Below, one piece after another: positions 1-64,000 of a stretch of 64,000 nucleotides of DNA. Numbering within the stretch: position 1 is the first letter of the stretch; each line of letters opens with the position of its first letter. The notes beneath the pieces are model-generated. The model worked only from the letters and a program-made list of their open reading frames with translations, made no database searches and had not been told where the DNA came from. A program made the position numbers and the translations under genes. Source of the DNA: Dehalogenimonas formicexedens (GTDB lineage Bacteria; Chloroflexota; Dehalococcoidia; Dehalococcoidales; Dehalococcoidaceae); assembly GCF_001953175.1 (NCBI RefSeq), contig NZ_CP018258.1, positions 1,640,210 through 1,704,209 of the forward strand, read 5' to 3'.

Positions 1-1
1 A

Positions 2-397
2 GACCGCATCGACGAGCGCGACAAGGTCGAGGTAACCGTGCCTGATGCTTCGGCCCAGGATACGGTCAAAACCGTCGAGCTCGAGGTGCCGGCAGGCGAG
101 GTCTGGTTCCTGAACCGCCTCAACTTGGTCACCGAAGCCGAGGTGTCGGGCAACTTCCGTGTCTCGAAGTTCCCAAAGTCAGACACCATCGACAAGAAAT
201 ACTTGGGCACCGACCAGGCGGCCGGGGCTAATACCAACTACGACCTGGCCGCGGCCGGGCAGCTCGGCGCCGATCTCCGGCTCACCCCTGGCGACAAGCT
301 GACCGTGGTCGCCACGGTGACCGCCGCCGGCGGCACCACGGCAGCCCGAAAGGTGACCCTTAATCCGTACGGCCGCAAGGCCAGGCGGCTAGTCTAA
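2..397 (+). CDS. Beta-rich structural-type protein, 5' partial
   Basis: The reading frame is open to the left edge of the window (codons from position 2 read DRIDERDKVEVTV), so the GTG at 38 is probably internal and the gene is cut by the window. The visible part alternates short hydrophobic strands with Gly/Thr/Ala turns, as expected for a beta-sandwich, and ends in a basic tail (GRKARRLV). No family was recognised. It is the first visible gene of the long plus-strand operon, 17 bases before the next gene, which suggests a virion or surface component. The general fold is similar to the product at 1636-2103. Confidence 0.6.
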   Translation, partial: DRIDERDKVEVTVPDASAQDTVKTVELEVPAGEVWFLNRLNLVTEAEVSGNFRVSKFPKSDTIDKKYLGTDQAAGANTNYDLAAAGQLGADLRLTPGDKLTVVATVTAAGGTTAARKVTLNPYGRKARRLV

Positions 398-414
398 GCG
401 TAGGGAGGCTTCCC

Positions 415-915
415 ATGCCCTATGCGATGGTGCCGCCGGGCTACCGGGCTATCCCACTGGGGCAAACCGGTAGCATTGAAGGACTGGGCGCCTTCGCCCC
501 GCTCGAAGAGAGCTCAGACGAAGGCGCTCTTTTCTTAGCCCGGCTCGATTTCGAGGAATTTCCTTCGGGCGAGATAATGGCGCAGCTGGAGCAGGCTTTT
601 AGCGATGCCGGAGTCGAGCATTGGCCCGGCTATAGCTATATCGTACATGCCGATTCGGGCAGGCCTGCCGTTTATCTCGCCTGGCAGAAGGGATTCGCCT
701 GGCTGCCGATCATTGCCGGCATTATCGGTTTCATCGCCCTGCCGCCGCTGGTCGGCACCGTCATCTGGTGGCTGATCCCGGAGGATGTGAAAAACCTCAT
801 CTCCAGCCTCATCAACATGGGCATGATGCTGCTTGTTATGTACATCCTGATGCAGGTGATGAAGCCGCTCGCCGCGCCTAAAAAGCCCAAGAAATTACCC
901 GAGGCTAAAACATGA
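415..915 (+). CDS. Membrane protein with Met-rich segment and Lys/Pro tail
   Basis: This 166-residue protein has a GGGAGG ribosome-binding site six bases before ATG. Residues 1-85 are soluble and acidic; two hydrophobic segments follow (around residues 96-123 and 128-147), the second rich in methionine. The C-terminus is a short K/P/A tail after MKP. The same layout (soluble head, Met-rich hydrophobic segment, MKP, basic tail) recurs in the product at 1070-1636, suggesting two related anchored proteins. The stop codon overlaps the next start as ATGA. Function unknown; a membrane-anchored component of the element's particle or injection machinery is an inference. Confidence 0.7.
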   Translation: MPYAMVPPGYRAIPLGQTGSIEGLGAFAPLEESSDEGALFLARLDFEEFPSGEIMAQLEQAFSDAGVEHWPGYSYIVHADSGRPAVYLAWQKGFAWLPIIAGIIGFIALPPLVGTVIWWLIPEDVKNLISSLINMGMMLLVMYILMQVMKPLAAPKKPKKLPEAKT

Positions 916-1073
916 ACGGCTACCCCACAGAGTACAACACCTACCAGCCGATGTTCTGGCAGTCGGCATTTTCTGCGATCATCGGCGTTGCCATGATGAT
1001 CGCCCTGGGTACCTGGGCTCTGTCCACGGTGAGAAAAGCCTTGAAAGGCGAAGACGTGGAGTTTCCATTATGA
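912..1073 (+). CDS. 53-aa single-span membrane protein
   Basis: This short frame overlaps both neighbours by ATGA (912-915 and 1070-1073), which is strong evidence that it is translated by coupling. It encodes 53 residues: a polar Tyr/Asn-rich start, one hydrophobic helix with two adjacent methionines (about residues 19-39), and a charged tail ending EDVEFPL. The segment resembles the membrane segments of the genes on both sides, so the three may form one membrane assembly. No homologous family was recognised. Confidence 0.7.
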   Translation: MNGYPTEYNTYQPMFWQSAFSAIIGVAMMIALGTWALSTVRKALKGEDVEFPL

Positions 1074-1636
1074 GCCAGGCATCATCGGTCATGGGTGGCG
1101 CGCTGGGCGATGTCTTCTGGGACCTGCCGCCATGGCTTTACTACACCCCAGGTTATGATCTGGGTCTTTCCGTTTATGTGGCCAATCCCACTGACGTGGA
1201 GCAGGAATACGCCCTGATGGCCCGGCTGTCGCGGGACACTACCCAGATTAGCGAAGAAGCCTTGCCGGTCTTCGGCTACACCTGGTTCAAGGTCGAGCCT
1301 GGGGACCTCGCCCAACTCAAAGGCGCTTTGCGTTTTTCCGAGACCAACGCGGTCCTTGCGCTGCTTTTACACGAGAAAGAAAGCGGCGAGGTCATCGACT
1401 CAGTGGCCACCATGCTGGTAGCGCCGGGTAGCTCGGTGCTGCCGCCGGCCTGGCCCGGTGCGCCAGGAAACGCCGGCTCTTCAGGCTTCGACTGGACCTC
1501 GCTCATGGGACTCATGTTGCCGGTTTTGATGCTGGGTATAGTGGCCTCGGCAATGAAGCCGAAAACAGACAAGGCCAAGCAGCTTGCGCCGGCAAAAGAA
1601 CCCGCAAAACAGTTGCCGGTCGGGAGGGGAAGCTGA
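1070..1636 (+). CDS. Membrane-anchored structural-type protein
   Basis: This 188-residue protein has an N-terminal domain of about 125 residues that looks like an immunoglobulin-type beta-sandwich (alternating strands, a DLGLSVYVANPT start and a WFKVEPGD turn). A Pro/Gly-rich linker follows, then one Met-containing hydrophobic segment (about residues 145-162), MKP, and a Lys/Ala/Pro-rich basic tail. The tail layout matches the product at 415-915. It is coupled to its neighbours by a 4-base overlap upstream and a TGATG overlap downstream. Probably a particle or surface protein; function unknown. Confidence 0.7.
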   Translation: MSQASSVMGGALGDVFWDLPPWLYYTPGYDLGLSVYVANPTDVEQEYALMARLSRDTTQISEEALPVFGYTWFKVEPGDLAQLKGALRFSETNAVLALLLHEKESGEVIDSVATMLVAPGSSVLPPAWPGAPGNAGSSGFDWTSLMGLMLPVLMLGIVASAMKPKTDKAKQLAPAKEPAKQLPVGRGS

Positions 1637-2103
1637 TGCCCGGCGAGTTTTACGTCGAGGGAAGCAAGGCGAAGCTGAGCCTTAAAGCCATCGAGACGGC
1701 CATCGCCAACCTCGAGGCGAGGCTTGAGGCGATTAGGAACCAGACCGACAAGTTATCCGGCGAGATCCCGTATGTGGGTTTCACCATAGCCGACTGGCAG
1801 ATCGCCGAGAGCAACCTGATCGTCGTCGGGGCACCGGGGGTGAAGTACAAGCTCCACGACCTTTCCCTCGGTATCCAAAACCTTGCCGGAACTCAGATCA
1901 CCATCAGGCTGTATAAGCAGATAAACGGCATCGAGCGAAAAGTGTATGAACAGTCTTTCGACGCTGCCGCGGATGGCCCAGGCTTGCCGGTGGTCAACGG
2001 CACCTGGGCGATCCACGGACCGCTCAGGGTCACCGTCCAAAGCAACGACCCGGCCGATAATGGCCAGGCCGTCGATTACGACTTCATGCTGGAGGCGATG
2101 TAG
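1636..2103 (+). CDS. Structural-type protein, coiled start and beta C-terminal domain
   Basis: This 155-residue protein starts at an ATG overlapping the previous stop (TGATG), with GGGAGGGG in the preceding codons as ribosome-binding site. Residues 10-42 have a heptad-like pattern (AIETAIANLEARLEAI) and could trimerise. The remainder looks like a beta-sandwich ending in DYDFMLEAM. A short coiled coil in front of a beta domain is common in fibre and spike proteins, but no family was recognised. Confidence 0.7.
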   Translation: MPGEFYVEGSKAKLSLKAIETAIANLEARLEAIRNQTDKLSGEIPYVGFTIADWQIAESNLIVVGAPGVKYKLHDLSLGIQNLAGTQITIRLYKQINGIERKVYEQSFDAAADGPGLPVVNGTWAIHGPLRVTVQSNDPADNGQAVDYDFMLEAM

Positions 2104-2607
2104 GTGAGCCTTTTCTTAAGGTTAAAATCGGGAGCAACAAAGCTCTCCGAGATTGAGATCGACGTCGACAAGGACTGGGACGGCATGAACATCCGCAACC
2201 TTGGCGGAATAGGTTCGTTTATGCAACCGGGCGACATCATCTACCGGGGCGAGAACGTATTCGAAAGGCTGCCCCTGGAGTACGGCAACGGCTACAACGT
2301 TCTCAAGGCGCTCGATCACGGGATGGGACGGCCGGGCTGGCTCGACATCCAGGAGCTCATCATCTACATGACCGGCGCCGTCAACCGGGTCGCCGCCTTG
2401 CCGCTTCTTACGATGCCGAAGCCGCCCTTGGCCATCGCAACAAACGAGGATCATTCAGGCGGCGCTCATGCAGCCGCGGCGGCCCGGTCTATTGAGACAC
2501 CGGAAATTTCCATCATGACCAGCGTCGGGCTCGACGTAAGTGCTGATGAATTATTGTCGTTCGCAGTGCCGGTCCCGGTAATCGGAGCGGCCGCGCAAAT
2601 CGTCTAG
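2104..2607 (+). CDS. Tail-fibre-like protein
   Basis: This 167-residue protein starts with GTG immediately after the previous stop. It contains two signatures of phage fibre and baseplate-type proteins: DKDWDGMNIRNLGG (residues about 22-35), like the 'D-W-x-G-x-x-I-x-N-L' segment of fibre tips, and GDIIYRG (about residues 44-50), like the 'GDILYRG' repeat of fibre domains. The second half has a His/Ala-rich stretch and a hydrophobic end. It probably forms part of a fibre or spike. Confidence 0.7.
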   Translation: MSLFLRLKSGATKLSEIEIDVDKDWDGMNIRNLGGIGSFMQPGDIIYRGENVFERLPLEYGNGYNVLKALDHGMGRPGWLDIQELIIYMTGAVNRVAALPLLTMPKPPLAIATNEDHSGGAHAAAAARSIETPEISIMTSVGLDVSADELLSFAVPVPVIGAAAQIV

Positions 2608-2620
2608 GAAGGAGACTTTA

Positions 2621-3376
2621 GTGACAAACGAGATCTACATTGAAGACCCGAAACTGGAGAGCCTGTACCGGCGCTTCGAGAAGTTGGGCACCCGGCTCAA
2701 GATGCCGGTCTTCAGGGCATACCTTGGGATGGAGGTCCGGGACGGGGAAGGAAACATCATTCATGCCCACCGGCAAAGAAGCCACTCCTGGAACCGGAAC
2801 GCCTACAACTTCCTGTTTTCCCAGATGGCCGCCTACGGTCTAACAGGGACCAATGTATTTGAAGCCGGCGCCATATCCCTCAAGTGGACGAGCGGAAACA
2901 TCTACCCCAATGGTTCCGGCTGGGCTCTGAATCAGGTCGCCGGCTGGGATGAGGGCGTCAACGTAAACACACGGTCAATTGACACCGGACTGCTTGCCAC
3001 CGCCGGTACGGTGAATAAAGGTATCATCGTCGGCACCAACGCTTTTCCCGAATCCTTCGAAGGCTATGTCTTGGGTGCTGAAATCGCCAACGGTTCTAGC
3101 CCCGGCCAGATGGATTACGCCCAGTCAGACCTCCACTCAATGAGCTATGACGCACCCACCAAGACTCTGACCGATACTCTCATCAGGTTCATCAACAACA
3201 ACTCCGGCGCTTCGATCGGTGTCAACGAGGTCGGACTGTATGGCAGGGTCAAATTCAGCTCGGCTGGAACCGGCTCGATCATGTTTTCCCGCGACGTCCT
3301 GGCATCCACGGTTGATGTGCCTAGCACCGGCCAGCTCAAGGTGACCTATACCATCCAGCTCGCCTATCCGGCGTAA
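2621..3376 (+). CDS. Fibre or appendage-type structural protein
   Basis: This 251-residue protein has a GTG start preceded by AAGGAG. An N-terminal charged region (residues 1-40) precedes a long Gly/Asn/Thr/Ser-rich section, and the protein ends in a beta-strand pattern closing with TYTIQLAYPA. A 'DVxxSxVxVPxxGxLxVTYTIxLxYPA' ending is common in phage structural proteins. The next gene is the subtilisin-like protease 9 bases away, so it could be a substrate; that is an inference. Confidence 0.7.
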   Translation: MTNEIYIEDPKLESLYRRFEKLGTRLKMPVFRAYLGMEVRDGEGNIIHAHRQRSHSWNRNAYNFLFSQMAAYGLTGTNVFEAGAISLKWTSGNIYPNGSGWALNQVAGWDEGVNVNTRSIDTGLLATAGTVNKGIIVGTNAFPESFEGYVLGAEIANGSSPGQMDYAQSDLHSMSYDAPTKTLTDTLIRFINNNSGASIGVNEVGLYGRVKFSSAGTGSIMFSRDVLASTVDVPSTGQLKVTYTIQLAYPA

Positions 3377-3385
3377 GGAGGAGAA

Positions 3386-4642
3386 ATGCGCTACGCCCTG
3401 ATTTCCAAGGGTTTATCACTCGACCGTCTCGAGGCTGAGGCGAAGAAGGCTGGCGCCGGGAACATCAGAAAAGCCGAGGTCATCGGCCAGGTCTTCTGCG
3501 AACTCGACCAGGCTCAAGCCGACAGATTGGCCGCTGTCTCCGGCATGGCTCTCAGGCCGCTCAGAGAATATGGTACCAGCCAGATGGCCGCCCAGGCGCC
3601 GGCAGTCGAGAGCATCTCGGATGTCTTCTACCTGCTCAGGAGCTATTTTACCCCGCCGATAACTGGCACCGGCCTCACCGTAGCCGTGCTGGACAGCGGG
3701 GTGAGAAAGACCCACCGGGCGCTCCAGGGCAAAGTGGTTTATGAGGCTAACTTCACCGAGTCCCCGACGTCTGGCGACGTTTTCGGCCACGGCACTCAGG
3801 TGGCCTTCACCGTTGCCGGTGGCTACCACGCGCTGGGCGAAAACTCCGGCGTCTCGCCCGGTGCCGCCATCATGAACATCAAAGTCATCGGCGACGAAGG
3901 CATCGCCTCGGATGAGGCCATCGTGCTAGGGATCGACCGGGTATGCGACCTTGCCGAGCAGGCAAGAACCTCCGGCCTTTTTCCGACCGATGAAATGTAT
4001 CCCAATGTGATAAACCTCTCGCTCGGCGGTGAGGACGACGGCGATCCGGACAATCCGGTTAGGGTCGCCTGCCGGAAGGCGAGTCAAGAATACGGCCTGG
4101 ACGTCATCGCTGCGGCGGGCAACACCGGGCCGAAAATGACAACTGTCATGCTGCCGGCCTGCGAGCCGGAGGTCATCGCCGTGGGGGCGGTTGAGACATT
4201 TGGCGAGCTCCTTGTCTGGGAGAGATCCTCGCGCGGGCCGACCGTTCAGGGCGAGACCAAACCCGATTTCGTCATCTGGGGTACTAGCCTCGAGATGGCC
4301 TCGGACAAAAATGACGAAGACTTCCTGGTGAAATCGGGGACGAGCTTCGCGGCGCCGATGCTGGCTGGCCTGACCGGCCTCCTCTGGGAGAGCGGCCGCA
4401 GGGCTTACGGTGAGGGCTGGCAGTACCGCTGGACCCAGGCGCGAGATGTAGCCCCTTACTTTTCAACCAAGCCGCAGGACGTCCCACTCTCTAAAGACAA
4501 CGCCTACGGATATGGGCTGCCGGCCATGGGCGCCATGCTGGGCCAGGTGATTCAGAGCGCCTCGCCCGCTGCTCAAACTACGGAGATGGTTCAAATGATG
4601 TCGGCCATGATGATGATGGCAGGGGTAATGGGAGCGATGTAA
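3386..4642 (+). CDS. Subtilisin-like serine protease with Met-rich C-terminus
   Basis: This S8 family peptidase (418 residues) shows the full catalytic triad: Asp103 in VAVLDSGV, His135 in GHGTQVA and Ser320 in SGTSFAAP, with the oxyanion Asn in AAAGNTGP around residue 246. Residues 1-60 resemble an I9-type propeptide, and there is no signal peptide, so it would act in the cytoplasm or in the particle. The C-terminus is a hydrophobic, almost all-Met/Ala segment (about residues 401-418) like those of other proteins in this operon. AAGGAGG precedes ATG. A role in maturing element structural proteins is inferred from context. Confidence 0.9.
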   Translation: MRYALISKGLSLDRLEAEAKKAGAGNIRKAEVIGQVFCELDQAQADRLAAVSGMALRPLREYGTSQMAAQAPAVESISDVFYLLRSYFTPPITGTGLTVAVLDSGVRKTHRALQGKVVYEANFTESPTSGDVFGHGTQVAFTVAGGYHALGENSGVSPGAAIMNIKVIGDEGIASDEAIVLGIDRVCDLAEQARTSGLFPTDEMYPNVINLSLGGEDDGDPDNPVRVACRKASQEYGLDVIAAAGNTGPKMTTVMLPACEPEVIAVGAVETFGELLVWERSSRGPTVQGETKPDFVIWGTSLEMASDKNDEDFLVKSGTSFAAPMLAGLTGLLWESGRRAYGEGWQYRWTQARDVAPYFSTKPQDVPLSKDNAYGYGLPAMGAMLGQVIQSASPAAQTTEMVQMMSAMMMMAGVMGAM

Positions 4643-4834
4643 ATGAACAAAGGCATGATTGCAGCAATTGTTATCGAGCTTGTCGGTATCGGCGCCACCG
4701 GAATCGGCATCGGCATTGAGCTGGCCACCAGTGCCGATTTCGGTATGGTGGTGACCACGAGCGGCAGCTGCCTTATCGCCATGGGCGGCGTTATCTGGGG
4801 TAAGTTCATCTGCATCAACCGAAAGAAGGATTAA
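4643..4834 (+). CDS. 63-aa two-span membrane protein
   Basis: The start ATG directly follows the stop of the protease gene. The 63 residues form two hydrophobic segments (about residues 4-28 and 35-56) rich in Gly/Ile, separated by a short polar turn, with a basic tail CINRKKD. It has the size and shape of a small holin or membrane pore, but nothing specific proves that. It is followed six bases later by another small membrane protein. Confidence 0.65.
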   Translation: MNKGMIAAIVIELVGIGATGIGIGIELATSADFGMVVTTSGSCLIAMGGVIWGKFICINRKKD

Positions 4835-4839
4835 CGGCC

Positions 4840-5148
4840 ATGGAACGACTATATATCGCCCTGGCAGCCCTCTTCGGAGGTATTGTCGCCGCTGTGCTCG
4901 GCTGGCTGGAAAGCGGAGAATCATTCGATCTGCGCAAGTTCGGCGGATCTATCGTCCGGTCCACGCTTGCCGGAGTGGTAATCAGTCTTGGCTCTAGCCT
5001 TGCCGGCCCAGTCGATATCGCTGCCCTTTTCTACGCCTTCCTTGGTGGCGCCGGGGTCGACGTTATTGGCAACCGCCTGGCAGGGAATTTCGGCAATGGC
5101 AGCTTCCCCATATCATCGAGCCCCGAAGAGGACATCGAGGACGGTTAA
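4840..5148 (+). CDS. 102-aa membrane protein, holin-like layout
   Basis: AAGGA precedes the ATG. The protein has a hydrophobic helix at residues 5-24, a charged connector with ESGESFDLRKFG, and further hydrophobic stretches (about residues 38-53 and 58-70), then an acidic tail ending EEDIEDG. Small multi-span proteins of this kind often sit next to lysis or fibre genes in phage late regions. No family was recognised; the holin idea rests on size and position only. Confidence 0.65.
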   Translation: MERLYIALAALFGGIVAAVLGWLESGESFDLRKFGGSIVRSTLAGVVISLGSSLAGPVDIAALFYAFLGGAGVDVIGNRLAGNFGNGSFPISSSPEEDIEDG

Positions 5149-5535
5149 ATGGCGCAGTACTCCGACATCATCGCCATCGATGCGCCGTCCGAGGCCGCCT
5201 CGGGAGGCCGGGTGGATTTTACCATTCGGGTGAAAAACACCCACTCGGCGCCGATCGGCATGAAGGTCGAAGCGACGCTTGAATACGGTGTTCCGCCCTG
5301 GCCGAGTGCCATTATCCCGGTGGACTGGGCTAATGTCGACGCCCTAGCAACCTGGCCGTTTCCCGGCTACTTCTACATGCCAGGCCAGAAAGTGACGATT
5401 CATGCCAAAAGCTTCTGGTACGGCGCCGACGGCCAGTGGTATGCCGACGACGAAATGACGAAGACGGTTGATTTCCCCTCGGCCGGGTCGCCCAGTATTT
5501 CGGACTTTCGCATTGTCGATTTCGCTAAAGTATAG
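5149..5535 (+). CDS. Beta-sandwich protein with DFAKV C-terminal motif
   Basis: The ATG directly follows the previous stop. The 128 residues read like an Ig/CARDB-type beta-sandwich (GGRVDFTIRVKNTH, then MPGQKVTIHAKSFWY). The last residues, ISDFRIVDFAKV, recur almost unchanged at the end of the next gene's product (ITEFKISDFAKV), pointing to a shared docking or sorting tag. Tandem with two other beta-sandwich genes (5545, 6157); probably a particle surface protein. Confidence 0.7.
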   Translation: MAQYSDIIAIDAPSEAASGGRVDFTIRVKNTHSAPIGMKVEATLEYGVPPWPSAIIPVDWANVDALATWPFPGYFYMPGQKVTIHAKSFWYGADGQWYADDEMTKTVDFPSAGSPSISDFRIVDFAKV

Positions 5536-5544
5536 GAGGTTACG

Positions 5545-6147
5545 ATGGCTCTCAAGAAACTCGAAATGGAACTTAAACCCTTTACCGCCCTCGGAGAAGG
5601 CGCCGTCGCCCTTGCCGAAGACCCGGTCATGCCGGGGTGGTACGTCGACCCGGCCACCGGCCAGCGCGTCTTCTACGATCCGGTTGCCGGAAAATTCTTC
5701 ACCGCGGCCGGCGGCGTCTATATACCCCTCGGCTACATGAACCCTGCCCCGAAGCAGGTAGCCATCGCCCCCGGCGACCGGCTGATGGTGTCCATTTCAT
5801 TCAAGTACACCGGACCGGCAGTCTCCGGCGTTACCGGTTACTACTGCATCGGGACGAATGGGATGTTTGGCTTCGATGAAAAGCTGGTGCAACTGACGAC
5901 CTTCAGCCTCCCGCAGGTGACTTCCCCGCCGCCGTACCCCAACGTCACCAATTCATTTACATTCACCATCCCGTCGAACGTCGACACCAACTGGGACGAC
6001 ATCTACGTGAAGATCTTCGGCGGTACGCCTTCAATCGGAGGACAAGCGACCACCAATTACATCTTCGGCTACGAGAACGCACTCCTCGTAGCTGGAATCC
6101 AGCCGACCATCACCGAATTCAAGATCTCGGACTTCGCCAAGGTCTAG
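5545..6147 (+). CDS. Beta-sandwich protein, WW-like insert, DFAKV C-terminal motif
   Basis: AGGAGG lies seven bases before ATG. Residues 32-50 contain a Trp/Tyr/Asp-Pro pattern (GWYVDPATGQRVFYDPVAGK) like a short structural-protein repeat; a similar LYLDPVTGNYWVY pattern ends the product at 7311-7511. A beta-sandwich follows, starting APGDRLMVSISFKY, matched in the next protein (NAGDAVRVTVSFKY). The protein ends ITEFKISDFAKV, the tag shared with the previous gene. This suggests duplication and divergence within the operon. Function unknown; 200 residues. Confidence 0.7.
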   Translation: MALKKLEMELKPFTALGEGAVALAEDPVMPGWYVDPATGQRVFYDPVAGKFFTAAGGVYIPLGYMNPAPKQVAIAPGDRLMVSISFKYTGPAVSGVTGYYCIGTNGMFGFDEKLVQLTTFSLPQVTSPPPYPNVTNSFTFTIPSNVDTNWDDIYVKIFGGTPSIGGQATTNYIFGYENALLVAGIQPTITEFKISDFAKV

Positions 6148-6156
6148 GAGAAACCA

Positions 6157-6621
6157 GTGGTACTCGATATCGCCTTTGCGCCGATGGAGCTAGCGCCGAC
6201 CAACTTCAATGCCGGGGACGCCGTACGGGTGACAGTGTCCTTCAAGTACGTTGTCGGCGTGAATAAGACGGTGAAATTACTGGCTGGTCCTTACTCGACC
6301 AACCTTTTCGGCAAGCACCTGGTTAACGCTTGCGTCGGGCAGGCGGAGATAACTCTACCGGCCAGCTCGACGAAGGCCGAAGGTACCGGCGTGGTCGATT
6401 TCTTACTGGTGCCCAAGTCAAGCGGCGGCATCGAAGACGGCACTTACGGCCTCAGGGTTTGGATCGAGGACACTGATGCCGTGGCGGAACAGGACAACGT
6501 CATCATCGTCACCGGCAATTCTTCAAGCGGCGATATGCTTTCCGGAATGATGCCGATGCTCATGATGCTTCTAATGATGGGAATGATCATGCCGATGACC
6601 CAGCAAATGGGCGAGGAGTAG
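6157..6621 (+). CDS. Beta-sandwich protein with extreme Met-rich C-terminus
   Basis: GTG start with AGGAG nine bases upstream. Residues 10-125 form a beta-sandwich related to the two preceding products (shared GD-x(2)-V-x-V-S-F-K-Y). The C-terminus is a hydrophobic segment in which roughly every second residue is Met (GMMPMLMMLLMMGMIMPM), then TQQMGEE. It lacks the DFAKV tag. The Met-rich segment would anchor the domain to a membrane or to other Met-rich proteins of the set; that is an inference. Confidence 0.7.
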   Translation: MVLDIAFAPMELAPTNFNAGDAVRVTVSFKYVVGVNKTVKLLAGPYSTNLFGKHLVNACVGQAEITLPASSTKAEGTGVVDFLLVPKSSGGIEDGTYGLRVWIEDTDAVAEQDNVIIVTGNSSSGDMLSGMMPMLMMLLMMGMIMPMTQQMGEE

Positions 6622-6626
6622 GGATA

Positions 6627-7307
6627 GTGGGCAAGGCGTACCTGGAGATCGAAGAGGTAGCGAAGCTGGAAAGCGCGGCCGAATACCTTCGAGACCGGCT
6701 ACTCATCCGGCTGCTCTTCCACCTCGGCTGCCGGGTGTCCGAGGCGCTGGCGCTCCGGGTCAAGGACATCGACTTCCGCCGCGGCTCGGTGACCATCGAA
6801 CACCTGAAGTCGCGTATCAAGCTATCTTGTCCAGGCTGCGGCGCCAGGCTGGGCAAAGGGCACAAGTTTTGCCCGGTGTGCGGGGACAAGGTGGAGAAGG
6901 CTGTCGCCCAGGAGAAGGAGCATCATCGCTATCGGACCCTGCCGGTCGATGAAGTGACATTGGGCATGCTCAAAGAGTACATCGGCCGCGGCGGCGCCGT
7001 CGAGAGACACAGTGAAAAATGTCTTTTCGACCTCAGGCGCAACCGCGCCTGGCAGATCGTGAAGGACTGCGCCGAGCGCGCCGGTATCCCGCGCCTGGTG
7101 AACGCCGAAAGCGGCAAGACCCACAACGTCAGCCCGCATCGGCTGCGTGATGCCTTCGCCGTCCATGCAGTGAAGGCCGACGATTCCGGCGACGGGCTAA
7201 GGCTGCTACAAGAGCACCTGGGTCATCGGAGCATTGTCACTACCATGAAATACCGCAAGGTGTCGGGTGAGGAACAGAAAGAATGGTATCAGAAGCTCTG
7301 GAGTTAG
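6627..7307 (+). CDS. Short zinc-ribbon tyrosine recombinase, copy 1
   Basis: This 226-residue phage-integrase-family catalytic domain lacks the N-terminal core-binding domain. Catalytic residues visible are Arg36 (GCRVSEA), His171/Arg174 (HRLRDAF), His197/His200 (EHLGH) and Tyr209 (MKYRKV). A four-Cys zinc ribbon (Cys68, 71, 82, 85) is inserted in the beta-hairpin between the Arg motif and the His-x-x-Arg motif. GTG start after GAGGAGTAGGGATA. It lies inside the structural operon rather than at an element end, so it may act on internal sites or be co-expressed late. A close relative is at 35349-36050. No att site was found. Confidence 0.88.
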   Translation: MGKAYLEIEEVAKLESAAEYLRDRLLIRLLFHLGCRVSEALALRVKDIDFRRGSVTIEHLKSRIKLSCPGCGARLGKGHKFCPVCGDKVEKAVAQEKEHHRYRTLPVDEVTLGMLKEYIGRGGAVERHSEKCLFDLRRNRAWQIVKDCAERAGIPRLVNAESGKTHNVSPHRLRDAFAVHAVKADDSGDGLRLLQEHLGHRSIVTTMKYRKVSGEEQKEWYQKLWS

Positions 7308-7310
7308 CGT

Positions 7311-7511
7311 GTGGAAGAAGAATTCGAAGATGAAATGCTGTCTTTTATGATGAAGGCGATCATCGTGTCGGGCTGCGTCTTCGCTATTTGGCCGTCTCTA
7401 GTGAAATCCTTTTCAGCGTCCCGGGCGGAAACGCCGTTATCCGGCAGGCTCTACCTTGACCCTGTTACCGGGAATTACTGGGTTTATGTACCAGAGGAGG
7501 AAAATTCATGA
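7311..7511 (+). CDS. 66-aa single-span protein with DPVTGNYWVY tail
   Basis: GTG start four bases after the recombinase stop, with GGAG in the recombinase end as ribosome-binding site. An acidic start (MEEEFEDEM) leads into one hydrophobic helix with a double Met (about residues 9-28), then a soluble tail ending LDPVTGNYWVYVPEEENS. The tail resembles the aromatic/DP motif in the product at 5545-6147. The 3' end overlaps the next start by 4 bases (ATGA). Confidence 0.65.
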   Translation: MEEEFEDEMLSFMMKAIIVSGCVFAIWPSLVKSFSASRAETPLSGRLYLDPVTGNYWVYVPEEENS

Positions 7512-7900
7512 CCTGGAAGAAAATCGTGCTTGAGGGAGAGGTCGCCGTCCTCTCCGACACCGTGCCGGTGGATGCTGATTTCGCCGCCGCCTCAGCCGGC
7601 GTGGCGGACAGCGCATCGAGACAAGACCATAAGCATGACGTGCCGGAGGCCCTCCTGGGCGACCTGGCGGCCGTTGACGGCCAGGCAGCGGCCATAGGCG
7701 CGGCCAACAAGTTCGTGCGCGCCGACCACCGGCATCCCCTGGGGCCTCTCCTGGCAAACCTCAACTGCAACCAGAAACAGCTCATCGGACCGGTGGTGCA
7801 CGTGGCTGCGGCCGCCCCGAATAGCGGCACTGAAGTCGAGGGCCAGATCTACTATAACTCCACAGCCGGTGATAAGCACCCATATATCTGGGTGCCATAA
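7508..7900 (+). CDS. Tail-fibre-like protein with M-x-WKK start
   Basis: GAGGAGG precedes the ATG. The 130 residues carry two copies of the fibre-type motif 'ADS-x-SRQDHKHDVP' / 'VRADHRHPLG' (residues about 37-50 and 71-80), the A-D-H-x-H pattern frequent in phage fibres. The product starts MTWKKIVLEG, a start shared with the products at 8143 (MSWKKMLLDG) and 8448 (MAWKKVTLK). It ends GDKHPYIWVP. Likely a fibre or adhesin subunit. Confidence 0.75.
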   Translation: MTWKKIVLEGEVAVLSDTVPVDADFAAASAGVADSASRQDHKHDVPEALLGDLAAVDGQAAAIGAANKFVRADHRHPLGPLLANLNCNQKQLIGPVVHVAAAAPNSGTEVEGQIYYNSTAGDKHPYIWVP

Positions 7901-7909
7901 GGGGGATAG

Positions 7910-8146
7910 ATGAAAACCAAGGACCTGATGGAACAGTTCGAAAAGACCTACCGCGACGAAAAACTGAAAGAAGCGGAAACCCTCCACAATGCGGTAGCCG
8001 AGTTGCTCTCTGAGCACAAGGCGGAGATCCAGACGGTGTTGTACGTTCTTGAGATGATCCGATTTGAACTGCTTGAGGAAAGGTACCGGAGCATTTTTGC
8101 CACCGAACCGAAACCGGGGGAGATCCGCTTCGGTAAACCGCAGTGA
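7910..8146 (+). CDS. 78-aa helical protein
   Basis: AGGGGGATAG precedes the ATG. The protein is almost entirely charged amphipathic helix (residues 1-65) with a short Pro/Gly tail GEIRFGKPQ. It overlaps the GTG start of the next gene by 4 bases (GTGA), so the two are probably translated together. It sits between two fibre-like proteins and could be a fibre-assembly chaperone or connector; no family was recognised. Confidence 0.65.
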   Translation: MKTKDLMEQFEKTYRDEKLKEAETLHNAVAELLSEHKAEIQTVLYVLEMIRFELLEERYRSIFATEPKPGEIRFGKPQ

Positions 8147-8445
8147 GCTGGAAGAAGATGCTGCTGGATGGCGATTCAGGGGGCGGCGCGGTTCTCCAGG
8201 GAACGGTCGCCGTTGACCCGCCGAGTATTGCGAAGGCCTCCACGACCAATATTGACGTGGGTGTAGCCGGGATAACGACCGGACACAAAATCTTTGCCCA
8301 GTGTCAGTCCGATCTGGAAACGGGGCTGGCCTGCGTCGCCACTTATTGTCCAGCTAACGGCACCTTGAGGCTCAGAATAAGCAACTGGTCGTCGTCGGCC
8401 ATTGATGGGGCGCAGAGGGCCTGGGCTTACCAGGCTTATCCATAG
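8143..8445 (+). CDS. 100-aa fibre-type protein with M-x-WKK start
   Basis: GTG start overlapping the previous stop by four bases. It begins MSWKKMLLDGD, then a Gly/Ala-rich stretch, then a compact beta pattern (TNIDVGVAGITTGHKIFAQCQSD) closing with WAYQAYP. This type of C-terminal domain is seen in phage appendage proteins. Together with the products at 7508 and 8448 it forms a set with the same first residues, probably a shared attachment segment. Confidence 0.7.
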   Translation: MSWKKMLLDGDSGGGAVLQGTVAVDPPSIAKASTTNIDVGVAGITTGHKIFAQCQSDLETGLACVATYCPANGTLRLRISNWSSSAIDGAQRAWAYQAYP

Positions 8446-8447
8446 CC

Positions 8448-8765
8448 ATGGCATGGAAAAAAGTTACGCTGAAAACTAAAACTGAGGAAGAGCCGATGCT
8501 CCTGGCGGGAGGCTGCAGCCGCTGTTATCAGTGCTGCATTTGCTGGATATACGAGGTGCCCGATGGCAGTGCGGCAATGGCGCCGAGAAAAGGCTGGTGC
8601 CCGCACTTGGATCTTGAGAAGGGAGCTTGCCGGATTTGGGGAGATCGTCCCGAGGGCTGCTGGACCTTTCCGACAGTCAGGGACTTTGAGCTTGGCTGCG
8701 TACCTGAAAGTTGCGGCTTCAAGTTGGTAAAAGGAGGAACCTATGGGCAAATACGCCAATCATGA
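8448..8765 (+). CDS. Cys-rich YkgJ-like metal-binding protein
   Basis: The 105 residues carry a Cys cluster CSRCYQCCICW near residue 25 and five further Cys (WCPHL, ACRIW, GCW, GCV, SCG), the arrangement of the YkgJ family of proposed zinc or iron chelating proteins. The full frame begins MAWKKVTLK, like two neighbouring fibre-type genes. An alternative ATG at 8496 has a better ribosome-binding site (GAGGAAGAG) and would give only the Cys-rich domain. A Cys-rich domain joined to the attachment start of the fibre genes is unusual. Metal binding is family knowledge; its role here is unknown. Confidence 0.65.
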   Translation: MAWKKVTLKTKTEEEPMLLAGGCSRCYQCCICWIYEVPDGSAAMAPRKGWCPHLDLEKGACRIWGDRPEGCWTFPTVRDFELGCVPESCGFKLVKGGTYGQIRQS

Positions 8766-9048
8766 AGAGTTCGGGGTGAACGCCCCGCGGAGCTACCGCG
8801 AGGATACGACCAGCGAGTCTTTTCTCGATGGCATGTCTGGCATCGCGCCGCCGGGTATGAGGCCCAGACGATCACGGGGTGAAAAGTTCGAAGAGAAAAC
8901 CGATTTCAAGACCTCGGCCAGATGGCATCGTAACTTCGACGTGGCCATGTTCGGCGGCTCGGATATCGGGACTACCGATTTCGAGACGAAACAGATGGGA
9001 CTCGAAAGTAAGGCCAACGGTATCAAGAGAATCCCGGGGAGGCGCTAA
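8743..9048 (+). CDS. 101-aa hydrophilic protein of unknown function
   Basis: AAGGAGG precedes the ATG, which overlaps the previous gene by 23 bases. The product is polar, with many Gly/Arg/Lys and no hydrophobic segment (MGKYANHEEFGVNAPRSYRE start, IKRIPGRR end), so it may be disordered or bind another protein or nucleic acid. Its stop overlaps the next start (TAATG), so it is probably co-translated with the DUF192-ArdC gene. No family was recognised. Confidence 0.6.
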   Translation: MGKYANHEEFGVNAPRSYREDTTSESFLDGMSGIAPPGMRPRRSRGEKFEEKTDFKTSARWHRNFDVAMFGGSDIGTTDFETKQMGLESKANGIKRIPGRR

Positions 9049-10523
9049 TGGCTGGCCAAGTACGCCTTACCATCGGAGACAAAGAGTGGCTCGCCGAGGT
9101 GGCGGCCACCCCCTGGGAACTGACGCAAGGCTTGGGCGGATTACCCGCGCTTGAGCCGCGGACCGGGATGCTGTTTGACCTCGGCTCGCCGCGGGTCATC
9201 GAGGTGACCACGGCGCCGATGTTTTTCCCGTTGGATATCGCCTTCCTTTCGGACACCTTCACGGTGACCGAGGTCTACCGCAACGTACCGCCCGGTTACC
9301 TGGTGACCTCGACCTCGCCGGCACGTTACTTTATTGAAGTCAACGCCGGCGATCTGGAAGGCATCGAAGTGGGTGACATAGCCTCTGTAAACTGGCTGGA
9401 CTTGGCGGAGATGCCTGCTGCAACACCGGATTGGGTAACTACTATCGCCTCGCTTGGCGGCTGGCTGGCGGTCGGCGCCGTCATGGTTGGCTTATCACAG
9501 CATCTGGCTGAAACGGTATTCGTTAACCCTGAACCTGAACTCTTACTGGCAACAGGCAGTGCTTCCAGTAAGTGTGAGATCGTCTATCCGCGAAACTACG
9601 ACCTGGTGAGCTGGGTTGGCTCACCGGTACCGGATTACAGCTTCTCCATCGAGCCGGAAGCTAAAGAGCGCCGCATCGACGAGGTCCTTAAGAAGCTAAA
9701 AGAGGGCGTCGAAGGCATCCAGGGGAGCGAGCATTTCCGAAACTTCCTGCTCACCATGTCAAAATTCCATGACTACAGCATCGGCAACCTCATTCTCATT
9801 GCAGCTCAAAAACCCGACGCCACCAGGGTAGGCGGTTTCAATACTTGGAAGGATCTTTATCGCTGGGTGAAGAAAGGCGAGAAGGGCATCGCTATCCTGG
9901 CGCCGTGCCTGCCGTCGAAGTCGGCCAAAATGACTGAACCTGCTGGTGCCGAGGACAAAAAGAAGGAAGGCGAAGAGGAAGAAAAGCGGGAAATGATTCG
10001 CCCGATCTACTTCAAAGTGGTCTATGTCTTCGATGTGAGCCAGACTGAAGGCAAGCCATTACCTGAATTCGAGGTGCCGGTGCTTACCGGTGAAGCGAAC
10101 GAGGAACTCTTCGAGAGCATTCTACATCTTGCTAAAATCCAAGGTGTATTCGTTGGATTTGAACACCGACCGCATCAGGACCCGGCAATTAAGGGCTATT
10201 TTTCCGGCAAGGAAATCTGGGTCAGGCCGGAGGAATCCCGAGCCCAGCAGCTGAAGACGCTGATTCATGAAGTGGCGCACTATTACTCCGAAGGCGTCTT
10301 CCATATTCCCAGAAGAGACGCCGAAACCATCGCCGAGAGCGCCGCTTTTGCCGTTGGAGCCCACTTTGGCTTCGATTCCGGGACACGCTCTTTCCCCTAC
10401 GTCGCCCTCTGGGCGCAGGATAAGAAAGTCCTCGAGCAAAATCTGGCGGCGATTCGCCAGGTAACCACCAGAATCATTGAGGGCCTCGAATCACTGGCGA
10501 AAAAGCTGGCAGGGGTGGCTTGA
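9048..10523 (+). CDS. DUF192-membrane segment-ArdC antirestriction fusion
   Basis: Residues 1-125 match DUF192 (GMLFDLG, APMFFPLDIAFL, SPARYFIEVNAGD, GIEVGD). Residues about 135-160 are one hydrophobic segment. Residues about 205-340 match the ArdC N-terminal ssDNA-binding domain (FRNFLLTMSKFHDYSIGNLI, GGFNTWKDLYRWVKKGEKGI) with an acidic Lys/Glu insertion. The C-terminal third is an ArdC-type zinc peptidase with His407-Glu408-Val-Ala-His411 and a downstream ETIAES, followed by FGFDSGTRSFPY. ArdC proteins protect incoming DNA from restriction; the DUF192 and membrane parts in front are unusual. It may be delivered with the particle; that is an inference. Confidence 0.85.
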   Translation: MAGQVRLTIGDKEWLAEVAATPWELTQGLGGLPALEPRTGMLFDLGSPRVIEVTTAPMFFPLDIAFLSDTFTVTEVYRNVPPGYLVTSTSPARYFIEVNAGDLEGIEVGDIASVNWLDLAEMPAATPDWVTTIASLGGWLAVGAVMVGLSQHLAETVFVNPEPELLLATGSASSKCEIVYPRNYDLVSWVGSPVPDYSFSIEPEAKERRIDEVLKKLKEGVEGIQGSEHFRNFLLTMSKFHDYSIGNLILIAAQKPDATRVGGFNTWKDLYRWVKKGEKGIAILAPCLPSKSAKMTEPAGAEDKKKEGEEEEKREMIRPIYFKVVYVFDVSQTEGKPLPEFEVPVLTGEANEELFESILHLAKIQGVFVGFEHRPHQDPAIKGYFSGKEIWVRPEESRAQQLKTLIHEVAHYYSEGVFHIPRRDAETIAESAAFAVGAHFGFDSGTRSFPYVALWAQDKKVLEQNLAAIRQVTTRIIEGLESLAKKLAGVA

Positions 10524-10532
10524 GGCGTATTT

Positions 10533-11069
10533 ATGGTGATTGAGCTGAGACCGAGCAGGGGTGGCTTTCTCCGGCCGTTTGGCTGCGGCTGGTTTATCCG
10601 GGAGTACCTTTTGGGGAATGGGCCGGAGGGATCAACGAGGATTGATCCTGAACGCGGCGCTCCGCAAGCCGACATCAACTACGAATACAAAGAAGCCCTT
10701 GCCCGGGCTACGGCGCGAGAGCGGGCTGAACGGATCATCAGTAAGCAGGTCGTCCGGAGCGTGGATATCACCGAGGAATACGCCGAAGAGATCTACCAGA
10801 AGCAGCTTAAGAAGGTGTCGCGGAAATTTACCCATATGCGGTATCACTCGTTCCTGATGTACTTCGGAGTGCTCAAGCGGTTAGGGTGGGTTGGGGCCAC
10901 CGATCGGACCGAGCCGTCGGCCATTCAAGACAATTACCCGTCGGCTCCGGAGCGGGTTTATTATCGCCTTACAGCAATAGGAATCACGGCTGATGAGCGA
11001 ATGTGGGCGAATCCTCTTTTCACCTTATATCCCAGAATCGGGCCGAGTCACAGGAAGCAGCATATCTGA
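10533..11069 (+). CDS. FGCGWFIREYL-family winged-helix-like protein, copy 1
   Basis: This 178-residue protein starts MVIELRPSRGGF and contains the invariant FLRPFGCGWFIREYL block (residues 12-26). A charged helical middle follows, then MRYHSF-x-x-YF-x-x-LKRLGWV and a YYRLTAIG ending, which look like a winged-helix DNA-binding domain. A clear paralog at 36028-36525 follows directly after the second zinc-ribbon recombinase, so the two families travel together and may act together in recombination or its control. This copy has an extra C-terminal tail (YPRIGPSHRKQHI). GAGG precedes the start. Confidence 0.75.
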   Translation: MVIELRPSRGGFLRPFGCGWFIREYLLGNGPEGSTRIDPERGAPQADINYEYKEALARATARERAERIISKQVVRSVDITEEYAEEIYQKQLKKVSRKFTHMRYHSFLMYFGVLKRLGWVGATDRTEPSAIQDNYPSAPERVYYRLTAIGITADERMWANPLFTLYPRIGPSHRKQHI

Positions 11070-11300
11070 CTCTCCGGGGATCAACCTTGAATACCGAGGC
11101 TTCTTAGTATATAGGGATCCGTTAACTCCATGACACTTGAACTGTGTTAGATATACAGGCGCTCTCCCTCTTTTAACTAATCTCTTTTCTACGATTCGAA
11201 AACCAACTCTCTCGACCAGATTGTACCCGTGGTATAATTCAGGGCGTTTAATAGGCTCCGCCTGTATTACAATGTCCTGATCTGTTCGTAGGAGGTTGCT

Positions 11301-11468
11301 ATGACCGAGAATTCTCAAGTAGAAAAGCATTTGCAGAAACTAGCGGCCTTGGTTAATGACCCTATCCACAAACGCATAATAGAGGCATACAAAGGTAACA
11401 ATCCTCTTGAATCTATGGAAGCTGAGTTAACCAAGATATTGGATGAGGTCGTCACAAATGAAGATTGA
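11301..11468 (+). CDS. 55-aa helical protein coupled to ATPase
   Basis: A good ribosome-binding site (AGGAGG) precedes ATG at 11301. The 55 residues are all helical and acidic at the end (MTENSQVEKHLQKL ... LDEVVTNED). The last 11 bases overlap the likely ATPase start at 11458, which indicates translational coupling. A small partner encoded before an SMC-like ATPase is typical of defence or plasmid-interference modules, but no named system was recognised. The region 11.1-14.2 kb is clearly more AT-rich than the genes before it, so this pair looks like separately acquired cargo. Confidence 0.65.
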   Translation: MTENSQVEKHLQKLAALVNDPIHKRIIEAYKGNNPLESMEAELTKILDEVVTNED

Positions 11469-13938
11469 CACTGTGACAATACGAGGTTTTCGAGGTTTCA
11501 ATGGGGAGAGGCCGATTCACTTTCACCCTTCTCTCACTCTCATTTATGGCCCAAATAGTTATGGCAAGACAAGCATTACTGAGGCGGTGGAATGGTTATT
11601 GTATGGCAGTACATCGAAAGTCGATAAAGGGGAGTCAAAAGATGAATATAAAGGATCATACCGAAACTGTCACCTCGATTGTGGGACGACGACTTTAGTC
11701 AAAGTCCTTTTTATCAAGGATGGACAGTACAGCGAATTCAAAGCCGAGCTATCCGGTGAGGAAGATATCAATAAATATATTGATGGCAAAGCAGTTGAAT
11801 TTTGGCCGATTAAACCTGACATTGGTCCGTCCCCAAAACCTTTTATAATGCAACATGCTTTGAAGTATCTGTTACTGGTGGGACCTGATCAGAGATTCCG
11901 TGGCTTTGCCAAACTACTTGGCTTGGATACGCTAGGGGAAATGCAAACTGAGTTTGTCTCTCTTTGTACAAAACCGGAGTCCTCAATTTCGAAAGCTGCC
12001 GCAATTCTGCGACAGCAAATTAACGCATTGGAAACCCGCCTTGTATTACGACCAAGCCTAAAGAATGTTCATTTGTTCTTTAAAAAGGGCAAAGACTCAT
12101 TTTCAGCGTTCAAAGCTGCAACCATGACGGAGTGCATTAAACGTGTGCCGCCTGGTAGTGCGTCTGATGAAGTATTGCCAGCTTTATTGCGAGCACGAGA
12201 TGAAGCGGTGAAAAAGGTCTTTTCGGGTAGTATAACACTATCAGCCTATACATCTGAAGAAAGTGCGGTTAATTCTACCGAATTTGAGCGCTTTATTAAT
12301 TTTGCATCCGAAGACCTCATCGCGCAATATTGTGGATTGGTCGCCTTAGTAACACGAGACGCCGTTTTAAAACGCGCCGGGTTTTTCAAAGTTGGAATGG
12401 AATTATTAGGTTGCAAGCCGGATGAATGTCCATTTTGTGGGCGGGCGCTTGGCAGCGATTTATTAAATCACATTCAAAGGCAACATCAAGGTCTCAAGGA
12501 TGAAGAAGGAAGGTCAAAAGAATTAGTTACCCAGAGATTAAATCTGATTGAAGTGCTCGCTAGCCTTAAACGTGATCTTGAGAAATGCCAAACGCGTCAT
12601 GGATCTAGAGTGACAACGTTTTTATCCATAAGTAAATCGATGCCCGAACTAGAAAAGATTCTTTCACCTCAGCACATCTCTCTGTACGAGGCTGTCCAAT
12701 CCGCAATAACAGACCTGCAGAAACTAAAGGATGAATTAGAACCGCTCTATCTCAATGTCGGCGACTCTTTAAACAAAGTACAGATGTCTATTCAACAATC
12801 AAAAGAGGATATTAATCTCATAAAAGAACTGGGAAGTGCGCTAATCACGTACGCTAATCATGTTAAATCTATGATTCAATCGATAAATACTTTTGCTCCA
12901 AGAATGTCGGATGCGAATCAAGTTCTTAAACACGAGTTGGATTCGCTTGCTGGTACGGAAGACATTGGCGTCCTTATTGACCTTACTGAACAAGCGGGAA
13001 TGATAAAAAGGGGGTTTGAGATAGAGTCAATTCTCGAAAGCCTTAAAGAATTACGCAAAACGGTTGACCAATACGTCGGTTCAGAAATGCTCGCTGCGAT
13101 AACCACAGAAATGTCTGGAGACGTCATGGACTGGTACAATAACATACGTACGACTGGCGATCCGGACGTTCATTTCTCCGGTTTTGACATGGACCGTACA
13201 AAAAAGGGTGAAATCAAATCTCGCCGAGTACAGATCAAGGCTTCGTCTTATGGTAAAGACCTAGTTAGTGCGGTATCTTCATTGAGTGAGTCCAAGCTTA
13301 ATGCATTAGGTCTCTGCTTAAGCATAGCAACAAACCTAAAAACGGATTGCCCCTTTCAGTTTATTTTCATTGACGATCCAATACAATCATGGGACGAAGA
13401 GCATGGCGTCCAGTTCATTGATGTGGTCAGAAAATTGGTAGAAAAAGGGAAACAAGTTATTGTATTATCGCATAATAAAGCATGGCTAGAGCGGCTACGT
13501 ATTGGCTGCCGCTCATTTAACGGCTTGTATCATGAAATAACAGGTTACACTAAAGACGGCCCCAATATAATTGAGAAACCTTGGTGTACTTGGAAACAAC
13601 GGTTAGACGAAGTTGATGCGATCCTTAAGGACAACACTGCCGACAGCATTAGGCTTCAGCAGGCAGAGGAAGAGATAAGGATTGTCGTATGTGATATAAC
13701 GGCTGGGCTATATTTGAATAAGAAAGGCATTCAGAGAAATCCGAGTACATTCAATTCAGCGATGGTCAGAAAAACACTCATTGAATGTGGTGTGACCATG
13801 GACCTGGTGGACCGTGTAGGTCAGACATTCGAGACTACTGATGATGCTCACCATGCCCCGAAGGATTATGCTGCTCATCGTCAGAGGATTAGATGCTATC
13901 ATAACTGGGCGCATGCGTTAGCCAAGTTATCGGAATAA
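11458..13938 (+). CDS. SMC/Rad50-like AAA ATPase with zinc-finger hinge
   Basis: From ATG 11458 (preferred over 11443 because the product then starts MKIDTVTIRGFRGF) this is an 826-residue ABC-type ATPase. Walker A is GPNSYGKT (residues 31-38), a Walker B is FIFIDDPIQSWDE (about residue 635) with a following switch His in VLSHNK, and two long helical arms flank CPFCGRAL-x(5)-H-x(3)-H (about residue 320), a Cys2His2 site where Rad50 has its zinc hook. The C-terminal 120 residues are a separate helical domain. Such ATPases usually act on DNA ends; in cargo islands they are often defence effectors or sensors. The exact system is unknown. Confidence 0.8.
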   Translation: MKIDTVTIRGFRGFNGERPIHFHPSLTLIYGPNSYGKTSITEAVEWLLYGSTSKVDKGESKDEYKGSYRNCHLDCGTTTLVKVLFIKDGQYSEFKAELSGEEDINKYIDGKAVEFWPIKPDIGPSPKPFIMQHALKYLLLVGPDQRFRGFAKLLGLDTLGEMQTEFVSLCTKPESSISKAAAILRQQINALETRLVLRPSLKNVHLFFKKGKDSFSAFKAATMTECIKRVPPGSASDEVLPALLRARDEAVKKVFSGSITLSAYTSEESAVNSTEFERFINFASEDLIAQYCGLVALVTRDAVLKRAGFFKVGMELLGCKPDECPFCGRALGSDLLNHIQRQHQGLKDEEGRSKELVTQRLNLIEVLASLKRDLEKCQTRHGSRVTTFLSISKSMPELEKILSPQHISLYEAVQSAITDLQKLKDELEPLYLNVGDSLNKVQMSIQQSKEDINLIKELGSALITYANHVKSMIQSINTFAPRMSDANQVLKHELDSLAGTEDIGVLIDLTEQAGMIKRGFEIESILESLKELRKTVDQYVGSEMLAAITTEMSGDVMDWYNNIRTTGDPDVHFSGFDMDRTKKGEIKSRRVQIKASSYGKDLVSAVSSLSESKLNALGLCLSIATNLKTDCPFQFIFIDDPIQSWDEEHGVQFIDVVRKLVEKGKQVIVLSHNKAWLERLRIGCRSFNGLYHEITGYTKDGPNIIEKPWCTWKQRLDEVDAILKDNTADSIRLQQAEEEIRIVVCDITAGLYLNKKGIQRNPSTFNSAMVRKTLIECGVTMDLVDRVGQTFETTDDAHHAPKDYAAHRQRIRCYHNWAHALAKLSE

Positions 13939-14242
13939 CCCTTATTAACTATTTGCGAATTCGACAGTATCGGACGGTAATCAGAAGGATTAATACGAAA
14001 GTCTCGCAACGATATTATTGTATGCTCGGTCGAAAAGTAAGAGCTCCTTCAAAACAGTCTTAGGGAGAAAGAAATAATTAACCTGCCATAAATTGGATTG
14101 CCTCGCAAAATATCCCTGGCCCTCCGAATTCGGGGGGCTTTCTTTTGTTAATTATCAAAAGCCCACAACCCCGTGGGGGGTGATAAACGTGCTATTATGC
14201 AGGTAATGGGTAGCTGGGTGTGTCAGCTAATCTGCTGGAAGA
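13939..14242. other. AT-rich intergenic region between convergent genes
   Basis: No credible gene is visible. The only clear element is a transcription terminator at 14119-14146 for the ATPase. The rest is AT-rich sequence between the convergent ATPase and Fic genes. Confidence 0.5.
14119..14146 (+). terminator. Intrinsic terminator after ATPase gene
   Basis: GCCCTCC and GGGGGGC form a 7-bp stem (one G-T pair) around the loop GAATTC, followed by TTTCTTTT. It lies 180 bases after the ATPase stop and before the convergent Fic gene. Confidence 0.75.
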
Positions 14243-15397
14243 CTACTCGGGAGTAATTTCTCCATCCAAGGCTTTAAGGACTTCATTAGCCGCGTAAGCC
14301 TTGTCACGTTTACGACCGGTAATCTCGGTCAGGATACCAGCTTCCAAGAGCGACTTTATCGCCTTCCTGGCGCCCGGGGATGTTATCTTCAGATACTCTT
14401 GGGCCGTTTTTGCGCTTAATACTGGCTTCATGAGAATAAGTTCCACCAATTGTACGGCCGTCGGCGGTAAATGCTTCTCTCTGGCAAGCTGCGAATAACT
14501 TCGCAGAAGCTCCTGCAGACGCCGTGACCTTGAGACCGCATCCCCGGACTGCTCGGTGACCGCCCTCAAGAAGAACTCTATCCATTCTCGCCATGCGCCT
14601 GTGCTACTTACCTTCAAGAGAAGGTCATAATACTCCTCGCGGTGCTGTTCAAAGAAAGCACTCAGGTAAAGCAGTGGATTGCTGAGAACATTTCTCTGGC
14701 ATAAAAGCAGTGTGACCAAAAGTCGGCCGATACGCCCGTTCCCATCCAGGAACGGATGAATTACCTCAAATTGATAATGAACTAGCGCCGCCTCGACCAG
14801 CGGGGGCAGCCTGGTTTCGGCGTGGAGGAACTTCTCCAGCTGACTAAGGCATTCCTGCATCTCAGGTACCGGCGGAGGCACAAATGTTGCCTCATTGAGG
14901 GTCGCTCCGGGGTTGCCGATCCAGTTCTGCGACTGGCGAAACTCACCAGGAGTAGCGTGCTGGCCACGTACCCCTTCCATCAGGACTCCATGCAATTCGC
15001 GGATAAACCTCAGGCTTAGCGGCAACTCGTTCAGTCGTTTCAGTCCGTACTCCATGGCACGCACATAGTTCTGCACTTCCCTGACGTCACCCCATTTCTC
15101 AACCTGCGTTGCCTCAAACAGCAGGAGGTCAGAGAGCGAGGACTGTGTGCCCTCGATACGCGAAGACAGGACTGCCTCTCTCCTGATGAAAGGGTAGATG
15201 AGAAGGTGTGGATTGGGCAGCGTTTCGCCCAGGCCAGAAAGAGTCCCCAGAGCTATGTCGGCTTTCGACATGACTGATACCAGGGCATCGTCCCACTCAA
15301 GCCTTGGAGGCAAAGGATCGGGGATAAAAGCCCAGTAATCACCGGTTGCCCGGGACAGCTTGCCCGATGGGCTCTTTTTGAACAGCGCGGTGTCCAT
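14243..15397 (-). CDS. Fic family protein, class II autoinhibited
   Basis: This 384-residue protein has the full Fic active-site motif HPFLDGNGRIGR (His214 catalytic), so it should transfer a nucleoside monophosphate (usually AMP) to a target hydroxyl. Before it lies S78-S-R-I-E82-G83, matching the S/T-x-x-x-E-G/N inhibitory helix of class II Fic proteins in which Glu blocks ATP. A Fic/DOC N-terminal domain (DYWAFIPDPLPP, LPNPHLLIYPFIRREAV) and a C-terminal winged helix (about residues 310-380) complete the common layout. GGGAG precedes the ATG. A palindromic operator immediately upstream suggests autoregulation. Confidence 0.92.
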   Translation of the reverse strand: MDTALFKKSPSGKLSRATGDYWAFIPDPLPPRLEWDDALVSVMSKADIALGTLSGLGETLPNPHLLIYPFIRREAVLSSRIEGTQSSLSDLLLFEATQVEKWGDVREVQNYVRAMEYGLKRLNELPLSLRFIRELHGVLMEGVRGQHATPGEFRQSQNWIGNPGATLNEATFVPPPVPEMQECLSQLEKFLHAETRLPPLVEAALVHYQFEVIHPFLDGNGRIGRLLVTLLLCQRNVLSNPLLYLSAFFEQHREEYYDLLLKVSSTGAWREWIEFFLRAVTEQSGDAVSRSRRLQELLRSYSQLAREKHLPPTAVQLVELILMKPVLSAKTAQEYLKITSPGARKAIKSLLEAGILTEITGRKRDKAYAANEVLKALDGEITPE

Positions 15398-15409
15398 TAC
15401 TAAACTCCC

Positions 15410-15436
15410 GTTTACTAGCGTCTTCCGTTAGTAAAC
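15410..15436 (-). promoter_or_regulatory. Probable operator of the Fic gene
   Basis: GTTTACTA (15410-15417) and TAGTAAAC (15429-15436) form an 8-bp inverted repeat with an 11-base spacer, 13 bases upstream of the Fic start. A third related sequence (TTACTAAAC, 15397-15405) touches the start codon. The C-terminal winged helix of the Fic protein makes autorepression likely; that is an inference. Confidence 0.6.
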
Positions 15437-15762
15437 AAATCAGCGGTTTTGTTTAATAATACACCAGCAACTGGGCGTTGGCAATACTCCTTGGATCTGC
15501 TTGCCGCTGGTACAGTACCGGCGGCAAGCCCGAGCTACTATTCTCCATTTCGCCCGAGTTCGCCGCTGTCACCGCCGACCGAGCATTTGCTTGTTCAAAA
15601 CGCTTCTGATCTCCGGGGGAGAGGGTGTAAATACAGCTAGTTCTTCGGAGTGTTCAAAATGACTTTTTGTTTGACAATGAAGCTGGAAAAACACGCAAAC
15701 GCACCTTAACAACTGAACATGAAAAGCCTTGACCTGAACGCTTGCCCTGAAAGGGGGAAAAC
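15437..15762. other. Leader region before sigma-like gene, copy 1
   Basis: No convincing gene. The last 60 bases resemble the region before the second sigma-like gene: CACCTTA-x-CAACTGAA, then CCTTGACCTGAACGCTTGCC, then a GAAAGGGGG ribosome-binding site. A promoter probably lies here, but no clear -35/-10 pair was identified. Confidence 0.4.
15732..15746 (+). repeat. 15-bp inverted repeat, left arm, module 1
   Basis: ACCTGAACGCTTGCC here is the exact reverse complement of 16687-16701, so the sigma-like gene is bracketed by a perfect inverted repeat. The same 15-mer pair occurs at the same places around the second sigma-like gene (36921-36935 and 37637-37651). A related direct copy (CTGAAACGCTTGAAC) follows the clamp gene at 17985-17999. 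It may be a protein-binding site or allow pairing in the mRNA. Confidence 0.8.
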
Positions 15763-16596
15763 GTGAGTTCAAGCGTAACAGTAGCGGGGGAATACAATCG
15801 GCCTGGGGGCTTCTGTAACCGATGTCACAAGGTTTGGGTGCTAAAAGAGCGGCAAGGCGTTTGCCGATGGTGCGGAAAGATCGCCACCTGTCAGACCAAA
15901 GAGACAAGCGCCTTGCGTAGTTTCAAGTCTAGCCGAAGCACCAGACCAAAGCAAACCGAAGCGGTCGGGTATGACCACCTTAGCGGCCAATGGCTTACCT
16001 TCTATACCATAGCCTCGAAGTTCAGCCACAAGGCCAAGCCGGACGAGCGGGATGACCTGCTCCATGACATTATCATCACCCTTGCCGATGTCGAGCGGAA
16101 TAACGGATACCATCCCTTCACCGAAACCGCCATGTATCGCATCGCCAGCCGCGCCCAAGCATTGTACTGGCGCAAGCGTTACCGGATAGACAACGGCCTT
16201 ACCTGCGGGGACTGTAGCAAGGCGCAACGGCAGAAGTGTAAAGAGAACTGGCTCTTTTCGGCGTGTCCCAAAGCCGTCAAACTCGAAAGCCTGAATAAGC
16301 CCGTCATAGACGATGAAGGCAACACCACCGAACTCGGCGATCTGATTGCCGACGACAGGGCGTTAGACCTCGATGCCTGGCTGGATGCCGGCACTTTTCT
16401 GCTCCATTGTCCCGACAGGCTAATCGCCATCGCCGAAAAGCGGCGGGACGGGCAAGCCCTTACCAATGCCGAAATGATTTACCTTTGCCGCTTTCGGAAA
16501 ATGGAACAACAAAGACTGTTTGAGGGTGAAAGGTTTCGGCCTTATTCCGCAACTAATACAGTGGGAGCTTCGGCTATGCCAGCGAATTGCGGGTAG
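15763..16596 (+). CDS. Sigma-70-like factor with zinc ribbon, copy 1
   Basis: GTG start with AAAGGGGG five bases upstream. Residues 18-37 form a CxxC...CxxC zinc ribbon (Cys18, 21, 34, 37). Residues about 70-140 resemble sigma region 2 (YDHLSGQWLTFYTIASKF, ERDDLLHDIIITLADVE, AMYRIASRAQALYWRKRYR). A second Cys cluster (CGDCSKAQRQKC) and a conserved linker (LDLDAWLDAGTFLL) follow, then a region-4-like helix pair ending FRKMEQQ. A shorter copy without both Cys clusters is at 36960-37481. It precedes the clamp-like gene; an element-specific sigma or DNA-binding regulator is the best reading, unproven. Confidence 0.65.
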   Translation: MSSSVTVAGEYNRPGGFCNRCHKVWVLKERQGVCRWCGKIATCQTKETSALRSFKSSRSTRPKQTEAVGYDHLSGQWLTFYTIASKFSHKAKPDERDDLLHDIIITLADVERNNGYHPFTETAMYRIASRAQALYWRKRYRIDNGLTCGDCSKAQRQKCKENWLFSACPKAVKLESLNKPVIDDEGNTTELGDLIADDRALDLDAWLDAGTFLLHCPDRLIAIAEKRRDGQALTNAEMIYLCRFRKMEQQRLFEGERFRPYSATNTVGASAMPANCG

Positions 16597-16660
16597 CCGA
16601 TAGCTTACTACTAGGCGAAGCCGATGGAGTTGCCCACCTATCGGATAGCAAGAGGGGGTC
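16561..16660 (+). promoter_or_regulatory. Conserved two-hairpin RNA leader of clamp gene, copy 1
   Basis: Hairpin A pairs 16570-16577 with 16593-16600 (8 bp) around the 15-base loop GCCAGCGAATTGCGG. Hairpin B pairs CCGATGG (16621-16627) with CCTATCGG (ending 16644). A ribosome-binding site AGAGGGGG follows at 16651-16658. The equivalent leader of the second clamp gene (37511-37609) keeps the loop and both stems although the stem bases differ in a compensatory way. GTGGG (16561-16565) could also pair with CCCAC (16633-16637). This is an RNA-structure prediction by eye; overlap with the sigma-gene 3' end is 36 bases. Confidence 0.7.
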
Positions 16661-17976
16661 GGACAATCGAACAACTGAATATTGAGGGCAAGCGTTCAGG
16701 TCAGGGCTTTTTAGCGCACAAGGCTGTACTGGTCAACGCCTTATCAAGGACACTCGCCGAAAGGGCGATGCTTCTTGACCTCACCATTGGGCGGAAAGGC
16801 TTTCTTACTTACCTCAAGTCTTTAGGCGGGTCGAACATCGTGAAAATCGTCCCGTCTAACGGCGATGCCAGCGTATCGCGGGTCGCCGGAAAATGCCTTA
16901 AGGTGGTCTGCGGAGCCAACACCAGCTACCTTGACAACATGGCCTGGGTCGGCGAAAAAACACCCCTTACCCTGTGCGACATCAGGGTAAGCCCGTCATA
17001 CTCGGTAAGTCCCAACCTCGGCGCGACAGAGCTATCGGAAGCCCTTTCAAGGGTACTGCCGTTTACCTCGGATGAGAACACCCGCCCCGTACTTCAATGC
17101 GTTCTCTTCCGGGTCAAGGACGGCAAGCTAACCCTCGTTAGCGCCGACGGCTACCGACTCGCCGTACTCAAACTGGACTTCGACGGGGATGAAGGACAAG
17201 CTCTCGTTAGTCGCGATGAGCTAAAGGGCGTCACCGCCGCTCTTCGACGGGCGCGACGGGTAAGGCTGTCACTTGAAAAGAGGAAAGACAGCGAGGGGAT
17301 GGACCTCAATCTGGACACGGAGCTAATCCGCTATGGATGGCGGGGATGCGCCGGTAACTTTCCAGACTATGAGAAGCTCATACCCGCCGACTTTAGCGCC
17401 CGCGCCAGCTTCGACACCAATGAGGCGCTCAAGGCGGTAAGCTCACTCAAGGTCATTGCCAACGTCAAAGCCTACGCCATAGACCTCACCATCGGCAACG
17501 GCAAGGTGGTCATGGCAAACACCGACGACAAGGGCGAGGCCGAGATACCCGCCGACACTACCGGCGAGCCTATCAAGATAAGGCTTGACGGGGGTTATCT
17601 CGCCGAAGCTCTGAGGGCTTGCGGCGGGATGGTGGAGCTAAAACTCGTTGACGCGAAGTCACCGATGCTTTTTGCCGCGCCGGACTATGAGCTGGTGGTC
17701 ATGCCGATGCTTCTGCCGGAAGCCAAGAAGCCGAAGGTCGAAGCCAAGGCCGCCGAGACTCCCCACGAAAGCGGGGACAAGACAGAAGCGAGCCAACCCG
17801 CCGAACCCGCCGAACCGAAGGTTGAGATAGTCGAAGCGGTCGCCGAGCCGGATGCCGAGCCGGTCGCCGCCGAGGAAGTCGCCCAAGCTGTCGCCGAGGC
17901 CGAGGCCATCACGAAGGCCGAGAAGCCCAAGACCAAGAAGCATAGCAAGGCGAAAGAACCAGTCGCCGTTGCCTAA
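16624..17976 (+). CDS. DNA polymerase III beta clamp-like protein, copy 1
   Basis: The last two thirds match DnaN domains 2 and 3: TRPVLQCVLFRVKDGKLTLV-S-A-D-G-Y-RLA, GNFPDYEKLIP and a final YELVVMPM. The first 110 residues are divergent from DnaN domain 1 but conserved with copy 2 (LTIGRKGFLTYLKSLGGSN, GKCLKVVCGANT). A tail of about 85 residues is rich in Ala/Glu/Pro/Lys. ATG 16624 lies inside a conserved RNA hairpin and its frame is closed in copy 2, so translation probably starts at ATC 16666 or CTG 16675 after AGAGGGGG. A clamp gives the element its own processivity factor or recruits the host polymerase; that is an inference. Confidence 0.85.
   Translation: MELPTYRIARGGRTIEQLNIEGKRSGQGFLAHKAVLVNALSRTLAERAMLLDLTIGRKGFLTYLKSLGGSNIVKIVPSNGDASVSRVAGKCLKVVCGANTSYLDNMAWVGEKTPLTLCDIRVSPSYSVSPNLGATELSEALSRVLPFTSDENTRPVLQCVLFRVKDGKLTLVSADGYRLAVLKLDFDGDEGQALVSRDELKGVTAALRRARRVRLSLEKRKDSEGMDLNLDTELIRYGWRGCAGNFPDYEKLIPADFSARASFDTNEALKAVSSLKVIANVKAYAIDLTIGNGKVVMANTDDKGEAEIPADTTGEPIKIRLDGGYLAEALRACGGMVELKLVDAKSPMLFAAPDYELVVMPMLLPEAKKPKVEAKAAETPHESGDKTEASQPAEPAEPKVEIVEAVAEPDAEPVAAEEVAQAVAEAEAITKAEKPKTKKHSKAKEPVAVA
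16687..16701 (+). repeat. 15-bp inverted repeat, right arm, module 1
   Basis: GGCAAGCGTTCAGGT is the exact reverse complement of 15732-15746. It lies in the first codons of the clamp gene (encoding GKRSG) and is kept base for base in the second module at 37637-37651, although neighbouring third codon positions differ. Confidence 0.8.
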
Positions 17977-18019
17977 AGCCTGAACTGAAACGCTTGAACT
18001 CACAAAACAGCCGCACATG

Positions 18020-18043
18020 AAGGGGCTTTAACGCCCCTTTTTG
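18020..18043 (+). terminator. Terminator 1 after clamp gene, copy 1
   Basis: AAGGGGC and GCCCCTT pair around TTTAAC, followed by TTT. It is 44 bases after the clamp stop and just after the conserved ACGCTTGAACTCACAAAACA sequence. Confidence 0.75.
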
Positions 18044-18059
18044 TGCTTCTTTTTTCGTA

Positions 18060-18101
18060 GGGGATATTCCTACCTGTGCTGGTGGGAATATCCCCTTTTG
18101 T
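18060..18101 (+). terminator. Terminator-like hairpin 2 after clamp gene, copy 1
   Basis: GGGGATATTCC and GGAATATCCCC form an 11-bp stem followed by TTTTG. The GGGGATATTC / GAATATCCCC arms recur at 38961-39006 after the second clamp gene, while the loop differs, so the structure is conserved as part of the module. Confidence 0.75.
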
Positions 18102-18149
18102 TTTGGCTGAAATACCGGCGAGGGCAAGAAAGGCGAAACGGAGAGAAGG

Positions 18150-18362
18150 ATGAAAGAACAAAGGATACCGGAACTCGGCGAGCATGCCGACCGCGGTTTC
18201 CGGCTGGAAAACCTTGACGACCACATGGTGGCGCTCTACCACGAGGATGAGGAACTGGGCGTTTTCAGCCAGATCGGAGCGACGGCGGAGAGCATCCAGA
18301 AGGAATGCGCCAGGCATCTTACCGCCAGACATGGCGGGGAAGGCATCGAGAAAACCGAATAA
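18150..18362 (+). CDS. 70-aa acidic protein of unknown function
   Basis: AGAAGG lies five bases before ATG. The product (MKEQRIPELGEHADRGF ... GIEKTE) is acidic and hydrophilic with no membrane segment. It is the first gene after the clamp terminators, in the place occupied by an unrelated 137-residue gene in element 2, so this slot seems to hold variable accessory genes. No family recognised. Confidence 0.6.
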   Translation: MKEQRIPELGEHADRGFRLENLDDHMVALYHEDEELGVFSQIGATAESIQKECARHLTARHGGEGIEKTE

Positions 18363-18451
18363 GGCCGCCCAGGGCGTAGAGAAGGGGTCGAGAAGCATGA
18401 AGTACCGACCCCTTACTCTTGCCCGAAGACGATGGAAAGGAGGTGATAAAT

Positions 18452-18754
18452 ATGGATGCGCTGCTGGTAACCAATCCCACTGTCCCGCTAGGCCAGGTGG
18501 TGGCCACCCGGGGAGTGTATGCCTTGGCCGGAGAAAACCCCAAGTTCGCTGAGTTCATGCCCCGCTGCCTGAACCGCCACGCCAAAGGCGATTGGGGCGA
18601 CCTCGATGAGGCAGACAACCAAGAGAACGAGCTGAGCCTGGAGCAAGGCTTCAGACTGCTCTCGTCTTATGAGAGCGAGGGCTTACCTAAGATTTGGATC
18701 ATCACCGAAGCCGACCGGTCATCAACGACAATTCTTTTCCCCGATGAGTACTGA
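18452..18754 (+). CDS. Plasmid/ICE-type small protein of unknown function
   Basis: ATG 18452 has AAGGAGG eight bases upstream; the longer frame from 18419 lacks a site. The 100 residues match a family common on plasmids and integrative elements: VPLGQVVATRGVYAL, RHAKGDWGDLDEADNQEN, GFRLLSSYES and a closing IWIITEADRSSTTILFPDEY. Members have no established function. Its presence supports the mobile nature of this region. Confidence 0.8.
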   Translation: MDALLVTNPTVPLGQVVATRGVYALAGENPKFAEFMPRCLNRHAKGDWGDLDEADNQENELSLEQGFRLLSSYESEGLPKIWIITEADRSSTTILFPDEY

Positions 18755-18835
18755 CTCAAGAACCTGTGTGCCAGTTAGGTGTTATCAAAGCAGGCAAATA
18801 CGAAGGGGTAACAATGCCCGAATAGAGGTGAAACT

Positions 18836-19132
18836 ATGCCTATCAAATGGAGTGCCCTTAAGGTAAGTGAAGCAATGGACATGGTCGAGGAGTTCATTGA
18901 CCAGGCCGCCGAACCGCTGGAACAGGCCAGGATTGTAGCAATTGCAGCAAGAGGAATAGACGACATCCCACAATACGTCGACGAGCGCCTTGCACATCTC
19001 ATCGGCGATATTGGGCGTATTGACCATATCAAGGGCTCTATTTCGGAAGTCCGAAAATCCTTACCTATCGGCGCCGCGGCGGAAGAGCAGAAGAGAATCG
19101 AAAGCGGCAACCAGCTCGTCCTGGTGGCCTAA
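18836..19132 (+). CDS. 98-aa helical protein of unknown function
   Basis: A gAGGTG site precedes the ATG. The protein is predicted helical and acidic (VSEAMDMVEEFIDQAAEPLEQARIVAI), with a slightly hydrophobic end QLVLVA. It follows the plasmid-type gene by 81 bases on the same strand. No family was recognised. Confidence 0.6.
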   Translation: MPIKWSALKVSEAMDMVEEFIDQAAEPLEQARIVAIAARGIDDIPQYVDERLAHLIGDIGRIDHIKGSISEVRKSLPIGAAAEEQKRIESGNQLVLVA

Positions 19133-19198
19133 ACCAATAACCACTACCAAATTCAAAGGGATACCCATGCCCAATACTGAACGGAAGGAGTAACAAGC

Positions 19199-19672
19199 AT
19201 GGCAGGTCAACTCGATCTGTTTCAGGGCGTTAAGCTGGCGGAGCCGGTGCCGAAAACCACGGTCAGACTTGGCCGGAAAGCCGCCCAGATACCGCTACGG
19301 AAGAAGCAGCGGGTAGCCGCAAAGCGTCTCATGGAAATACTTAAAGAACTGGAGGGTAAGGACATTTACCTTGGCTCCTACAGTGCCGGCGGCGGCCATT
19401 TCTGGCTCGATAATCTGAAGCTATCTAAGCTTAGAGTCGATGGGTTCAGGACGGAATCTGATGTATCCTGCCCGCCATCGGTCATCGTTTTGTGGGGGAG
19501 TAAAGGGGCCTGCGTCAGGATATTCACGGACTGCTTGTTAGCAGTCCGTGAACAAGAGTATCAGAATTACCATCACTATCTCCTCGACTTTTGGAACGGC
19601 TTTGGCCAATGCCCGATAAACGGTTACAGATCACACTACGCATGTTTGGCTGTCACCAAGTTCAAGGGCTGA
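19199..19672 (+). CDS. 157-aa unknown element protein
   Basis: GGAAGGAG lies 9 bases before ATG. The start MAGQLDLFQGVKL resembles short clamp-binding peptides (Q-L-x-L-F), which is notable because the element encodes its own clamp; that link is only a suggestion. Residues 20-50 are basic (RLGRKAAQIPLRKKQRVAAKRL), and the rest is mixed with several Cys/Tyr/Trp. It ends the last visible operon of element 1 and is followed by a terminator. No family recognised. Confidence 0.6.
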   Translation: MAGQLDLFQGVKLAEPVPKTTVRLGRKAAQIPLRKKQRVAAKRLMEILKELEGKDIYLGSYSAGGGHFWLDNLKLSKLRVDGFRTESDVSCPPSVIVLWGSKGACVRIFTDCLLAVREQEYQNYHHYLLDFWNGFGQCPINGYRSHYACLAVTKFKG

Positions 19673-19694
19673 TCGACAGGAGAAAGCTCAAATT

Positions 19695-19732
19695 AAAGGG
19701 AGTCTGGGGGTTCGTCCCGGCTCCCTTTTTTT
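19695..19732 (+). terminator. Intrinsic terminator ending element 1 operon
   Basis: AAAGGGAG pairs with CTCCCTTT (8 bp), with a partly paired G/C interior, followed by seven T in total. It lies 23 bases after the last element 1 gene. Confidence 0.75.
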
Positions 19733-19752
19733 ATAGAAAAGGAGCGAGAATA

Positions 19753-19772
19753 CCCGCCAGCTTGCTGGCGGG
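19753..19772. repeat. Palindrome with CCAGCTTGCTGG core, copy 1
   Basis: Arms CCCGCCAGC and GCTGGCGGG are separated by TT (9-bp arms). A second palindrome with the same CCAGCTTGCTGG core but all-C/G outer arms is at 19817-19836. Pairs of such hairpins resemble REP-type or transposon-end hairpins; nothing else identifies them. Confidence 0.6.
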
Positions 19773-19816
19773 ATGAATCGCAAGGGCGGGGTGGCCCGTT
19801 TCTTCCCCTCCTGATG

Positions 19817-19836
19817 CCCCCCAGCTTGCTGGGGGG
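19817..19836. repeat. Palindrome with CCAGCTTGCTGG core, copy 2
   Basis: Arms CCCCCCAGC and GCTGGGGGG are separated by TT. The core is identical to 19757-19768 and the outer bases have changed on both arms together, so the structure seems selected or copied rather than random. Confidence 0.6.
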
Positions 19837-20034
19837 GGTAATTCACTTCACAATCCTCGACTCGGGGCGGGCCAGATTCACCGTGACGGTGGTCGATTTG
19901 ACCCTTATAAGTACGATTCATCGGCCATCGGCATGAAGTAAGTGAAATTCATCTAATTTTATCCCACAAGATATCTGAAACTAGTCTAACAATTGCTGTG
20001 GTCTGAAATAAAGCAAAAGTGGCGAATGCTTTAG

Positions 20035-20769
20035 AATGATGAGCCGGACCTGGCTTCGCGGCTACAGAGAAGGGATACCATAAGGGCTTGTGTGTTTGGC
20101 AGCCCGCGGCTCCACATCATGCTCAAAAGAGAGGGACTGGTAGTCAACCACAAGCGGACCGAACGCATCTACAGGGAAGAGGGATTGGCTTTAAGAAGGA
20201 AGAGACGCCGTAAAGGAGCTGCCAGCGCCCGTGTTGTGATGTCGGCGCCATCTCGTCCCAATCAGAAGTGGAGCATGGATTTTGTGACTGACAGCATCGT
20301 AACCGGCCGGCGCTTCCGGGCCCTGGCCATCGTCGATGATTATTCCCGGGAATGCCCTGCAATCGAGGTCGATACCTCGCTGGGTGGCGTCAGGGTGATC
20401 AGCGTCCTGGAAAGACTGGCGGCTATGCGCGGCTTGCCCGAAGCCATCACCGTGGTGGATAACGGGCCAGAATTTGCCGGTAAAGCTATGGATGAGTGGG
20501 CGTTTCGCAAAGGGGTCAAGCTCAGCTTCATCCGCCCCGGCAAACCTATTGAAAACACCTTCGCAGAAAGCTTCAACGGCAGACTACGCGACGAATGCCT
20601 GAACACAAACTGGTTTCTGAATCTAAAACATGCCAGAGAAGTTATCGAGGCATGGAGAATGGATTATAATACTGTCAGACCTCATAGCTCATTGGATGGA
20701 TTGGCACACCAGGAATTCATGGAACTAGACGGAAACACTAAGATGCATCTGGCACTAAAGATGGGGTAA
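20035..20769 (+). pseudogene. IS3-family transposase remnant (OrfB)
   Basis: The frame is open from 20035 and matches the middle and end of an IS3-type Orf[24 protein letters not shown] (usually 'FGYRRLH'), [18 protein letters not shown], then the DDE core with [19 protein letters not shown] and [18 protein letters not shown], and a [10 protein letters not shown] end. OrfA and the OrfB N-terminus are missing, no terminal repeats were found, and there is no ribosome-binding site at GTG 20092. It is therefore a truncated remnant marking the border between element 1 and the chromosome. Confidence 0.8.
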
Positions 20770-20876
20770 GGTCAACGGATGCTTTTCGTTCGACTTACTC
20801 TCTTGTATTTTTTCGCTCCATTTTAATAGTATCCGTTTTAACGATCTGATTTTCTATGTATTTTCAATTTTTACTC

Positions 20877-21737
20877 TTAACTCTTTGCCCAGATAGACTT
20901 AAGAGTAACCCATTGTTCGGGACAATGTCTAATATACCTTTCCATGACCTGAGCTATTTGCTCTACGTTTTTTACTACCGCGCCGTTTCCAGTGGTGAAA
21001 ACATCGATGGCTGGTTCTACATATATAACATATTTACCATTATCTTCGCGTCGATTAAAGATGGGGACAATAGCCGCTCCGGTGCGCATGGCCATTCTGA
21101 CAGCTACCGTGGGCAGAGTAGCCTCCTCACCAAAGAAGACCGATGTTATGCCTTTCCCTTTGATGTTACGGTCGCAAGCCATCAATATTGCTTCACCGCT
21201 TCGCAGTAGCTGCATCATTGATTCCAGCGCACCCGGTCGGCCTGGCATGAAAGCGACGCCATGGCTCTCTCTCAAGGCAGTAACATGATTAAGCAGAGGC
21301 GGCGGTTTCAAAGCCTCTACCAAGACTGTTGTTTTGACCGATCGAATGGCAAATATCTGTGCCGCGATATCAAAACTGCCCAGGTGAGCCGTGACCAACA
21401 CAACACCCCACTTCCGCTCTAGAGCATCTTTAAGATGTTGCCAGCCATGGACAGTTAAATGGCGCTCGATTTCATCAAGTTCCATGTGCGGTAACTTTAT
21501 AAGGTCAAAATAGTTTTTGGCTGTATTCTTTAGTACTTCGCGCACAGCCCTTCTTAGGACAATATCATCTACGTTAAACCCCAGGACATGCCTCATATTG
21601 TCAGCAACTCCAACCCTCGCTGTAGGGAAGAAGGTGTAAGCGAAATCTGCGACTAGACTCGCGACAAAGTAGCCAAGGTTTCTAGGTAAGTAGGACAGAC
21701 TGAATCCTGCAATCTTAAACGCATAATATTTCCACAT
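20877..21737 (-). CDS. Lauroyl/myristoyl-type lysophospholipid acyltransferase
   Basis: This 286-residue product belongs to the LpxL/HtrB-like acyltransferases. It has an N-terminal hydrophobic helix, the catalytic HxxxxD as HLGSFD, an 'R-x-G-G-A-x-x-x-M' type segment (GRPGALESMMQLLRSG), and an MACDRNIKG-K-G-I-x-S-V-F-F-G-E-E motif. In Gram-positive-type bacteria such enzymes acylate glycolipids. ATG 21737 with GAGAGG upstream is preferred to TTG 21779. It is divergent from the Tat genes; the intergenic region contains promoter A. Confidence 0.85.
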   Translation of the reverse strand: MWKYYAFKIAGFSLSYLPRNLGYFVASLVADFAYTFFPTARVGVADNMRHVLGFNVDDIVLRRAVREVLKNTAKNYFDLIKLPHMELDEIERHLTVHGWQHLKDALERKWGVVLVTAHLGSFDIAAQIFAIRSVKTTVLVEALKPPPLLNHVTALRESHGVAFMPGRPGALESMMQLLRSGEAILMACDRNIKGKGITSVFFGEEATLPTVAVRMAMRTGAAIVPIFNRREDNGKYVIYVEPAIDVFTTGNGAVVKNVEQIAQVMERYIRHCPEQWVTLKSIWAKS

Positions 21738-21782
21738 TTGGTCATCCCTCTCTGTGGCATAACTGTTAGCGTCGGTCAAAAC

Positions 21783-21836
21783 TTGACACCTATCTGGAAG
21801 TATATTACCATATAATTTGGTTTCTTTGGAAGTTTA
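21783..21836 (+). promoter_or_regulatory. Promoter A with operator palindrome, upstream of tatA
   Basis: TTGACA (21783-21788), a 17-base spacer, TACCAT (21806-21811) and the imperfect palindrome ACCATATAATTTGGT form the core, followed by TTTCTTTGGAAGTTT. Promoter B at 25843-25895 has the same -35, spacing, -10, palindrome and downstream block, so both are probably bound by one regulator. The first gene downstream is the tatA-like gene, 157 bases away. Confidence 0.65.
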
Positions 21837-21967
21837 CCCCAGTCATAACGAGATTGTGTTATGCGAACGTCATATAGAGAAGGAAAGGCGGCACAGGTAA
21901 AGCACGCCTCCGATAGTCTCCTTGTAACTGCACCTAAGACGGAGTACACCTCAAAAGTAGGTATAGT

Positions 21968-22201
21968 GTGCCATTCAGACTGGGCCCCTTGGAACTATGT
22001 ATTATTCTGGTAATCATTCTCCTCATCTTCGGCGTCGGGAAACTGCCTCAGGTGGGTGAAGCTATTGGCAAAAGTCTTAAGTCGTTCAGGGATGGATCCT
22101 CCGGCGAAGATGAAGAAAAGCCAAAAGAAGTGAAGTCGGCAACAATTACCGGGACACCAGAGGCGGTCGTCTCCAAAACGGAAGATACTCCTAAGGCTTA
22201 G
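21968..22201 (+). CDS. tatA: Sec-independent translocase protein TatA
   Basis: This 77-residue protein has the TatA layout: one N-terminal membrane helix (GPLELCIILVIILLIFGVGKLPQVG), an FG hinge, an amphipathic helix (EAIGKSLKSFRDG) and a charged soluble tail. It would form the pore of the twin-arginine translocase. GTG start with a weak ribosome-binding site. A second TatA/B-type gene lies 65 bases downstream; no tatC is in the window. Confidence 0.9.
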   Translation: MPFRLGPLELCIILVIILLIFGVGKLPQVGEAIGKSLKSFRDGSSGEDEEKPKEVKSATITGTPEAVVSKTEDTPKA

Positions 22202-22266
22202 CTTTGGGAGGGGAGAAGTGGTTCCTGAAGTTTTAGCATGTAGAAGTTAAAGGGTAATAACCAACA

Positions 22267-22530
22267 ATGAACTTTTTCGGTCTAGGTACTTTTGAGATCG
22301 TTACTATTCTCATCGTAGCTACCCTTGTCTTCGGTCCCAATCGCATCCCCGAATTCGCTAAAAAGGCTGGGGAGTTCATGCGCAGTTTTCAAAAAATCAC
22401 TAGTGATATGACCAAGGAGTTCACCAAAGCCATCGATAGTTCACCAACTAAACCTTCTGACACTGGTAAACCTCCTGACTCCTTCAGTGGCATAACCTTG
22501 GACAAATATTTTAAAACAAACGATAAATAA
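22267..22530 (+). CDS. TatA/TatB-type translocase protein
   Basis: This 87-residue protein starts MNFFGLGTFEIVTILIVATLVFGPNRIPEF, with a membrane helix, the FGP hinge, then an amphipathic helix (KKAGEFMRSFQKITSDM) and a polar tail. The FGPxxxPE form is closer to TatB or second TatA proteins than to the upstream gene, so the pair could be TatA plus TatB. TatC must be encoded elsewhere. Confidence 0.88.
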   Translation: MNFFGLGTFEIVTILIVATLVFGPNRIPEFAKKAGEFMRSFQKITSDMTKEFTKAIDSSPTKPSDTGKPPDSFSGITLDKYFKTNDK

Positions 22531-22597
22531 TAAATGACAAAAACAGGTATAGAATACAGAAGGGGAAATTTGAAGTACTGAGGTTACTGAAAGTAAT

Positions 22598-23569
22598 TTG
22601 GACTACAAACTTATATATACACCGGTGGCCAGGGACTTAGCCGATGTCGAGGCTAATCTTTCCGACCTAACTGAGCAGTGGAGAAGCGATTTTCCTGAGC
22701 TCCATGCCATGCTGCATCATGTCTTGCGCGGCGGTAAAATCTTGAGGCCGGCTCTGACCTTTCTGGCTGGCCGGTGCATCGATGGGGTAACGAGTCGTAT
22801 GCTCAATATGGCTACCGCCAATGAACTACTGCACATCGCTACCTTAGTGCACGATGACGCCATCGATAAAGCGGATTTCCGTCGGGGAAGAGAGACGGCG
22901 AACAAGCTATGGGGAGTGGAAAAGGCCATTCTACTGGGTGATTTTTTATTTGCTCGGGCTTCTGAGTTCGCTGCTACTACCCATGAACTCCGAGTGGTGA
23001 AGCTTTTCTCTAGTACATTGCGAATTATTTCGGTGGGTGAACTCAAGCAGGCTCGGGCTGCTTTCAGTTTGGAACAAAGCTTGCAGGGGTATATGGACCG
23101 CATTGCATGCAAGACGGCGGCACTGTTAAAGATGTCCTGTGAATCCGGAGCCATTCTGGCTGGAGGTACCGAGGAACAGATTCAGGTTTTGAGCGATTTC
23201 GGATTTAATCTGGGGCTGGCATTTCAAATTGTTGACGATATCTTGGATTTTACCGGTACCGAGGTTGAGTTGGGCAAACCAGTGGGCTCGGATTTGCGAC
23301 AGGGAACGATCACACTACCGCCGCTCCTTTTAATGGAAAGATACCCAGCCGCCAATCCGATTTCAGATTTCATACGAGGCGTGGCACGCAATAATAAAAT
23401 CGCAGAGGCCATCGACATGATAAAAAGTGGTGGCTTTATTGAAGAAAGCTACCGCCATGCCTTGAAATATTCGACACAGGCTCAAGAAATGCTTAACCGC
23501 CTGCCAGAAAGCCCCTATCGTGGGGCATTGAGGGCTCTGACCGACTACCTTATCGAACGACGAGTCTAA
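22598..23569 (+). CDS. Trans-polyprenyl diphosphate synthase
   Basis: This 323-residue polyprenyl synthetase condenses isopentenyl diphosphate onto allylic diphosphates. It shows GGKILRP (residues 45-51), the first Asp-rich motif DDAID in LVHDDAIDKADFRRG (residues 86-90) and the second, VDDILDFTG (about residue 213). Chain length cannot be read with certainty; octaprenyl/heptaprenyl quinone or carrier-lipid synthesis is likely. TTG start. It follows the Tat genes on the same strand and ends at a 9-bp-arm palindrome and an IS insertion. Confidence 0.9.
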   Translation: MDYKLIYTPVARDLADVEANLSDLTEQWRSDFPELHAMLHHVLRGGKILRPALTFLAGRCIDGVTSRMLNMATANELLHIATLVHDDAIDKADFRRGRETANKLWGVEKAILLGDFLFARASEFAATTHELRVVKLFSSTLRIISVGELKQARAAFSLEQSLQGYMDRIACKTAALLKMSCESGAILAGGTEEQIQVLSDFGFNLGLAFQIVDDILDFTGTEVELGKPVGSDLRQGTITLPPLLLMERYPAANPISDFIRGVARNNKIAEAIDMIKSGGFIEESYRHALKYSTQAQEMLNRLPESPYRGALRALTDYLIERRV

Positions 23570-23640
23570 GGTGTAGACGCCAAGACCAATAAACCACAAA
23601 AATCTCTCTAACTGGGCATTGAAAATGGTGCAAGACCACT

Positions 23641-23669
23641 TTTAACCAATATTTTGTATGTTGGTTAAA
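23641..23669. promoter_or_regulatory. Palindrome TTTAACCAA-N11-TTGGTTAAA
   Basis: Nine-base inverted arms at 23641-23649 and 23661-23669 follow the prenyl synthase gene. There is no T-run after the stem. A weaker related palindrome (AACCAAT-N9-ATTGGTT) precedes degV at 30902-30924. It could be an operator whose gene was displaced by the IS insertion 50 bases away. Confidence 0.45.
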
Positions 23670-23721
23670 AAAGGTTACAATCCACCCACTCCATCCGTGT
23701 TTCCGGTGGAGTCCGACTCTA

Positions 23722-25364
23722 GAGCCTGTCTCAAAATGAGGGACAGGATTTAATATGCGAAACTCCAAGCGGATAGCATTACAGGATTTAGACCGAAGTT
23801 TCGGTGCATTTGGACATTGGTGGCCAGGTTATCCGCGATTTCTACCCTGGCTCTGGTGCTTCGTCTCCCTGACTTAGCCCAAACGCGCCATAGGGTTCGC
23901 AAGTTAAACGCAGTTGCCAGTAAGTTGAACTCCGCTCTGACGTTGGCCAGACCGCGCAACAGGAATCTCCTGGCATTCATCTGGTCTTTGAGGATTCCGA
24001 AGGTAGGTTCACTCAGTTCCCGGCGAAGGGCGTACAAACTGCGTGCTTCGTCCGAGCGCATCCACTGTCGATGTTTGAGCAACAGTACCTCGGAAGAGCT
24101 AATCCGGAGTGCACGCCCCGCATGTTTGTCCTTGGTACAAACGCCGAAGGCGGGACAAGCCCGGCAGACCGTCCTCGATGCTCGATATATGCGGATCGAG
24201 TGTGAACCAGTGAGCTTGGACCTGCGCAGCCCGCGGAAAGGAAGCCGTTGGCCATGGGGGCAAGTGTAAATGTCGCTGGCGGCATCATAGTCAAACTGGT
24301 CTTTGAAATAAGGACCAGTACAAGAATCCTTATATCGTTCCCCCATCACCAGGAGTTGACCTCGCTGTTCACCGGCTTCCAGGCCGGCAGCGGTATGGTA
24401 GCCGCCATCAGCCAGGGTAACAGGGGCCCGTTGCCCTGTTATCTCTTCGGCTCGCTCCAGCATGGGAACCAATTGGCCTGAGTCTGAAGCACTGTTCACG
24501 ACCTCGGCAGCCGTAATCAGCATGCCATTTCCCTTGGCTGTCTCAGGGTTTAATGAAGAGACCATTGCCTGGGCATTGTAGCCGGTGATAATCCCGCTTC
24601 GCCCCTTCATCAGCTGGGCATCTTCATCGGTTAGATTCACCCGTTTTACTCTTTCCTGTTGCGCTAGGCGATTCATGGCGCCTTTAACCCGCTGCTGTAA
24701 CTCTTTGGCCGTCTGCAATGCTTCCGGTAACCGCGGTTGGGGAGAGTCATCGCCGCCCTCGTTTCGTGCCTCCAGTTCGGAGATTGCCGCTTCCGTACGA
24801 TTGAGTAAACGCTGTAATGCGGCGACATCATAGGTACGGTCACCGGCCGCATTGGCCACTATTTTCGTCCTATCCACCGCCTGCACCGCCAAGTCAATCA
24901 AGTCCAGTTCGACAGCGGTGGCCACTGTGTATTTCAGTAGTCTCCGCATCGCATCACGGTGAGCCTGGTAGAATCGCCACAGGGTATTGTGATCGGGGCG
25001 CTGCCATCCCGTTAGCCACAGATACGGCACCTGGTCTCGGCAGGCTGCTTCAAGTCTGCGTGAGGAACGAATCCCCGTCATGAAACCATGCAACCAGACA
25101 CACAGTAGTGCCCTCGGATGATAAGCCGGGGCACCCAACGGCTCTCCGTCGATCCCAATTTCTAATTCTATCTAGGCCGCACGGTCAAGTGTATCCACAA
25201 GCTCGGCCACGAACCGCGCAGGATGATCGTTGGGAATCAGTTCTCCAAGAGTCGGGGGCAACATCCATGCTTGTTCGCGGTTTAATGGTCTCAGCGGCAT
25301 TGGGCTCACCTCATTACTGATTGGCCCAATTTTACCAAATTGGCTTGAATTATAAGACAGGCTC
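23722..25364 (-). mobile_element. IS1182-type insertion sequence with 4-bp target duplication
   Basis: The ends are inverted repeats: GAGCCTGTCTCAAAAT on the left and the reverse complement of ATTATAAGACAGGCTC on the right. The tetranucleotide TCTA flanks both ends (23718-23721 and 25365-25368), a target-site duplication. The 1643-bp element encodes one transposase, interrupted by a stop codon. The intact ends suggest recent arrival. Confidence 0.88.
23750..25300 (-). pseudogene. IS1182-family transposase interrupted by TAG
   Basis: The frame from ATG 25300 to 23750 is 517 codons and reads continuously as an IS1182-type transposase ([20 protein letters not shown] start, VDRTKIVANA, TLADGGYHT, CPHGQRL, CRACPAFGVC, YALRRELSEPTFGILK), except for an in-frame TAG at codon 43 (25172-25174). 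Only a 462-residue product starting inside could be made without readthrough; it would lack the N-terminal DNA-binding part. Best read as a nonsense mutation. Confidence 0.85.
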
Positions 25365-25426
25365 TCTACCCCGTCTCCACGTCGTAGATACAGTTACGTT
25401 CTAAACAAAGGGTATTAATTATTCCC

Positions 25427-25798
25427 TCATGCAAGCCTCTTTAGAGCCTCATCTGCATTAATTTTGCCCTGTTCCAGCATGTCCAACAGGCTTTCCTGCT
25501 CAGACATAGCTGTAAGTTTCGAGTTAATCTCCACCATTCTCAACTTGCTGGCGACCTTAACAAGACGGTTCTTGACCGTTGGATAGCTGATGCCGAAGAG
25601 CCGTCCCACTTCCTTCATCGAACCGTGGGCTCCGACGAAAGCCATGATGAAGACTTGATCTTCCCTCCCGAGTTGAGCTAGTGGTGGTAAAGCAAATTCC
25701 CCTTCGATCGCGATATTGCTATCGGCAATTTTCACTCGTTCAACAGTGATCGGTGAACCGTTGGTTAGCCCAGTTAATTCGCTCCAATCCCTAATCAT
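25427..25798 (-). CDS. DUF2089-family transcriptional regulator
   Basis: ATG 25798 with GAGGAG six bases before it is preferred; longer frames run through promoter B. The 123-residue product has a helix-turn-helix of DUF2089 type (LPPLAQLGREDQVFIMAFVGAHGSMKEVGRLFGISYPTVKNRL, about residues 42-84) and a SHOCT-like end (LLDMLEQGKINADEALKRL). It is divergent from the patatin gene, with the operator-bearing promoter between them, and is a good candidate for the regulator of promoters A and B. Confidence 0.82.
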   Translation of the reverse strand: MIRDWSELTGLTNGSPITVERVKIADSNIAIEGEFALPPLAQLGREDQVFIMAFVGAHGSMKEVGRLFGISYPTVKNRLVKVASKLRMVEINSKLTAMSEQESLLDMLEQGKINADEALKRLA

Positions 25799-25842
25799 GC
25801 TCTCCTCAACAATGCATTTATCGATCTTAACATCCGGGAAAT

Positions 25843-25895
25843 TTGACACCATTCCTGACGTATAGTACCATATATTATGGTTACTTTGGAAATTT
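25843..25895 (+). promoter_or_regulatory. Promoter B with perfect operator palindrome, upstream of patatin gene
   Basis: TTGACA (25843-25848), 17 bases, TACCAT (25866-25871), and a palindrome ACCATA-TAT-TATGGT (25867-25881) overlapping the -10 box, followed by TACTTTGGAAATTT. The same arrangement is at promoter A, 4 kb away. It drives the patatin gene 49 bases downstream; DUF2089 is divergent. Confidence 0.7.
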
Positions 25896-25943
25896 CTAGC
25901 TGTATCAAAGTTGTGACACACGAACGTGACATGAAGTAAAACC

Positions 25944-26789
25944 ATGACAGTGAGAGCTGGGGCATTGGGTAGTTTGCTTAAGGATAGAAAAATCGGGCTG
26001 GCACTTAGCAGTGGCGCGGCGCGAGGACTGGCTCACATCGGCGTACTGGAGATGTTAGAGGAAGAAGAGATCCACATCGACATGCTTGCCGGTACGAGCA
26101 TGGGAGCACTGATCGGTGCTGTCTACGCAGAGCGACAGGACATTGACCGGATGAAACATCTAGCAATAGAATTGGGCTTAAAGAGGTTTTCCTTTTTAGC
26201 AGATCCCGTGTTACCAAAATACGGTTTGATTCGCGGGCGGAAGATTGGAAACATGTTAAGATCGATTATCGGCGATGTTGAGTTTGGGGATTTGAAGATA
26301 CCATTTGCTTGTTCGGCGGTTGATATTAATAGCAATCAAGAGGTCGTAATTAAGCAGGGCAAAGTGAGAGAGGGTGTGAGGGCGAGTTGCTCTATTCCCA
26401 TTTTACTTACTCCCAGTAAATTAGAAGGAAGATATTTAGTTGATGGTGGTTTGCTCGATCCGGTGCCTGTAAAAATCCTCAAGGATATGGGGGCAGACCC
26501 TATCATCGCAGTAAATGTAATACCGAATGGTCAAAATACGTTTTTGGGTGCTAGCCAGAATAATCGGAGGAAAAATGGACCTAATATACTTAGTATAGCG
26601 ATCCAAACGGTAAACATTATTAGTAGCCAGAGATTAAAGTCCAGTCTCAGTGGCGCCGATGTTATCATAGAGCCTCAAGTTACACACATTAGCTGGGGTG
26701 ATTTCCATCGTGCTGAAGAGTGCATCGTTCAAGGTCGATTGGCCGCTCAGGTATCCATACCGGAGATAAAAAGGTTGCTGGCCGGTTGA
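25944..26789 (+). CDS. Patatin-like phospholipase
   Basis: This 281-residue patatin domain protein has the oxyanion loop SSGAARG (residues 22-28), the nucleophile Ser52 in GTSMG and the catalytic Asp in VDGGLLDP (about residue 167). No signal peptide or membrane segment, so it should hydrolyse acyl chains at the cytoplasmic membrane face, as in RssA-type proteins. It is controlled by promoter B and sits among lipid and envelope genes. Confidence 0.9.
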   Translation: MTVRAGALGSLLKDRKIGLALSSGAARGLAHIGVLEMLEEEEIHIDMLAGTSMGALIGAVYAERQDIDRMKHLAIELGLKRFSFLADPVLPKYGLIRGRKIGNMLRSIIGDVEFGDLKIPFACSAVDINSNQEVVIKQGKVREGVRASCSIPILLTPSKLEGRYLVDGGLLDPVPVKILKDMGADPIIAVNVIPNGQNTFLGASQNNRRKNGPNILSIAIQTVNIISSQRLKSSLSGADVIIEPQVTHISWGDFHRAEECIVQGRLAAQVSIPEIKRLLAG

Positions 26790-26848
26790 TTTTTCACAAA
26801 ATATATATTTCCAGTGCATAATGCGCATCGCTGGGGTTGAATAAGGTT

Positions 26849-27559
26849 ATGAAACTGACATTTAGGCAGAAGATTTTTCTCAGTAAGCTCCTCGACGCTT
26901 ATCGGGACATGAAAGAGCCTGTTCACTATAGCGTCATTGCCAATCGACTGGGTCTGAACAACTCTACAGCCTATGATATGTTGAGGCTCCTTGAGAAAAA
27001 AGGTATGGTGACTTCAGAGTACGATACGCCGAAGGAGACTGCTGGGCCTGGACGGTCTAGTATACGTTTCGTTCCTACTGCCGAAACCATCGAGCTTTTC
27101 GCTCACCTGGCAGGTGACATACGGGAGCAAGATGAGTGGGATGATATAAAAACTCGCGTCCTAACGAACTTGAGCAGGGGAGAGGCGAACGATTATAAGG
27201 ATATTTTAAACGAATTACTTGCCAGGATGCCAGAACCGCGTTCATCACTTGTGCGATGCACCGAAGTCATGACGGCTTTATTACTGAAACTCAGAGAATC
27301 CAAACAGAATTTGACTGAGCAAAGCTCAGTGGATAATCTACTGAAGGCGCCGGCCAGCAAGTTGCGCATGAGTATACTGGCCGGGCTCATCCTGGGGCTA
27401 TCGTATACCGATCAGGAAACTCAGAGATTTCTGGGTATTTATCAGGAATACGCCGAAAAATATGAAGCATCGCTGCAGGGATTAAGCCGTGACAGTTTAT
27501 TCAAGCTGCATCGGTTTACCCGCGATGTCTGGAATATTCTAAAAACACCGACATTTTAA
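26849..27559 (+). CDS. Winged-helix transcriptional regulator
   Basis: ATG 26849 with AAGG four bases upstream is preferred over TTG 26837. Residues 1-80 form a winged helix (FRQKIFLSKLLDAYRDMKEPVHYSVIANRLGLNNSTAYDMLRLLEKKGMV, then GRSSIRFVPT), followed by a helical C-terminal domain of about 150 residues, all soluble. It follows the patatin gene by 59 bases on the same strand. Its C-terminal domain was not recognised. It may control the PAP2/MMPL genes downstream. Confidence 0.75.
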   Translation: MKLTFRQKIFLSKLLDAYRDMKEPVHYSVIANRLGLNNSTAYDMLRLLEKKGMVTSEYDTPKETAGPGRSSIRFVPTAETIELFAHLAGDIREQDEWDDIKTRVLTNLSRGEANDYKDILNELLARMPEPRSSLVRCTEVMTALLLKLRESKQNLTEQSSVDNLLKAPASKLRMSILAGLILGLSYTDQETQRFLGIYQEYAEKYEASLQGLSRDSLFKLHRFTRDVWNILKTPTF

Positions 27560-27686
27560 TTTTTTTTCATCAATATTTTGGTTATTTATGGAATTTGGAT
27601 TAATGAAAGTAGCTAACCAGACGGAAATACGGCATCTGTCAATTGATTGCAGAGGCTAACCGTGAATAACACTATGAGGTTGAAAC

Positions 27687-28298
27687 ATGGCAAGCGCCAA
27701 AATTAAGACTGGCGAAATCGCCAAAATAGTGTCCCAAGTGCTGCATCCTTATGTAATCCTTGTACCGGTGGTGGTGTTGCTTGCCGTGAGCTTCAGCCGG
27801 GAAGACTGGGTTAAATGGAGTGTCATAGCTCTGTTACCAGCCTATCTCTTCCCCCTCCTGTATATGCAGGCGAGGGTTGTTCTAGTTGCTCGTACTACCG
27901 GGGTCAAGGTAACTCATCGCTCTCTTTTTAGAGAGCGATCCAGAGAGATGATTTTTTTGATATGCCTCTTCGGCCTGCCCAGCGCATTGATACTCTTTTC
28001 TCTCGACGCTCCTCCGAGCATTATGGCTACCCTGATTGGGCTCAGCGCAACAGCGCTATTGATTACCTTTATAAATTTACGCTATCGAGCCAGCTTCCAC
28101 CTTTCTCTTTTCACCAGCGTGGTCACCTCTATCGCTATCGTATTCGGCCCACCAGCGTTAGTTGTTGCCGTCCTTATCCCGGTACTGGGGATTTCTCGCT
28201 ACCAGCTGGGGGAGCACACTCCTTTGCAGTTAGTAACCGGGTTTGTAATTGGCTTGGTGGTTACTGCGGCCGTCTTCCAGGGATTTAACCTTCTCTAA
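27687..28298 (+). CDS. PAP2-like integral membrane protein
   Basis: GAGG precedes the ATG. The 203-residue protein has about five or six membrane segments and the end motif SRYQLGEHTPLQLVTGFVIG, resembling the last PAP2 motif (S-R-x(2)-x-x-H). The first PAP2 motif is not evident, so catalysis is uncertain; a divergent lipid phosphatase or PAP2-like membrane protein fits. It is followed by the MMPL exporter gene 37 bases later. Confidence 0.65.
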   Translation: MASAKIKTGEIAKIVSQVLHPYVILVPVVVLLAVSFSREDWVKWSVIALLPAYLFPLLYMQARVVLVARTTGVKVTHRSLFRERSREMIFLICLFGLPSALILFSLDAPPSIMATLIGLSATALLITFINLRYRASFHLSLFTSVVTSIAIVFGPPALVVAVLIPVLGISRYQLGEHTPLQLVTGFVIGLVVTAAVFQGFNLL

Positions 28299-28335
28299 TA
28301 AGGTAATAACTAACTAACTAAGAAAAGGAAAATAG

Positions 28336-30645
28336 ATGGAGCGGTATTTTCGAAAGTTAGGCGTTTTCATTGAAAGCAAACGCGTACTGGTTATCACTGT
28401 CAGTGTAATACTTATTATTGCCTCGCTTTTTGGTGCCACACAACTCAAGCTGGCTACCGGTGTTGAAACCTACTTATCCACCGGTTCTCAGACCTACCAA
28501 GATTACATGAGGTTTAACCAGCATTTCGGCAGCAGCGTCGTAGTAGTCCTGGTGACAGGAAATGATTTGACTCAACTACTGCAGCCCGCCAACGTGGCGG
28601 CGATGGAGACCATCGAGAACCAGATGGGGAACAATCCAAACGTTGTTTCGGCTCTAGGACCTACTTTTCTCATAAAACAGGCGGTTGCACAACAAACTGG
28701 AACCCCTGTTTTACCGCTTGACCCCAAAATACTTCAGTCCATAGTCGTAGATCCCGAGAATGGCCAGATTCGGCCCCAATTCAGCAGAGTCCTGCCTGAT
28801 GGCCAGCACGCCCTGATCGCCATAGTGCTCAAGGGAGACTTGTCATTGGATGGCCAAAAACTGGTAAGCGAAGAAGTTGAAAACATAGTCGCCACTGCCG
28901 GTTTCTCCGGAGTTGGAGCCGTAGTCACCGGTATGCCTGCTGTCTTTAGCCAGCTAGAAGATATGATGTCCAGCAGCCTGCGCAATATGTTCCTGCTTTC
29001 TATACTGTTAATGCTTGTAATCTTGGCCGTGGTCTTCAGTGTTCGTGGTTTCTTTGCTTGGAGATGGTTGCCACTGGGTATTGTGCTTATTGGAATCATA
29101 TATACCTTTGGAATTATGGGCGTGATCAACGTTCCTATAACTATGGTTACCATGGCAGTGTTTCCCATATTAATCGGCCTTGGGGTAGACTACGCCATCC
29201 AATTCCACAACCGCTATGACGAAGAGGCCAGGCGAGGCGAAACTGTAGCTGAAGCCATTATAGATTCTGTTACCCATATTGGGCCGTCAATTGGTATCGC
29301 TATTATTGCGGCCTCTCTTGGTTTTGCCGCTCTGTTCTTCTCGCCTGTTCCCATGGTCCGTGATTTCGGGCTTATGTTGATTATTGGCGTCATAGCCGCC
29401 TACCTTGTAGCGCTGTTTTTACTTCTGGGTATCCTGTATCTGCATGATCGACGCAATGCAACCAAAACCACAATAAACAAAGGAATGGCCAAGGCGAAGC
29501 AGGAGAAAGTTGGCTTTGTGGAAAGGGGTCTCCAACACCTTGCACCCTGGGTGATCAGAAATACAGCCATCATCATCCCTTTGGCCTTATTATTGACCAT
29601 CGGTGGCCTGATAAGTGACTCCTACATTGCCACCGAAACCGATGAGACCAAGTTTATATCTCAGGATGTTCCAGCGGTAAAGAATCTGCTGGCTCTTGAG
29701 AAAATAGCCGGCGGAGTCAGTTCAATCAATATGCTGGTCGAATCTAAGGACATCACTGATCCGTTGGTTATAGCCTGGATGGTGCAACTGGAACAGCGTA
29801 TTACCTCGGAGCAGCCCGAGTTTGTTACTGGCACTAGCAGTATTGCTGACCTAATTCTGCAGGCTACCGGCGGAGTGATGCCTCAAAGCTCCGTGCAGGT
29901 CAAGCAGATCTTGGGGCAACTTCCTGTACCCATCAAGAGGAACTTAATCACCGATGATTACACCGCCGGTAATCTTGTGATTAGCGTTGAGCAGTTAGAG
30001 ATTGCCAAGATTCAGGAGCTCAGGGACCAATTGACCGGATATGTAGTCAACCCTCCGGCCGGCGTAAATGTCATCCTGACAGGAACGCCCATAATCGGGA
30101 TCGAGCTCTTTAACGCCCTGACCGGGGGGCGGATACAGATGACCCTCATAGGAGTTGGCTTGATCTTTTTGGTTCTCCTTGGTCTCTTCAAGTTCAATCT
30201 GCTGCGCGCCGTTCTGGCGGTCCTGCCCATAGGGCTTATTCTCGGTTGGTCAAGCGGCATAATGTATCTATTGGGAATCAAATATACTCCCCTCACCTCT
30301 ACCCTGGGAGCGCTGATCTTGGGTATCGGGGTTGAATTCACTATCTTGCTGATGATGCGGTACTACGAAGAGAGGCGCAAGGGCGAAGGACCAGAGGAAG
30401 CGATGACCACGGCCATGACCAAGATCGGTCGTGCCATTATCGCCTCAGGACTTACTATAATCGGTGGCTTTGGCGCGTTATTGATCGCCAAGGATTTTCT
30501 GATACTTCGTGACTTCGGCATCGTCACCATGATCAATGTCTTTTTTGCCTTAGTCAGCACCCTGTTCGTATTACCGACTCTGATTGTCTGGGTCGACACC
30601 TGGCAGGAGAAACAACGACTGGCTGTAAAGTCGATCCGGAAATAG
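28336..30645 (+). CDS. MMPL/RND family exporter
   Basis: This 769-residue protein has the duplicated RND layout: a membrane helix at residues 15-35, a periplasmic-type loop, a block of membrane helices (about 215-375), a cytoplasmic linker, then a second loop and helix block (about 600-755). Motifs such as FPILIGLGVDYAIQFHNRY and GALILGIGVEFTILLMMRYYEERR match MMPL proteins, which move lipids or hydrophobic compounds by proton motive force. Context with prenyl synthase, acyltransferase and patatin suggests envelope lipid export. Confidence 0.9.
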   Translation: MERYFRKLGVFIESKRVLVITVSVILIIASLFGATQLKLATGVETYLSTGSQTYQDYMRFNQHFGSSVVVVLVTGNDLTQLLQPANVAAMETIENQMGNNPNVVSALGPTFLIKQAVAQQTGTPVLPLDPKILQSIVVDPENGQIRPQFSRVLPDGQHALIAIVLKGDLSLDGQKLVSEEVENIVATAGFSGVGAVVTGMPAVFSQLEDMMSSSLRNMFLLSILLMLVILAVVFSVRGFFAWRWLPLGIVLIGIIYTFGIMGVINVPITMVTMAVFPILIGLGVDYAIQFHNRYDEEARRGETVAEAIIDSVTHIGPSIGIAIIAASLGFAALFFSPVPMVRDFGLMLIIGVIAAYLVALFLLLGILYLHDRRNATKTTINKGMAKAKQEKVGFVERGLQHLAPWVIRNTAIIIPLALLLTIGGLISDSYIATETDETKFISQDVPAVKNLLALEKIAGGVSSINMLVESKDITDPLVIAWMVQLEQRITSEQPEFVTGTSSIADLILQATGGVMPQSSVQVKQILGQLPVPIKRNLITDDYTAGNLVISVEQLEIAKIQELRDQLTGYVVNPPAGVNVILTGTPIIGIELFNALTGGRIQMTLIGVGLIFLVLLGLFKFNLLRAVLAVLPIGLILGWSSGIMYLLGIKYTPLTSTLGALILGIGVEFTILLMMRYYEERRKGEGPEEAMTTAMTKIGRAIIASGLTIIGGFGALLIAKDFLILRDFGIVTMINVFFALVSTLFVLPTLIVWVDTWQEKQRLAVKSIRK

Positions 30646-30708
30646 GAGGGAGAATGTTGTAAAGCAAATCCCTATTAATAGTCAATTAGCAACTTAGAAG
30701 GAGGGAGT

Positions 30709-30831
30709 GATGAGAATCAAAGAGGCGTTACGGTGGTTGTTCGAAAAAATGACAGACCCCATAGTCAGCTTATGGGATTGGAAGGCAAGGGTTTGGTTTC
30801 GTATGGGATGGTCACGACCGCTAAAAATTAA
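30709..30831 (+). CDS. 40-aa possible small protein
   Basis: A strong ribosome-binding site (GAAGGAGGG) lies five bases before ATG. The product MRIKEALRWLFEKMTDPIV ... VTTAKN has an amphipathic Trp-containing helix. It stands alone between the MMPL and DegV genes, so translation is supported only by the ribosome-binding site. It might be a membrane-associated accessory peptide of the exporter. Confidence 0.4.
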   Translation, partial: DENQRGVTVVVRKNDRPHSQLMGLEGKGLVSYGMVTTAKN

Positions 30832-30901
30832 GGAAACAAAGAAATAATTGGGCTAGATTCAGTGATACCTCATCATAGGGACAAGACTGTGTGCTCAATC
30901 A

Positions 30902-30924
30902 AACCAATCCAGGTGATATTGGTT
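30902..30924. promoter_or_regulatory. Palindrome AACCAAT-N9-ATTGGTT before degV
   Basis: Seven-base inverted arms lie 106 bases before the DegV start. The half-site AACCAA is shared with the palindrome after the prenyl synthase gene. Possible operator; no promoter was identified. Confidence 0.35.
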
Positions 30925-31029
30925 GAAAAGGGGGAGGGGAAATGATATAGTTCGCGACCTTGATTAGGCCCGCATATCTGTATTATGTTGACATTATTGG
31001 TCGTATCCGACTATAAGAGGAGGGTTAAT

Positions 31030-31866
31030 ATGGCTATTAAAGTAGTTACCGATAGCACCGCTGATATTCCGTCTCAGTTGGTAAAAGATCTGGGCATCGT
31101 GGTAGTACCTTCATACGTGATCTTTGGAAGTAAATCATATCGTGGCGGGATCGATATAGCCGCGGACGAGTTCTATCGTAAGCTTCTTCATGAGCCTGTG
31201 CTGCCTACCACCTCCCAGCCCACCCCGCAGGATTTCGTAGAAGTCTATAACCAGCTTGCCAAGGAAGCCGACGGTATTATCTCTATTCATATTTCTTCCA
31301 AACTGAGTGGCACAATCAACTCCGCCGAACACGCCAAAAAGCTGGCCAATGTCAATTGCCCTATTGAAGTCATTGATACACAGAACCTAACAATGGCGTT
31401 GGGTTTGATTGTCATCGCTGCCGCCAGAATGACCAGAGCAGGCAAGGGATTGACTGAAGTCGCCGATGCCGTCAGAAAGATGGTGCCTAGTACCAGGCTA
31501 CTGATCCTCTTTGACACGCTGGAATACTTAGCCAAGGGCGGCCGGATTGGCAAGGCCAAGTCAATGCTCGGTTCAATACTGAATGTTAAACCGCTGCTGA
31601 CACTCAAAGAGGGTGAATTTGTGCCGGCGACCCAGGCGCACAGTCGCACCAAGGGCAAGGAAAAACTGTTAGAGTTCCTAAAAAATGCTAAAGATATCGA
31701 AGACCTAGCAATTATCTACAGCACCACTCCCGATGAGGCAAAAGAGCTAGCCGCTAGTATCACGGCAATCCCCCAAGCCCGCATAATCATCGCCCAGGTG
31801 GGTCCGGTGCTGGGCGTTCACAGTGGGCCAGGGGCGCTGGGCATTGCGCTGAGAACCAAGGAATAG
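31030..31866 (+). CDS. DegV family fatty-acid-binding protein
   Basis: ATG 31030 with AGGAGGG eight bases upstream is preferred to the TTG/ATG further up. The 278 residues start MAIKVVTDSTADIPSQL and contain the DegV signatures LPTTSQPTPQDF, SIHISSKLSGTINSA, LEYLAKGGRIGK and VLGVHSGPGALGI. DegV/FakB proteins bind fatty acids and present them to a FakA-type kinase. This is the last chromosomal gene before element 2. Confidence 0.93.
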   Translation: MAIKVVTDSTADIPSQLVKDLGIVVVPSYVIFGSKSYRGGIDIAADEFYRKLLHEPVLPTTSQPTPQDFVEVYNQLAKEADGIISIHISSKLSGTINSAEHAKKLANVNCPIEVIDTQNLTMALGLIVIAAARMTRAGKGLTEVADAVRKMVPSTRLLILFDTLEYLAKGGRIGKAKSMLGSILNVKPLLTLKEGEFVPATQAHSRTKGKEKLLEFLKNAKDIEDLAIIYSTTPDEAKELAASITAIPQARIIIAQVGPVLGVHSGPGALGIALRTKE

Positions 31867-32187
31867 GTTTAGGGGTAGTCGTCAGTGCCCAATTTCGGTA
31901 TGGTTCTTCCGCCGTTAGGGTGTTGGCCAACTTGTAATTAAATAGCAAACGTTATTTAGAAGCTATCTAAGGGCATCGACCGGGCCCACTTTTTGGGGCA
32001 AGCCACGGGAAGGTTATTGAAAAGACCCTGGCCGGTGCGACAGGGCTATTATGAAACCAGCCAGTTCTCGGTATCGTCTCCTTTGGTGGAGTTATCATGC
32101 CGAAGATACTATTCTAACCGCGGGCTTCTGAAGCTCATCATGGCAGGCAGTGTGACGCTTCGATACTGTGAGCCCGTAGGTGAGAAA
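31867..32187. other. Left border region of element 2
   Basis: No supported gene; an upstream extension of the next frame is open but has no ribosome-binding site. The border between chromosome and element 2 is expected here. No direct repeat with the right border was found by eye. Confidence 0.4.
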
Positions 32188-32553
32188 ATGGCGTTGCCCG
32201 ACAAAAAAAGAGCAGAAGTACCTCCAGCCACCTCAAGTTCTGATCATGGCCATGATCATTTGGTGTATACGCCTGAAAATGGGCTGCGGCTGCTGGGGCG
32301 AATGATGGCTGAAGCTTATCTTGAAGAACTTGCTGAAGAATGTCGCTCAAAAAAGCCTGGTTACAAAAGGAAGCTTTACATTAAGAGGATCCAGATATCC
32401 TCAGATTGCGTAGACTTTAATGAACGTTCGGTTCGGCAAAAACTCCATTCGATCCTTGATAAAGCAATAGAGAAAGCAGATCGAGAAGGTTTAAAGCAGG
32501 ATTATCCCTTGTCACTTGAAGAGGCTGGATTTAGCATCAAGTTGAAAGGTTAG
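32188..32553 (+). CDS. 121-aa unknown protein opposite serine recombinase
   Basis: ATG 32188 with AGGTGAG nearby is preferred over the upstream open frame. The product has a His/Asp-rich start (SSSDHGHDHLVYTPENG), a long helix (LRLLGRMMAEAYLEELAEECRSKK) and a charged end. Its 3' end overlaps the convergent serine recombinase gene by 42 bases. It could be a recombination accessory factor by position; no family was recognised. Confidence 0.5.
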   Translation: MALPDKKRAEVPPATSSSDHGHDHLVYTPENGLRLLGRMMAEAYLEELAEECRSKKPGYKRKLYIKRIQISSDCVDFNERSVRQKLHSILDKAIEKADREGLKQDYPLSLEEAGFSIKLKG

Positions 32554-34062
32554 TCCACCAAAGGTATCAATAGGTAGAACTGTTTCGGTCTCCCCTCCCG
32601 GCAACGGGAGCCTATATTCCACCTTGGCCTCGTTACCTTCGATAGTAATCCCTTTCACAAAAGTCTTGATGAACGCTTTCCGGCTCAACACATCGCCTTC
32701 GTCAAGTAAGACCCGTAAATCACCGGCATACGACTTGACCTTTTGAAGATTCACTTGCTCCTGTTTCTCGACCACTGCGTCGGCATCGAGTTGTACCCTC
32801 ACTTTACTCAACTCTTCCTGCTTGTTCCGCAACTCCCTGATTCGGGGAGCCAGATCGTGAAGAGTGACTATCCCAGTCTCGATTGCCTCGTACAGCTTTA
32901 ACAAACGGGCGCCGGCTTCCCTGAGTTCAGCATCAACACACTCCAAACGATCATGGATGATACGATGGCTCGATCGAATATCCTCATTGGTGTACATCAC
33001 GAGTTTTTCGAGATTGTCGTCAGTAAGGATCGTTGATTTGAGATTCTCGGAAATAATTCGCTCGAGTTTGTCTTTGGGCAGGCTGCGTGAACAACAAGCC
33101 TCCTTCCCCTGTTTGAAGTTACGCTGGCACTGGTAGTAGGCATAGCTGCTGGATTTGGCGCTGTGGCCGGACATGGAGTGGCCACAGGCACAAAATAGAA
33201 GGCTGGACAACAAGTACTGGCTGGTGACGGTCCTCGGGTGAGCGGCAAGCGGGCTTTTATTCCCCAGCTTCTGTTTAACGAGATTGAATTCGTCGCGGGA
33301 GATGATAGCAGGCCAGGCGTTTTCCAGGCGGACCGATCCCCAGCCGGAGACGCCAGCGTAGGCTTCGTTGGCGAGCACCTTATATACGGTGGTCCGGCCC
33401 CAGCGCTCTCCCTTGAGGGTTCGAAAACCCTGGGTATTGAGCTTCGTGGCGATGGCTTTGCAGCCCTTGTCACTCAAAGACATTTCAAACTGGAGTTTAA
33501 CGACTCGGACGGGTACCGAGTCTTCCGGCAGCGGTTCGATCTTATTCCTCAGCTTTTCCCCATCCTTCACCTTGACGATCTGGTAACCATAGGGCGGTTT
33601 GGAACCATTGTAGAAGCCTCGCCTGGCATTCTCCGCCTGGCCGCGGCGGATGTCCTGCCCCATGTTCAGACTGTAGAATTCATCGACCGACTCGATAATG
33701 CCTTCGAGCAGATGGCCGGTGGGTGAATCATCGACCGGCTCGCTGATGGACACCACCGAGATGCCCTGTTTCTTAAGAAGCATCTTATAAGTGACCGAGT
33801 CGCCTCTGTTTCGAGCGAAGCGGTTCAATTTCCAGACAAGGATCGTGTCGAACGGAGGCGGTTTGAGCCGCGACACAGAGATCATTTCCTTAAAGGCGGG
33901 ACGGTCGGTCGAGCGCCCGCTTTCGGCCTCGTCAATGAACTCTCGAGCAACCTCATATCCATTTTTACCGGCAAACTCCCTTAGTGCCCGAAGCTGGGCT
34001 GACAGGGAAAGAACGGTATCCTGCGCTTCGCTTGATACTCGGCAATACAGCGCTGCTTTCAT
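32512..34062 (-). CDS. Large serine recombinase
   Basis: This 516-residue recombinase begins with a resolvase domain with catalytic Ser10 in YCRVSSEAQ and conserved Arg residues (ESGRSTDRPAF, WKLNRFARN). The recombinase domain follows (GFYNGSKPPYGYQI, LNTQGFRTLKGERWGRTTVYKVLANEAYAG), then a zinc beta-ribbon (CACGHSMSG ... CCSRSLPKDKLE) and a coiled-coil end. Such enzymes integrate and excise elements between attP and attB. GAGGAGG precedes ATG. It is 34 bases downstream of the 308-residue gene and shares its promoter. Confidence 0.93.
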   Translation of the reverse strand: MKAALYCRVSSEAQDTVLSLSAQLRALREFAGKNGYEVAREFIDEAESGRSTDRPAFKEMISVSRLKPPPFDTILVWKLNRFARNRGDSVTYKMLLKKQGISVVSISEPVDDSPTGHLLEGIIESVDEFYSLNMGQDIRRGQAENARRGFYNGSKPPYGYQIVKVKDGEKLRNKIEPLPEDSVPVRVVKLQFEMSLSDKGCKAIATKLNTQGFRTLKGERWGRTTVYKVLANEAYAGVSGWGSVRLENAWPAIISRDEFNLVKQKLGNKSPLAAHPRTVTSQYLLSSLLFCACGHSMSGHSAKSSSYAYYQCQRNFKQGKEACCSRSLPKDKLERIISENLKSTILTDDNLEKLVMYTNEDIRSSHRIIHDRLECVDAELREAGARLLKLYEAIETGIVTLHDLAPRIRELRNKQEELSKVRVQLDADAVVEKQEQVNLQKVKSYAGDLRVLLDEGDVLSRKAFIKTFVKGITIEGNEAKVEYRLPLPGGETETVLPIDTFGGLTFQLDAKSSLFK

Positions 34063-34096
34063 GTCGTTACCTCCTCACTCCTTCCCTGAATCGTGC

Positions 34097-35023
34097 TCAA
34101 ATCCCGATGCGTTCACAGACCGAGCAACTTCCCGGCAGCAAGCCGGGGGCAATATATTCCGTGATGAGTTCTTTGAGTGTCATACCAATCGTCTCAAGTT
34201 TTTTGAGGGTCATGGCAACCGCTTCAAGTTCTGGCGCTTTCTTAAGTTCTTCATAGGCTGCAAGAAGATCAGCACGGCACTTAACCTTATCGCCGCCTTT
34301 GACTTCGGCAAGCACCGTTTTAAAAAGGGAAACCCAATGTGTTTCAGAATTAATGACCATCCCGCTCTCCAACTCAACGTCGAACTTCTTGCGTGACTCT
34401 TCATGATCCTTCTCGATGCGCCAACGCAGGGCGTATTTGTAGAGAGCACGGCAGGCGGTGTAGCTGAAAATAAATGGATCATTGAACTCATTGTTCTCCG
34501 ACACCACCGGCAAACCGGTCTTCTCTTTGATTAAGGCGATTGTCTTGTACTGAAGCCCGATCCGGGCCAGCAGGTGCGATATATTAGATTTTTGCCACTT
34601 TGAAAGTTCACGGGCAAGTTTGGATCTGCCGAGATGTTGCTTAAGGGGCGTCTGTTTTTCGGCGCTTGTTTTCGGGAAGAGTTCACTGATGAAAAGCGTC
34701 TCTGCCTGTTCTCTGTCGATGTAGACTGAGATCGGTTCCCGCTTGTACCAGGAGATAGCCTCCGCCTCAACCGCCGAAGGCTCTAAAGAACGAGCCAGAG
34801 CTGAAAGTTCCGTGAGCAGTTGTTCCTGGTGCCTTTTGAGGGCGTCGCGGATCAAACTGACGTTGGCTTCTCTTCGTTCCCGTTCCCGCCGAGCTTGAAT
34901 TATACCCGCCTTGACAGTACGCAGATCGATCTCTTTGTCGTTCCCGATCTTGGCTTCAGATTCACCTTTTTCCGATAATATGAGCCACTCGGCCCTGTCC
35001 TCGACGCTGTATTTTTTCGGCAT
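34097..35023 (-). CDS. 308-aa unknown element protein, HTH-like start
   Basis: The start MPKKYSVEDRAEWLILSEKGESEAKIGNDKEIDLRTVKAGI suggests a helix-turn-helix, followed by a basic helix (QARRERERREAN) and a long helical domain of unknown type with a final CSVC pair. It is the first gene after a strong promoter and is co-transcribed with the serine recombinase, so it may be a regulator or directionality factor. No known family was recognised. Confidence 0.65.
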   Translation of the reverse strand: MPKKYSVEDRAEWLILSEKGESEAKIGNDKEIDLRTVKAGIIQARRERERREANVSLIRDALKRHQEQLLTELSALARSLEPSAVEAEAISWYKREPISVYIDREQAETLFISELFPKTSAEKQTPLKQHLGRSKLARELSKWQKSNISHLLARIGLQYKTIALIKEKTGLPVVSENNEFNDPFIFSYTACRALYKYALRWRIEKDHEESRKKFDVELESGMVINSETHWVSLFKTVLAEVKGGDKVKCRADLLAAYEELKKAPELEAVAMTLKKLETIGMTLKELITEYIAPGLLPGSCSVCERIGI

Positions 35024-35077
35024 AATAATTTTCCTCTTCTCTGCGTTTGGCGTTTATTAGATACGTTGATATGGTGT

Positions 35078-35106
35078 ATTTTATTGCGTTTTAGGGTGAC
35101 TGTCAA
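35078..35106 (-). promoter_or_regulatory. Sigma-70-type promoter of the serine recombinase operon
   Basis: On the minus strand TTGACA (35106-35101) is followed after 17 bases by TAAAAT (35083-35078), a near-consensus promoter 55 bases before the 308-residue gene. Confidence 0.75.
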
Positions 35107-35167
35107 TATTTACAGCATATCGTTTATCTGCTTCGACGGAGGAGATAAAGTGTGATAGTCTGGTCGC

Positions 35168-35365
35168 ATGCCAAAAAGCCGGAGAAAATATCGAGAGTAT
35201 CAGGTCGGGGGAGATGTATTGGAGACCGGCCTCAGAATACTCGCCTCGATTATCGCTGATGTTCATCTAAAGCGCCAAAAAGCGCTAAGGGAAGCACAGG
35301 CTGCCAATGACACCACTATCGCTCAGCTTGCGGAGTCCGAAACATATAATGAAAGCCTACCTTGA
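35168..35365 (+). CDS. 65-aa protein before recombinase copy 2
   Basis: The product is hydrophilic with a basic start (MPKSRRKYREYQVGGD) and a helical second half. It overlaps the recombinase start by 17 bases, suggesting coupling, but its ribosome-binding site is weak (CTGGTCGC). It is divergent from the 308-residue gene. No family was recognised; the basic start could bind DNA. Confidence 0.5.
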   Translation: MPKSRRKYREYQVGGDVLETGLRILASIIADVHLKRQKALREAQAANDTTIAQLAESETYNESLP

Positions 35366-36050
35366 ATTAGAAGAGCTCAACCGCCTGGCCGACGCCGCCA
35401 ATAACCTCCGTGACAGGCTGCTGGTAACGATGCTGTTCCATATGGGCTGCCGAATCTCCGAGGCGCTAGGAATCGCCGTTGGCGACATCGACCTCAATAA
35501 CGGCACGGTGACCATCAAGCACTTGAAGCGCCGGATCAAGCTGAAATGCCCGAAATGCGGCGCGTCTCTCGGTCTAACATCCGTCTTCTGCCCGAAGTGC
35601 GGCGATAAGGTAGAAGTTGCGGTTAAGGAACTCAGGGATCACCGCAAACAGCGGATTCTCCCATTAGATGACGAGCTCATCTCCTTAATCAAGGAATACA
35701 TTTCGCGCGGCGGTCCGGTCAATCGTAACGGCAAACGACTCCTTTTTGGCATCAATAGGCATCGAGCCTGGCAGATCGTTAAAACACTTGGGGAGAAAGC
35801 CGGGCTGCCGCGGATTATCAATAACGAATCCGGCAAGGCCCACTACGTCTCACCGCACAAGCTCCGGGACGCTTTCGCCGTTTTTGCGGTGAAACGCAAC
35901 GACTCCGGCGACGGCCTGCGGATGCTCCAGGAACACCTCGGGCATCAGTCTTTCGACACCACCGCCAAATACCGCAAAGTCGCCGGAGAGGAACACCGCC
36001 GCTGGTACGATGATCTTTGGAAGGGCGATGGTCGTTCCACTAAAGCCTAA
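35349..36050 (+). CDS. Short zinc-ribbon tyrosine recombinase, copy 2
   Basis: ATG 35349 is chosen because MKAYLELEELNRL aligns with the start of copy 1. The 233-residue protein has Arg in GCRISEA, a four-Cys zinc ribbon (CPKCGASLGLTSVFCPKCG), HKLRDAF, the EHLGH motif and the Tyr in AKYRKV. It has no N-terminal core-binding domain. It is directly followed, with a 23-base overlap, by the FGCGW gene. That tight link, absent in element 1 where 3.2 kb of fibre genes intervene, suggests the two proteins work together. Confidence 0.88.
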   Translation: MKAYLELEELNRLADAANNLRDRLLVTMLFHMGCRISEALGIAVGDIDLNNGTVTIKHLKRRIKLKCPKCGASLGLTSVFCPKCGDKVEVAVKELRDHRKQRILPLDDELISLIKEYISRGGPVNRNGKRLLFGINRHRAWQIVKTLGEKAGLPRIINNESGKAHYVSPHKLRDAFAVFAVKRNDSGDGLRMLQEHLGHQSFDTTAKYRKVAGEEHRRWYDDLWKGDGRSTKA

Positions 36051-36525
36051 GAAGGGCGGCTTCCTGCGGCCGTTCGGTTGCGGCTGGTTTATCAGGGAAT
36101 ACCTCTCCGGCCGGGCGCCGCATGGATCACCAGAGATAGACCCTGATATCGGTGCCCCCCAGTCGGAGATTTTTCGTTCCTACAAGTTGGCACTCATTAA
36201 CGAACACTCCATGGACCTAGCCATCAGGAAGGCTGAAAAGCTCGCTAAAAAAGAAGGGAAACCGATCTCGCCGGACCAGATCGACGAGCTTTTTCAAAAG
36301 TATGTTTCGCAAACACCTTATAAAACCATCGCCTGCCGCTACCATTCGTTTGTCGTTTACTTTTCGATGCTGACAAGGCTTGGCTGGGTCGAGCTCACCG
36401 GCAACACCGAACCCTCCGCCTTTCAAGACAACTTCCCGCCCGGGCAGCCGCGGAAATACTACCACCTGACTAAGGCTGGCCATGACGCCGGCGACAGCGC
36501 CTGGGCAAACCCACAAAAGGCTTAG
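36028..36525 (+). CDS. FGCGWFIREYL-family protein, copy 2
   Basis: ATG 36028 (MVVPLKPKKGGF) matches the start of copy 1; it lies within the recombinase 3' end. The 165-residue protein keeps FLRPFGCGWFIREYL, IDPDIGAPQSEI, the C-terminal CRYHSFVVYFSMLTRLGWVE and the KYYHLTKAG winged-helix-like end. It lacks the YPRIGPSHRKQHI tail of copy 1. Probable DNA-binding partner or regulator; function unproven. Confidence 0.75.
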   Translation: MVVPLKPKKGGFLRPFGCGWFIREYLSGRAPHGSPEIDPDIGAPQSEIFRSYKLALINEHSMDLAIRKAEKLAKKEGKPISPDQIDELFQKYVSQTPYKTIACRYHSFVVYFSMLTRLGWVELTGNTEPSAFQDNFPPGQPRKYYHLTKAGHDAGDSAWANPQKA

Positions 36526-36864
36526 TCTCCAAAACCGCCGGCCGGTAAGGCCGCGGCACCCCAAATACCAAGCGCTGTGGCGCTTAAAGAAGCCTTCTTA
36601 ACCCTTCAGCAAAGTAATTCCATCTGTCACACTTCGATCACACAATCGCCCCGTTCACAGCCGGATTGTGCAGTGCGTACTCCCCATGAGACGAACCACC
36701 AGCCGGAAAGAGCGAATTGCTGAGCAATAGAGAGCTTCCTTATTGTTTAACTGAGGTCACTCCAAAGCTAAACCGGATTGTCCGTGATTTCATCGTGGGC
36801 GGGGGAAGTGTCGTAAATATAGGTTCATTTTGTAGCTGAACAAACGCAAAGATTGTTACATGAT

Positions 36865-36893
36865 AGGTGCTGGTTTTGATACCGCCAGCACCT
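36865..36893 (+). promoter_or_regulatory. Hairpin upstream of sigma-like gene, copy 2
   Basis: AGGTGCTGG (36865-36873) pairs with CCAGCACCT (36885-36893) around an 11-base loop. There is no T-run, so it is more likely regulatory than a terminator. The 3' arm overlaps the CACCTTA sequence that is also present in element 1, but the 5' arm is not, so the hairpin is specific to element 2. Confidence 0.45.
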
Positions 36894-36920
36894 TACCAAC
36901 TGAATAGGCGATAATCCTTG

Positions 36921-36935
36921 ACCTGAACGCTTGCC
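36921..36935 (+). repeat. 15-bp inverted repeat, left arm, module 2
   Basis: ACCTGAACGCTTGCC, identical to 15732-15746 and the exact reverse complement of 37637-37651. Confidence 0.8.
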
Positions 36936-36959
36936 CCCTCATTGAAAGGGGGTCAAGTA

Positions 36960-37481
36960 TTGAGAACGACACTATCTTATCCGGACGATCAAAATAATCC
37001 GCCCACGTCCTATAACCGGCTAACCGGTGACTGGCTTCTTTATTACATGGTCGCCAAACGTTTTATGTGGAAAATACCGCCACAGGATAGGCCGGACGTA
37101 AGGCATTCAATAATGATGGAATTGGCCGACGCTCAAAACCGCAAGGGCGGCTTGCCGTTACCCGAAGCGGCGATGTACCGGATTGCTTCTTTCGAGGTGG
37201 CCGACTACTGGCGCACAAAGAAACGTAGTCCCAATATGCTAAGTCTTGACGGCGACGAGGACGCCGACAATGATACCGGCCTTGCCACAGTCCTGCCCGA
37301 TGATTCAGCGCTCGACCTCGATGCCTGGGTAGATGCCCGAACCTTCCTTCTAAGCTGTCCCAAGCGGTTAATCCAGATTGCCTTCAAGCGGGTAAAGGGC
37401 GTCACCCTCGAAAATGCCGAATATAAGTACCTTTCCAAGTGGCGCAAACGTGAACAAAAAATAATTCCTATTTGTGGGTAA
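36960..37481 (+). CDS. Sigma-70-like factor, copy 2
   Basis: TTG 36960, seven bases after AAAGGGGG, aligns with the GTG start of copy 1 and is preferred to TTG 36942. The 173 residues align with copy 1 over the region-2-like part (YNRLTGDWLLYYMVAKRF, RPDVRHSIMMELADAQ, AMYRIASFEVADYWRTKKR), the linker LDLDAWVDARTFLL and the last helices (YLSKWRKREQK). The N-terminal zinc ribbon and the internal Cys cluster are absent, so neither is essential to the module. Confidence 0.65.
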   Translation: MRTTLSYPDDQNNPPTSYNRLTGDWLLYYMVAKRFMWKIPPQDRPDVRHSIMMELADAQNRKGGLPLPEAAMYRIASFEVADYWRTKKRSPNMLSLDGDEDADNDTGLATVLPDDSALDLDAWVDARTFLLSCPKRLIQIAFKRVKGVTLENAEYKYLSKWRKREQKIIPICG

Positions 37482-37510
37482 GGTTTTGACCCCGTTTAGC
37501 GGTTGTATAA

Positions 37511-37609
37511 GTGGGAGCATTCATTAGGCCAGCGAACGGCGGCTAATGGGTGTCTTACTACTATGCGAAGCCGGTGGAATTGCCCACCGCCGGATAGCTA
37601 AAGGGGGTA
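37511..37609 (+). promoter_or_regulatory. Conserved two-hairpin RNA leader of clamp gene, copy 2
   Basis: Hairpin A pairs 37519-37527 with 37543-37551 (9 bp with two G-U pairs) around GCCAGCGAACGGCGG, the same 15-base loop as copy 1 with two changes. Hairpin B pairs CCGGTGG (37571-37577) with CCGCCGG (37587-37593). GTGGGAGC, TTACTACTA and GCGAAGCCG between them are nearly identical to copy 1. AAAGGGGG at 37600-37607 is the ribosome-binding site. In this copy nothing inside the leader is an open frame, which argues that it is RNA or DNA structure that is conserved. Confidence 0.7.
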
Positions 37610-37624
37610 TCAACTATCGAACAA

Positions 37625-38884
37625 TTGAATATCGAGGGCAAGCGTTCAGGTGAGGGTTTTATCGCACAGCGCCAAAGTGTTATCAGTGCCCTGAATCGAG
37701 CCTTGGCCGATAAGGTGAATCTACTCGGTTTCACCCTTGGCCGCAAAGGCTTCCTTACCTACCTTAGAGCATTGGGCGGTAGCAACGTCATAAAGGTTGT
37801 CCCGTCCGGCGGTGATGCCAGCGTATCGCGGGTCACTGGTAAATGCCTTAAGGTAGTCTGCGGCGCAAACACGGCCTACCTTACCAACAACGAATGGACC
37901 GGCGACAAGACAAGCTCCGGCTACTGCGAGCTTAAAGTAAGTCCCCGCTACTCCATAGTACCGAACCTCGGTGCTTTGGAGCTTTCCGAAGCATTGGAAC
38001 GGGTGCTTACTTTCACCTCATCCCAAAGCTCGCGGCCAGTCCTTCAGGGCGTCTGCCTGAAAGCAAAGGACGGCAAGCTCGACATGGTATCCGCCGACGG
38101 CTACCGCCTCGCCATCGCCACACTCGACTTCGAGGGCGAAGGGACGGCGGTCATCCATCGGGACGAGCTACGGGGTATCGCCCAGGCGCTAAAGCGTGCC
38201 AGGCGGGTACGCCTCGCCTTTGAAACGGACGAGGCCACCAAGCGGACATACCTTATCCTCGAAACGGAGCTTATCCGTTACCGATGGTCTGGAATGTCCG
38301 GCGACTATCCCGACCACAAGGCGCTCATCCCGACAGGCTTCAAGGCGACTGTTAACCTCGAAGCCACGGAAACGCTCCGGGCGATTGCCAGCCTTAAGGT
38401 GCTGTCCGATGTCAAAGGCGCTCCGGTAGACCTAAACTTCGGCGGCGGCAAGGTCATCATGGCCGCCACCGATGATAAGGGCGAAACGGAGATAGCCGCC
38501 GAGACAACGGGCGAACCGATGCGGGTAAGGCTTGACGGCGGCTTCTTTAGGGACGCCCTGAAAGCCTGCGGCGGCATGGTGGAGTTTCACGTCACCGAGC
38601 CGAGTTTGCCGATACTATTCAAGGCTGACGGCTTTCAACTGGTCGTCATGCCGATGGCGGTAGGCAAGCCGCAACCGAAGCCCGAAGCGCCCAAACAGGC
38701 CGAAGCCAAAACGCCGGAGCCGGTGAAAGCCGAGCCGGTCAAAGCTGAAACGCCGAAGGAACCGGAAGCGATCAAACCGGACAAAGAAGTCGAGGAAGCG
38801 GTAGCCGAGGCCAAAGCCATCACCGAGAAACCCAAGATGCCGAGGATTGCCAAAAAGATAGCGCGGGAAGCTGTCGCGGTCTAA
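37625..38884 (+). CDS. DNA polymerase III beta clamp-like protein, copy 2
   Basis: Like copy 1 it has a divergent first domain (LGRKGFLTYLRALGGSN, GKCLKVVCGANT) and clear DnaN-type second and third domains (SSRPVLQGVCLKAKDGKLDMVSADGYRLA, SGDYPDHKALIP, FQLVVMPM), then a tail of about 75 residues rich in Pro/Glu/Lys/Ala. A stop at 37595-37597 closes the frame upstream, so only ATC 37616 or TTG 37625 can start it; ATC has the better distance (8 bases) to GGGGG. There is no ATG near the conserved beginning. Probably an element-encoded processivity clamp. Confidence 0.85.
   Translation: MNIEGKRSGEGFIAQRQSVISALNRALADKVNLLGFTLGRKGFLTYLRALGGSNVIKVVPSGGDASVSRVTGKCLKVVCGANTAYLTNNEWTGDKTSSGYCELKVSPRYSIVPNLGALELSEALERVLTFTSSQSSRPVLQGVCLKAKDGKLDMVSADGYRLAIATLDFEGEGTAVIHRDELRGIAQALKRARRVRLAFETDEATKRTYLILETELIRYRWSGMSGDYPDHKALIPTGFKATVNLEATETLRAIASLKVLSDVKGAPVDLNFGGGKVIMAATDDKGETEIAAETTGEPMRVRLDGGFFRDALKACGGMVEFHVTEPSLPILFKADGFQLVVMPMAVGKPQPKPEAPKQAEAKTPEPVKAEPVKAETPKEPEAIKPDKEVEEAVAEAKAITEKPKMPRIAKKIAREAVAV
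37637..37651 (+). repeat. 15-bp inverted repeat, right arm, module 2
   Basis: GGCAAGCGTTCAGGT, identical to 16687-16701 and the reverse complement of 36921-36935, within the first clamp codons. Confidence 0.8.
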
Positions 38885-38927
38885 CCCAAAACTGAACGCT
38901 TGAACTCACAAAACAACCAACGCAGGA

Positions 38928-38951
38928 AGCGGGGTGTGCGCCCCGCTTTTT
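38928..38951 (+). terminator. Terminator 1 after clamp gene, copy 2
   Basis: AGCGGGG and CCCCGCT pair around TGTGCG, followed by TTTT. It comes just after ACTGAACGCTTGAACTCAC (38891-38909), which is shared with element 1. Confidence 0.75.
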
Positions 38952-38960
38952 GCTATTTAA

Positions 38961-39006
38961 GGGGATATTCGTCTCCCGTGCGTGGGAACGAATATCCCCT
39001 TTTTTG
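38961..39006 (+). terminator. Terminator-like hairpin 2 after clamp gene, copy 2
   Basis: GGGGATATTCG and CGAATATCCCC form an 11-bp stem followed by a run of T. The arms match the hairpin at 18060-18101. Confidence 0.75.
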
Positions 39007-39045
39007 TTCTTACTAATGGCTAAACACTGCTTTGAAGGAGGCAAA

Positions 39046-39459
39046 ATGAAACAGGAATCATGCCGGGAACGGCTTAACGGCGAGCTTAAGGATCGGTTGC
39101 GGGACATACGGACTTTATGGCGGCTGTATCAAAAGCATCCCGACGCATCCCACCCGGAGCTGGGAAAATTCGAGGAATACGGCTTGGGTCTCGACTATGT
39201 AGCCAAAGGAACCTTCCAAGACCAGAAACGGGGCTATTTCCGCTGGCAGTTGTCATGGGGCGGCCCGGCTGACGAGTTCCGATTTTTCATGGACGAAAAT
39301 CTCGAGGCCGTTGAAATCGAGTACTGGTTTCTGGATTGGAACGACGGCGCCAGCAAAACGCTGTCCGGCGACGCTTTCAAGCTACTCGACGAAATCTTCC
39401 AGCACCTTAAAGACATGGGGGTTGTGGATGCTGAACGGGCTAAGGCCTTAAGCAGTTAG
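39046..39459 (+). CDS. Plasmid/phage-type 137-aa protein of unknown function
   Basis: ATG 39046 has AAGGAGG four bases upstream; the longer frame from 38950 runs through terminator 2 and is rejected. The 137 residues match a family frequent on plasmids and phages (HPELGKFEEYGLGLDYV, GYFRWQLSWGGPADEFRFF, IEYWFLDWNDGASKTLSGDAFKLLDEIF). It is acidic and rich in aromatic residues. No function is established. Confidence 0.8.
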   Translation: MKQESCRERLNGELKDRLRDIRTLWRLYQKHPDASHPELGKFEEYGLGLDYVAKGTFQDQKRGYFRWQLSWGGPADEFRFFMDENLEAVEIEYWFLDWNDGASKTLSGDAFKLLDEIFQHLKDMGVVDAERAKALSS

Positions 39460-39486
39460 CTACCTTATAATCGAAGGCTTATAACG

Positions 39487-39521
39487 ACGGCGGGATAGAA
39501 ATGTCCCGCCGTTTGCTTTTT
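39487..39521 (+). terminator. Terminator after 137-aa gene
   Basis: ACGGCGGGA and TCCCGCCGT form a 9-bp stem around TAGAAATG, followed by TTGCTTTTT. Confidence 0.8.
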
Positions 39522-39522
39522 A

Positions 39523-39554
39523 GGGACTTCCCGATCTGGGGAGTCCCTTTTTTG
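39523..39554 (+). terminator. Second terminator in tandem
   Basis: GGGACTTCCC and GGGGAGTCCC form a 10-bp stem (one T-G pair) around GATCT, followed by TTTTTTG. Two strong terminators in a row isolate the module from the convergent regulators. Confidence 0.8.
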
Positions 39555-39629
39555 TTTTTCCAGTGAACGCGACTTAATGAAATACACCCAGGCTAAGTGA
39601 ACGGATAGCTCAGCCGGAAGGTCGGGGTT

Positions 39630-40049
39630 CTATTTTGATTGTTGGCGAATTCTATTAAGCATTTGCCCCATGACCAGTTCGTTAAACTCTTCTTTGCGGG
39701 CCGAAAGTTCAGACTTAAGCGTATCGCCTTCTTTCTTCATCTTGCGAATAGTGGCTTCCCGATCCCCAATCCGGGTGGTAAGTGTCTTGATCTCATCAAG
39801 AAGCTGGGAGCGAGACGGCTCCTGTTCGCGCTTCATCACTTTCAGATATTTGCGGCCCCTTTCTGTAAGGCGAAAGATCTCCTTGACCTTCTCGATTAGA
39901 CGTTGATGTTCGAGCTGGTTCAATCTTTCCGCCGCGGCCTTCTGTGAATATCCAAAATTGTGGGCAAGATCACCGGCAACAACAACCTCTTTCCTCTCGA
40001 TCAACCCCAGAACTTCAAGTTTTGTGGCTATCACCTCGTGTTTCCCCAT
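39630..40049 (-). CDS. Winged-helix protein with C-terminal coiled coil
   Basis: Residues 1-70 form a winged helix (VIATKLEVLGLIERKEVVVAGDLAHNFGYSQKAAAERLNQLEHQRLIEK, then FRLTERGRKYL). Residues 80-130 are a coiled coil (LLDEIKTLTTRIGDREATIRKMKKEGDTLKSEL) that would dimerise it. AGGGG lies upstream of the start. It is 53 bases downstream of the PadR-like gene and probably in the same operon. A regulator of element 2 is likely. Confidence 0.75.
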   Translation of the reverse strand: MGKHEVIATKLEVLGLIERKEVVVAGDLAHNFGYSQKAAAERLNQLEHQRLIEKVKEIFRLTERGRKYLKVMKREQEPSRSQLLDEIKTLTTRIGDREATIRKMKKEGDTLKSELSARKEEFNELVMGQMLNRIRQQSK

Positions 40050-40102
40050 TTTCTTTTACCCCTAACAATATGCGATCTTGATCAGGCGACCGCTCAGCAT
40101 CA

Positions 40103-40936
40103 TTATCTGTCGCTTGCTGGTACGCGGCTGGTTTTCTGGCTCTTGGTTTGGGTACCCGTTGATACCGAGGCAATCTGAATTTCTCGTCGGACCAGACGCT
40201 CCTTGAACTGTCTGCCCAGCCGTTCATAGCGAAGGTGCGTGGGCCTTTCCGCCAGTGGGATATCAAGCGCATTCATTGCCTGTTGGATGTTCGGGTATGG
40301 CCCTCGCCCATCTCCCTTGATGTAATACTCATACGCCTTCCCTCTTTTTGGCGGCGTGCCAGGCGCCGCGGTCGCCTGAGCCTGTTGGATTTGTTGAGGT
40401 TTGACGACATCCCAGGCAATGATGCGAGGCGATACCGGTTTCTTGGCAGAAATCGCATGCTTTACCGGTGCCCTGCTGCTTATGGCCAGGTCAACAACCT
40501 TGTGGGCTCTATCCAAGGCACGCGTTATTTCCCGTGCCTGCTCCCTCGTTAGCTCCGGCAAACGCCTCTTTATAAGCGGAAGCATGTCTTTGTGGGCGGC
40601 TAGTGTTTTCTTCAGCGCCTTCTGGCTGGCCGCTTTCCAGTTTGTCTTCATATGCTTTTTGGCTTCTCTGAGCGCCGGCATACAGTCGTTGAGGAAAATA
40701 AACCCCTGCGGGGTGATCGAGAAGACCTTTCTGCCGTCGCAATCTTTGGCGACAATATGTTTCGCGGAGACCAGCCAATCCAAGGCCGGGTAGATCATGC
40801 CTGCCGAGGGTTTGTAGACCCCATCGAAGCACTCGGAGATTTCGCCGATGATCTGGTAACCGTAGCATGCCTTCTGTGCTAAAAGGTCGAGGATGAGGTA
40901 CTTGCAACTGCCCTTCGGAAAAAGTCGGTTTTGCAT
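40103..40936 (-). CDS. PadR-like regulator with extra C-terminal domain
   Basis: Residues 5-75 match the PadR winged helix (GSCKYLILDLLAQKACYGYQIIGEISECFDGVYKPSAGMIYPALDWL, then FSITPQGFIFL). A helical region follows, and then about 100 residues not typical of PadR (GKAYEYYIKGDGRGPYPNIQQAMNALDIPLAERPTHLRYERLGRQFKE). AGGGGGATAAA precedes the ATG. 277 residues is long for the family. It is the first gene of a two-gene regulator operon at the right side of element 2. Confidence 0.78.
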   Translation of the reverse strand: MQNRLFPKGSCKYLILDLLAQKACYGYQIIGEISECFDGVYKPSAGMIYPALDWLVSAKHIVAKDCDGRKVFSITPQGFIFLNDCMPALREAKKHMKTNWKAASQKALKKTLAAHKDMLPLIKRRLPELTREQAREITRALDRAHKVVDLAISSRAPVKHAISAKKPVSPRIIAWDVVKPQQIQQAQATAAPGTPPKRGKAYEYYIKGDGRGPYPNIQQAMNALDIPLAERPTHLRYERLGRQFKERLVRREIQIASVSTGTQTKSQKTSRVPASDR

Positions 40937-41562
40937 TTTATCCCCCTATAGGGTTTCGATAGTCTCACAAATACCATCCCAGAGAGCCGTTTGGCAATAG
41001 TATCTATGTGGATTTCTTGCGCCCGCCTTTGGACCAGGAGAAACTGCTGACCGGCGATTTAGAGTTCTAGTCCATCTGGTGAGAAACACCGGATTTTTCT
41101 CATGTAGCTTGTCCATCCGCGGCTAGCCAAGGCAATCTTGAGCGGAAGATGGTCTGACCGTATCGAAATCAGAATCTTGAATCGCTCAGGGATTTCCAGC
41201 AAGGCGGCTTGGCGAGACACGGGGTCTGGGGTGAACAGCTGCTTGATTTAGAGTGAATTGCGCTTCTAATTTCGATCTGATTTGTTGGCTCTCGACGCCT
41301 TCCCGGCGACCTTCGCCTCTGCTGTGTTTTGGCTTGTTTACCGTATGGTGTGCGAGGGGGCCGGTGACCCCATGGCGTCGCTGTTTCGAAATACGGTGGT
41401 CTTACCACCTTCGTAGGCGAGCAACACGAACTGATGCCTTATCAACTCAATCCTGGAATGGTGTGTGGGCGTTGTCGAGCCGGGGGAAACCCTAGGTGGT
41501 TTTGGAGGTCCTCAAGTCAACCTGGATCTGCACAATCGCAGAAAAAGTGTGCTTACACCAGA
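40937..41562. other. Right border region of element 2, no supported gene
   Basis: No frame here has a ribosome-binding site and a plausible protein. A 50-codon open stretch at about 41268-41418 (LLALDAFPATFASAVFWLVY...) looks protein-like but has no ATG and no ribosome-binding site. The junction with the chromosome and the end of the cobalamin operon should lie here. Confidence 0.4.
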
Positions 41563-43398
41563 TTACCCAGAGGTTTCTCCGAGTTCGTACTTCTTCTGAT
41601 ACCCGCGGGAGGTTACCATGCGCCCGCCGATGACCTCAGTCTGTGAGTTGCCGATGATGACTATGCTTGTCATCCCGACGTCTTGCTTTGGTAGGTTCTC
41701 GAGGTCAGTGATCACCACCATCTGTTCCGGCCGGTAAGCATCACTAACAATGCCGACCGGGGTACCGCCGCCACGGTGGTTCAGCAGAATGTTCACCGCT
41801 TTCTCCAGCAGGTGAGGCCGTTTGCGGCTTTTGGGGTTGTAGAGGGCGATGACGAAATCAGCCTTAGAAGCGTATTCCAACCGTTTTTCGATCCTCGGCC
41901 AGTCGGTCAGATAATCGCTCAAACTGATGGTGCAAAAGTCAGTCATCAGCGGCGCGCCGAGGAGTGAGGCCGCGGCTGAAACCGCCGAGATCCCAGGCAC
42001 CACCACGATCTCCACCGGAATTTTCATCTCTGCCGCAACTTCAAACGCCAGGCCGGCCATGCCGTAGATGCCGGCATCGCCGGAGGAGATGAGGGCTACA
42101 TTTTTCCCGGCGCCGGCCGATTTGACCGCCTCCTGGGTACGGTCGACTTCTTTGGTCATGCCGCTGGACAGGAGGGTCTTGCCAGCCAGGAGCGGGCGAA
42201 TGAGGTCAAGGTACATTTTATAGCCGACGATGACCTCTGCTTCATCGATCGCCTGCCTTGCCCGGAAACTCATGTCCGCGAAATCGCCCGGCCCGATGCC
42301 AACGACCGACAACTTCCCATTGGACTTTGCCTCGGTAACGGACTCGGCCACGGCCACCGTGACCTGTCCATCTACCGCCTGTTTCTCAACCAGGAGGGCG
42401 GTCGCCCCACTGGCCAATAGTGCCGCGGCCTCCGCCACCGATGGTGTACCGGCATGGGTGAGGGCGTGCTCCGACGGAGCGGACGGCACGGGGATCTCAG
42501 CCAGTCTGGCGGCGGGAAAAAACCGCAAAGGTACGTTTCGTTCAACCGAATACTCCAGCAGCCCCTGTTCATCTTTTTTCAAGTCGACGCTCGCCAGAGA
42601 AGAGATGGACATCGGCGATAAGCCATACCGCTGGCAGATGGTGTTGATGGCCTTATCGATTTCCGTCGCGGTTGTGCCCCGGTTGCAACCGATTCCAACT
42701 ACCAGGTTCCGGGGGTGAAAAACAACCGATGGTATGGCATGATCCAGTTCCACCATGCGATTGGTGATCGCCAGGCGGGCGGCGACCTTCCCATTCTTAA
42801 TCGTGTCGATCGAGGGATATACTGTCACATATCCGTTAACCGTCGCCTGCCAATCTGTTTCCCCGGAATCCTGAAAAACGCCTACCGGATCGCCGTTGAC
42901 CAGCGCCGCGGCTAAACCTGTCAGGTCGCTGCCCGGCTCGACAAGCCAGCCGTAACGCGCCGCCAGATTGTCAGGCGACAGGTTGTGCGAGACATCGCTG
43001 GCGGTGGTGACCACCGGATGCGCACCCAATAGAGCCGCGATCTTCTGGGTTAAGGCGTTGGCGCCGCCCAGGTGCCCGGACAGCAGGCTGATGATGTTTT
43101 CACCGCCCTCGTCGAGGACGACCACTGCCGGGTCGGACTTTTTGTCTTTAAGGTACGGCGCCACGGCCCGCACGGCAATGCCATTGGCCATAATTAACGC
43201 CATTGACTCGCACTCTTTAAACAACCGGCCGATAAGCTCCCCGACCGGTTCTTCATAGGGATGTTCACCGGACTGCGGGTCATCGAGGAACCGGGCTTGG
43301 GCGTAAAGTTCAGAATGGGGCAGCACCGACCGCAGGCGCCGTCCTAGCGCCGTGCCATTTTTCGTGACAGCTACAATGGTGAGTTTAACGGTATCCAT
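41563..43398 (-). CDS. cbiGH: CbiG-CbiH fusion (cobalt-precorrin-5A hydrolase / precorrin-3B C17-methyltransferase)
   Basis: Residues about 1-355 match CbiG: ALIMANGIAVRAVAPYLKDK, SLLSGHLGGANALTQKIA, and the C-terminal GIGCNRGTTATEIDKAI. Residues about 365-600 match CbiH: VGIGPGDFADMSFRARQAIDEAEVIVGY, SSGDAGIYGMAG, VVPGISAVSAAASLLGAPL, FVIALYNPKSRKR. It therefore joins two consecutive steps of anaerobic corrin ring contraction. ATG 43398 overlaps the end of cbiF. It is the last gene of the operon before element 2. Confidence 0.93.
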   Translation of the reverse strand: MDTVKLTIVAVTKNGTALGRRLRSVLPHSELYAQARFLDDPQSGEHPYEEPVGELIGRLFKECESMALIMANGIAVRAVAPYLKDKKSDPAVVVLDEGGENIISLLSGHLGGANALTQKIAALLGAHPVVTTASDVSHNLSPDNLAARYGWLVEPGSDLTGLAAALVNGDPVGVFQDSGETDWQATVNGYVTVYPSIDTIKNGKVAARLAITNRMVELDHAIPSVVFHPRNLVVGIGCNRGTTATEIDKAINTICQRYGLSPMSISSLASVDLKKDEQGLLEYSVERNVPLRFFPAARLAEIPVPSAPSEHALTHAGTPSVAEAAALLASGATALLVEKQAVDGQVTVAVAESVTEAKSNGKLSVVGIGPGDFADMSFRARQAIDEAEVIVGYKMYLDLIRPLLAGKTLLSSGMTKEVDRTQEAVKSAGAGKNVALISSGDAGIYGMAGLAFEVAAEMKIPVEIVVVPGISAVSAAASLLGAPLMTDFCTISLSDYLTDWPRIEKRLEYASKADFVIALYNPKSRKRPHLLEKAVNILLNHRGGGTPVGIVSDAYRPEQMVVITDLENLPKQDVGMTSIVIIGNSQTEVIGGRMVTSRGYQKKYELGETSG

Positions 43399-44140
43399 GG
43401 GAAAACCCTTTATCATATAACTTGGAAACCAGGCCTTTGTCCTTGGCGGCTAGCACATCGCCGACGATGATGAGCGCCTGGCGGGAAATCCCCGCCTTCG
43501 AAACATCGGACGCAAGATTGGCGATGGTCGTCCTGATGACCTTTTCCTCAGGCCAACTGGCGCGGTAAACCACAGCCACCGGAGTTTCCGCAGTTCGCCC
43601 GCCTTTTAACAGTTCGGCGACAACCGCCGACACCATGCCGGAGGATAGGAACACCGCCAGGGTGCCGCCGTTGGCGGCCAGCCGGTGCAGCGCTTCGTTT
43701 TCCGGCACCGGGGTGCGGCCGGCTAGCCGGGTAATGACTACCGTCTGACTGACCTCCGGTATCGTCAGCTCTGTTTTTAGGGCCGCGGCGGAAGCGAACA
43801 GGGAACTCACGCCGGGGATGACGGCGTATTCGATACCCCGCTTGTCCAACTCAGCCATCTGTTCGCCGATGGCGCCGTAGAGGCTCGGCTCGCCGGTCTG
43901 CAGCCGCGCTACCAGTTTGCCCTCGGCGACGGCCTTTTCGATTACGGCCGTTGTTTCTTCGAGGTTCATCGCAGCGCTCTTATGGATCTCGGCATCCGGA
44001 CGAGCGAATTTCAAAACCTCGGGATTAACCAGCGAATCGGCATAGATGACAACCTGGGCTTGCCCGAGAACTTTCATCCCTTTAACGGTGATCAAGTCCG
44101 GGTCGCCCGGGCCGGCGCCGATAAAATATACTTGGGGCAT
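43385..44140 (-). CDS. cbiF: Cobalt-precorrin-4 C11-methyltransferase
   Basis: This 251-residue SAM-dependent tetrapyrrole methylase has GAGPGDPDLITVKG, YADSLVNPEVL, the LQTGEPSLYGAIGEQM loop, PGVSSLFASAAALKTELT and TVVITRLAGRTPVP, the last typical of CbiF/CobM. It methylates C11 in the anaerobic pathway. It lies two bases downstream of cbiL and overlaps cbiG by 14 bases. Confidence 0.94.
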   Translation of the reverse strand: MPQVYFIGAGPGDPDLITVKGMKVLGQAQVVIYADSLVNPEVLKFARPDAEIHKSAAMNLEETTAVIEKAVAEGKLVARLQTGEPSLYGAIGEQMAELDKRGIEYAVIPGVSSLFASAAALKTELTIPEVSQTVVITRLAGRTPVPENEALHRLAANGGTLAVFLSSGMVSAVVAELLKGGRTAETPVAVVYRASWPEEKVIRTTIANLASDVSKAGISRQALIIVGDVLAAKDKGLVSKLYDKGFSHGYR

Positions 44141-44142
44141 CT

Positions 44143-44847
44143 CTACCTCCGGACCATCATGATCGAAAAATAGCCGGGCTTCTGGCCTTTCAGGTCAGCC
44201 AGGCGCCGGATGATGCGCTCTTCGCTGGTGGTCGCCTTGACCACCACCGTCGCCCGGTCAAGGAGCGACATCTCTTCCAGCACGCCGACAAGGGTGTCAA
44301 AAACCGGGTTGATCTTCATGAATACCACGCTCTCGAACTCGGAGAGCACCCGGCGGATAGCCTCCCGGTCGGAGGGCGCCGGCACCACCGCCAGACGCTC
44401 ATCGCCGCGCACCAGCGGAATGCCGGCGCGTGCCGGAGCGGCGGTGATCGACGACACGCCCGGAACAACCTCGATAGGCTGGTTTGAGTCGCCGGCAAAC
44501 TTATCGAAAAGATAAATGAAGCTGCCGAATAAGAACGGATCGCCTTCCACGATAAAAGCGCAATCGATGCCGCTATTCAGTTTTTCAGCCACGGAACGGG
44601 CGGCAGCTTGCCATGCTGCATCGAGTTCCGCTTCGTCATCCGACATCGGGAAAACGAGATTCGCAATCTTCGGACTGAGCCGCTCATCGAGTTGGCAGAC
44701 GATGCGTGAGGCCAGGCTCGGCTCGCCGGCTGCCTTACAGGGAGCAAAGATGGCCGGGACTTCCCGAAGAAGCCGCAACGCCTTGATGGTTACCAGTTCC
44801 GGGTCGCCGGGCCCGACGCCTATACCGTAAAGTTTTCCCTGGGCCAA
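44143..44847 (-). CDS. cbiL: Cobalt-precorrin-2 C20-methyltransferase
   Basis: This 234-residue methylase shows GVGPGDPELVTIKALRLL, FPMSDD, the FIVEGDPFLFGSFIYLF loop and PGVSSITAAPARAGIPL, with GDERLAVVPA typical of CbiL/CobI. It methylates C20 of cobalt-precorrin-2, the first committed ring methylation after cobalt insertion. Confidence 0.93.
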   Translation of the reverse strand: MAQGKLYGIGVGPGDPELVTIKALRLLREVPAIFAPCKAAGEPSLASRIVCQLDERLSPKIANLVFPMSDDEAELDAAWQAAARSVAEKLNSGIDCAFIVEGDPFLFGSFIYLFDKFAGDSNQPIEVVPGVSSITAAPARAGIPLVRGDERLAVVPAPSDREAIRRVLSEFESVVFMKINPVFDTLVGVLEEMSLLDRATVVVKATTSEERIIRRLADLKGQKPGYFSIMMVRR

Positions 44848-46083
44848 CTATTTGTCCTCCCCTTGCCGAGTTGCGGTAACGATGAAAACCGGGTTCAGCG
44901 GTTCCAGCCGGGTCAGGTTGCCGATAGCCCGGCTACGTGCAATATTTACCAAAAGCGTATCGGTATCAAAACCCAAAGTCTGAAGTGAGCGGCTGGCCTC
45001 CGCGAGGTTTTCAAGAGTGGCAAGGTTGATGACGATGCGCCCGCCGCGCCTGAGCTTACCCGCTACCATAGCTAAGACATCTGCCATACTGCCGCCGCTG
45101 CCGCCGATGAAGACGGCGTCCGGATCGGGCAACCCGGCCAGCGCCCCGGGCGCGCTGCCGGCGATCACGGAGACGTTTCCAAGGCCGAATTTCTCGACGT
45201 TGGCCTTCAATCCTTCAAGGCTTTCGGGCGAACGTTCCACGGCAAAGATATGACCGCGGCGTGCCAGCCGGGCGGCTTCAATGGAGACGGAACCGCTGCC
45301 CGCGCCGATATCCCAGACCACGCTGTCTTCCCGGAGAGCCAGTTTGGCCAGGCTGACAGCCCGGACCTCCATCTTGGTGATGAGTCCCTTGTCCGGGGTG
45401 CGCTGGCTGAAACTCTCGTCCACCTGGCCGATCAATGGCATCGACGATTTCTCAGGCAGCGGCCCGCTGACCAGTATCATCACGTTGAGGGGCGAGAACT
45501 CCGTCTTCGCCGTTTCCTCGAGGGAACCGGAATAGACCCGTTGGTCGCTGGTGCCCAGGTCCTGACAAATGTAGACCTGTCGCTCGATCCCGGCTTCGAT
45601 CAAAGCCCTGGCGACGTTCGATGGAGTGTGATCTTTATCGGTCAATAGCGCCACCTTGGAGGCGCGGCGCACCAGGCCGATGATGTCCTCGATAGGACGG
45701 GCGTGGACGCTGGATAGTACCGCATCGTCCCAGGGCAGCTTGACCGCGGCGAAAGCCTGTTGGAAAGAACTCACCCCCGGTATGATCTTGACCTGTTCCG
45801 TTCCCAGCGCCTCGGTTAGGTTCCTGGCAATGCCGTAGCAGTTGGGATCTCCGGAAGCCAATACCACCACCCGGCGGTGGGTGAGCGCATGCTTTATGGT
45901 AGTAATGACTTCGGACAGGTTGTTGCCGATCGCTAGCTTCTCGGCGTTGATTTCGGGGAACATCTTCAGTAATCGAGCGCCACCGATGAGCAACTCCGCC
46001 CGATCTATGATTTCACTCGTAGCCGGGGGAATACACTCACGCCCGCCGCTTACGCCTACAATATGAACCAGATTATCAGTCAT
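44848..46083 (-). CDS. cbiET: CbiE-CbiT fusion (precorrin-6Y C5,15-methyltransferase / decarboxylase)
   Basis: ATG 46083 (MTDNLVHIVGVSGG) overlaps the cbiD stop by 8 bases; the longer open frame upstream is out-of-frame cbiD sequence. Residues 1-200 are CbiE (AELLIGGARLL, LASGDPNCYGIA, IPGVSSFQQAFA). Residues about 215-411 are the CbiT methyltransferase/decarboxylase with the SAM loop DIGAGSGSVSIEAARL and FIGGSGG. Fusion as in CobL. Confidence 0.94.
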   Translation of the reverse strand: MTDNLVHIVGVSGGRECIPPATSEIIDRAELLIGGARLLKMFPEINAEKLAIGNNLSEVITTIKHALTHRRVVVLASGDPNCYGIARNLTEALGTEQVKIIPGVSSFQQAFAAVKLPWDDAVLSSVHARPIEDIIGLVRRASKVALLTDKDHTPSNVARALIEAGIERQVYICQDLGTSDQRVYSGSLEETAKTEFSPLNVMILVSGPLPEKSSMPLIGQVDESFSQRTPDKGLITKMEVRAVSLAKLALREDSVVWDIGAGSGSVSIEAARLARRGHIFAVERSPESLEGLKANVEKFGLGNVSVIAGSAPGALAGLPDPDAVFIGGSGGSMADVLAMVAGKLRRGGRIVINLATLENLAEASRSLQTLGFDTDTLLVNIARSRAIGNLTRLEPLNPVFIVTATRQGEDK

Positions 46084-47155
46084 CGCTTCGCCCCAGGATT
46101 TTCCCTTCGTAGTCGCAGACGATACACACAACCTTGACCCGGCATCCGGCGAATTCGGAGCAGCGTGCCGCCGCGATTTGGCTAAGATGGCGGCAAAATT
46201 CGGGCACCATTTCGATCGGCAGTACGGACATGAACTCGTTGGCCATGACCGTGGTAGCCAGTTCCGTTTGTAATACGTCTGAAGCGCCAAGTCCGGCGGC
46301 GATGCCGACGAGCAACGTGATATTGATATCTGATTTGGTGAAATGGGTATTGATCTCGCCCGCCGCCAGCTTGCTCGCCTTACCGACCATGCACCAGATC
46401 TCGGCTTCAAAGACTTCTTTCTCAACGCAAGCCTTGAGGGCCTCGTCCATGAAATCGCCAACCAGGATGAAACATTCCTCACCGAGATTGTTCGCCGATT
46501 GGGCGTATTTTTCGGTACGGCGGCCAGTGGAGGCAACAACCTTGGTGCAGCCGCAGGCCTTGGCAATGCTCACCGATTGCGGGATGCTGGCTTTGTAGGC
46601 GTCCAGTGAATACGGGATAACGATTCCGGTAGTGCCCAGTATCGACAGCCCGCCAACTATGCCCAGCCGCGGATTAAGGGTCCGCCGGGCTAACGCCTCG
46701 CCACCGGGCACCGACACGGTGACGGTGACGCCGCGGGTCTCCGGTCCTAGCGCTTTGGAGACTTCATCGCGTATCATGCGCCGGGGCACCGGGTTGATGG
46801 CCGGTTCTCCCACCGGTATCTCAAGGCCGGGGCGGGTGACGGTGCCGACGCCATCACCGCCTTTCAGTTCGATCCCCGGTCTATCTCGCCATTCCACAGT
46901 TGCAACGATCGTAGCGCCGTGGGTGATATCCGGGTCGTCGCCGGCATCCTTGATGACAGCGCAGACGGCCTCGGCGCCGGTGAAACGGCACTCGGAAATT
47001 GTAAAAGTGACGTTTTCGCCGGTAGTCATCGTTATAACGACAGAAGGCACCGCACTCTGCTTGATCAGCGCCTCTGCCGCCGCTTTGGCCGCCGCGGCGG
47101 CGCAGGCGCCGGTGGTGAAGCCGCGCTTGAGTTGTCCCCGGTCAGGCCGCGGCAT
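46076..47155 (-). CDS. cbiD: Cobalt-precorrin-5B C1-methyltransferase
   Basis: This 359-residue CbiD starts with RGFTTGACAAAAAKAA and contains KDAGDDPDITHGA, GGDGVGTVTRPGL, the GGLSILGTTGIVIPYS segment and a C-terminal ASDVL. CbiD is found only in the anaerobic cobalamin pathway. It begins at the base where hemL ends, so they are co-transcribed. Confidence 0.94.
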   Translation of the reverse strand: MPRPDRGQLKRGFTTGACAAAAAKAAAEALIKQSAVPSVVITMTTGENVTFTISECRFTGAEAVCAVIKDAGDDPDITHGATIVATVEWRDRPGIELKGGDGVGTVTRPGLEIPVGEPAINPVPRRMIRDEVSKALGPETRGVTVTVSVPGGEALARRTLNPRLGIVGGLSILGTTGIVIPYSLDAYKASIPQSVSIAKACGCTKVVASTGRRTEKYAQSANNLGEECFILVGDFMDEALKACVEKEVFEAEIWCMVGKASKLAAGEINTHFTKSDINITLLVGIAAGLGASDVLQTELATTVMANEFMSVLPIEMVPEFCRHLSQIAAARCSEFAGCRVKVVCIVCDYEGKILGRSDD

Positions 47156-48456
47156 CAGGGACGGCCCTCCTTGACGGCAGCGAATGCCTTTTCGATAGCG
47201 GTGATGGTAGTTTCAACGTCCGCATGACTGAGCGCCGTCGATACGAAGGCGGCTTCAAATTGCGACGGCGGCCAGTAGATGCCGTTTTCCAGGAGTGTTC
47301 GGTGGAATATTCTGAAGGCTTCGGTGTCGGATGTTTTGGCGCAGGCGTAGTCAGTCACTTCCTGGCTGGTGAAAAACACGGTCATCAGGCTGCCGATCCG
47401 GTTAACCTGCAAGGACAACCCTGATTTCCTGGCGGCGGCCGAAATGCCGTATGCCAGCGCCGCCGCGTTATCTTCAAGAGCAGCATATATTCCCGGTTTT
47501 TCTAATTCGTTTAATGTCGCCAGGCCGGCGGCCATGGCCAGCGGGTTGCCGGACAGCGTCCCTGCCTGGTAGACAGGACCGGAAGGAGCGATAAGCTGCA
47601 TGATTTCTTTACGTCCGCCATAGGCTCCCACCGGCAGCCCGCCGCCGATGATTTTACCCATGGTGGTCAAATCGGGCACGATACCGAACTTTTCCACGGC
47701 GCCGCCGCGCTTGACCCTGAACCCGGTGATGACCTCGTCGAAGATGAGCAGAGCGCCCCGCTCGCGTGTCAATTCCCTCAAACCCTCCAGGAAACCCGGT
47801 TCGGGTGTCACTACGCCCATGTTCGCCGCCACCGGCTCCAGAATGACGGCTGCCACCTGCCCGGGGTAGCGGTCGAACAGCGCCTCCACGGAATCGAGGT
47901 CGTTGTAGGCGGCGGTCAGGGTCTCGGCGGCAAAGGCAGCCGGAACGCCGGGGGACTCCGGGATACCTAAAGTTGCCAAACCGGAACCGGATTTCGACAG
48001 TAAACCGTCGGAGTGGCCGTGGTAGCCGCCCTCGAACTTGATGATCTTCTCGCGCCCGGTGTAGGCCCGCGCCAGTCTCAGGGCGCTCATCACCGCCTCG
48101 GTGCCGGAACTGACGAAGCGCATCATTTCAAGATGCGGCATGGCCGCCCGGATGGCCTTGCCGAGCTCGGTCTCGCGACGGCTGGGGGCGCCGAAGCTGG
48201 TACCCTCTTTGGCCGCTTCGACGATGGAGGCGACGACGGCCGGATGGGCGTGACCCAGTATCATCGGCCCCCATGACCCGACGAAATCAAGGTAGCGGTT
48301 ACCATCGACGTCGTAAAGGTATGCCTCTTCGCCGCGCTCGATGAACAAGGGCTCACCGCCGACAGCCTTGAAGGCGCGCACCGGGGAGTTTACCCCGCCG
48401 GGGAAGATTTGCCGGGCTTCGGCAAAAAGTTGGCGCGACTTATCAAACGACTTCAT
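47155..48456 (-). CDS. hemL: Glutamate-1-semialdehyde 2,1-aminomutase
   Basis: This 433-residue PLP enzyme makes 5-aminolevulinate from glutamate-1-semialdehyde. Motifs are [53 protein letters not shown], the PLP Asp in FDEVITGFR and the Lys in [19 protein letters not shown]. Together with hemA it completes the C5 route; its start overlaps the hemB end by 4 bases. Confidence 0.96.
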
Positions 48457-49439
48457 CTGTCTCCTTCGCTAATCCAACGCGCCGCGTCTTTGGCGTGGTA
48501 GGTGATAATGACATCCGCTCCGGCACGCTTGATCGAGGTCAATATCTCCAACGCCAGGCGTTTTTCTTCGCCCCAGCCGCGCTCGGCCATGGCCTTGACC
48601 ATCGAATACTCGCCGCTAACGTTGTAAGCCACGACCGGGCAATCGAAGCCATCCTTGGCCTGCCGCACGATATCGAGGTAGGCCAGTGCCGGCTTGACCA
48701 TGACGGCATCGGCGCCTTCATCGAGATCGGCCGAAATCTCGCGCATCGCCTCGAGCGCGTTAGCCGGGTCCATCTGGTAGCCGCGGCGGTCGCCGAACCC
48801 CGGCGCCGAACAGGCGGCTTCGCGGAACGGGCCATAGAAGGCCGAGGCGTACTTGGCGGAATAGGCCATGATCGGGATGTGTTTGTAATTAGCTGCGTCG
48901 AGGGCCTGCCGGATGGCGCCGACTCGGCCGTCCATCATGTCCGACGGGGCGACGATGTCGGCGCCGGCTTTAGCGTGGACCACCGCCATCCGTCCCAAAA
49001 GCGGCAACGTGGCGTCGTTGTCCACTTCGCCGTTGGTGACGACGCCGCAATGGCCGTGGCTGGTGTACTCGCACAGGCAGACGTCGGTGATGACGGTAAG
49101 CTGCGGCACCTGCCGTTTGATAAGACTAACCGCCCGCGGCACGATGCCGTCCGGGTCAAGACCGGATAAACCCTGCTCATCTTTGGCGGCCGGTATGCCG
49201 AAAAGGATGACAGCGCCGATGCCCAGCCGGACGATATCGTCGATCTCCTCTACGAGGCTGGCGAGAGTGTGACGAACCTCGCCGGGCATGCTGGGTATCG
49301 GCTGGGCTGCGCCGTCACCATCGACGACGAACAGCGGATAGATGAAATCCCCGGCGTTGAGCTCAGTCTCCCGAAACAGTTTCCTCATTCCGGGCGTCCG
49401 CCGCAGGCGGCGCAGTCTTAGTTCAGGGAACGTGCTCAT
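48453..49439 (-). CDS. hemB: Delta-aminolevulinic acid dehydratase
   Basis: This 328-residue porphobilinogen synthase shows [15 protein letters not shown], the zinc-type cysteines [27 protein letters not shown], the Schiff-base Lys region and [12 protein letters not shown]. The metal site Cys pattern suggests zinc dependence. It overlaps cobA-hemD by 4 bases. Confidence 0.96.
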
Positions 49440-50947
49440 TGGCTCGTCCTCGATTCCAAATATTCTTCCATGGCATCCACAAGGCCGGGAATGGTATGTT
49501 CGGCGGCGACGACATCGACGCGGAGGCCGAGTTTTTCCGCCGTGGCCGCGGTTACCGGGCCGATGCAGGCAATAATGATGTTTTCACTGATCTTTGAGAC
49601 GGGCACCAGTTTTAAGAGATGCTCGACGGTGGATGACGAGCAAAAGGTAATGATGTCGGCCTTGGCGACCGATTTCGCTGCCTGTTCCGGCGTGGTTCCG
49701 CTGTCTCCCAGAGTCCGGTAGGCGGCAATCTCGACGACAACGGCTCCCTTGCGCCGCAACCCCTCGGCCAATAGCGGTGGGGCGATATCGGCCCTGGGCA
49801 GCAGGAACCGCTTCCCCGTAATGTCGCTCTCGGCGAACTCGGACAGGACGGCCTCGGCGGTATACTCTGCGGGCATCAAATCCGGTCTGATGCCGCGGCA
49901 TTCCAGCGATGCAGCTGTTGCCGGGCCGATAGCGGCCACCTTGCCGCCGCCGAACCAGCGGGCATCTTTACAGGCGGCGGCTAACCGCGTAAAAAAGGCT
50001 TCGACGCCGTTAGCGCTGGTGAATACCACCCAGTCAAAATTTGTATCGTCTCCGATGGCTCGATCCAACCCGGCGTCGTCCCCGGTGGTAATAGAGATCA
50101 CCGGCAGCTCCAGCGGGACGGCGCCGAGCTCGCAAAGGACGGCGGAGAGTTCGCTGGCCTGGGTTCGGGAGCGGGTGACCAGCACTTTTTTACCGAAGAG
50201 CGGCCGGTTGTCGAACCAAGCCAGTCGGTGTCTGAGGTTGACCACCTCGCCGACCACCAGGATAGCTGGCGGCTTGACCTCAGCCGCATTGGCTTTAGCG
50301 ACAATGTCGGCCAGCGTGCCGGTAATTACCCGCTGTTCCGGGGTGGTGCCTTTTTCGATGACAGCGGCCGGTGTGGCGGCTGCGCGTCCGGCAGCGCGTA
50401 AACCGGCTACGATGTTGGGCAAATTGGTGGTGCCCATGAGGATGACCAGGGTATCGGCGCCGAATTTGGTCCAATCAAGCCGCGATTCGGCCTTGGTGGG
50501 GTCCTCATGCCCGGTGACCACGGCGAAAGACGAAGCCGCCGCCCGGTGGGTAACCGGTATGCCGGCATAGGCCGGAACGGCCACCGAAGAACTCACACCG
50601 GGCACAACCTCGAAGGGGACGCCGGCCACAGCCAGGGTTTCTGCTTCCTCTCCGCCGCGCCCGAAAACGAACGGATCGCCGCCCTTGAGCCGGGCGACGG
50701 TTTTGCCCTCCAGAGCCTTGTCGACCAATAGCTGGTTGATCTTATCCTGGGGCAGGGCGTGGTCCGCCGCGGCCTTGCCGACGTAGATGAGTTCGGCGTC
50801 AGGACGACAGTTTTTCAGCAGCCGGTCGGAAGCCAGCCGATCATAGACAATGACTTCGGCTTTTTCGAGGATTCCCGCCGCCTTGACGGTGATCAGCCCT
50901 GGGTCGCCGGGTCCGGCGCCAAGGAGATATACCTTGCCTATTTCCAA
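49436..50947 (-). CDS. cobA-hemD: CobA-HemD fusion (uroporphyrinogen-III C-methyltransferase / synthase)
   Basis: Residues 1-245 are a [70 protein letters not shown]. Residues about 255-500 are uroporphyrinogen-III synthase ([54 protein letters not shown]). It therefore makes uroporphyrinogen III and methylates it to precorrin-2, the branch point to siroheme and cobalamin. It overlaps the hemC end by 10 bases. Confidence 0.95.
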
Positions 50948-51858
50948 ACCGCAGCCTCCGGGTAAAGGGCGTTCCAGGTGGTTTTCATCTTTTCGGCCAG
51001 ACTCGCGCCGAGCTTCTCGGCGTTCTCGGGATCACCGGCGATCTCGTCGCTCACGATGTGCCGGTGATCCGGCGAGAACATGCCGCGCAGCCTCAGCCTG
51101 CCGTCTTCAACGGTACCGAGGGCGCCGACCGCCGCCCGGCAGCCGCCGCCCATGGCCGCCAGGAAGCCGCGTTCAGCGGTGACAGCGACGGCTGTGCCGG
51201 CGTGGTTGAGCGACCGGAGGATCTCAAGTAGTTCCAGGTCGTCCTGCCTGGCCTCGATGGCCATGGCTCCCTGGCCGGGAGCCGGTAAAAAGGATTCGGG
51301 AAAATAGCCGGTGATCGCCTCCTCGCGTCCCAACCGGCGCAGGCCGGCCGCCGCCAGGACGGCGCCATCGATGACCCCTTCGGTGACCCTGCCGATGCGG
51401 GTTTCGACGTTGCCGCGTAGCGTTTGCACCTTAAGGTCCGGCCTCAGGTTCAGCAATTGCACCGCGCGCCGAGGGCTGTCGGTGCCGATCATCGAACCAA
51501 GCGGCAGTTCGTCGAACTTGAAGCCCCTAGTAACCAGCACGTCGCGGGGGTCATCGCGCTCCAGCACCGCGCCAATCATCAAGCCCTCGGGCAGCTTGAT
51601 GGTCATATCTTTCAGGCTATGGACAGCGATGTCGATTCGCCCTTCCAGCAGCGCCTGTTCCAGTTCCTTGACGAAGGCTCCCGGACCGGATAATTCGCCC
51701 AGGGAGATGCCGAGCTTCCGATCGCCCTCGGTGGAGATTTTGATCACCTCTACCTCAAAACCCGGGCAATGTTTTTCCAACCAGCACTGCACCATGCTGG
51801 TTTGAACCATCGCCAGGCGGCTGGCCCGGCTGCCTATCCTAAACTTCGGTTTTTTCAT
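50938..51858 (-). CDS. hemC: Porphobilinogen deaminase (hydroxymethylbilane synthase)
   Basis: ATG 51858 (MKKPKFRIGSRASRLAMVQT) is preferred to the upstream frame, which runs through the end of hemA. The 306-residue protein shows DIAVHSLKDM, ERDDPRDVLV, LRGNVETRIGR, and the dipyrromethane cofactor Cys in MGGGCRAAVGAL. It overlaps hemA by 20 bases. Confidence 0.95.
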   Translation of the reverse strand: MKKPKFRIGSRASRLAMVQTSMVQCWLEKHCPGFEVEVIKISTEGDRKLGISLGELSGPGAFVKELEQALLEGRIDIAVHSLKDMTIKLPEGLMIGAVLERDDPRDVLVTRGFKFDELPLGSMIGTDSPRRAVQLLNLRPDLKVQTLRGNVETRIGRVTEGVIDGAVLAAAGLRRLGREEAITGYFPESFLPAPGQGAMAIEARQDDLELLEILRSLNHAGTAVAVTAERGFLAAMGGGCRAAVGALGTVEDGRLRLRGMFSPDHRHIVSDEIAGDPENAEKLGASLAEKMKTTWNALYPEAAVWK

Positions 51859-53107
51859 CCACCAACACTTCCAGGTTGAATAATTCCTTAACTGTTGCAT
51901 CAAGGTCGTTCTGGGCTACGGCGCCAAGTTTCAGCTTATCCACCACGGTGTGCAGCAGCTTGTTGACGATGGCCTGGGTCATGGCGTCAAGGTGACCCAG
52001 CGATTTTTCATCCAGGGGCGGCAAGGTTTTGATCGTCTCCTCATATTGTTCGAGACGGATAGCTTCTGCTTTTTGATAGAGCGCCTGGATCACCGGGCGG
52101 TTCCTGAGGCTCTGCCACCAGCGGTAAAATCGCTCCAACTCTTCCGCCAGGATGGTCTTGACCCGGTCCACCTCGGCCAGCCGCTTGCAGCGGTTCTGGT
52201 GGCAGATGTGGTTCAGGTCATCGATATTATAGACATAAACGTTGGGTATTTCTTTGGCTTTTTCATCGATGTCGCGCGGCACGGCGATGTCGATGAACAT
52301 GAGCGGGCGGTCCGGTCGGGTCTTCATCACCTCAGCCACCTGGCCGTGACCGACCACATGGTGTGGTGCCGAGGTGCAACTGATGACGATATCGGCCATG
52401 GCAAGCTCATCGAGCAGGTTCCCTGAAGCCAGCGTCGCGCTGCCGAGCGAATCGACCAACAGCTTAGCCTTTTCCGCCGACCGGTTGAAGACGGTAAGAT
52501 GCCCGCCGCGCTTCACCACGGCCTCGGCCGCCAGCCAGCCAGCCTCCCCGGCGCCGATGACCAGGGTGCGGCGTTGAGACAGGTCGCCAACAATGTTTTC
52601 TGCCTGGTCGACAGCTATCGAACTTATCGACAAAGCATGCTGGCTGATGGCGGTCTCCGACCTCACCCGGCGTCCGGCCGAGATGGCATGACTGAAGAGG
52701 CGTTCGATCTTGAGGCTGGCCATGCCGGCTTTACGCGCCGCTTCCAAGGAGTGCTTGACCTGCCCCAGCACCTCGTACTCACCGATGATCATCGAGTCCA
52801 ACCCCGCCGCCACCTCGAACAGATGATGGAAGGCCTCATAGTCCTGGTAGGTGTAAAGATGCTGGCGGAGGTCAGCCTCCGGCAGACCGGACCACTCGGC
52901 AAAAAACCGCAGTATCGAGCCTTCGGTGCCCGGGTGCGCCAGGAAATAGACCTCGGTGCGGTTGCAGGTGGACAGGATAGCGGCGTGGCGGTAGTAATCG
53001 CGCAGCATTTCCAGCCCCGCCCCCAGCCGTGATGTGGTGATCGCCAGTTTCTCACGGAGTCGAATGGGTGTGGCCGAATGGTTGACGCCGTAGGCAAAAA
53101 GGGGCAC
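51839..53107 (-). CDS. hemA: Glutamyl-tRNA reductase
   Basis: This 422-residue enzyme reduces glutamyl-tRNA to glutamate-1-semialdehyde. It starts GVNHSATPIRLREKLA and carries the catalytic Cys in LSTCNRTEVYF, HLFEVAAGLDSMIIGEYEVLGQVK, the NADPH site VIGAGEAGWLAAEAV and the VPRDID motif. It commits carbon to all tetrapyrroles here. Confidence 0.96.
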   Translation of the reverse strand: MPLFAYGVNHSATPIRLREKLAITTSRLGAGLEMLRDYYRHAAILSTCNRTEVYFLAHPGTEGSILRFFAEWSGLPEADLRQHLYTYQDYEAFHHLFEVAAGLDSMIIGEYEVLGQVKHSLEAARKAGMASLKIERLFSHAISAGRRVRSETAISQHALSISSIAVDQAENIVGDLSQRRTLVIGAGEAGWLAAEAVVKRGGHLTVFNRSAEKAKLLVDSLGSATLASGNLLDELAMADIVISCTSAPHHVVGHGQVAEVMKTRPDRPLMFIDIAVPRDIDEKAKEIPNVYVYNIDDLNHICHQNRCKRLAEVDRVKTILAEELERFYRWWQSLRNRPVIQALYQKAEAIRLEQYEETIKTLPPLDEKSLGHLDAMTQAIVNKLLHTVVDKLKLGAVAQNDLDATVKELFNLEVLVDEKTEV

Positions 53108-53108
53108 T

Positions 53109-53753
53109 CTAGGCTCCCCCCGCGTTCGATATAAGTCTCTGTATCAGTACCGATTTCGCCTCATCGCGGCGACGGTCCTTGAGCAAGTCAACCAGTTCGT
53201 CGAGGTCGAGGGCGTTTTGCCAGGTTTGCTCGCTGACTTTGGTTCCGGCGTCCTTCAGTTCGGCGCGGACTTCACCGACGAGTTTCACGAGCTCGCCATA
53301 TTCCTCGCCAATCTCGTTTTCCAGGTGAAGGCGCAGTCTCCGCGACAACGCCGGGCTCTGGGCTGAAGTGGCGATCGCGATCAGGAGCTTGCCGCGGCGG
53401 ATGACCGAAGGGACGATGAAACTCGATGCCTCAGGCGCGTCTACGACGTTAGCCAGGATGCCGTTTGCCTCAGCCGCCTCGCCGATCATGCGGTTGACCT
53501 CTGGATGGTCGGTCGCCGCCACTACCAGGAAAACGCCGGTCAGATCGCTCTCCTCAAACTTACGAGCCGTATGTAATACTTCATTCTTCGAGACCGATTC
53601 CGCCAGTACGGCGCAGAGCGCCGGGCTGACCAAGCTGACGCGGGCGCCAGCCGCCACGAGGGAGGCGGCTTTACGCGCTGCTACCGGACCCCCACCGACG
53701 ACCAGGCAAAGTTTATTTTTTAGGTTTAATAATGCCGGGTAAAGCTCGGCCAT
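53109..53753 (-). CDS. sirC: Precorrin-2 dehydrogenase (SirC/CysG-N type)
   Basis: This 214-residue protein has the NAD-binding GGGPVAARKAASLVAAGARVSLVSP, VVAATDHPEVN, and NVVDAPEASSFIVPSVIRRGKLLIAIATSAQSPALSRRLR, characteristic of the CysG N-terminal domain family. It oxidises precorrin-2 to sirohydrochlorin. Some members also insert iron; whether this one does cannot be told. It shares one base with the ahbAB stop. Confidence 0.92.
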   Translation of the reverse strand: MAELYPALLNLKNKLCLVVGGGPVAARKAASLVAAGARVSLVSPALCAVLAESVSKNEVLHTARKFEESDLTGVFLVVAATDHPEVNRMIGEAAEANGILANVVDAPEASSFIVPSVIRRGKLLIAIATSAQSPALSRRLRLHLENEIGEEYGELVKLVGEVRAELKDAGTKVSEQTWQNALDLDELVDLLKDRRRDEAKSVLIQRLISNAGGA

Positions 53754-54754
53754 TAAACGCGATTCTCCATTTTGGGGAGCGGATTGGCCGCGTAGCGGTT
53801 CCTCGATTTCTTGATCTCCCGAGATGAAAACAGCAGTATCGGTTCCCCTGCATCGCTTGACGCCGTAACCTCATCGGCAACGCCGCGGCATTCTTCCTTG
53901 GTAGCGGCATGGATCATGGCGTACAGGTTGTACGGCCAGCGGGCGTCGCTTCGCCTGGAGTAACAGTGACTGACCTCGCGGCGCGAGGCCAGTGTCCCAC
54001 CCATCTCGTCAAGCTGGTCGGCAGGTACTTTCCAGCAAGCCATGGCATTGGCGGCATAACCAGCCTTCCGGTGGTTGATGTTGGCGCCATAGCGGCGGAT
54101 AACGCCCCGTGATTTTAGCGCGTCAACCATGGCGAGCAATTCCGTGGTTTCCAGACCGGCCTCAGTCGCCATCGCATTGAACGGTTCGGGCTCTACGGGC
54201 AAGTCCCTCTGGATGGCGTTGATCACCCGGCGTTCTAAGCCGGTGAGCGCCAATCGGTTCGCCACGGCCGGGGCATCCGGTGACACGGTATCCGCCGCAG
54301 TGCCGAAGAGCGCCTTAAGTTTGTACGTTTTAATTGCCGCCAGTGAGATAGCGTCATCTGCACCGCACGCTAGGCCGAGTTCCTGAACGGCGAAGTCCAG
54401 ATCTGTTTCCACCGGCACAGCTAATGTCACCCACAGGTTGAAGAAATTTTCCCGGATATAGGCGTGACTGATACCCGGATTGTTGGCTATGCTATTTTCG
54501 GCCGTTTCCAGATTTTCAGCTTTGACTTTCATGGCCACCAGTGTTGTTTGGAACCCAAGAGCTTGCGGACAGACAACAGGGCCGATTTCGCGGATCAGCC
54601 TGCGCGCTTTAAGATCGGAGATATCACCAATGATTTGGCTTTCGGTTGCCCCGAGGATTTCGGCCAAACAGGCAAATGGCCGCGTTTCCAGGGGAAAATC
54701 AGCCTGGACGAGACCGAGAAGCCTAATTTCGACCATATCGATTTCGGATATCAA
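53753..54754 (-). CDS. ahbAB: Siroheme decarboxylase, AhbA-AhbB fusion
   Basis: The 333 residues contain two Lrp/AsnC-type halves. The first (residues 1-160) has a helix-turn-helix and GPVVCPQALGFQTTLVAMKV. The second (170-330) has LTGLERRVINAIQRDLPVEPEPF, GVIRRYGANINHRKAGYAANAMACWKVP and HCYSRRSDARWPYNLYAMIHA. In AhbA/AhbB or NirD/L/G/H such proteins decarboxylate siroheme. A heme-forming or d1-type product depends on the remaining genes. Found beside ahbC. Confidence 0.88.
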   Translation of the reverse strand: MISEIDMVEIRLLGLVQADFPLETRPFACLAEILGATESQIIGDISDLKARRLIREIGPVVCPQALGFQTTLVAMKVKAENLETAENSIANNPGISHAYIRENFFNLWVTLAVPVETDLDFAVQELGLACGADDAISLAAIKTYKLKALFGTAADTVSPDAPAVANRLALTGLERRVINAIQRDLPVEPEPFNAMATEAGLETTELLAMVDALKSRGVIRRYGANINHRKAGYAANAMACWKVPADQLDEMGGTLASRREVSHCYSRRSDARWPYNLYAMIHAATKEECRGVADEVTASSDAGEPILLFSSREIKKSRNRYAANPLPKMENRV

Positions 54755-54856
54755 GAAATAGCCTCGCGGAGTGTTAGGTGAATAATTCTGAGCTTGCCGA
54801 ACCTCGTCCGCTCCCAGGTAACCTTGCGGCGCTCCAGGCTGAGTGTAATCCAGACT

Positions 54857-56029
54857 TTACTCACCGCCCGCTCCAATCTCGGTATCGGTCAGATAACAGG
54901 CCGGGTCGGGCGCCCATACGTCGCCATAGAACGATTCGGCGCGGACCCTCAGGTTCCCGTTACACAATTCGAGGTAGGCGCATTGCCGGCAACGGCCTTT
55001 TAGCAATTCCTTGCGGTTCCTCAGACTACCCAAAAGCGGTTCGCTGGTGTCAGCCCAGATCTGGCCGAAGGACCGCTCTTTGACGTTGCCCAGAGAGTAG
55101 TGGCGCCAAAACTGGTCAGGGTGGACGTTGCCCGCTTCATCGACGGCGCCGATGCGACTGCCGGAATTGTTGCCGCCGTTGAGTTTTAAAAGTTCCAGGA
55201 CCTTTCCGGCCCGTTCGGGGTTTTCCTGGAGGGTCTTCAGATAAAGATAAACCCCGTCGGCGTGATTTCCCACGGTCAGGATTTCCTTCGGTTTGCCCCT
55301 CCGGTGAAGGTCGCGGGTGATGTCGATTATGCCATCCACCGCCTGGCGAGTTTCCTCCGGACTCAGGTCGGCGGCCTTGAGTTTTTCGCCGCGTCCGCTA
55401 TAGGCCAGATGGTAGATGCAGACCCGCTCGATGCCCTCGTCCTCTACCAGTCGGAAAATCGCAGGGAGTTCTTTGTAATTGAACCGGGTCATCGTTAGCC
55501 GGAGAGACACCCGTAGACCATTGGCCATAGAGTGCCGAACACCGTTAAGGGCTTTGTCGAAGGCGCCCGGTTGCCCGCGGAAACGATCATTCTTTTCGCC
55601 GATGCCGTCGAGAGAAATACCGACCTCGGTAAAACCTATCCGTTTCAGATTCGAGGCCATCGCGCCGTCGATAAGGGTGCCATTGGTTGATAAAGCCACC
55701 CGAAGGCCTTGGCTCGCGGCGTGTTCGGCCAGTTCGAGAAAATCCGGCCGCAACAACGGCTCGCCGCCGGAAAAGAGGATTACTGGAGCCCCGAAGGCGG
55801 CGATATCTTGAATAAAGCTCCTTGCTTCCACCGTGGTCATCTCATTCGCCGCCGGCTTTTCTGTCGCGGAGGCGTAACAGTGAACACACTTAAGGTTGCA
55901 GGCGCGGGTGGAATTCCAGACGACCACCGGGCGGGGCACACCACCGTTATCGCCCGAGTGGGCGCGGCCATAACGGAGATGGTCGCCCGGGCTTACGGTC
56001 CCAAGCATCAGCCGGGAGATCGATATCAT
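54857..56029 (-). CDS. ahbC: Radical SAM protein, AhbC/NirJ type
   Basis: This 390-residue radical SAM enzyme starts ISISRLMLGTVSPGDHLRYGRA, has the CNLKCVHCYA 4Fe-4S motif (about residue 42), GGEPLLRPDF and a Cys-rich SPASM-like end (RCRQCAYLELCNGN ... PACYL). The N-terminal form is that of AhbC/NirJ1, which removes acetate side chains from didecarboxysiroheme. The next enzyme, AhbD, is not in the window. It is separated from ahbAB by 102 bases and from cbiO by 163 bases. Confidence 0.85.
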   Translation of the reverse strand: MISISRLMLGTVSPGDHLRYGRAHSGDNGGVPRPVVVWNSTRACNLKCVHCYASATEKPAANEMTTVEARSFIQDIAAFGAPVILFSGGEPLLRPDFLELAEHAASQGLRVALSTNGTLIDGAMASNLKRIGFTEVGISLDGIGEKNDRFRGQPGAFDKALNGVRHSMANGLRVSLRLTMTRFNYKELPAIFRLVEDEGIERVCIYHLAYSGRGEKLKAADLSPEETRQAVDGIIDITRDLHRRGKPKEILTVGNHADGVYLYLKTLQENPERAGKVLELLKLNGGNNSGSRIGAVDEAGNVHPDQFWRHYSLGNVKERSFGQIWADTSEPLLGSLRNRKELLKGRCRQCAYLELCNGNLRVRAESFYGDVWAPDPACYLTDTEIGAGGE

Positions 56030-56192
56030 TGTCTCTTTACTTCGCTGGGTGTTTTCATTGCTAAAACTACCATAATCTATTAAATTCTACCAAATACTCA
56101 ATATCTGGTTTCATGATAACACCCCAGATTATCAGATGACATCCGCAAAACTACGTAATTGTTGGCGAATAGCCACGTATTATTGGAAATAT

Positions 56193-57044
56193 TCAAGCTT
56201 CCCCGGTTGACGTGTGGCTTCGATTGATTACCTCCAGCAGTTCCCGCCTTGCGCCCGCAATGGTCAGCGGGCGAGAAGTAAATGGCAGTCCGTCTTCTTT
56301 TTCCAGTATCTCCATCAAATGGGCGATCCGCGGCAGCCTGAGTTCGGCGCTGCGGGCTAAGGTCTCGTTGCCGAAGACCTTCTCCGGGTCGCCGCTGGAC
56401 AGGAGTTCTCCCTTCTTCATGATGGCCACCTGGTCGCAAAACAGCGGCACCAGGTCTACATCGTGGGTGGCGACGATGATGCTGACGCCTTTGTCCCGGT
56501 TGATCTTCCTTAATAGGCTCATGATGGCATAGATGCCCTTGGGGTCCAGCCCGCTGGTCGGCTCATCGAGCAGGATTACCTCCGGCCGCATGGCCAGGAC
56601 GCCGGCCAACGCCGCCCGCCGCTTCTGGCCGTAAGATAGGGTATGGATGGGCCGTTCCTCTAGCCCTACGAGGCCGACCTCGGATAGGGCTTCCTTGGTG
56701 CGGGCCTCGATCTCTACCGGCGACAGGCCGAGGTTGGTCGGTCCGAAAGCCACGTCCTGAGCGACGGTGGCGGCGAAAAGCTGGTCGTTGGGATCCTGGA
56801 ACACCAGATTGATCCGGGAGAACAGTTCCTTGTCTTTGAGTTTGGTCAAGTCCCGGCCGTCGATGAGAATAGCCCCGGAAGTCGGCTTGAGCAGACCGAC
56901 CAGGAGTTTTAGCAGCGTCGTCTTGCCGCAGCCGTTGGCGCCGAGAAGCGCCCAGAACTGCCCGGTGGGGAATTCAAGCGTCACTTCCCTAAGCGCCTGC
57001 GTGCCTTCGGAATAACGGAACGACAAATGGTCGAGCCTGATCAC
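56193..57044 (-). CDS. cbiO: Cobalt ECF transporter ATPase
   Basis: This 283-residue ABC ATPase has Walker A GANGCGKTT, Q-loop FQDPNDQLFA, signature LSYGQKRRAALAG, Walker B VILLDEPTSGLD and a switch His in ATHDVD. It powers the cobalt transporter with CbiM and CbiQ. It overlaps cbiQ by 4 bases (ATGA). Confidence 0.94.
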   Translation of the reverse strand: MIRLDHLSFRYSEGTQALREVTLEFPTGQFWALLGANGCGKTTLLKLLVGLLKPTSGAILIDGRDLTKLKDKELFSRINLVFQDPNDQLFAATVAQDVAFGPTNLGLSPVEIEARTKEALSEVGLVGLEERPIHTLSYGQKRRAALAGVLAMRPEVILLDEPTSGLDPKGIYAIMSLLRKINRDKGVSIIVATHDVDLVPLFCDQVAIMKKGELLSSGDPEKVFGNETLARSAELRLPRIAHLMEILEKEDGLPFTSRPLTIAGARRELLEVINRSHTSTGEA

Positions 57045-57817
57045 AGGGTGAGTCTCCCGATGAGATAGATCGCCAGCAGCGCGGAAAGCGCCAGGCCGAG
57101 CGCGGCGTAATCGGTTAACGAGAGCGTGCGGGTTTTGATCGCCATGGTGCTGCCGGAATAACCCCGGACGCTCATCGCCGAGAACAAGCGCTCGGCGCGG
57201 TCATAGGCGCGGAAGAACAGGCTGGCGGCCAACACGGATACTGATTTCATGGCCGTCCGCCAGCGCGCGTAACCCAGGCGCATCTGTTGCGCCTGCCGGA
57301 TGGTAATGACCTCTTCAAGCAGGACAAAGATGAAGCGGTACATCAGGGCGGTAATCTCGACGATTACTTTCGGCACCCGGAAGGATTGGCTGGCGGACAG
57401 GAGTTGCTGCACCGGCGTCGACAGGCTGAGCCAGATGACCAACGACGCGCCGCCGATGACCCGCGCGACAATGAGCAGACCGCGCTCTAATCCTTCGGCA
57501 TAAGCCGATATGGTCAGACCAAACACATCGACTTGACCGATAACCGTCTCGCCATTCAGGAGGAGCTGGGTGACGAAGACGACCGATGCCATCACCAGCG
57601 GCAGGCCGAGCCTGAGCAATATCCGCCTTACCTGCACCCTGGAAATCAGCAGGCTGCCCAGCGCGGCCGCGGCGATAAGCAGCGGCGCCACGACGTTGAC
57701 ACTGAGAAGATTGACCATGATCGCCACTGCCACCACGACCACCTTGAGCCGCGCATCGAAACGGCCGAGTCGGCTGTTCGTGACGGCGGCGGTGGTGAGG
57801 ATGTGGAAATCAGCCAA
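57041..57817 (-). CDS. cbiQ: Cobalt ECF transporter transmembrane protein
   Basis: This 258-residue protein has about six membrane segments and the CbiQ coupling regions (RQAQQMRLGYARWR, FRAYDRAERLFSAMSVRGYSG). It links the ATPase to the substrate-binding CbiM. It overlaps the upstream gene by 8 bases. Confidence 0.93.
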   Translation of the reverse strand: MADFHILTTAAVTNSRLGRFDARLKVVVVAVAIMVNLLSVNVVAPLLIAAAALGSLLISRVQVRRILLRLGLPLVMASVVFVTQLLLNGETVIGQVDVFGLTISAYAEGLERGLLIVARVIGGASLVIWLSLSTPVQQLLSASQSFRVPKVIVEITALMYRFIFVLLEEVITIRQAQQMRLGYARWRTAMKSVSVLAASLFFRAYDRAERLFSAMSVRGYSGSTMAIKTRTLSLTDYAALGLALSALLAIYLIGRLTL

Positions 57818-58334
57818 CAGGCCGAACCTCCGCGGGGGATTTCGCTGCGAGGTGGCTTTGAAAAAGGTAACCGGTAAAAATCCCGATTATGGCCCCACCA
57901 AGGGCGAAGATAAAGAGCACCACATCTCCCAGGGCTGGATCCAGCATCGGGTTGCCCGAGAACGCTTCCCAGGCGGCGACGAGGATCGCCAGCGCCACGG
58001 CCAGGATGCCAAAGGCCAATAAAGCCGAGGAATGTTTTGAGTTATTATTCCCGCCGAAGAGTTGCCGCCAGTATTTGCCAATGATACCCCCGGCGACAAG
58101 GCTGCCGAGGGTGAAGAAGAACACCAGCATATTGCCCTGCTCGGTGTTGAGCAGCGGGTCCCGGGCTTCCCGGCCGGCGCCGGCGGCGGCATCCCCGGAG
58201 AGGACATCGGTGGCGTCGCTGAAAGGTCCGTCGTCCTTGACCGGGTTGTTCGACGCCAGGAGAAAAGTGCCGATGATCGCCGCCAGGCCGATCAGCACCA
58301 CGAACATTGTGCCCACAAGCTTTCCCTTATTCAA
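57810..58334 (-). CDS. CbiN-position membrane protein, four spans
   Basis: The TTG start at 58334 overlaps the cbiM stop (TTGA). The 174-residue protein has one N-terminal membrane helix (LVGTMFVVLIGLAAIIGTFLL), an acidic Asp/Gly/Ala loop with EQGNMLVFFFTLGSLVAGGIIGKYW, and three further hydrophobic segments. Classical CbiN has about 90-110 residues and two spans; this protein keeps the N-terminal helix and acidic loop but is longer. It is probably a CbiN-like accessory of the cobalt transporter; no clear family match. Confidence 0.65.
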   Translation of the reverse strand: MNKGKLVGTMFVVLIGLAAIIGTFLLASNNPVKDDGPFSDATDVLSGDAAAGAGREARDPLLNTEQGNMLVFFFTLGSLVAGGIIGKYWRQLFGGNNNSKHSSALLAFGILAVALAILVAAWEAFSGNPMLDPALGDVVLFIFALGGAIIGIFTGYLFQSHLAAKSPAEVRPVG

Positions 58335-59062
58335 CGGATTGCCTCTTCTGCTGTTTGTTTCCGGGCGAGTAAACCGCCAGCCAGCAGGTCCGGGCGGCGC
58401 TGCTGAATGGCCCCGACCACCCCGGCGGTGAAAAGGCCCTCCAGAAAACCGAGCGGCAATTGCGTCGGCGCGAAGGCGGCGACCAGGCTGCCCCACATCT
58501 GCCAGAAGCCTCCGGGCGCCGCCAGGGCCGAGGCCAATTCGAACGAGGTCATGGCATAGGTCGCCCAGTCGCCCAGGACCCCGGCGGCAAAGGCTGCCGG
58601 CATCAAGCTGACGCCCGTTTTCCGCAGCACGAAAAACACGCCGAAACCTACGAACGACCCGACCACCGCCATAGATAGGATATTGGCTCCCCAGGTGGAG
58701 AGACCGCCGTGAGACAGGAAAAGTGCCTGGAATAACAGGGCGATAGCCCCCAGTACAGCGGCGATGAACGGGCCCAGAAGGATTGCCGCCAATGGTGTGC
58801 CGGCCGGATGGGAAGTCGTCCCGGCGACGGGAACCGGGACGGGAAAGACCGAGATGAGAAAAACGGCGGCTCCGGCGAGGCCGAGCAGGGGGATCAGTTT
58901 TCGGTTCTGCTGTGTTTTTTTGGAGATCATCCTGACGCCAATAATCAGGAAAGGAATAGCAACGGCATACCACCCTATTGCCCAGCCGGCTGGAAGTATG
59001 CCCTCGGCGATGTGCATGGCCAACACCGGCTTGGGGGCAAAAACAAAAAGCGCCACGCCCAA
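58331..59062 (-). CDS. cbiM: Cobalt ECF transporter substrate-binding protein
   Basis: The product carries MHIAEGILPAGWAIGWY, the CbiM start in which the Met/His pair binds cobalt, followed by membrane segments with GTTSHPAGTPLAAILLGP (second His) and LSHGGLSTWGANILSMAVVG. The MHIAEG start is preceded by a hydrophobic signal-type stretch (ALFVFAPKPVLA), implying cleavage to expose it. The true start is uncertain: the frame is open well upstream (from at least 59165) with no clear ATG; GTG 59062 is the conservative choice. It lies downstream of the riboswitch. Confidence 0.92.
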   Translation of the reverse strand: MGVALFVFAPKPVLAMHIAEGILPAGWAIGWYAVAIPFLIIGVRMISKKTQQNRKLIPLLGLAGAAVFLISVFPVPVPVAGTTSHPAGTPLAAILLGPFIAAVLGAIALLFQALFLSHGGLSTWGANILSMAVVGSFVGFGVFFVLRKTGVSLMPAAFAAGVLGDWATYAMTSFELASALAAPGGFWQMWGSLVAAFAPTQLPLGFLEGLFTAGVVGAIQQRRPDLLAGGLLARKQTAEEAIR

Positions 59063-59195
59063 TAGCGCTGCCTGAATGGCCAGGCTTCCGAATCTCCGTG
59101 TCTGGCCGGTAGCGCCTGGTTTTTCGACTGAGTGCTTTTCGATAGCCCGATTCCTCTCAGGGCGGAATAGCTCTTTTCAAGGACCCATTGAGCCG

Positions 59196-59232
59196 GAAAA
59201 ATAGAAAACCCCTTAGCCATGCGGCCAAAGGG
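59196..59232 (-). terminator. Riboswitch-controlled terminator before cbiM
   Basis: On the minus strand CCCTT-T-GGCC pairs with GGCT-AAGGG around GCAT, followed by GTTTTCTATTTTT. It lies between the riboswitch and cbiM and is the likely expression platform that ends transcription when cobalamin is bound. Confidence 0.75.
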
Positions 59233-59284
59233 TCAATGTCAATAAAAAATTGGCACTGCTCCTCTGCCGCGGAGAGCCCACTTA

Positions 59285-59403
59285 ATCTAAGGCCAGGGTT
59301 CTGACTCCCGGTAGTAATATTACCGGTTACAGCAGGCGGGACTGTGCCGGACTTTCACCGGACTTACACCTGCGCGTCCTTCCATTGAAGGACTACCTTA
59401 GAT
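59285..59403 (-). promoter_or_regulatory. Cobalamin riboswitch
   Basis: The minus strand shows the cobalamin aptamer core: GGTGTAAGTCC, then CACAGTCCCGCC, CTGCTGTAA and the B12-box-like GAGTCAGAACCCTGG. The closing stem is ATCTAAGG (59403-59396) with CCTTAGAT (59292-59285). It controls the downstream transporter and tetrapyrrole operon; cobalamin binding would favour the terminator at 59196-59232. Confidence 0.93.
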
Positions 59404-59426
59404 TGTTGTGTTATTCAATTACACTT

Positions 59427-59455
59427 AATCTATATCACTTAGAGTTGATTGTCAA
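59427..59455 (-). promoter_or_regulatory. Promoter of the riboswitch/tetrapyrrole operon
   Basis: TTGACA (59455-59450), 17 bases, TAGATT (59432-59427) on the minus strand, placing the start of transcription just before the riboswitch closing stem. Confidence 0.75.
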
Positions 59456-59460
59456 GGGCC

Positions 59461-59476
59461 TTAATGGTACCATTAA
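59461..59476. promoter_or_regulatory. Perfect 16-bp palindrome between divergent genes
   Basis: TTAATGGTACCATTAA reads the same on both strands. It lies five bases upstream of the -35 box of the riboswitch promoter and 63 bases before the cbiX-cbiC start, so a dimeric regulator could control both directions. No regulator gene is adjacent. Confidence 0.5.
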
Positions 59477-59539
59477 CGAGTCGGTTGATTGAGGGCTAGA
59501 GCCGAACGCGACAGATTTGTTGAGATGCAGAGGAGCGAG

Positions 59540-60574
59540 ATGACCATCAAAACCAGCCAACCAGCGGTAATAATCCTGTCTCACGGCAGCCCGAAGGCTG
59601 ACAGCGTCATTCCTATCATGACGGGTCTTTGCGCCCGCCTCAAGCGTTATCTGGCGCCGGGTGTTGAGATCCGCTGGGCGGCGATGCAGTTCAACCATCC
59701 TACCCTGGCCGAGTCAGCCGCCACCCTTTATGACGAGGGGTTCCGGAACGTGGTGGTCATGCCGTACTTCCTCTACAGCGGTCAGCACGTCAGCCATGAC
59801 ATCCCCGGTATGATGGACGAGATCAGCAAGCAATACTCCGACCTCAAGCTTAAACTGGCCGGCACCCTGGACCGGGCTGAAAGCCTGATCGAACTCGTCG
59901 CTGAACGGCTAGGCACGGCTTCTCCGGAATTGTTACCGCATTTTGAGGATTCAGCGGTGGCCAGCCGCCCGGAAGATATTGAGGCTCTGTCGATGGAGAT
60001 CATCGAAGCCAACCTCCCGGAATTGCCCTTCAACCGGTCCGAAAAGGAAGTGGTTAAAAGGCTGATCCACGCCAGCGGCGAAATACCACTAGCCAGCAAG
60101 ATCCAGATGACCTCCGGTGCGGTTGATTCGGGTATCGCCGCCCTCCGCGCCGGGAAGGGCGTGTTCACCGACGTCCGCATGGTCGGCGCCGGGGTCAACC
60201 GGGCCAATGCCGAAAAGTTGGGGGTTCAGGTCTTCTGTGCCCTGGACGAGAAGGACCTCGCCGATGAAGCTAAGGCGACCAATCAAACCCGCAGCGCCGT
60301 GGCTATCAAACGCCTCGCCGACCGGATCGATGGCGCGATTGTGGCCATCGGGAACGCGCCTACGGCACTATACGCACTGCTGGACCTCATCGACGCCGGC
60401 CAGGTTCGCCCCGCCCTGGTGATCGGCATGCCGGTAGGCTTCGTTCAGGCCAAGGAGTCCAAGGAGGCGTTGGTGAAGCGCGACGTTCCATACATAACCG
60501 TGCGGGGAACCCGGGGTGGCAGCAACCTCGCGGCGGCGGCGGTTAACGCGCTTATGAAGCTAGCGATTAGGTAA
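59540..60574 (+). CDS. cbiXC: CbiX-CbiC fusion (sirohydrochlorin cobaltochelatase / cobalt-precorrin-8 methylmutase)
   Basis: ATG 59540 with AGGAG four bases upstream is chosen over earlier in-frame starts. Residues 1-120 are a short CbiX: ILSHGSPKADSVIPIM (catalytic His), MQFNHPTLAESAATL, PYFLYSGQHVSHDIP (second His). Residues about 130-344 are CbiC: the catalytic His in KRLIHASGEIPL, DVRMVGAGVNRANAEKLG, ALVIGMPVGFVQAKESKE, TVRGTRGGSNLAAAAVNAL. The fusion joins cobalt insertion with the late methyl migration step. Divergent from the main operon. Confidence 0.92.
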   Translation: MTIKTSQPAVIILSHGSPKADSVIPIMTGLCARLKRYLAPGVEIRWAAMQFNHPTLAESAATLYDEGFRNVVVMPYFLYSGQHVSHDIPGMMDEISKQYSDLKLKLAGTLDRAESLIELVAERLGTASPELLPHFEDSAVASRPEDIEALSMEIIEANLPELPFNRSEKEVVKRLIHASGEIPLASKIQMTSGAVDSGIAALRAGKGVFTDVRMVGAGVNRANAEKLGVQVFCALDEKDLADEAKATNQTRSAVAIKRLADRIDGAIVAIGNAPTALYALLDLIDAGQVRPALVIGMPVGFVQAKESKEALVKRDVPYITVRGTRGGSNLAAAAVNALMKLAIR

Positions 60575-61153
60575 CCGTTTTGGGGAAGAGACACAGAGAA
60601 TGTCAGGCCCAATGGCGTTTACATGACACAATCCAGGCGACTGTTTGATCACACCTTCTGACGAAAGGTGTGAGCCACCTTGCAGACCAAAGTGTAAAAG
60701 TGGCTCATTGGACGGAGATAGAGAATAGTCGAACTTCACCTGACGCGCGGGGCAATCAATATCGAAGGGAGAAAGTAGTTGTCTAAACCCTTATCTGCTC
60801 AAGACCTATCGGATTAGAAATCAATTATTGACCAACTACTAGCGGTAGTCCGGCTTGAAGATGAGTTAAAATCACTTCCAGATGATAGTCTTACCCAGAC
60901 GACCCTAAACTTACTGGCGGATCAAAAGAAATCCCTATATGAACAAAAAAGAAAACTAGTTGAACGTTTACAATAACGTCGTTTTTGACTTTTGGAACAA
61001 CTCATTGACTTATGGAACAAATGCCTCTTTTGGAGCAAAGCCCAGCTGGAGCGAGCGGCGGCTTAAGGTTACTAAAATAGCATTGCCTGCCTGGTTATTT
61101 GTTTGAACAGATATTTATGGTAAAAGCAATATCACTTAGGAAATGATGTCCCT
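60575..61153. other. Intergenic region with hairpins and a broken small gene
   Basis: Two consecutive stems are visible: CACACCTT / AAGGTGTG (60654-60673) and GAGCCAC / GTGGCTC (60672-60707), neither followed by a T-run. A small frame at 60779-60976 is interrupted by TAG. The rest shows nothing recognisable. Confidence 0.4.
60779..60976 (+). pseudogene. 65-aa small protein gene interrupted by TAG
   Basis: GGGAG precedes a TTG start, and the frame runs 65 codons to TAA with an in-frame TAG at codon 13 (60815-60817). After it the frame reads like a real protein with heptads (KSIIDQLLAVVRLEDELKSL, then QKKSLYEQKRKLVERLQ). Either it is a decayed gene, the upstream part is not coding, or the TAG is read through. 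No family recognised. Confidence 0.4.
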
Positions 61154-63850
61154 TTAGCGGACCAGCGTAAGGGCACGACGGCTAGCGAGAAGAAAGACGT
61201 CCTTGGGGTTGGTGCTGCGGCGGAGGCTCTTCAGAACCCCCTGCTGTGTCTCCGGCGTCCAGAAGATCCGTAAGTTCTCACGTGCCCGCGTCACGGCCGT
61301 GTAGAAGATGCTGTGTGTGATGTCGTCTTCATTGGCATCGGTGATTACGATCTTGACGGAGTCATACTCGAGGCCCTGCGCTTTGTGAATCGAAACGGCG
61401 TAAGCCACCTGGAATGGCACGGTGGTGTTCAGCGAGTCGTCGTCTTCATCGCTGGTGTCGTACTCGTAGACTGAGAAGCGTACGGTCGAGTCACCCATCC
61501 ATTCGAGTTCATCACTAACGACGTCGAATTCGCTGAGCGGTCGATCAAGCTCGACGTCAAATTGAATTCGACCACGGGCGCGATCGATGCATCTGATCCA
61601 GCCCTTGAGGTTGTTGTAGATCACGGGTCGGAACCGCTCAGACTCGTAGAAGAGGACGGGATCACCGACCTTATACGTATAGACGCCCCAGGTCGTCGCT
61701 GCACCGGTGTTGCTGCTCTGCAGAAATCGGTTGATGTTGTTGATGCCGTAGACACCGTCGTAGTTCAGGCACAGGATGATCTCGTCCTGCCCTCGGGTCT
61801 CGAACAACGTCTTGTCGAGTATGGTCGAGTACCCATTGCGAGCCATAACCTCGGCGATGTCGTCTTCGATGGCTCGCACCTTGTTCCAGAAGCCCAAAAG
61901 TGACGCGTTCTTGGTTCTGAAAGGCGTGGTCAGCTCGAACACAGACGTGCTCGGGATGAATGAACGAATTATACTGAACCAGTTGCCGAACTGGATCGAC
62001 TCGATCTGGTAGACGTCGCCGACGAGTACGAGCAACTTAAAGGAGGTCTTCTCCAGAACTTTGATTAGGTCTGCGTTGCTCACAGTACTACACTCGTCAA
62101 TGATTAGGAGGTCGTAATCTGGATCGGTGGCACTCCTGTAGATGTGGCTGCTGATCGTGCGGAAAACCGAGTTCTGCGCGGTTACCTTGCGCTTGAGGTT
62201 GTCGATCGCTGGGTTAGTGTGCGCAAGGAAGAGCTTCTCTTTGTCATTAAAATAGTGCGCAATGTGATCCACCATCGTTGACTTGCCAGTGCCGGCCGCC
62301 CCGTAGATCAGGGCGACGCGAGACTGGCTGAACAACTGCTTGAGCGCATCTTCCTTCGCGTGGTCATCGATGCCTCGAGATGTCTCATCGAGCCAGCGCT
62401 CAACGGCTTGTGTGTAGCCGGCAATCCCAGATAATGCGTACCCTTGGAGTGTCTTGACGATGGAGACGGTGTCGTCCTCATGCCCACTGATAAAGACATG
62501 GTCCTTGTCGAGCACGAGTCGACGATGCGTATGCTTGTAATAGAGCTTATCGTTGTAAGTAGAGATCAAATCATTGACCTCTCCGAACTCCTCAAGATCA
62601 ACCACGGGAGTGTAGAGAATTCCGTGACGCTCTACGTTGTTCTTCACGCGTCGAGCGAGCAGTTCGTGGTTCCGCCCGGTTACATCAATGCTCTCGACGA
62701 GGTCCCAGTACCGTGGGTTGTGCTCAGGCAGCGAGGTGCAGAACGGCATATTGTCGAAGGGGATGCAGCCGTACAGGAGATCCAGATCGGAAAGGCGGGT
62801 ACAGCGGTCCGGGTGATACTGCGGTTTGAGGATCTGGTTGTGCATCCGCAGCATGAGATAGCGGAGTACGTTGTGACCCGAAGCGGCTGATCTCACTATG
62901 CGGCGTACTTCATCCAGAACAGGGAAGATCTGCGGCTTGTCCACACCAGCCGTACCCGCCGCCCTCACTACCGCGTACTTGTCATCGGGTATGTCAATCA
63001 AGTCGAGCAGGCTGCTTGAGCCGGCCGTCAGCCCCCACATCAGGTAGCGATACTCCTCCGACTTGGTCCGAACTTTCGTGGAGATGCCCAGCAAGCGCGC
63101 GAAGTTATCAAATTCGCACGGGCGAATCGAGACCTCCCACTCGCGGATGATCGTGATTGGCATCGTATGGGTGAGCACTTCTATCGAGTCCCGCCGGAGC
63201 GTCAACATAGCTGCGTACTCTTCAGTGATGTCGATATCAGTGAAGGCGATGGTGCGGTCGAATTTACTCACTTTGTTCATAGCGCGGTAGAGTGTAACTT
63301 CGTAGTAGAGTCGCCCGTCGATGAAGAACGGACGCGTTTTGTGGATATAGTACCGATCCCTGGTGCTGCTATCCAGCGGAATTGAACGGCCTGCCTCAAT
63401 CCTAGCAGCAATCTTCTCGTGGTACTCACGCAGTGATGGATCGAGGTCGACCGGGAAGGCCTCGAGGTTCGCCAGCACTGCGTCTCCACAGGTGCCTTGA
63501 AGTAAGCTGCGGATGCGGTGAAGGTACTCGTAGTACTTGAGCATCAAGCGTTCAGAAGCGTCCCCGTCCAAGGTGTAGTGGGAAACACTTTCCTGAATCA
63601 GTTTGTGGAACTTACCAAGGAAGTTGAACCTTCCTTTGCTCTTGACGAAGGCCAACCCTGGTTCAACTGCGGCGTAGTTGAATTCGGCATCGGGTGCGCC
63701 AGTGTGGAGCCGAACCGCAACTCCCTCGACCAGATTCCGGAGGTGTGAGAGGATATTTTGCGAGAGCAATGCCCGCTGGTCAGCGAGCGATTCGATATTC
63801 CGACAAATCGCCTCGTCTGCGCTCCGGATTTGCGCGCTGACGGTGGCCAT
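61154..63850 (-). CDS. SF1 helicase with large unknown N-terminal region
   Basis: This 898-residue protein has a C-terminal SF1/UvrD-RecD-like helicase: Walker A GAAGTGKST (about residue 515), LLIIDECST, LVGDVYQIESI, TTPFRTKN, QVAYAVSIHKAQGLEYDSVKIV and FYTAVTRARENLRI. The first 480 residues are not recognised. It is monocistronic in the window and has no ribosome-binding site better than GAGCTTGATAG. Such helicases with long N-terminal domains are frequent in defence islands, but DNA repair is equally possible. Confidence 0.82.
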   Translation of the reverse strand: MATVSAQIRSADEAICRNIESLADQRALLSQNILSHLRNLVEGVAVRLHTGAPDAEFNYAAVEPGLAFVKSKGRFNFLGKFHKLIQESVSHYTLDGDASERLMLKYYEYLHRIRSLLQGTCGDAVLANLEAFPVDLDPSLREYHEKIAARIEAGRSIPLDSSTRDRYYIHKTRPFFIDGRLYYEVTLYRAMNKVSKFDRTIAFTDIDITEEYAAMLTLRRDSIEVLTHTMPITIIREWEVSIRPCEFDNFARLLGISTKVRTKSEEYRYLMWGLTAGSSSLLDLIDIPDDKYAVVRAAGTAGVDKPQIFPVLDEVRRIVRSAASGHNVLRYLMLRMHNQILKPQYHPDRCTRLSDLDLLYGCIPFDNMPFCTSLPEHNPRYWDLVESIDVTGRNHELLARRVKNNVERHGILYTPVVDLEEFGEVNDLISTYNDKLYYKHTHRRLVLDKDHVFISGHEDDTVSIVKTLQGYALSGIAGYTQAVERWLDETSRGIDDHAKEDALKQLFSQSRVALIYGAAGTGKSTMVDHIAHYFNDKEKLFLAHTNPAIDNLKRKVTAQNSVFRTISSHIYRSATDPDYDLLIIDECSTVSNADLIKVLEKTSFKLLVLVGDVYQIESIQFGNWFSIIRSFIPSTSVFELTTPFRTKNASLLGFWNKVRAIEDDIAEVMARNGYSTILDKTLFETRGQDEIILCLNYDGVYGINNINRFLQSSNTGAATTWGVYTYKVGDPVLFYESERFRPVIYNNLKGWIRCIDRARGRIQFDVELDRPLSEFDVVSDELEWMGDSTVRFSVYEYDTSDEDDDSLNTTVPFQVAYAVSIHKAQGLEYDSVKIVITDANEDDITHSIFYTAVTRARENLRIFWTPETQQGVLKSLRRSTNPKDVFLLASRRALTLVR

Positions 63851-64000
63851 TATCTATCAAGCTCCCTTTGGTTAATGAAACTCACGAGCGTACTTTTCTT
63901 ATGCCATTTTTCTATTACTACCTAGCAGTATTCTTTGAACCCCGAGTTTCATTGATTAGTACCCTCTGAGGGATTCAGCCCTACGAACAACACCAGCTAC
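63851..64000. other. Upstream region of helicase, nothing recognised
   Basis: AT-rich non-coding sequence upstream of the helicase gene. No promoter, repeat or gene was identified before the end of the window. Confidence 0.3.

Follow-up and report, generated by a model that had tools for sequence, protein, structure and literature searches.

We identified a protein in which a DUF192 domain, a single membrane helix and both parts of an ArdC-type protein are joined in one chain of 491 residues. This protein is real and conserved, it is related to ArdC and to polyvalent proteins, and the best reading of it is as a short, membrane-tethered relative of the latter. Its gene lies on the forward strand at positions 9048 to 10523 of the window, by which we mean the whole 64,000-nucleotide stretch analysed here (Dehalogenimonas formicexedens, contig NZ_CP018258.1, positions 1,640,210 to 1,704,209).

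The open reading frame runs uninterrupted in one frame from an ATG at 9048 to a stop codon that ends at 10523, and its start codon shares bases with the stop codon of the gene before it (TAATG). The first of its domains, DUF192 (residues 16-110, 9093 to 9377, forward strand), has both the Pfam match (PF02643, E 1.1e-16) and the fold of that family, with the model matching 3pjy (Z 17.2) and 3m7a (Z 15.9). It is followed by a hydrophobic stretch that hydropathy places near residues 130-148 and the structure model renders as a helix over residues 130-155 (9435 to 9512, forward strand). The ArdC-N single-stranded-DNA-binding domain (residues 205-328, 9660 to 10031, forward strand) matches PF08401 (ArdcN) above the cut-off, with an E-value of 1.7e-16. 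The zincin metallopeptidase-like domain that ends the chain (residues 340-491, 10065 to 10520, forward strand) was recognized by its motifs and a fold match, its sequence giving only a weak Pfam match, to M78. It contains HEVAH at residues 407-411 (10266-10280) and a conserved glutamate helix, DAETIAES (10317-10340), with an ExxA at residues 426-429 that presumably holds the metal-binding glutamate; both motifs are near-invariant. The features of the ArdC family, namely an ArdC-N domain and a C-terminal zincin with HExxH and glutamate helix, are both present, and the model matches the ArdC crystal structure 6sna with a Z of 10.6 over 136 residues. The full-length model is poor (mean pLDDT 55, with ArdC-N below 50), so its usable parts are DUF192 and the zincin only. 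Reading frame, Pfam, hydropathy and model agree with the sequence-only reading, which had described one 491-residue protein with DUF192, a membrane-type helix, both ArdC parts and an intact HExxH. Binding of single-stranded DNA and antirestriction are putative activities of the ArdC half.

The same domain order recurs elsewhere. The complete genome (2.09 Mb) contains three fusion copies, at 1649257, 1868939 and 255148, and the two outside the window are 77% identical to the window fusion. Altogether, no fewer than 15 loci across the order carry the fusion, among them loci in four other genomes of the genus, a sister genus (presumably Dehalococcoides), several MAGs and one IMG/VR record; the related loci come mostly from Dehalococcoidia and Dehalococcoidales. 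This genome and one relative share a 12-kb stretch at 100% identity, so some copies have been shared recently. Wherever dN/dS could be computed for a domain and pair, it was between 0.02 and 0.30, with the highest value (0.30) in the linker, which indicates that all parts of the fusion, the junction included, are under purifying selection. The chance that a sequencing or assembly error fused two genes is negligible, because the fusion is repeated in three copies of the same genome and in independent genomes and MAGs, purifying selection spans the junction, and nothing was found in favour of such an error. Separate genes for the two halves, which the sequence-only reading would have taken as a sign of error had they occurred in close relatives, occur in distant relatives only. 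Among the phage and plasmid records searched for the full fusion, no record covers 80% of it, and a literature search for DUF192 together with ArdC found no paper.

In the distant relatives, DUF192 and ArdC are encoded by separate genes, both of whose products have a membrane stretch, and another HExxH gene lies between the two. For example, locus L043 (Dehalococcoidia UBA5629) has a 215-aa DUF192-membrane protein, then a 195-aa HExxH protein (HELAHH), and a separate 486-aa ArdC protein with a weaker N-terminal hydrophobic stretch of its own. In genome G047, where the arrangement was pieced together from two contigs (L076 and L035) overlapping by about 335 bases, the DUF192-membrane part is joined to another C-terminal part and is followed by a 523-aa HExxH protein and then by a membrane-helix ArdC protein. 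Two other loci, L042 and L046, both on short contigs, have a membrane-helix ArdC without DUF192. In a tree of the ArdC domains, one change between fused and unfused suffices (support 72/59), a weakly supported fit to a single fusion origin; the tree row L035, labelled 'no DUF192', is the split case of G047, whose DUF192 is on the overlapping contig. Given the split forms and the tree, the likeliest origin of the fusion is that two membrane proteins encoded near each other became merged through a single common helix and the gene between them was lost. The split and fused forms together show how such an anchor became joined to ArdC. Close relatives of the ArdC part within Dehalococcoidia, in L050 and L077, are long polyvalent proteins that combine ddrB-ParB and ArdC-N in one chain, with RadC in one of them.

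The fusion gene is the penultimate gene in a run of 21 genes on the same strand, within an element of about 34 kb, whose gene set includes a serine recombinase, a directionality factor, a primase-like protein, a sliding clamp and a variable cargo slot. Elements of this family occur in up to three copies per genome. At the left end, the serine recombinase overlaps a tRNA-Glu gene and is followed by an M78 peptidase and an HTH protein, then by a Gp3-like directionality factor, a DUF3854 protein, DnaJ, an AAA ATPase, a C2H2 protein and a UvrD helicase. The left end was read in five copies, and in every one the recombinase frame overlaps a tRNA gene, each time a different one (Glu, L022:1400-1476; Ala, L072:3746-3821; Ile, L073:1819-1895; Asn, L074:4541-4615; Val, L075:2784-2859). 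After the helicase come two tandem Met-rich membrane proteins of 67 and 64 aa (L022:14554-14757 and L022:14794-14988), about 650 and 410 bases to the left of the window start. Of their last 32 residues, which include a membrane stretch, 12 and 14 are methionines. Both proteins are 74-98% conserved in the copies read; one of the two was scanned and gave no family match.

The block that leads up to the fusion gene lies within the window, all on the forward strand, and several of its proteins have an N-terminal domain followed by a C-terminal helix. It includes a membrane protein with a K-rich C-terminal tail (415 to 915), a protein with an N-terminal domain, C-terminal membrane helix and K-rich tail (1070 to 1636), a fibre-like protein whose model matches viral fibre-type proteins (2621 to 3376), and a subtilase of the S8 family (3386 to 4642; PF00082, E 1.3e-34). 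Three conserved small genes follow (5149 to 6621), and the product of the third (6157-6621) has a Met-rich membrane helix at its end. The first two (5149-5535 and 5545-6147) have a common C-terminal ending (SDFRIVDFAKV and TEFKISDFAKV), and other proteins, at L043:6345-6992, L044:1328-3280 and L035:1-1125, have a common C-terminal DIGYRDKLD-like motif; these endings are possibly sorting tags. Inside this structural-like run, positions 6627 to 7307 encode the catalytic domain of a tyrosine recombinase into which a zinc ribbon is inserted. Its copies in the genus and the sister genus are 75-100% identical; in L023, L026 and L030 a second, more distant copy or fragment of it comes after the fusion gene. 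Directly upstream of the fusion gene is a conserved 101-aa gene (8743 to 9048) with a stop/start overlap, and after it comes a conserved 178-aa gene (10533 to 11069), which in most copies, and in most relatives, adjoins the ArdC gene.

About 400 bp downstream of the fusion gene is the variable cargo slot (11443 to 15397), which in the window contains an SMC/LmuB-like ATPase (11443-13938, forward strand) and a Fic protein (14243-15397, reverse strand). We compared the slot in the window, L024, L025, L027, L031 and L032: its content differs between copies while the fusion gene is constant, and other copies have SIR2, TIR-Dsr1, P-type ATPase, MBL-fold or HEAT proteins. Genes of defence type (SMC/LmuB-like, SIR2, TIR-Dsr1) are often present. 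Next to the slot is a homologue of the DNA polymerase III beta clamp (16624 to 17976, forward strand).

The sequence-only reading had placed the gene at the end of a late, structural operon. Its position holds, since only the 178-aa gene follows it in the run, and the 2621-3376 protein does resemble viral fibre-type proteins. The structural label is supported only in part, because the genome yielded no portal, terminase, HK97 capsid or T4SS coupling protein. Specifically, the block proteins tested against PHROG gave no virion-family match, and the whole genome, with its three element copies, gave no match to the portal (PF04860), TerL (PF03354), HK97 capsid (PF05065) or T4SS coupling protein (T4SS-DNA_transf, PF02534) families, these four families being the extent of that search. 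With no match to the first three families, we rejected an ordinary tailed-phage late operon or Caudoviricetes provirus; with none to the fourth, we rejected a conjugative element, the one strong HerA-type match lying far from the three copies. A portal is present in the IMG/VR record that contains one element copy, but it lies about 50 kb from that copy.

The evidence for a fibre-like protein is suggestive, not proof. The 2621-3376 protein, the sole block protein modelled for fold matching, was modelled from 17 sequences with a pLDDT of 77. Compared with BFVD using Foldseek, the model matched viral proteins, including tail fibres and proteins of filamentous archaeal viruses, at E-values of 5e-8 to 1e-4 and a TM score of about 0.4. 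Against the PDB, Foldseek gave nothing under E 0.001; in a second PDB comparison the best two rows were viral tail or fibre proteins with Z of 7.0 and 5.4, and a Z of 7.0 is within the range that the tool calls common.

The orientation of the fusion in the membrane can be predicted from charge. In each of the 17 DUF192-membrane proteins examined, the 15 residues that precede the helix contain no K or R and the 30 that follow it contain one to seven, which by the positive-inside rule would put DUF192 outside and ArdC inside. The signal is weak in the window protein, with one K after the helix and a net charge of -3 on both sides. A hydropathy scan showed no N-terminal signal sequence in the fusion, so an outward DUF192 would need N-tail translocation. 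DUF192/COG1430 proteins such as those of PDB entries 3pjy and 3m7a, whose fold is that of the N-terminal part of the fusion, are usually small, stand-alone and often exported, whereas here the domain is N-terminal in a fusion with no visible signal peptide. A haloarchaeal DUF192 protein, from Haloferax, is a Sec-processed glycoprotein (PMC8241124).

The role that we favour, tentatively and short of calling it probable, is that of a shield carried in the membrane of the element's particle. The fusion, encoded by an integrated, virus-like element associated with a tRNA gene, would cross the membrane once, with the DUF192-membrane half as an outward-facing anchor and the ArdC half on the inner side, where it could bind the element's single-stranded DNA. 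On entry the ArdC domain would already be beside the incoming DNA and would shield it against restriction and other nucleases; it may then be released through cleavage by its own zincin domain. Presence in particles, shielding and self-cleavage are inferred. The reading as a whole draws on several lines of evidence: the fusion is kept in 15 or more loci, with a tree that fits a single origin under weak support, its domains are under purifying selection, the charge pattern around the helix predicts DUF192 outside and ArdC inside, polyvalent proteins are among the close relatives of the ArdC half, split relatives have the two halves as separate nearby proteins, the block holds proteins with an N-terminal domain and C-terminal helix, Met-rich peptides and a fibre-like protein, and portal, TerL, HK97 capsid and T4SS coupling protein were not found in the genome. 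Against this reading count the failure to find a particle, capsid or packaging enzyme, the modest fibre match, the weak charge signal, the missing signal sequence and the expression of R388 ArdC in the recipient.

This last point leads to the explanation that ranks next, which we consider unlikely: the protein may be made in the newly infected or donor cell and not borne by a particle, with a membrane-tethered ArdC shielding DNA that crosses or replicates at the membrane. The ArdC of plasmid R388 is needed in the recipient and not in the donor, and its protease activity is dispensable (PMC7213743); even an antirestriction function would thus not require injection. The absence of recognized virion or conjugation machinery from the element fits as well. 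On the other hand, the gene stands at the end of an extended run that also contains fibre-like and membrane genes, at a distance from the replication genes, and an outward DUF192 has no obvious use in a purely internal shield.

Less likely still is that the fusion guards the resident element or the host cell, as part of a defence or exclusion kit at the lysogen surface. The defence-type genes found in the nearby slot in several copies and the predicted outside location of DUF192 are in its favour, but the fusion gene stays constant while the slot varies, and ArdC is known for shielding incoming DNA.

A protease role is the least probable of the roles considered. Virion maturation peptidases mature particle proteins, and the zincin might do the same, with ArdC-N and DUF192 as docking parts. 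The near-invariant HEVAH and glutamate helix, the second HExxH gene of the split forms and the subtilase in the operon would all suit this, but a role as protease alone leaves the similar conservation of ArdC-N (dN/dS 0.02-0.13) unaccounted for.

Known systems share parts of this arrangement. The ArdC proteins of plasmids R388 and pSa (PDB 6sna, 6i89) have the same order of ArdC-N and zincin, and their HExxH and glutamate helix are kept here; R388 ArdC as described has two domains only (PMC7213743), whereas here DUF192 and a membrane helix precede them and the host element has no recognized conjugation genes. In polyvalent proteins, ArdC-N and the zincin (MPTase) are more frequent than any other domain and are often found in combination (Iyer et al. 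2017, PMC5512222); such proteins have been proposed to enter with the DNA (PMC5512222). The fusion has in common with them ArdC-N and MPTase on a mobile element and disparate activities in one chain, here DUF192, ArdC-N and zincin on a tRNA-overlapping element; their known carriers, terminase-portal phages or T4SS elements (PMC5512222), have no counterpart here among the families tried. In the main text of PMC5512222, the terms DUF192, COG1430 and transmembrane gave no match. The Dehalococcoides ssrA genomic islands, found in the same bacterial family, are also serine-recombinase elements that insert at an RNA gene (PMC3146451), but they target ssrA and carry ParB/Mom-type modules (PMC3146451), whereas here the targets are different tRNA genes and the gene set is another; we rejected such an island on these grounds.

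It is possible, rather than likely, that the element represents a family of portal-less, membrane-bearing Dehalococcoidia proviruses, vesicle- or filament-like, with the tandem Met-rich peptides as main membrane proteins and the fusion as a polyvalent-type protein tethered in the particle membrane, DUF192 outward and ArdC inward on the DNA. Dehalococcoidia bacteria lack peptidoglycan, which would make budding plausible. DUF192, widespread yet unexplained, gains a concrete setting as the predicted outward half of an anchor for a DNA-protecting domain. If the fusion is in particles, DNA protection at entry would extend to membrane-bearing elements without portal or conjugation machinery. Up to now, the phages that use polyvalent proteins have been assigned to the terminase-portal class, which has no internal membrane (PMC5512222), whereas the portal, TerL and capsid families tried gave no match here. 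The element's hosts are most likely organohalide-respiring bacteria, and the family, with its defence genes, is a candidate gene-transfer vehicle in bacteria used for bioremediation.

The right-hand conserved part of the element covers 18444 to 19672 (forward strand), and DNA homology with another element copy ends near 19130. No tRNA repeat of at least 13 bases was found at the right side, where 12-base inverted matches look like chance, and the corresponding site in genome G004 is rearranged. Scans found 14 promoter sites against 9.1 in shuffles and 26 terminators against 18.0, with no clear operon end, and no RNA families were found in window 1-24000. A search of viral contigs with the Xer-like protein gave no further element copy in the three records that were mapped or scored closest. 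Just to the right of the element, a lipid A acyltransferase-like gene (window 20877-21779) is 100% identical to one in another genome (G003), so it was probably transferred recently.
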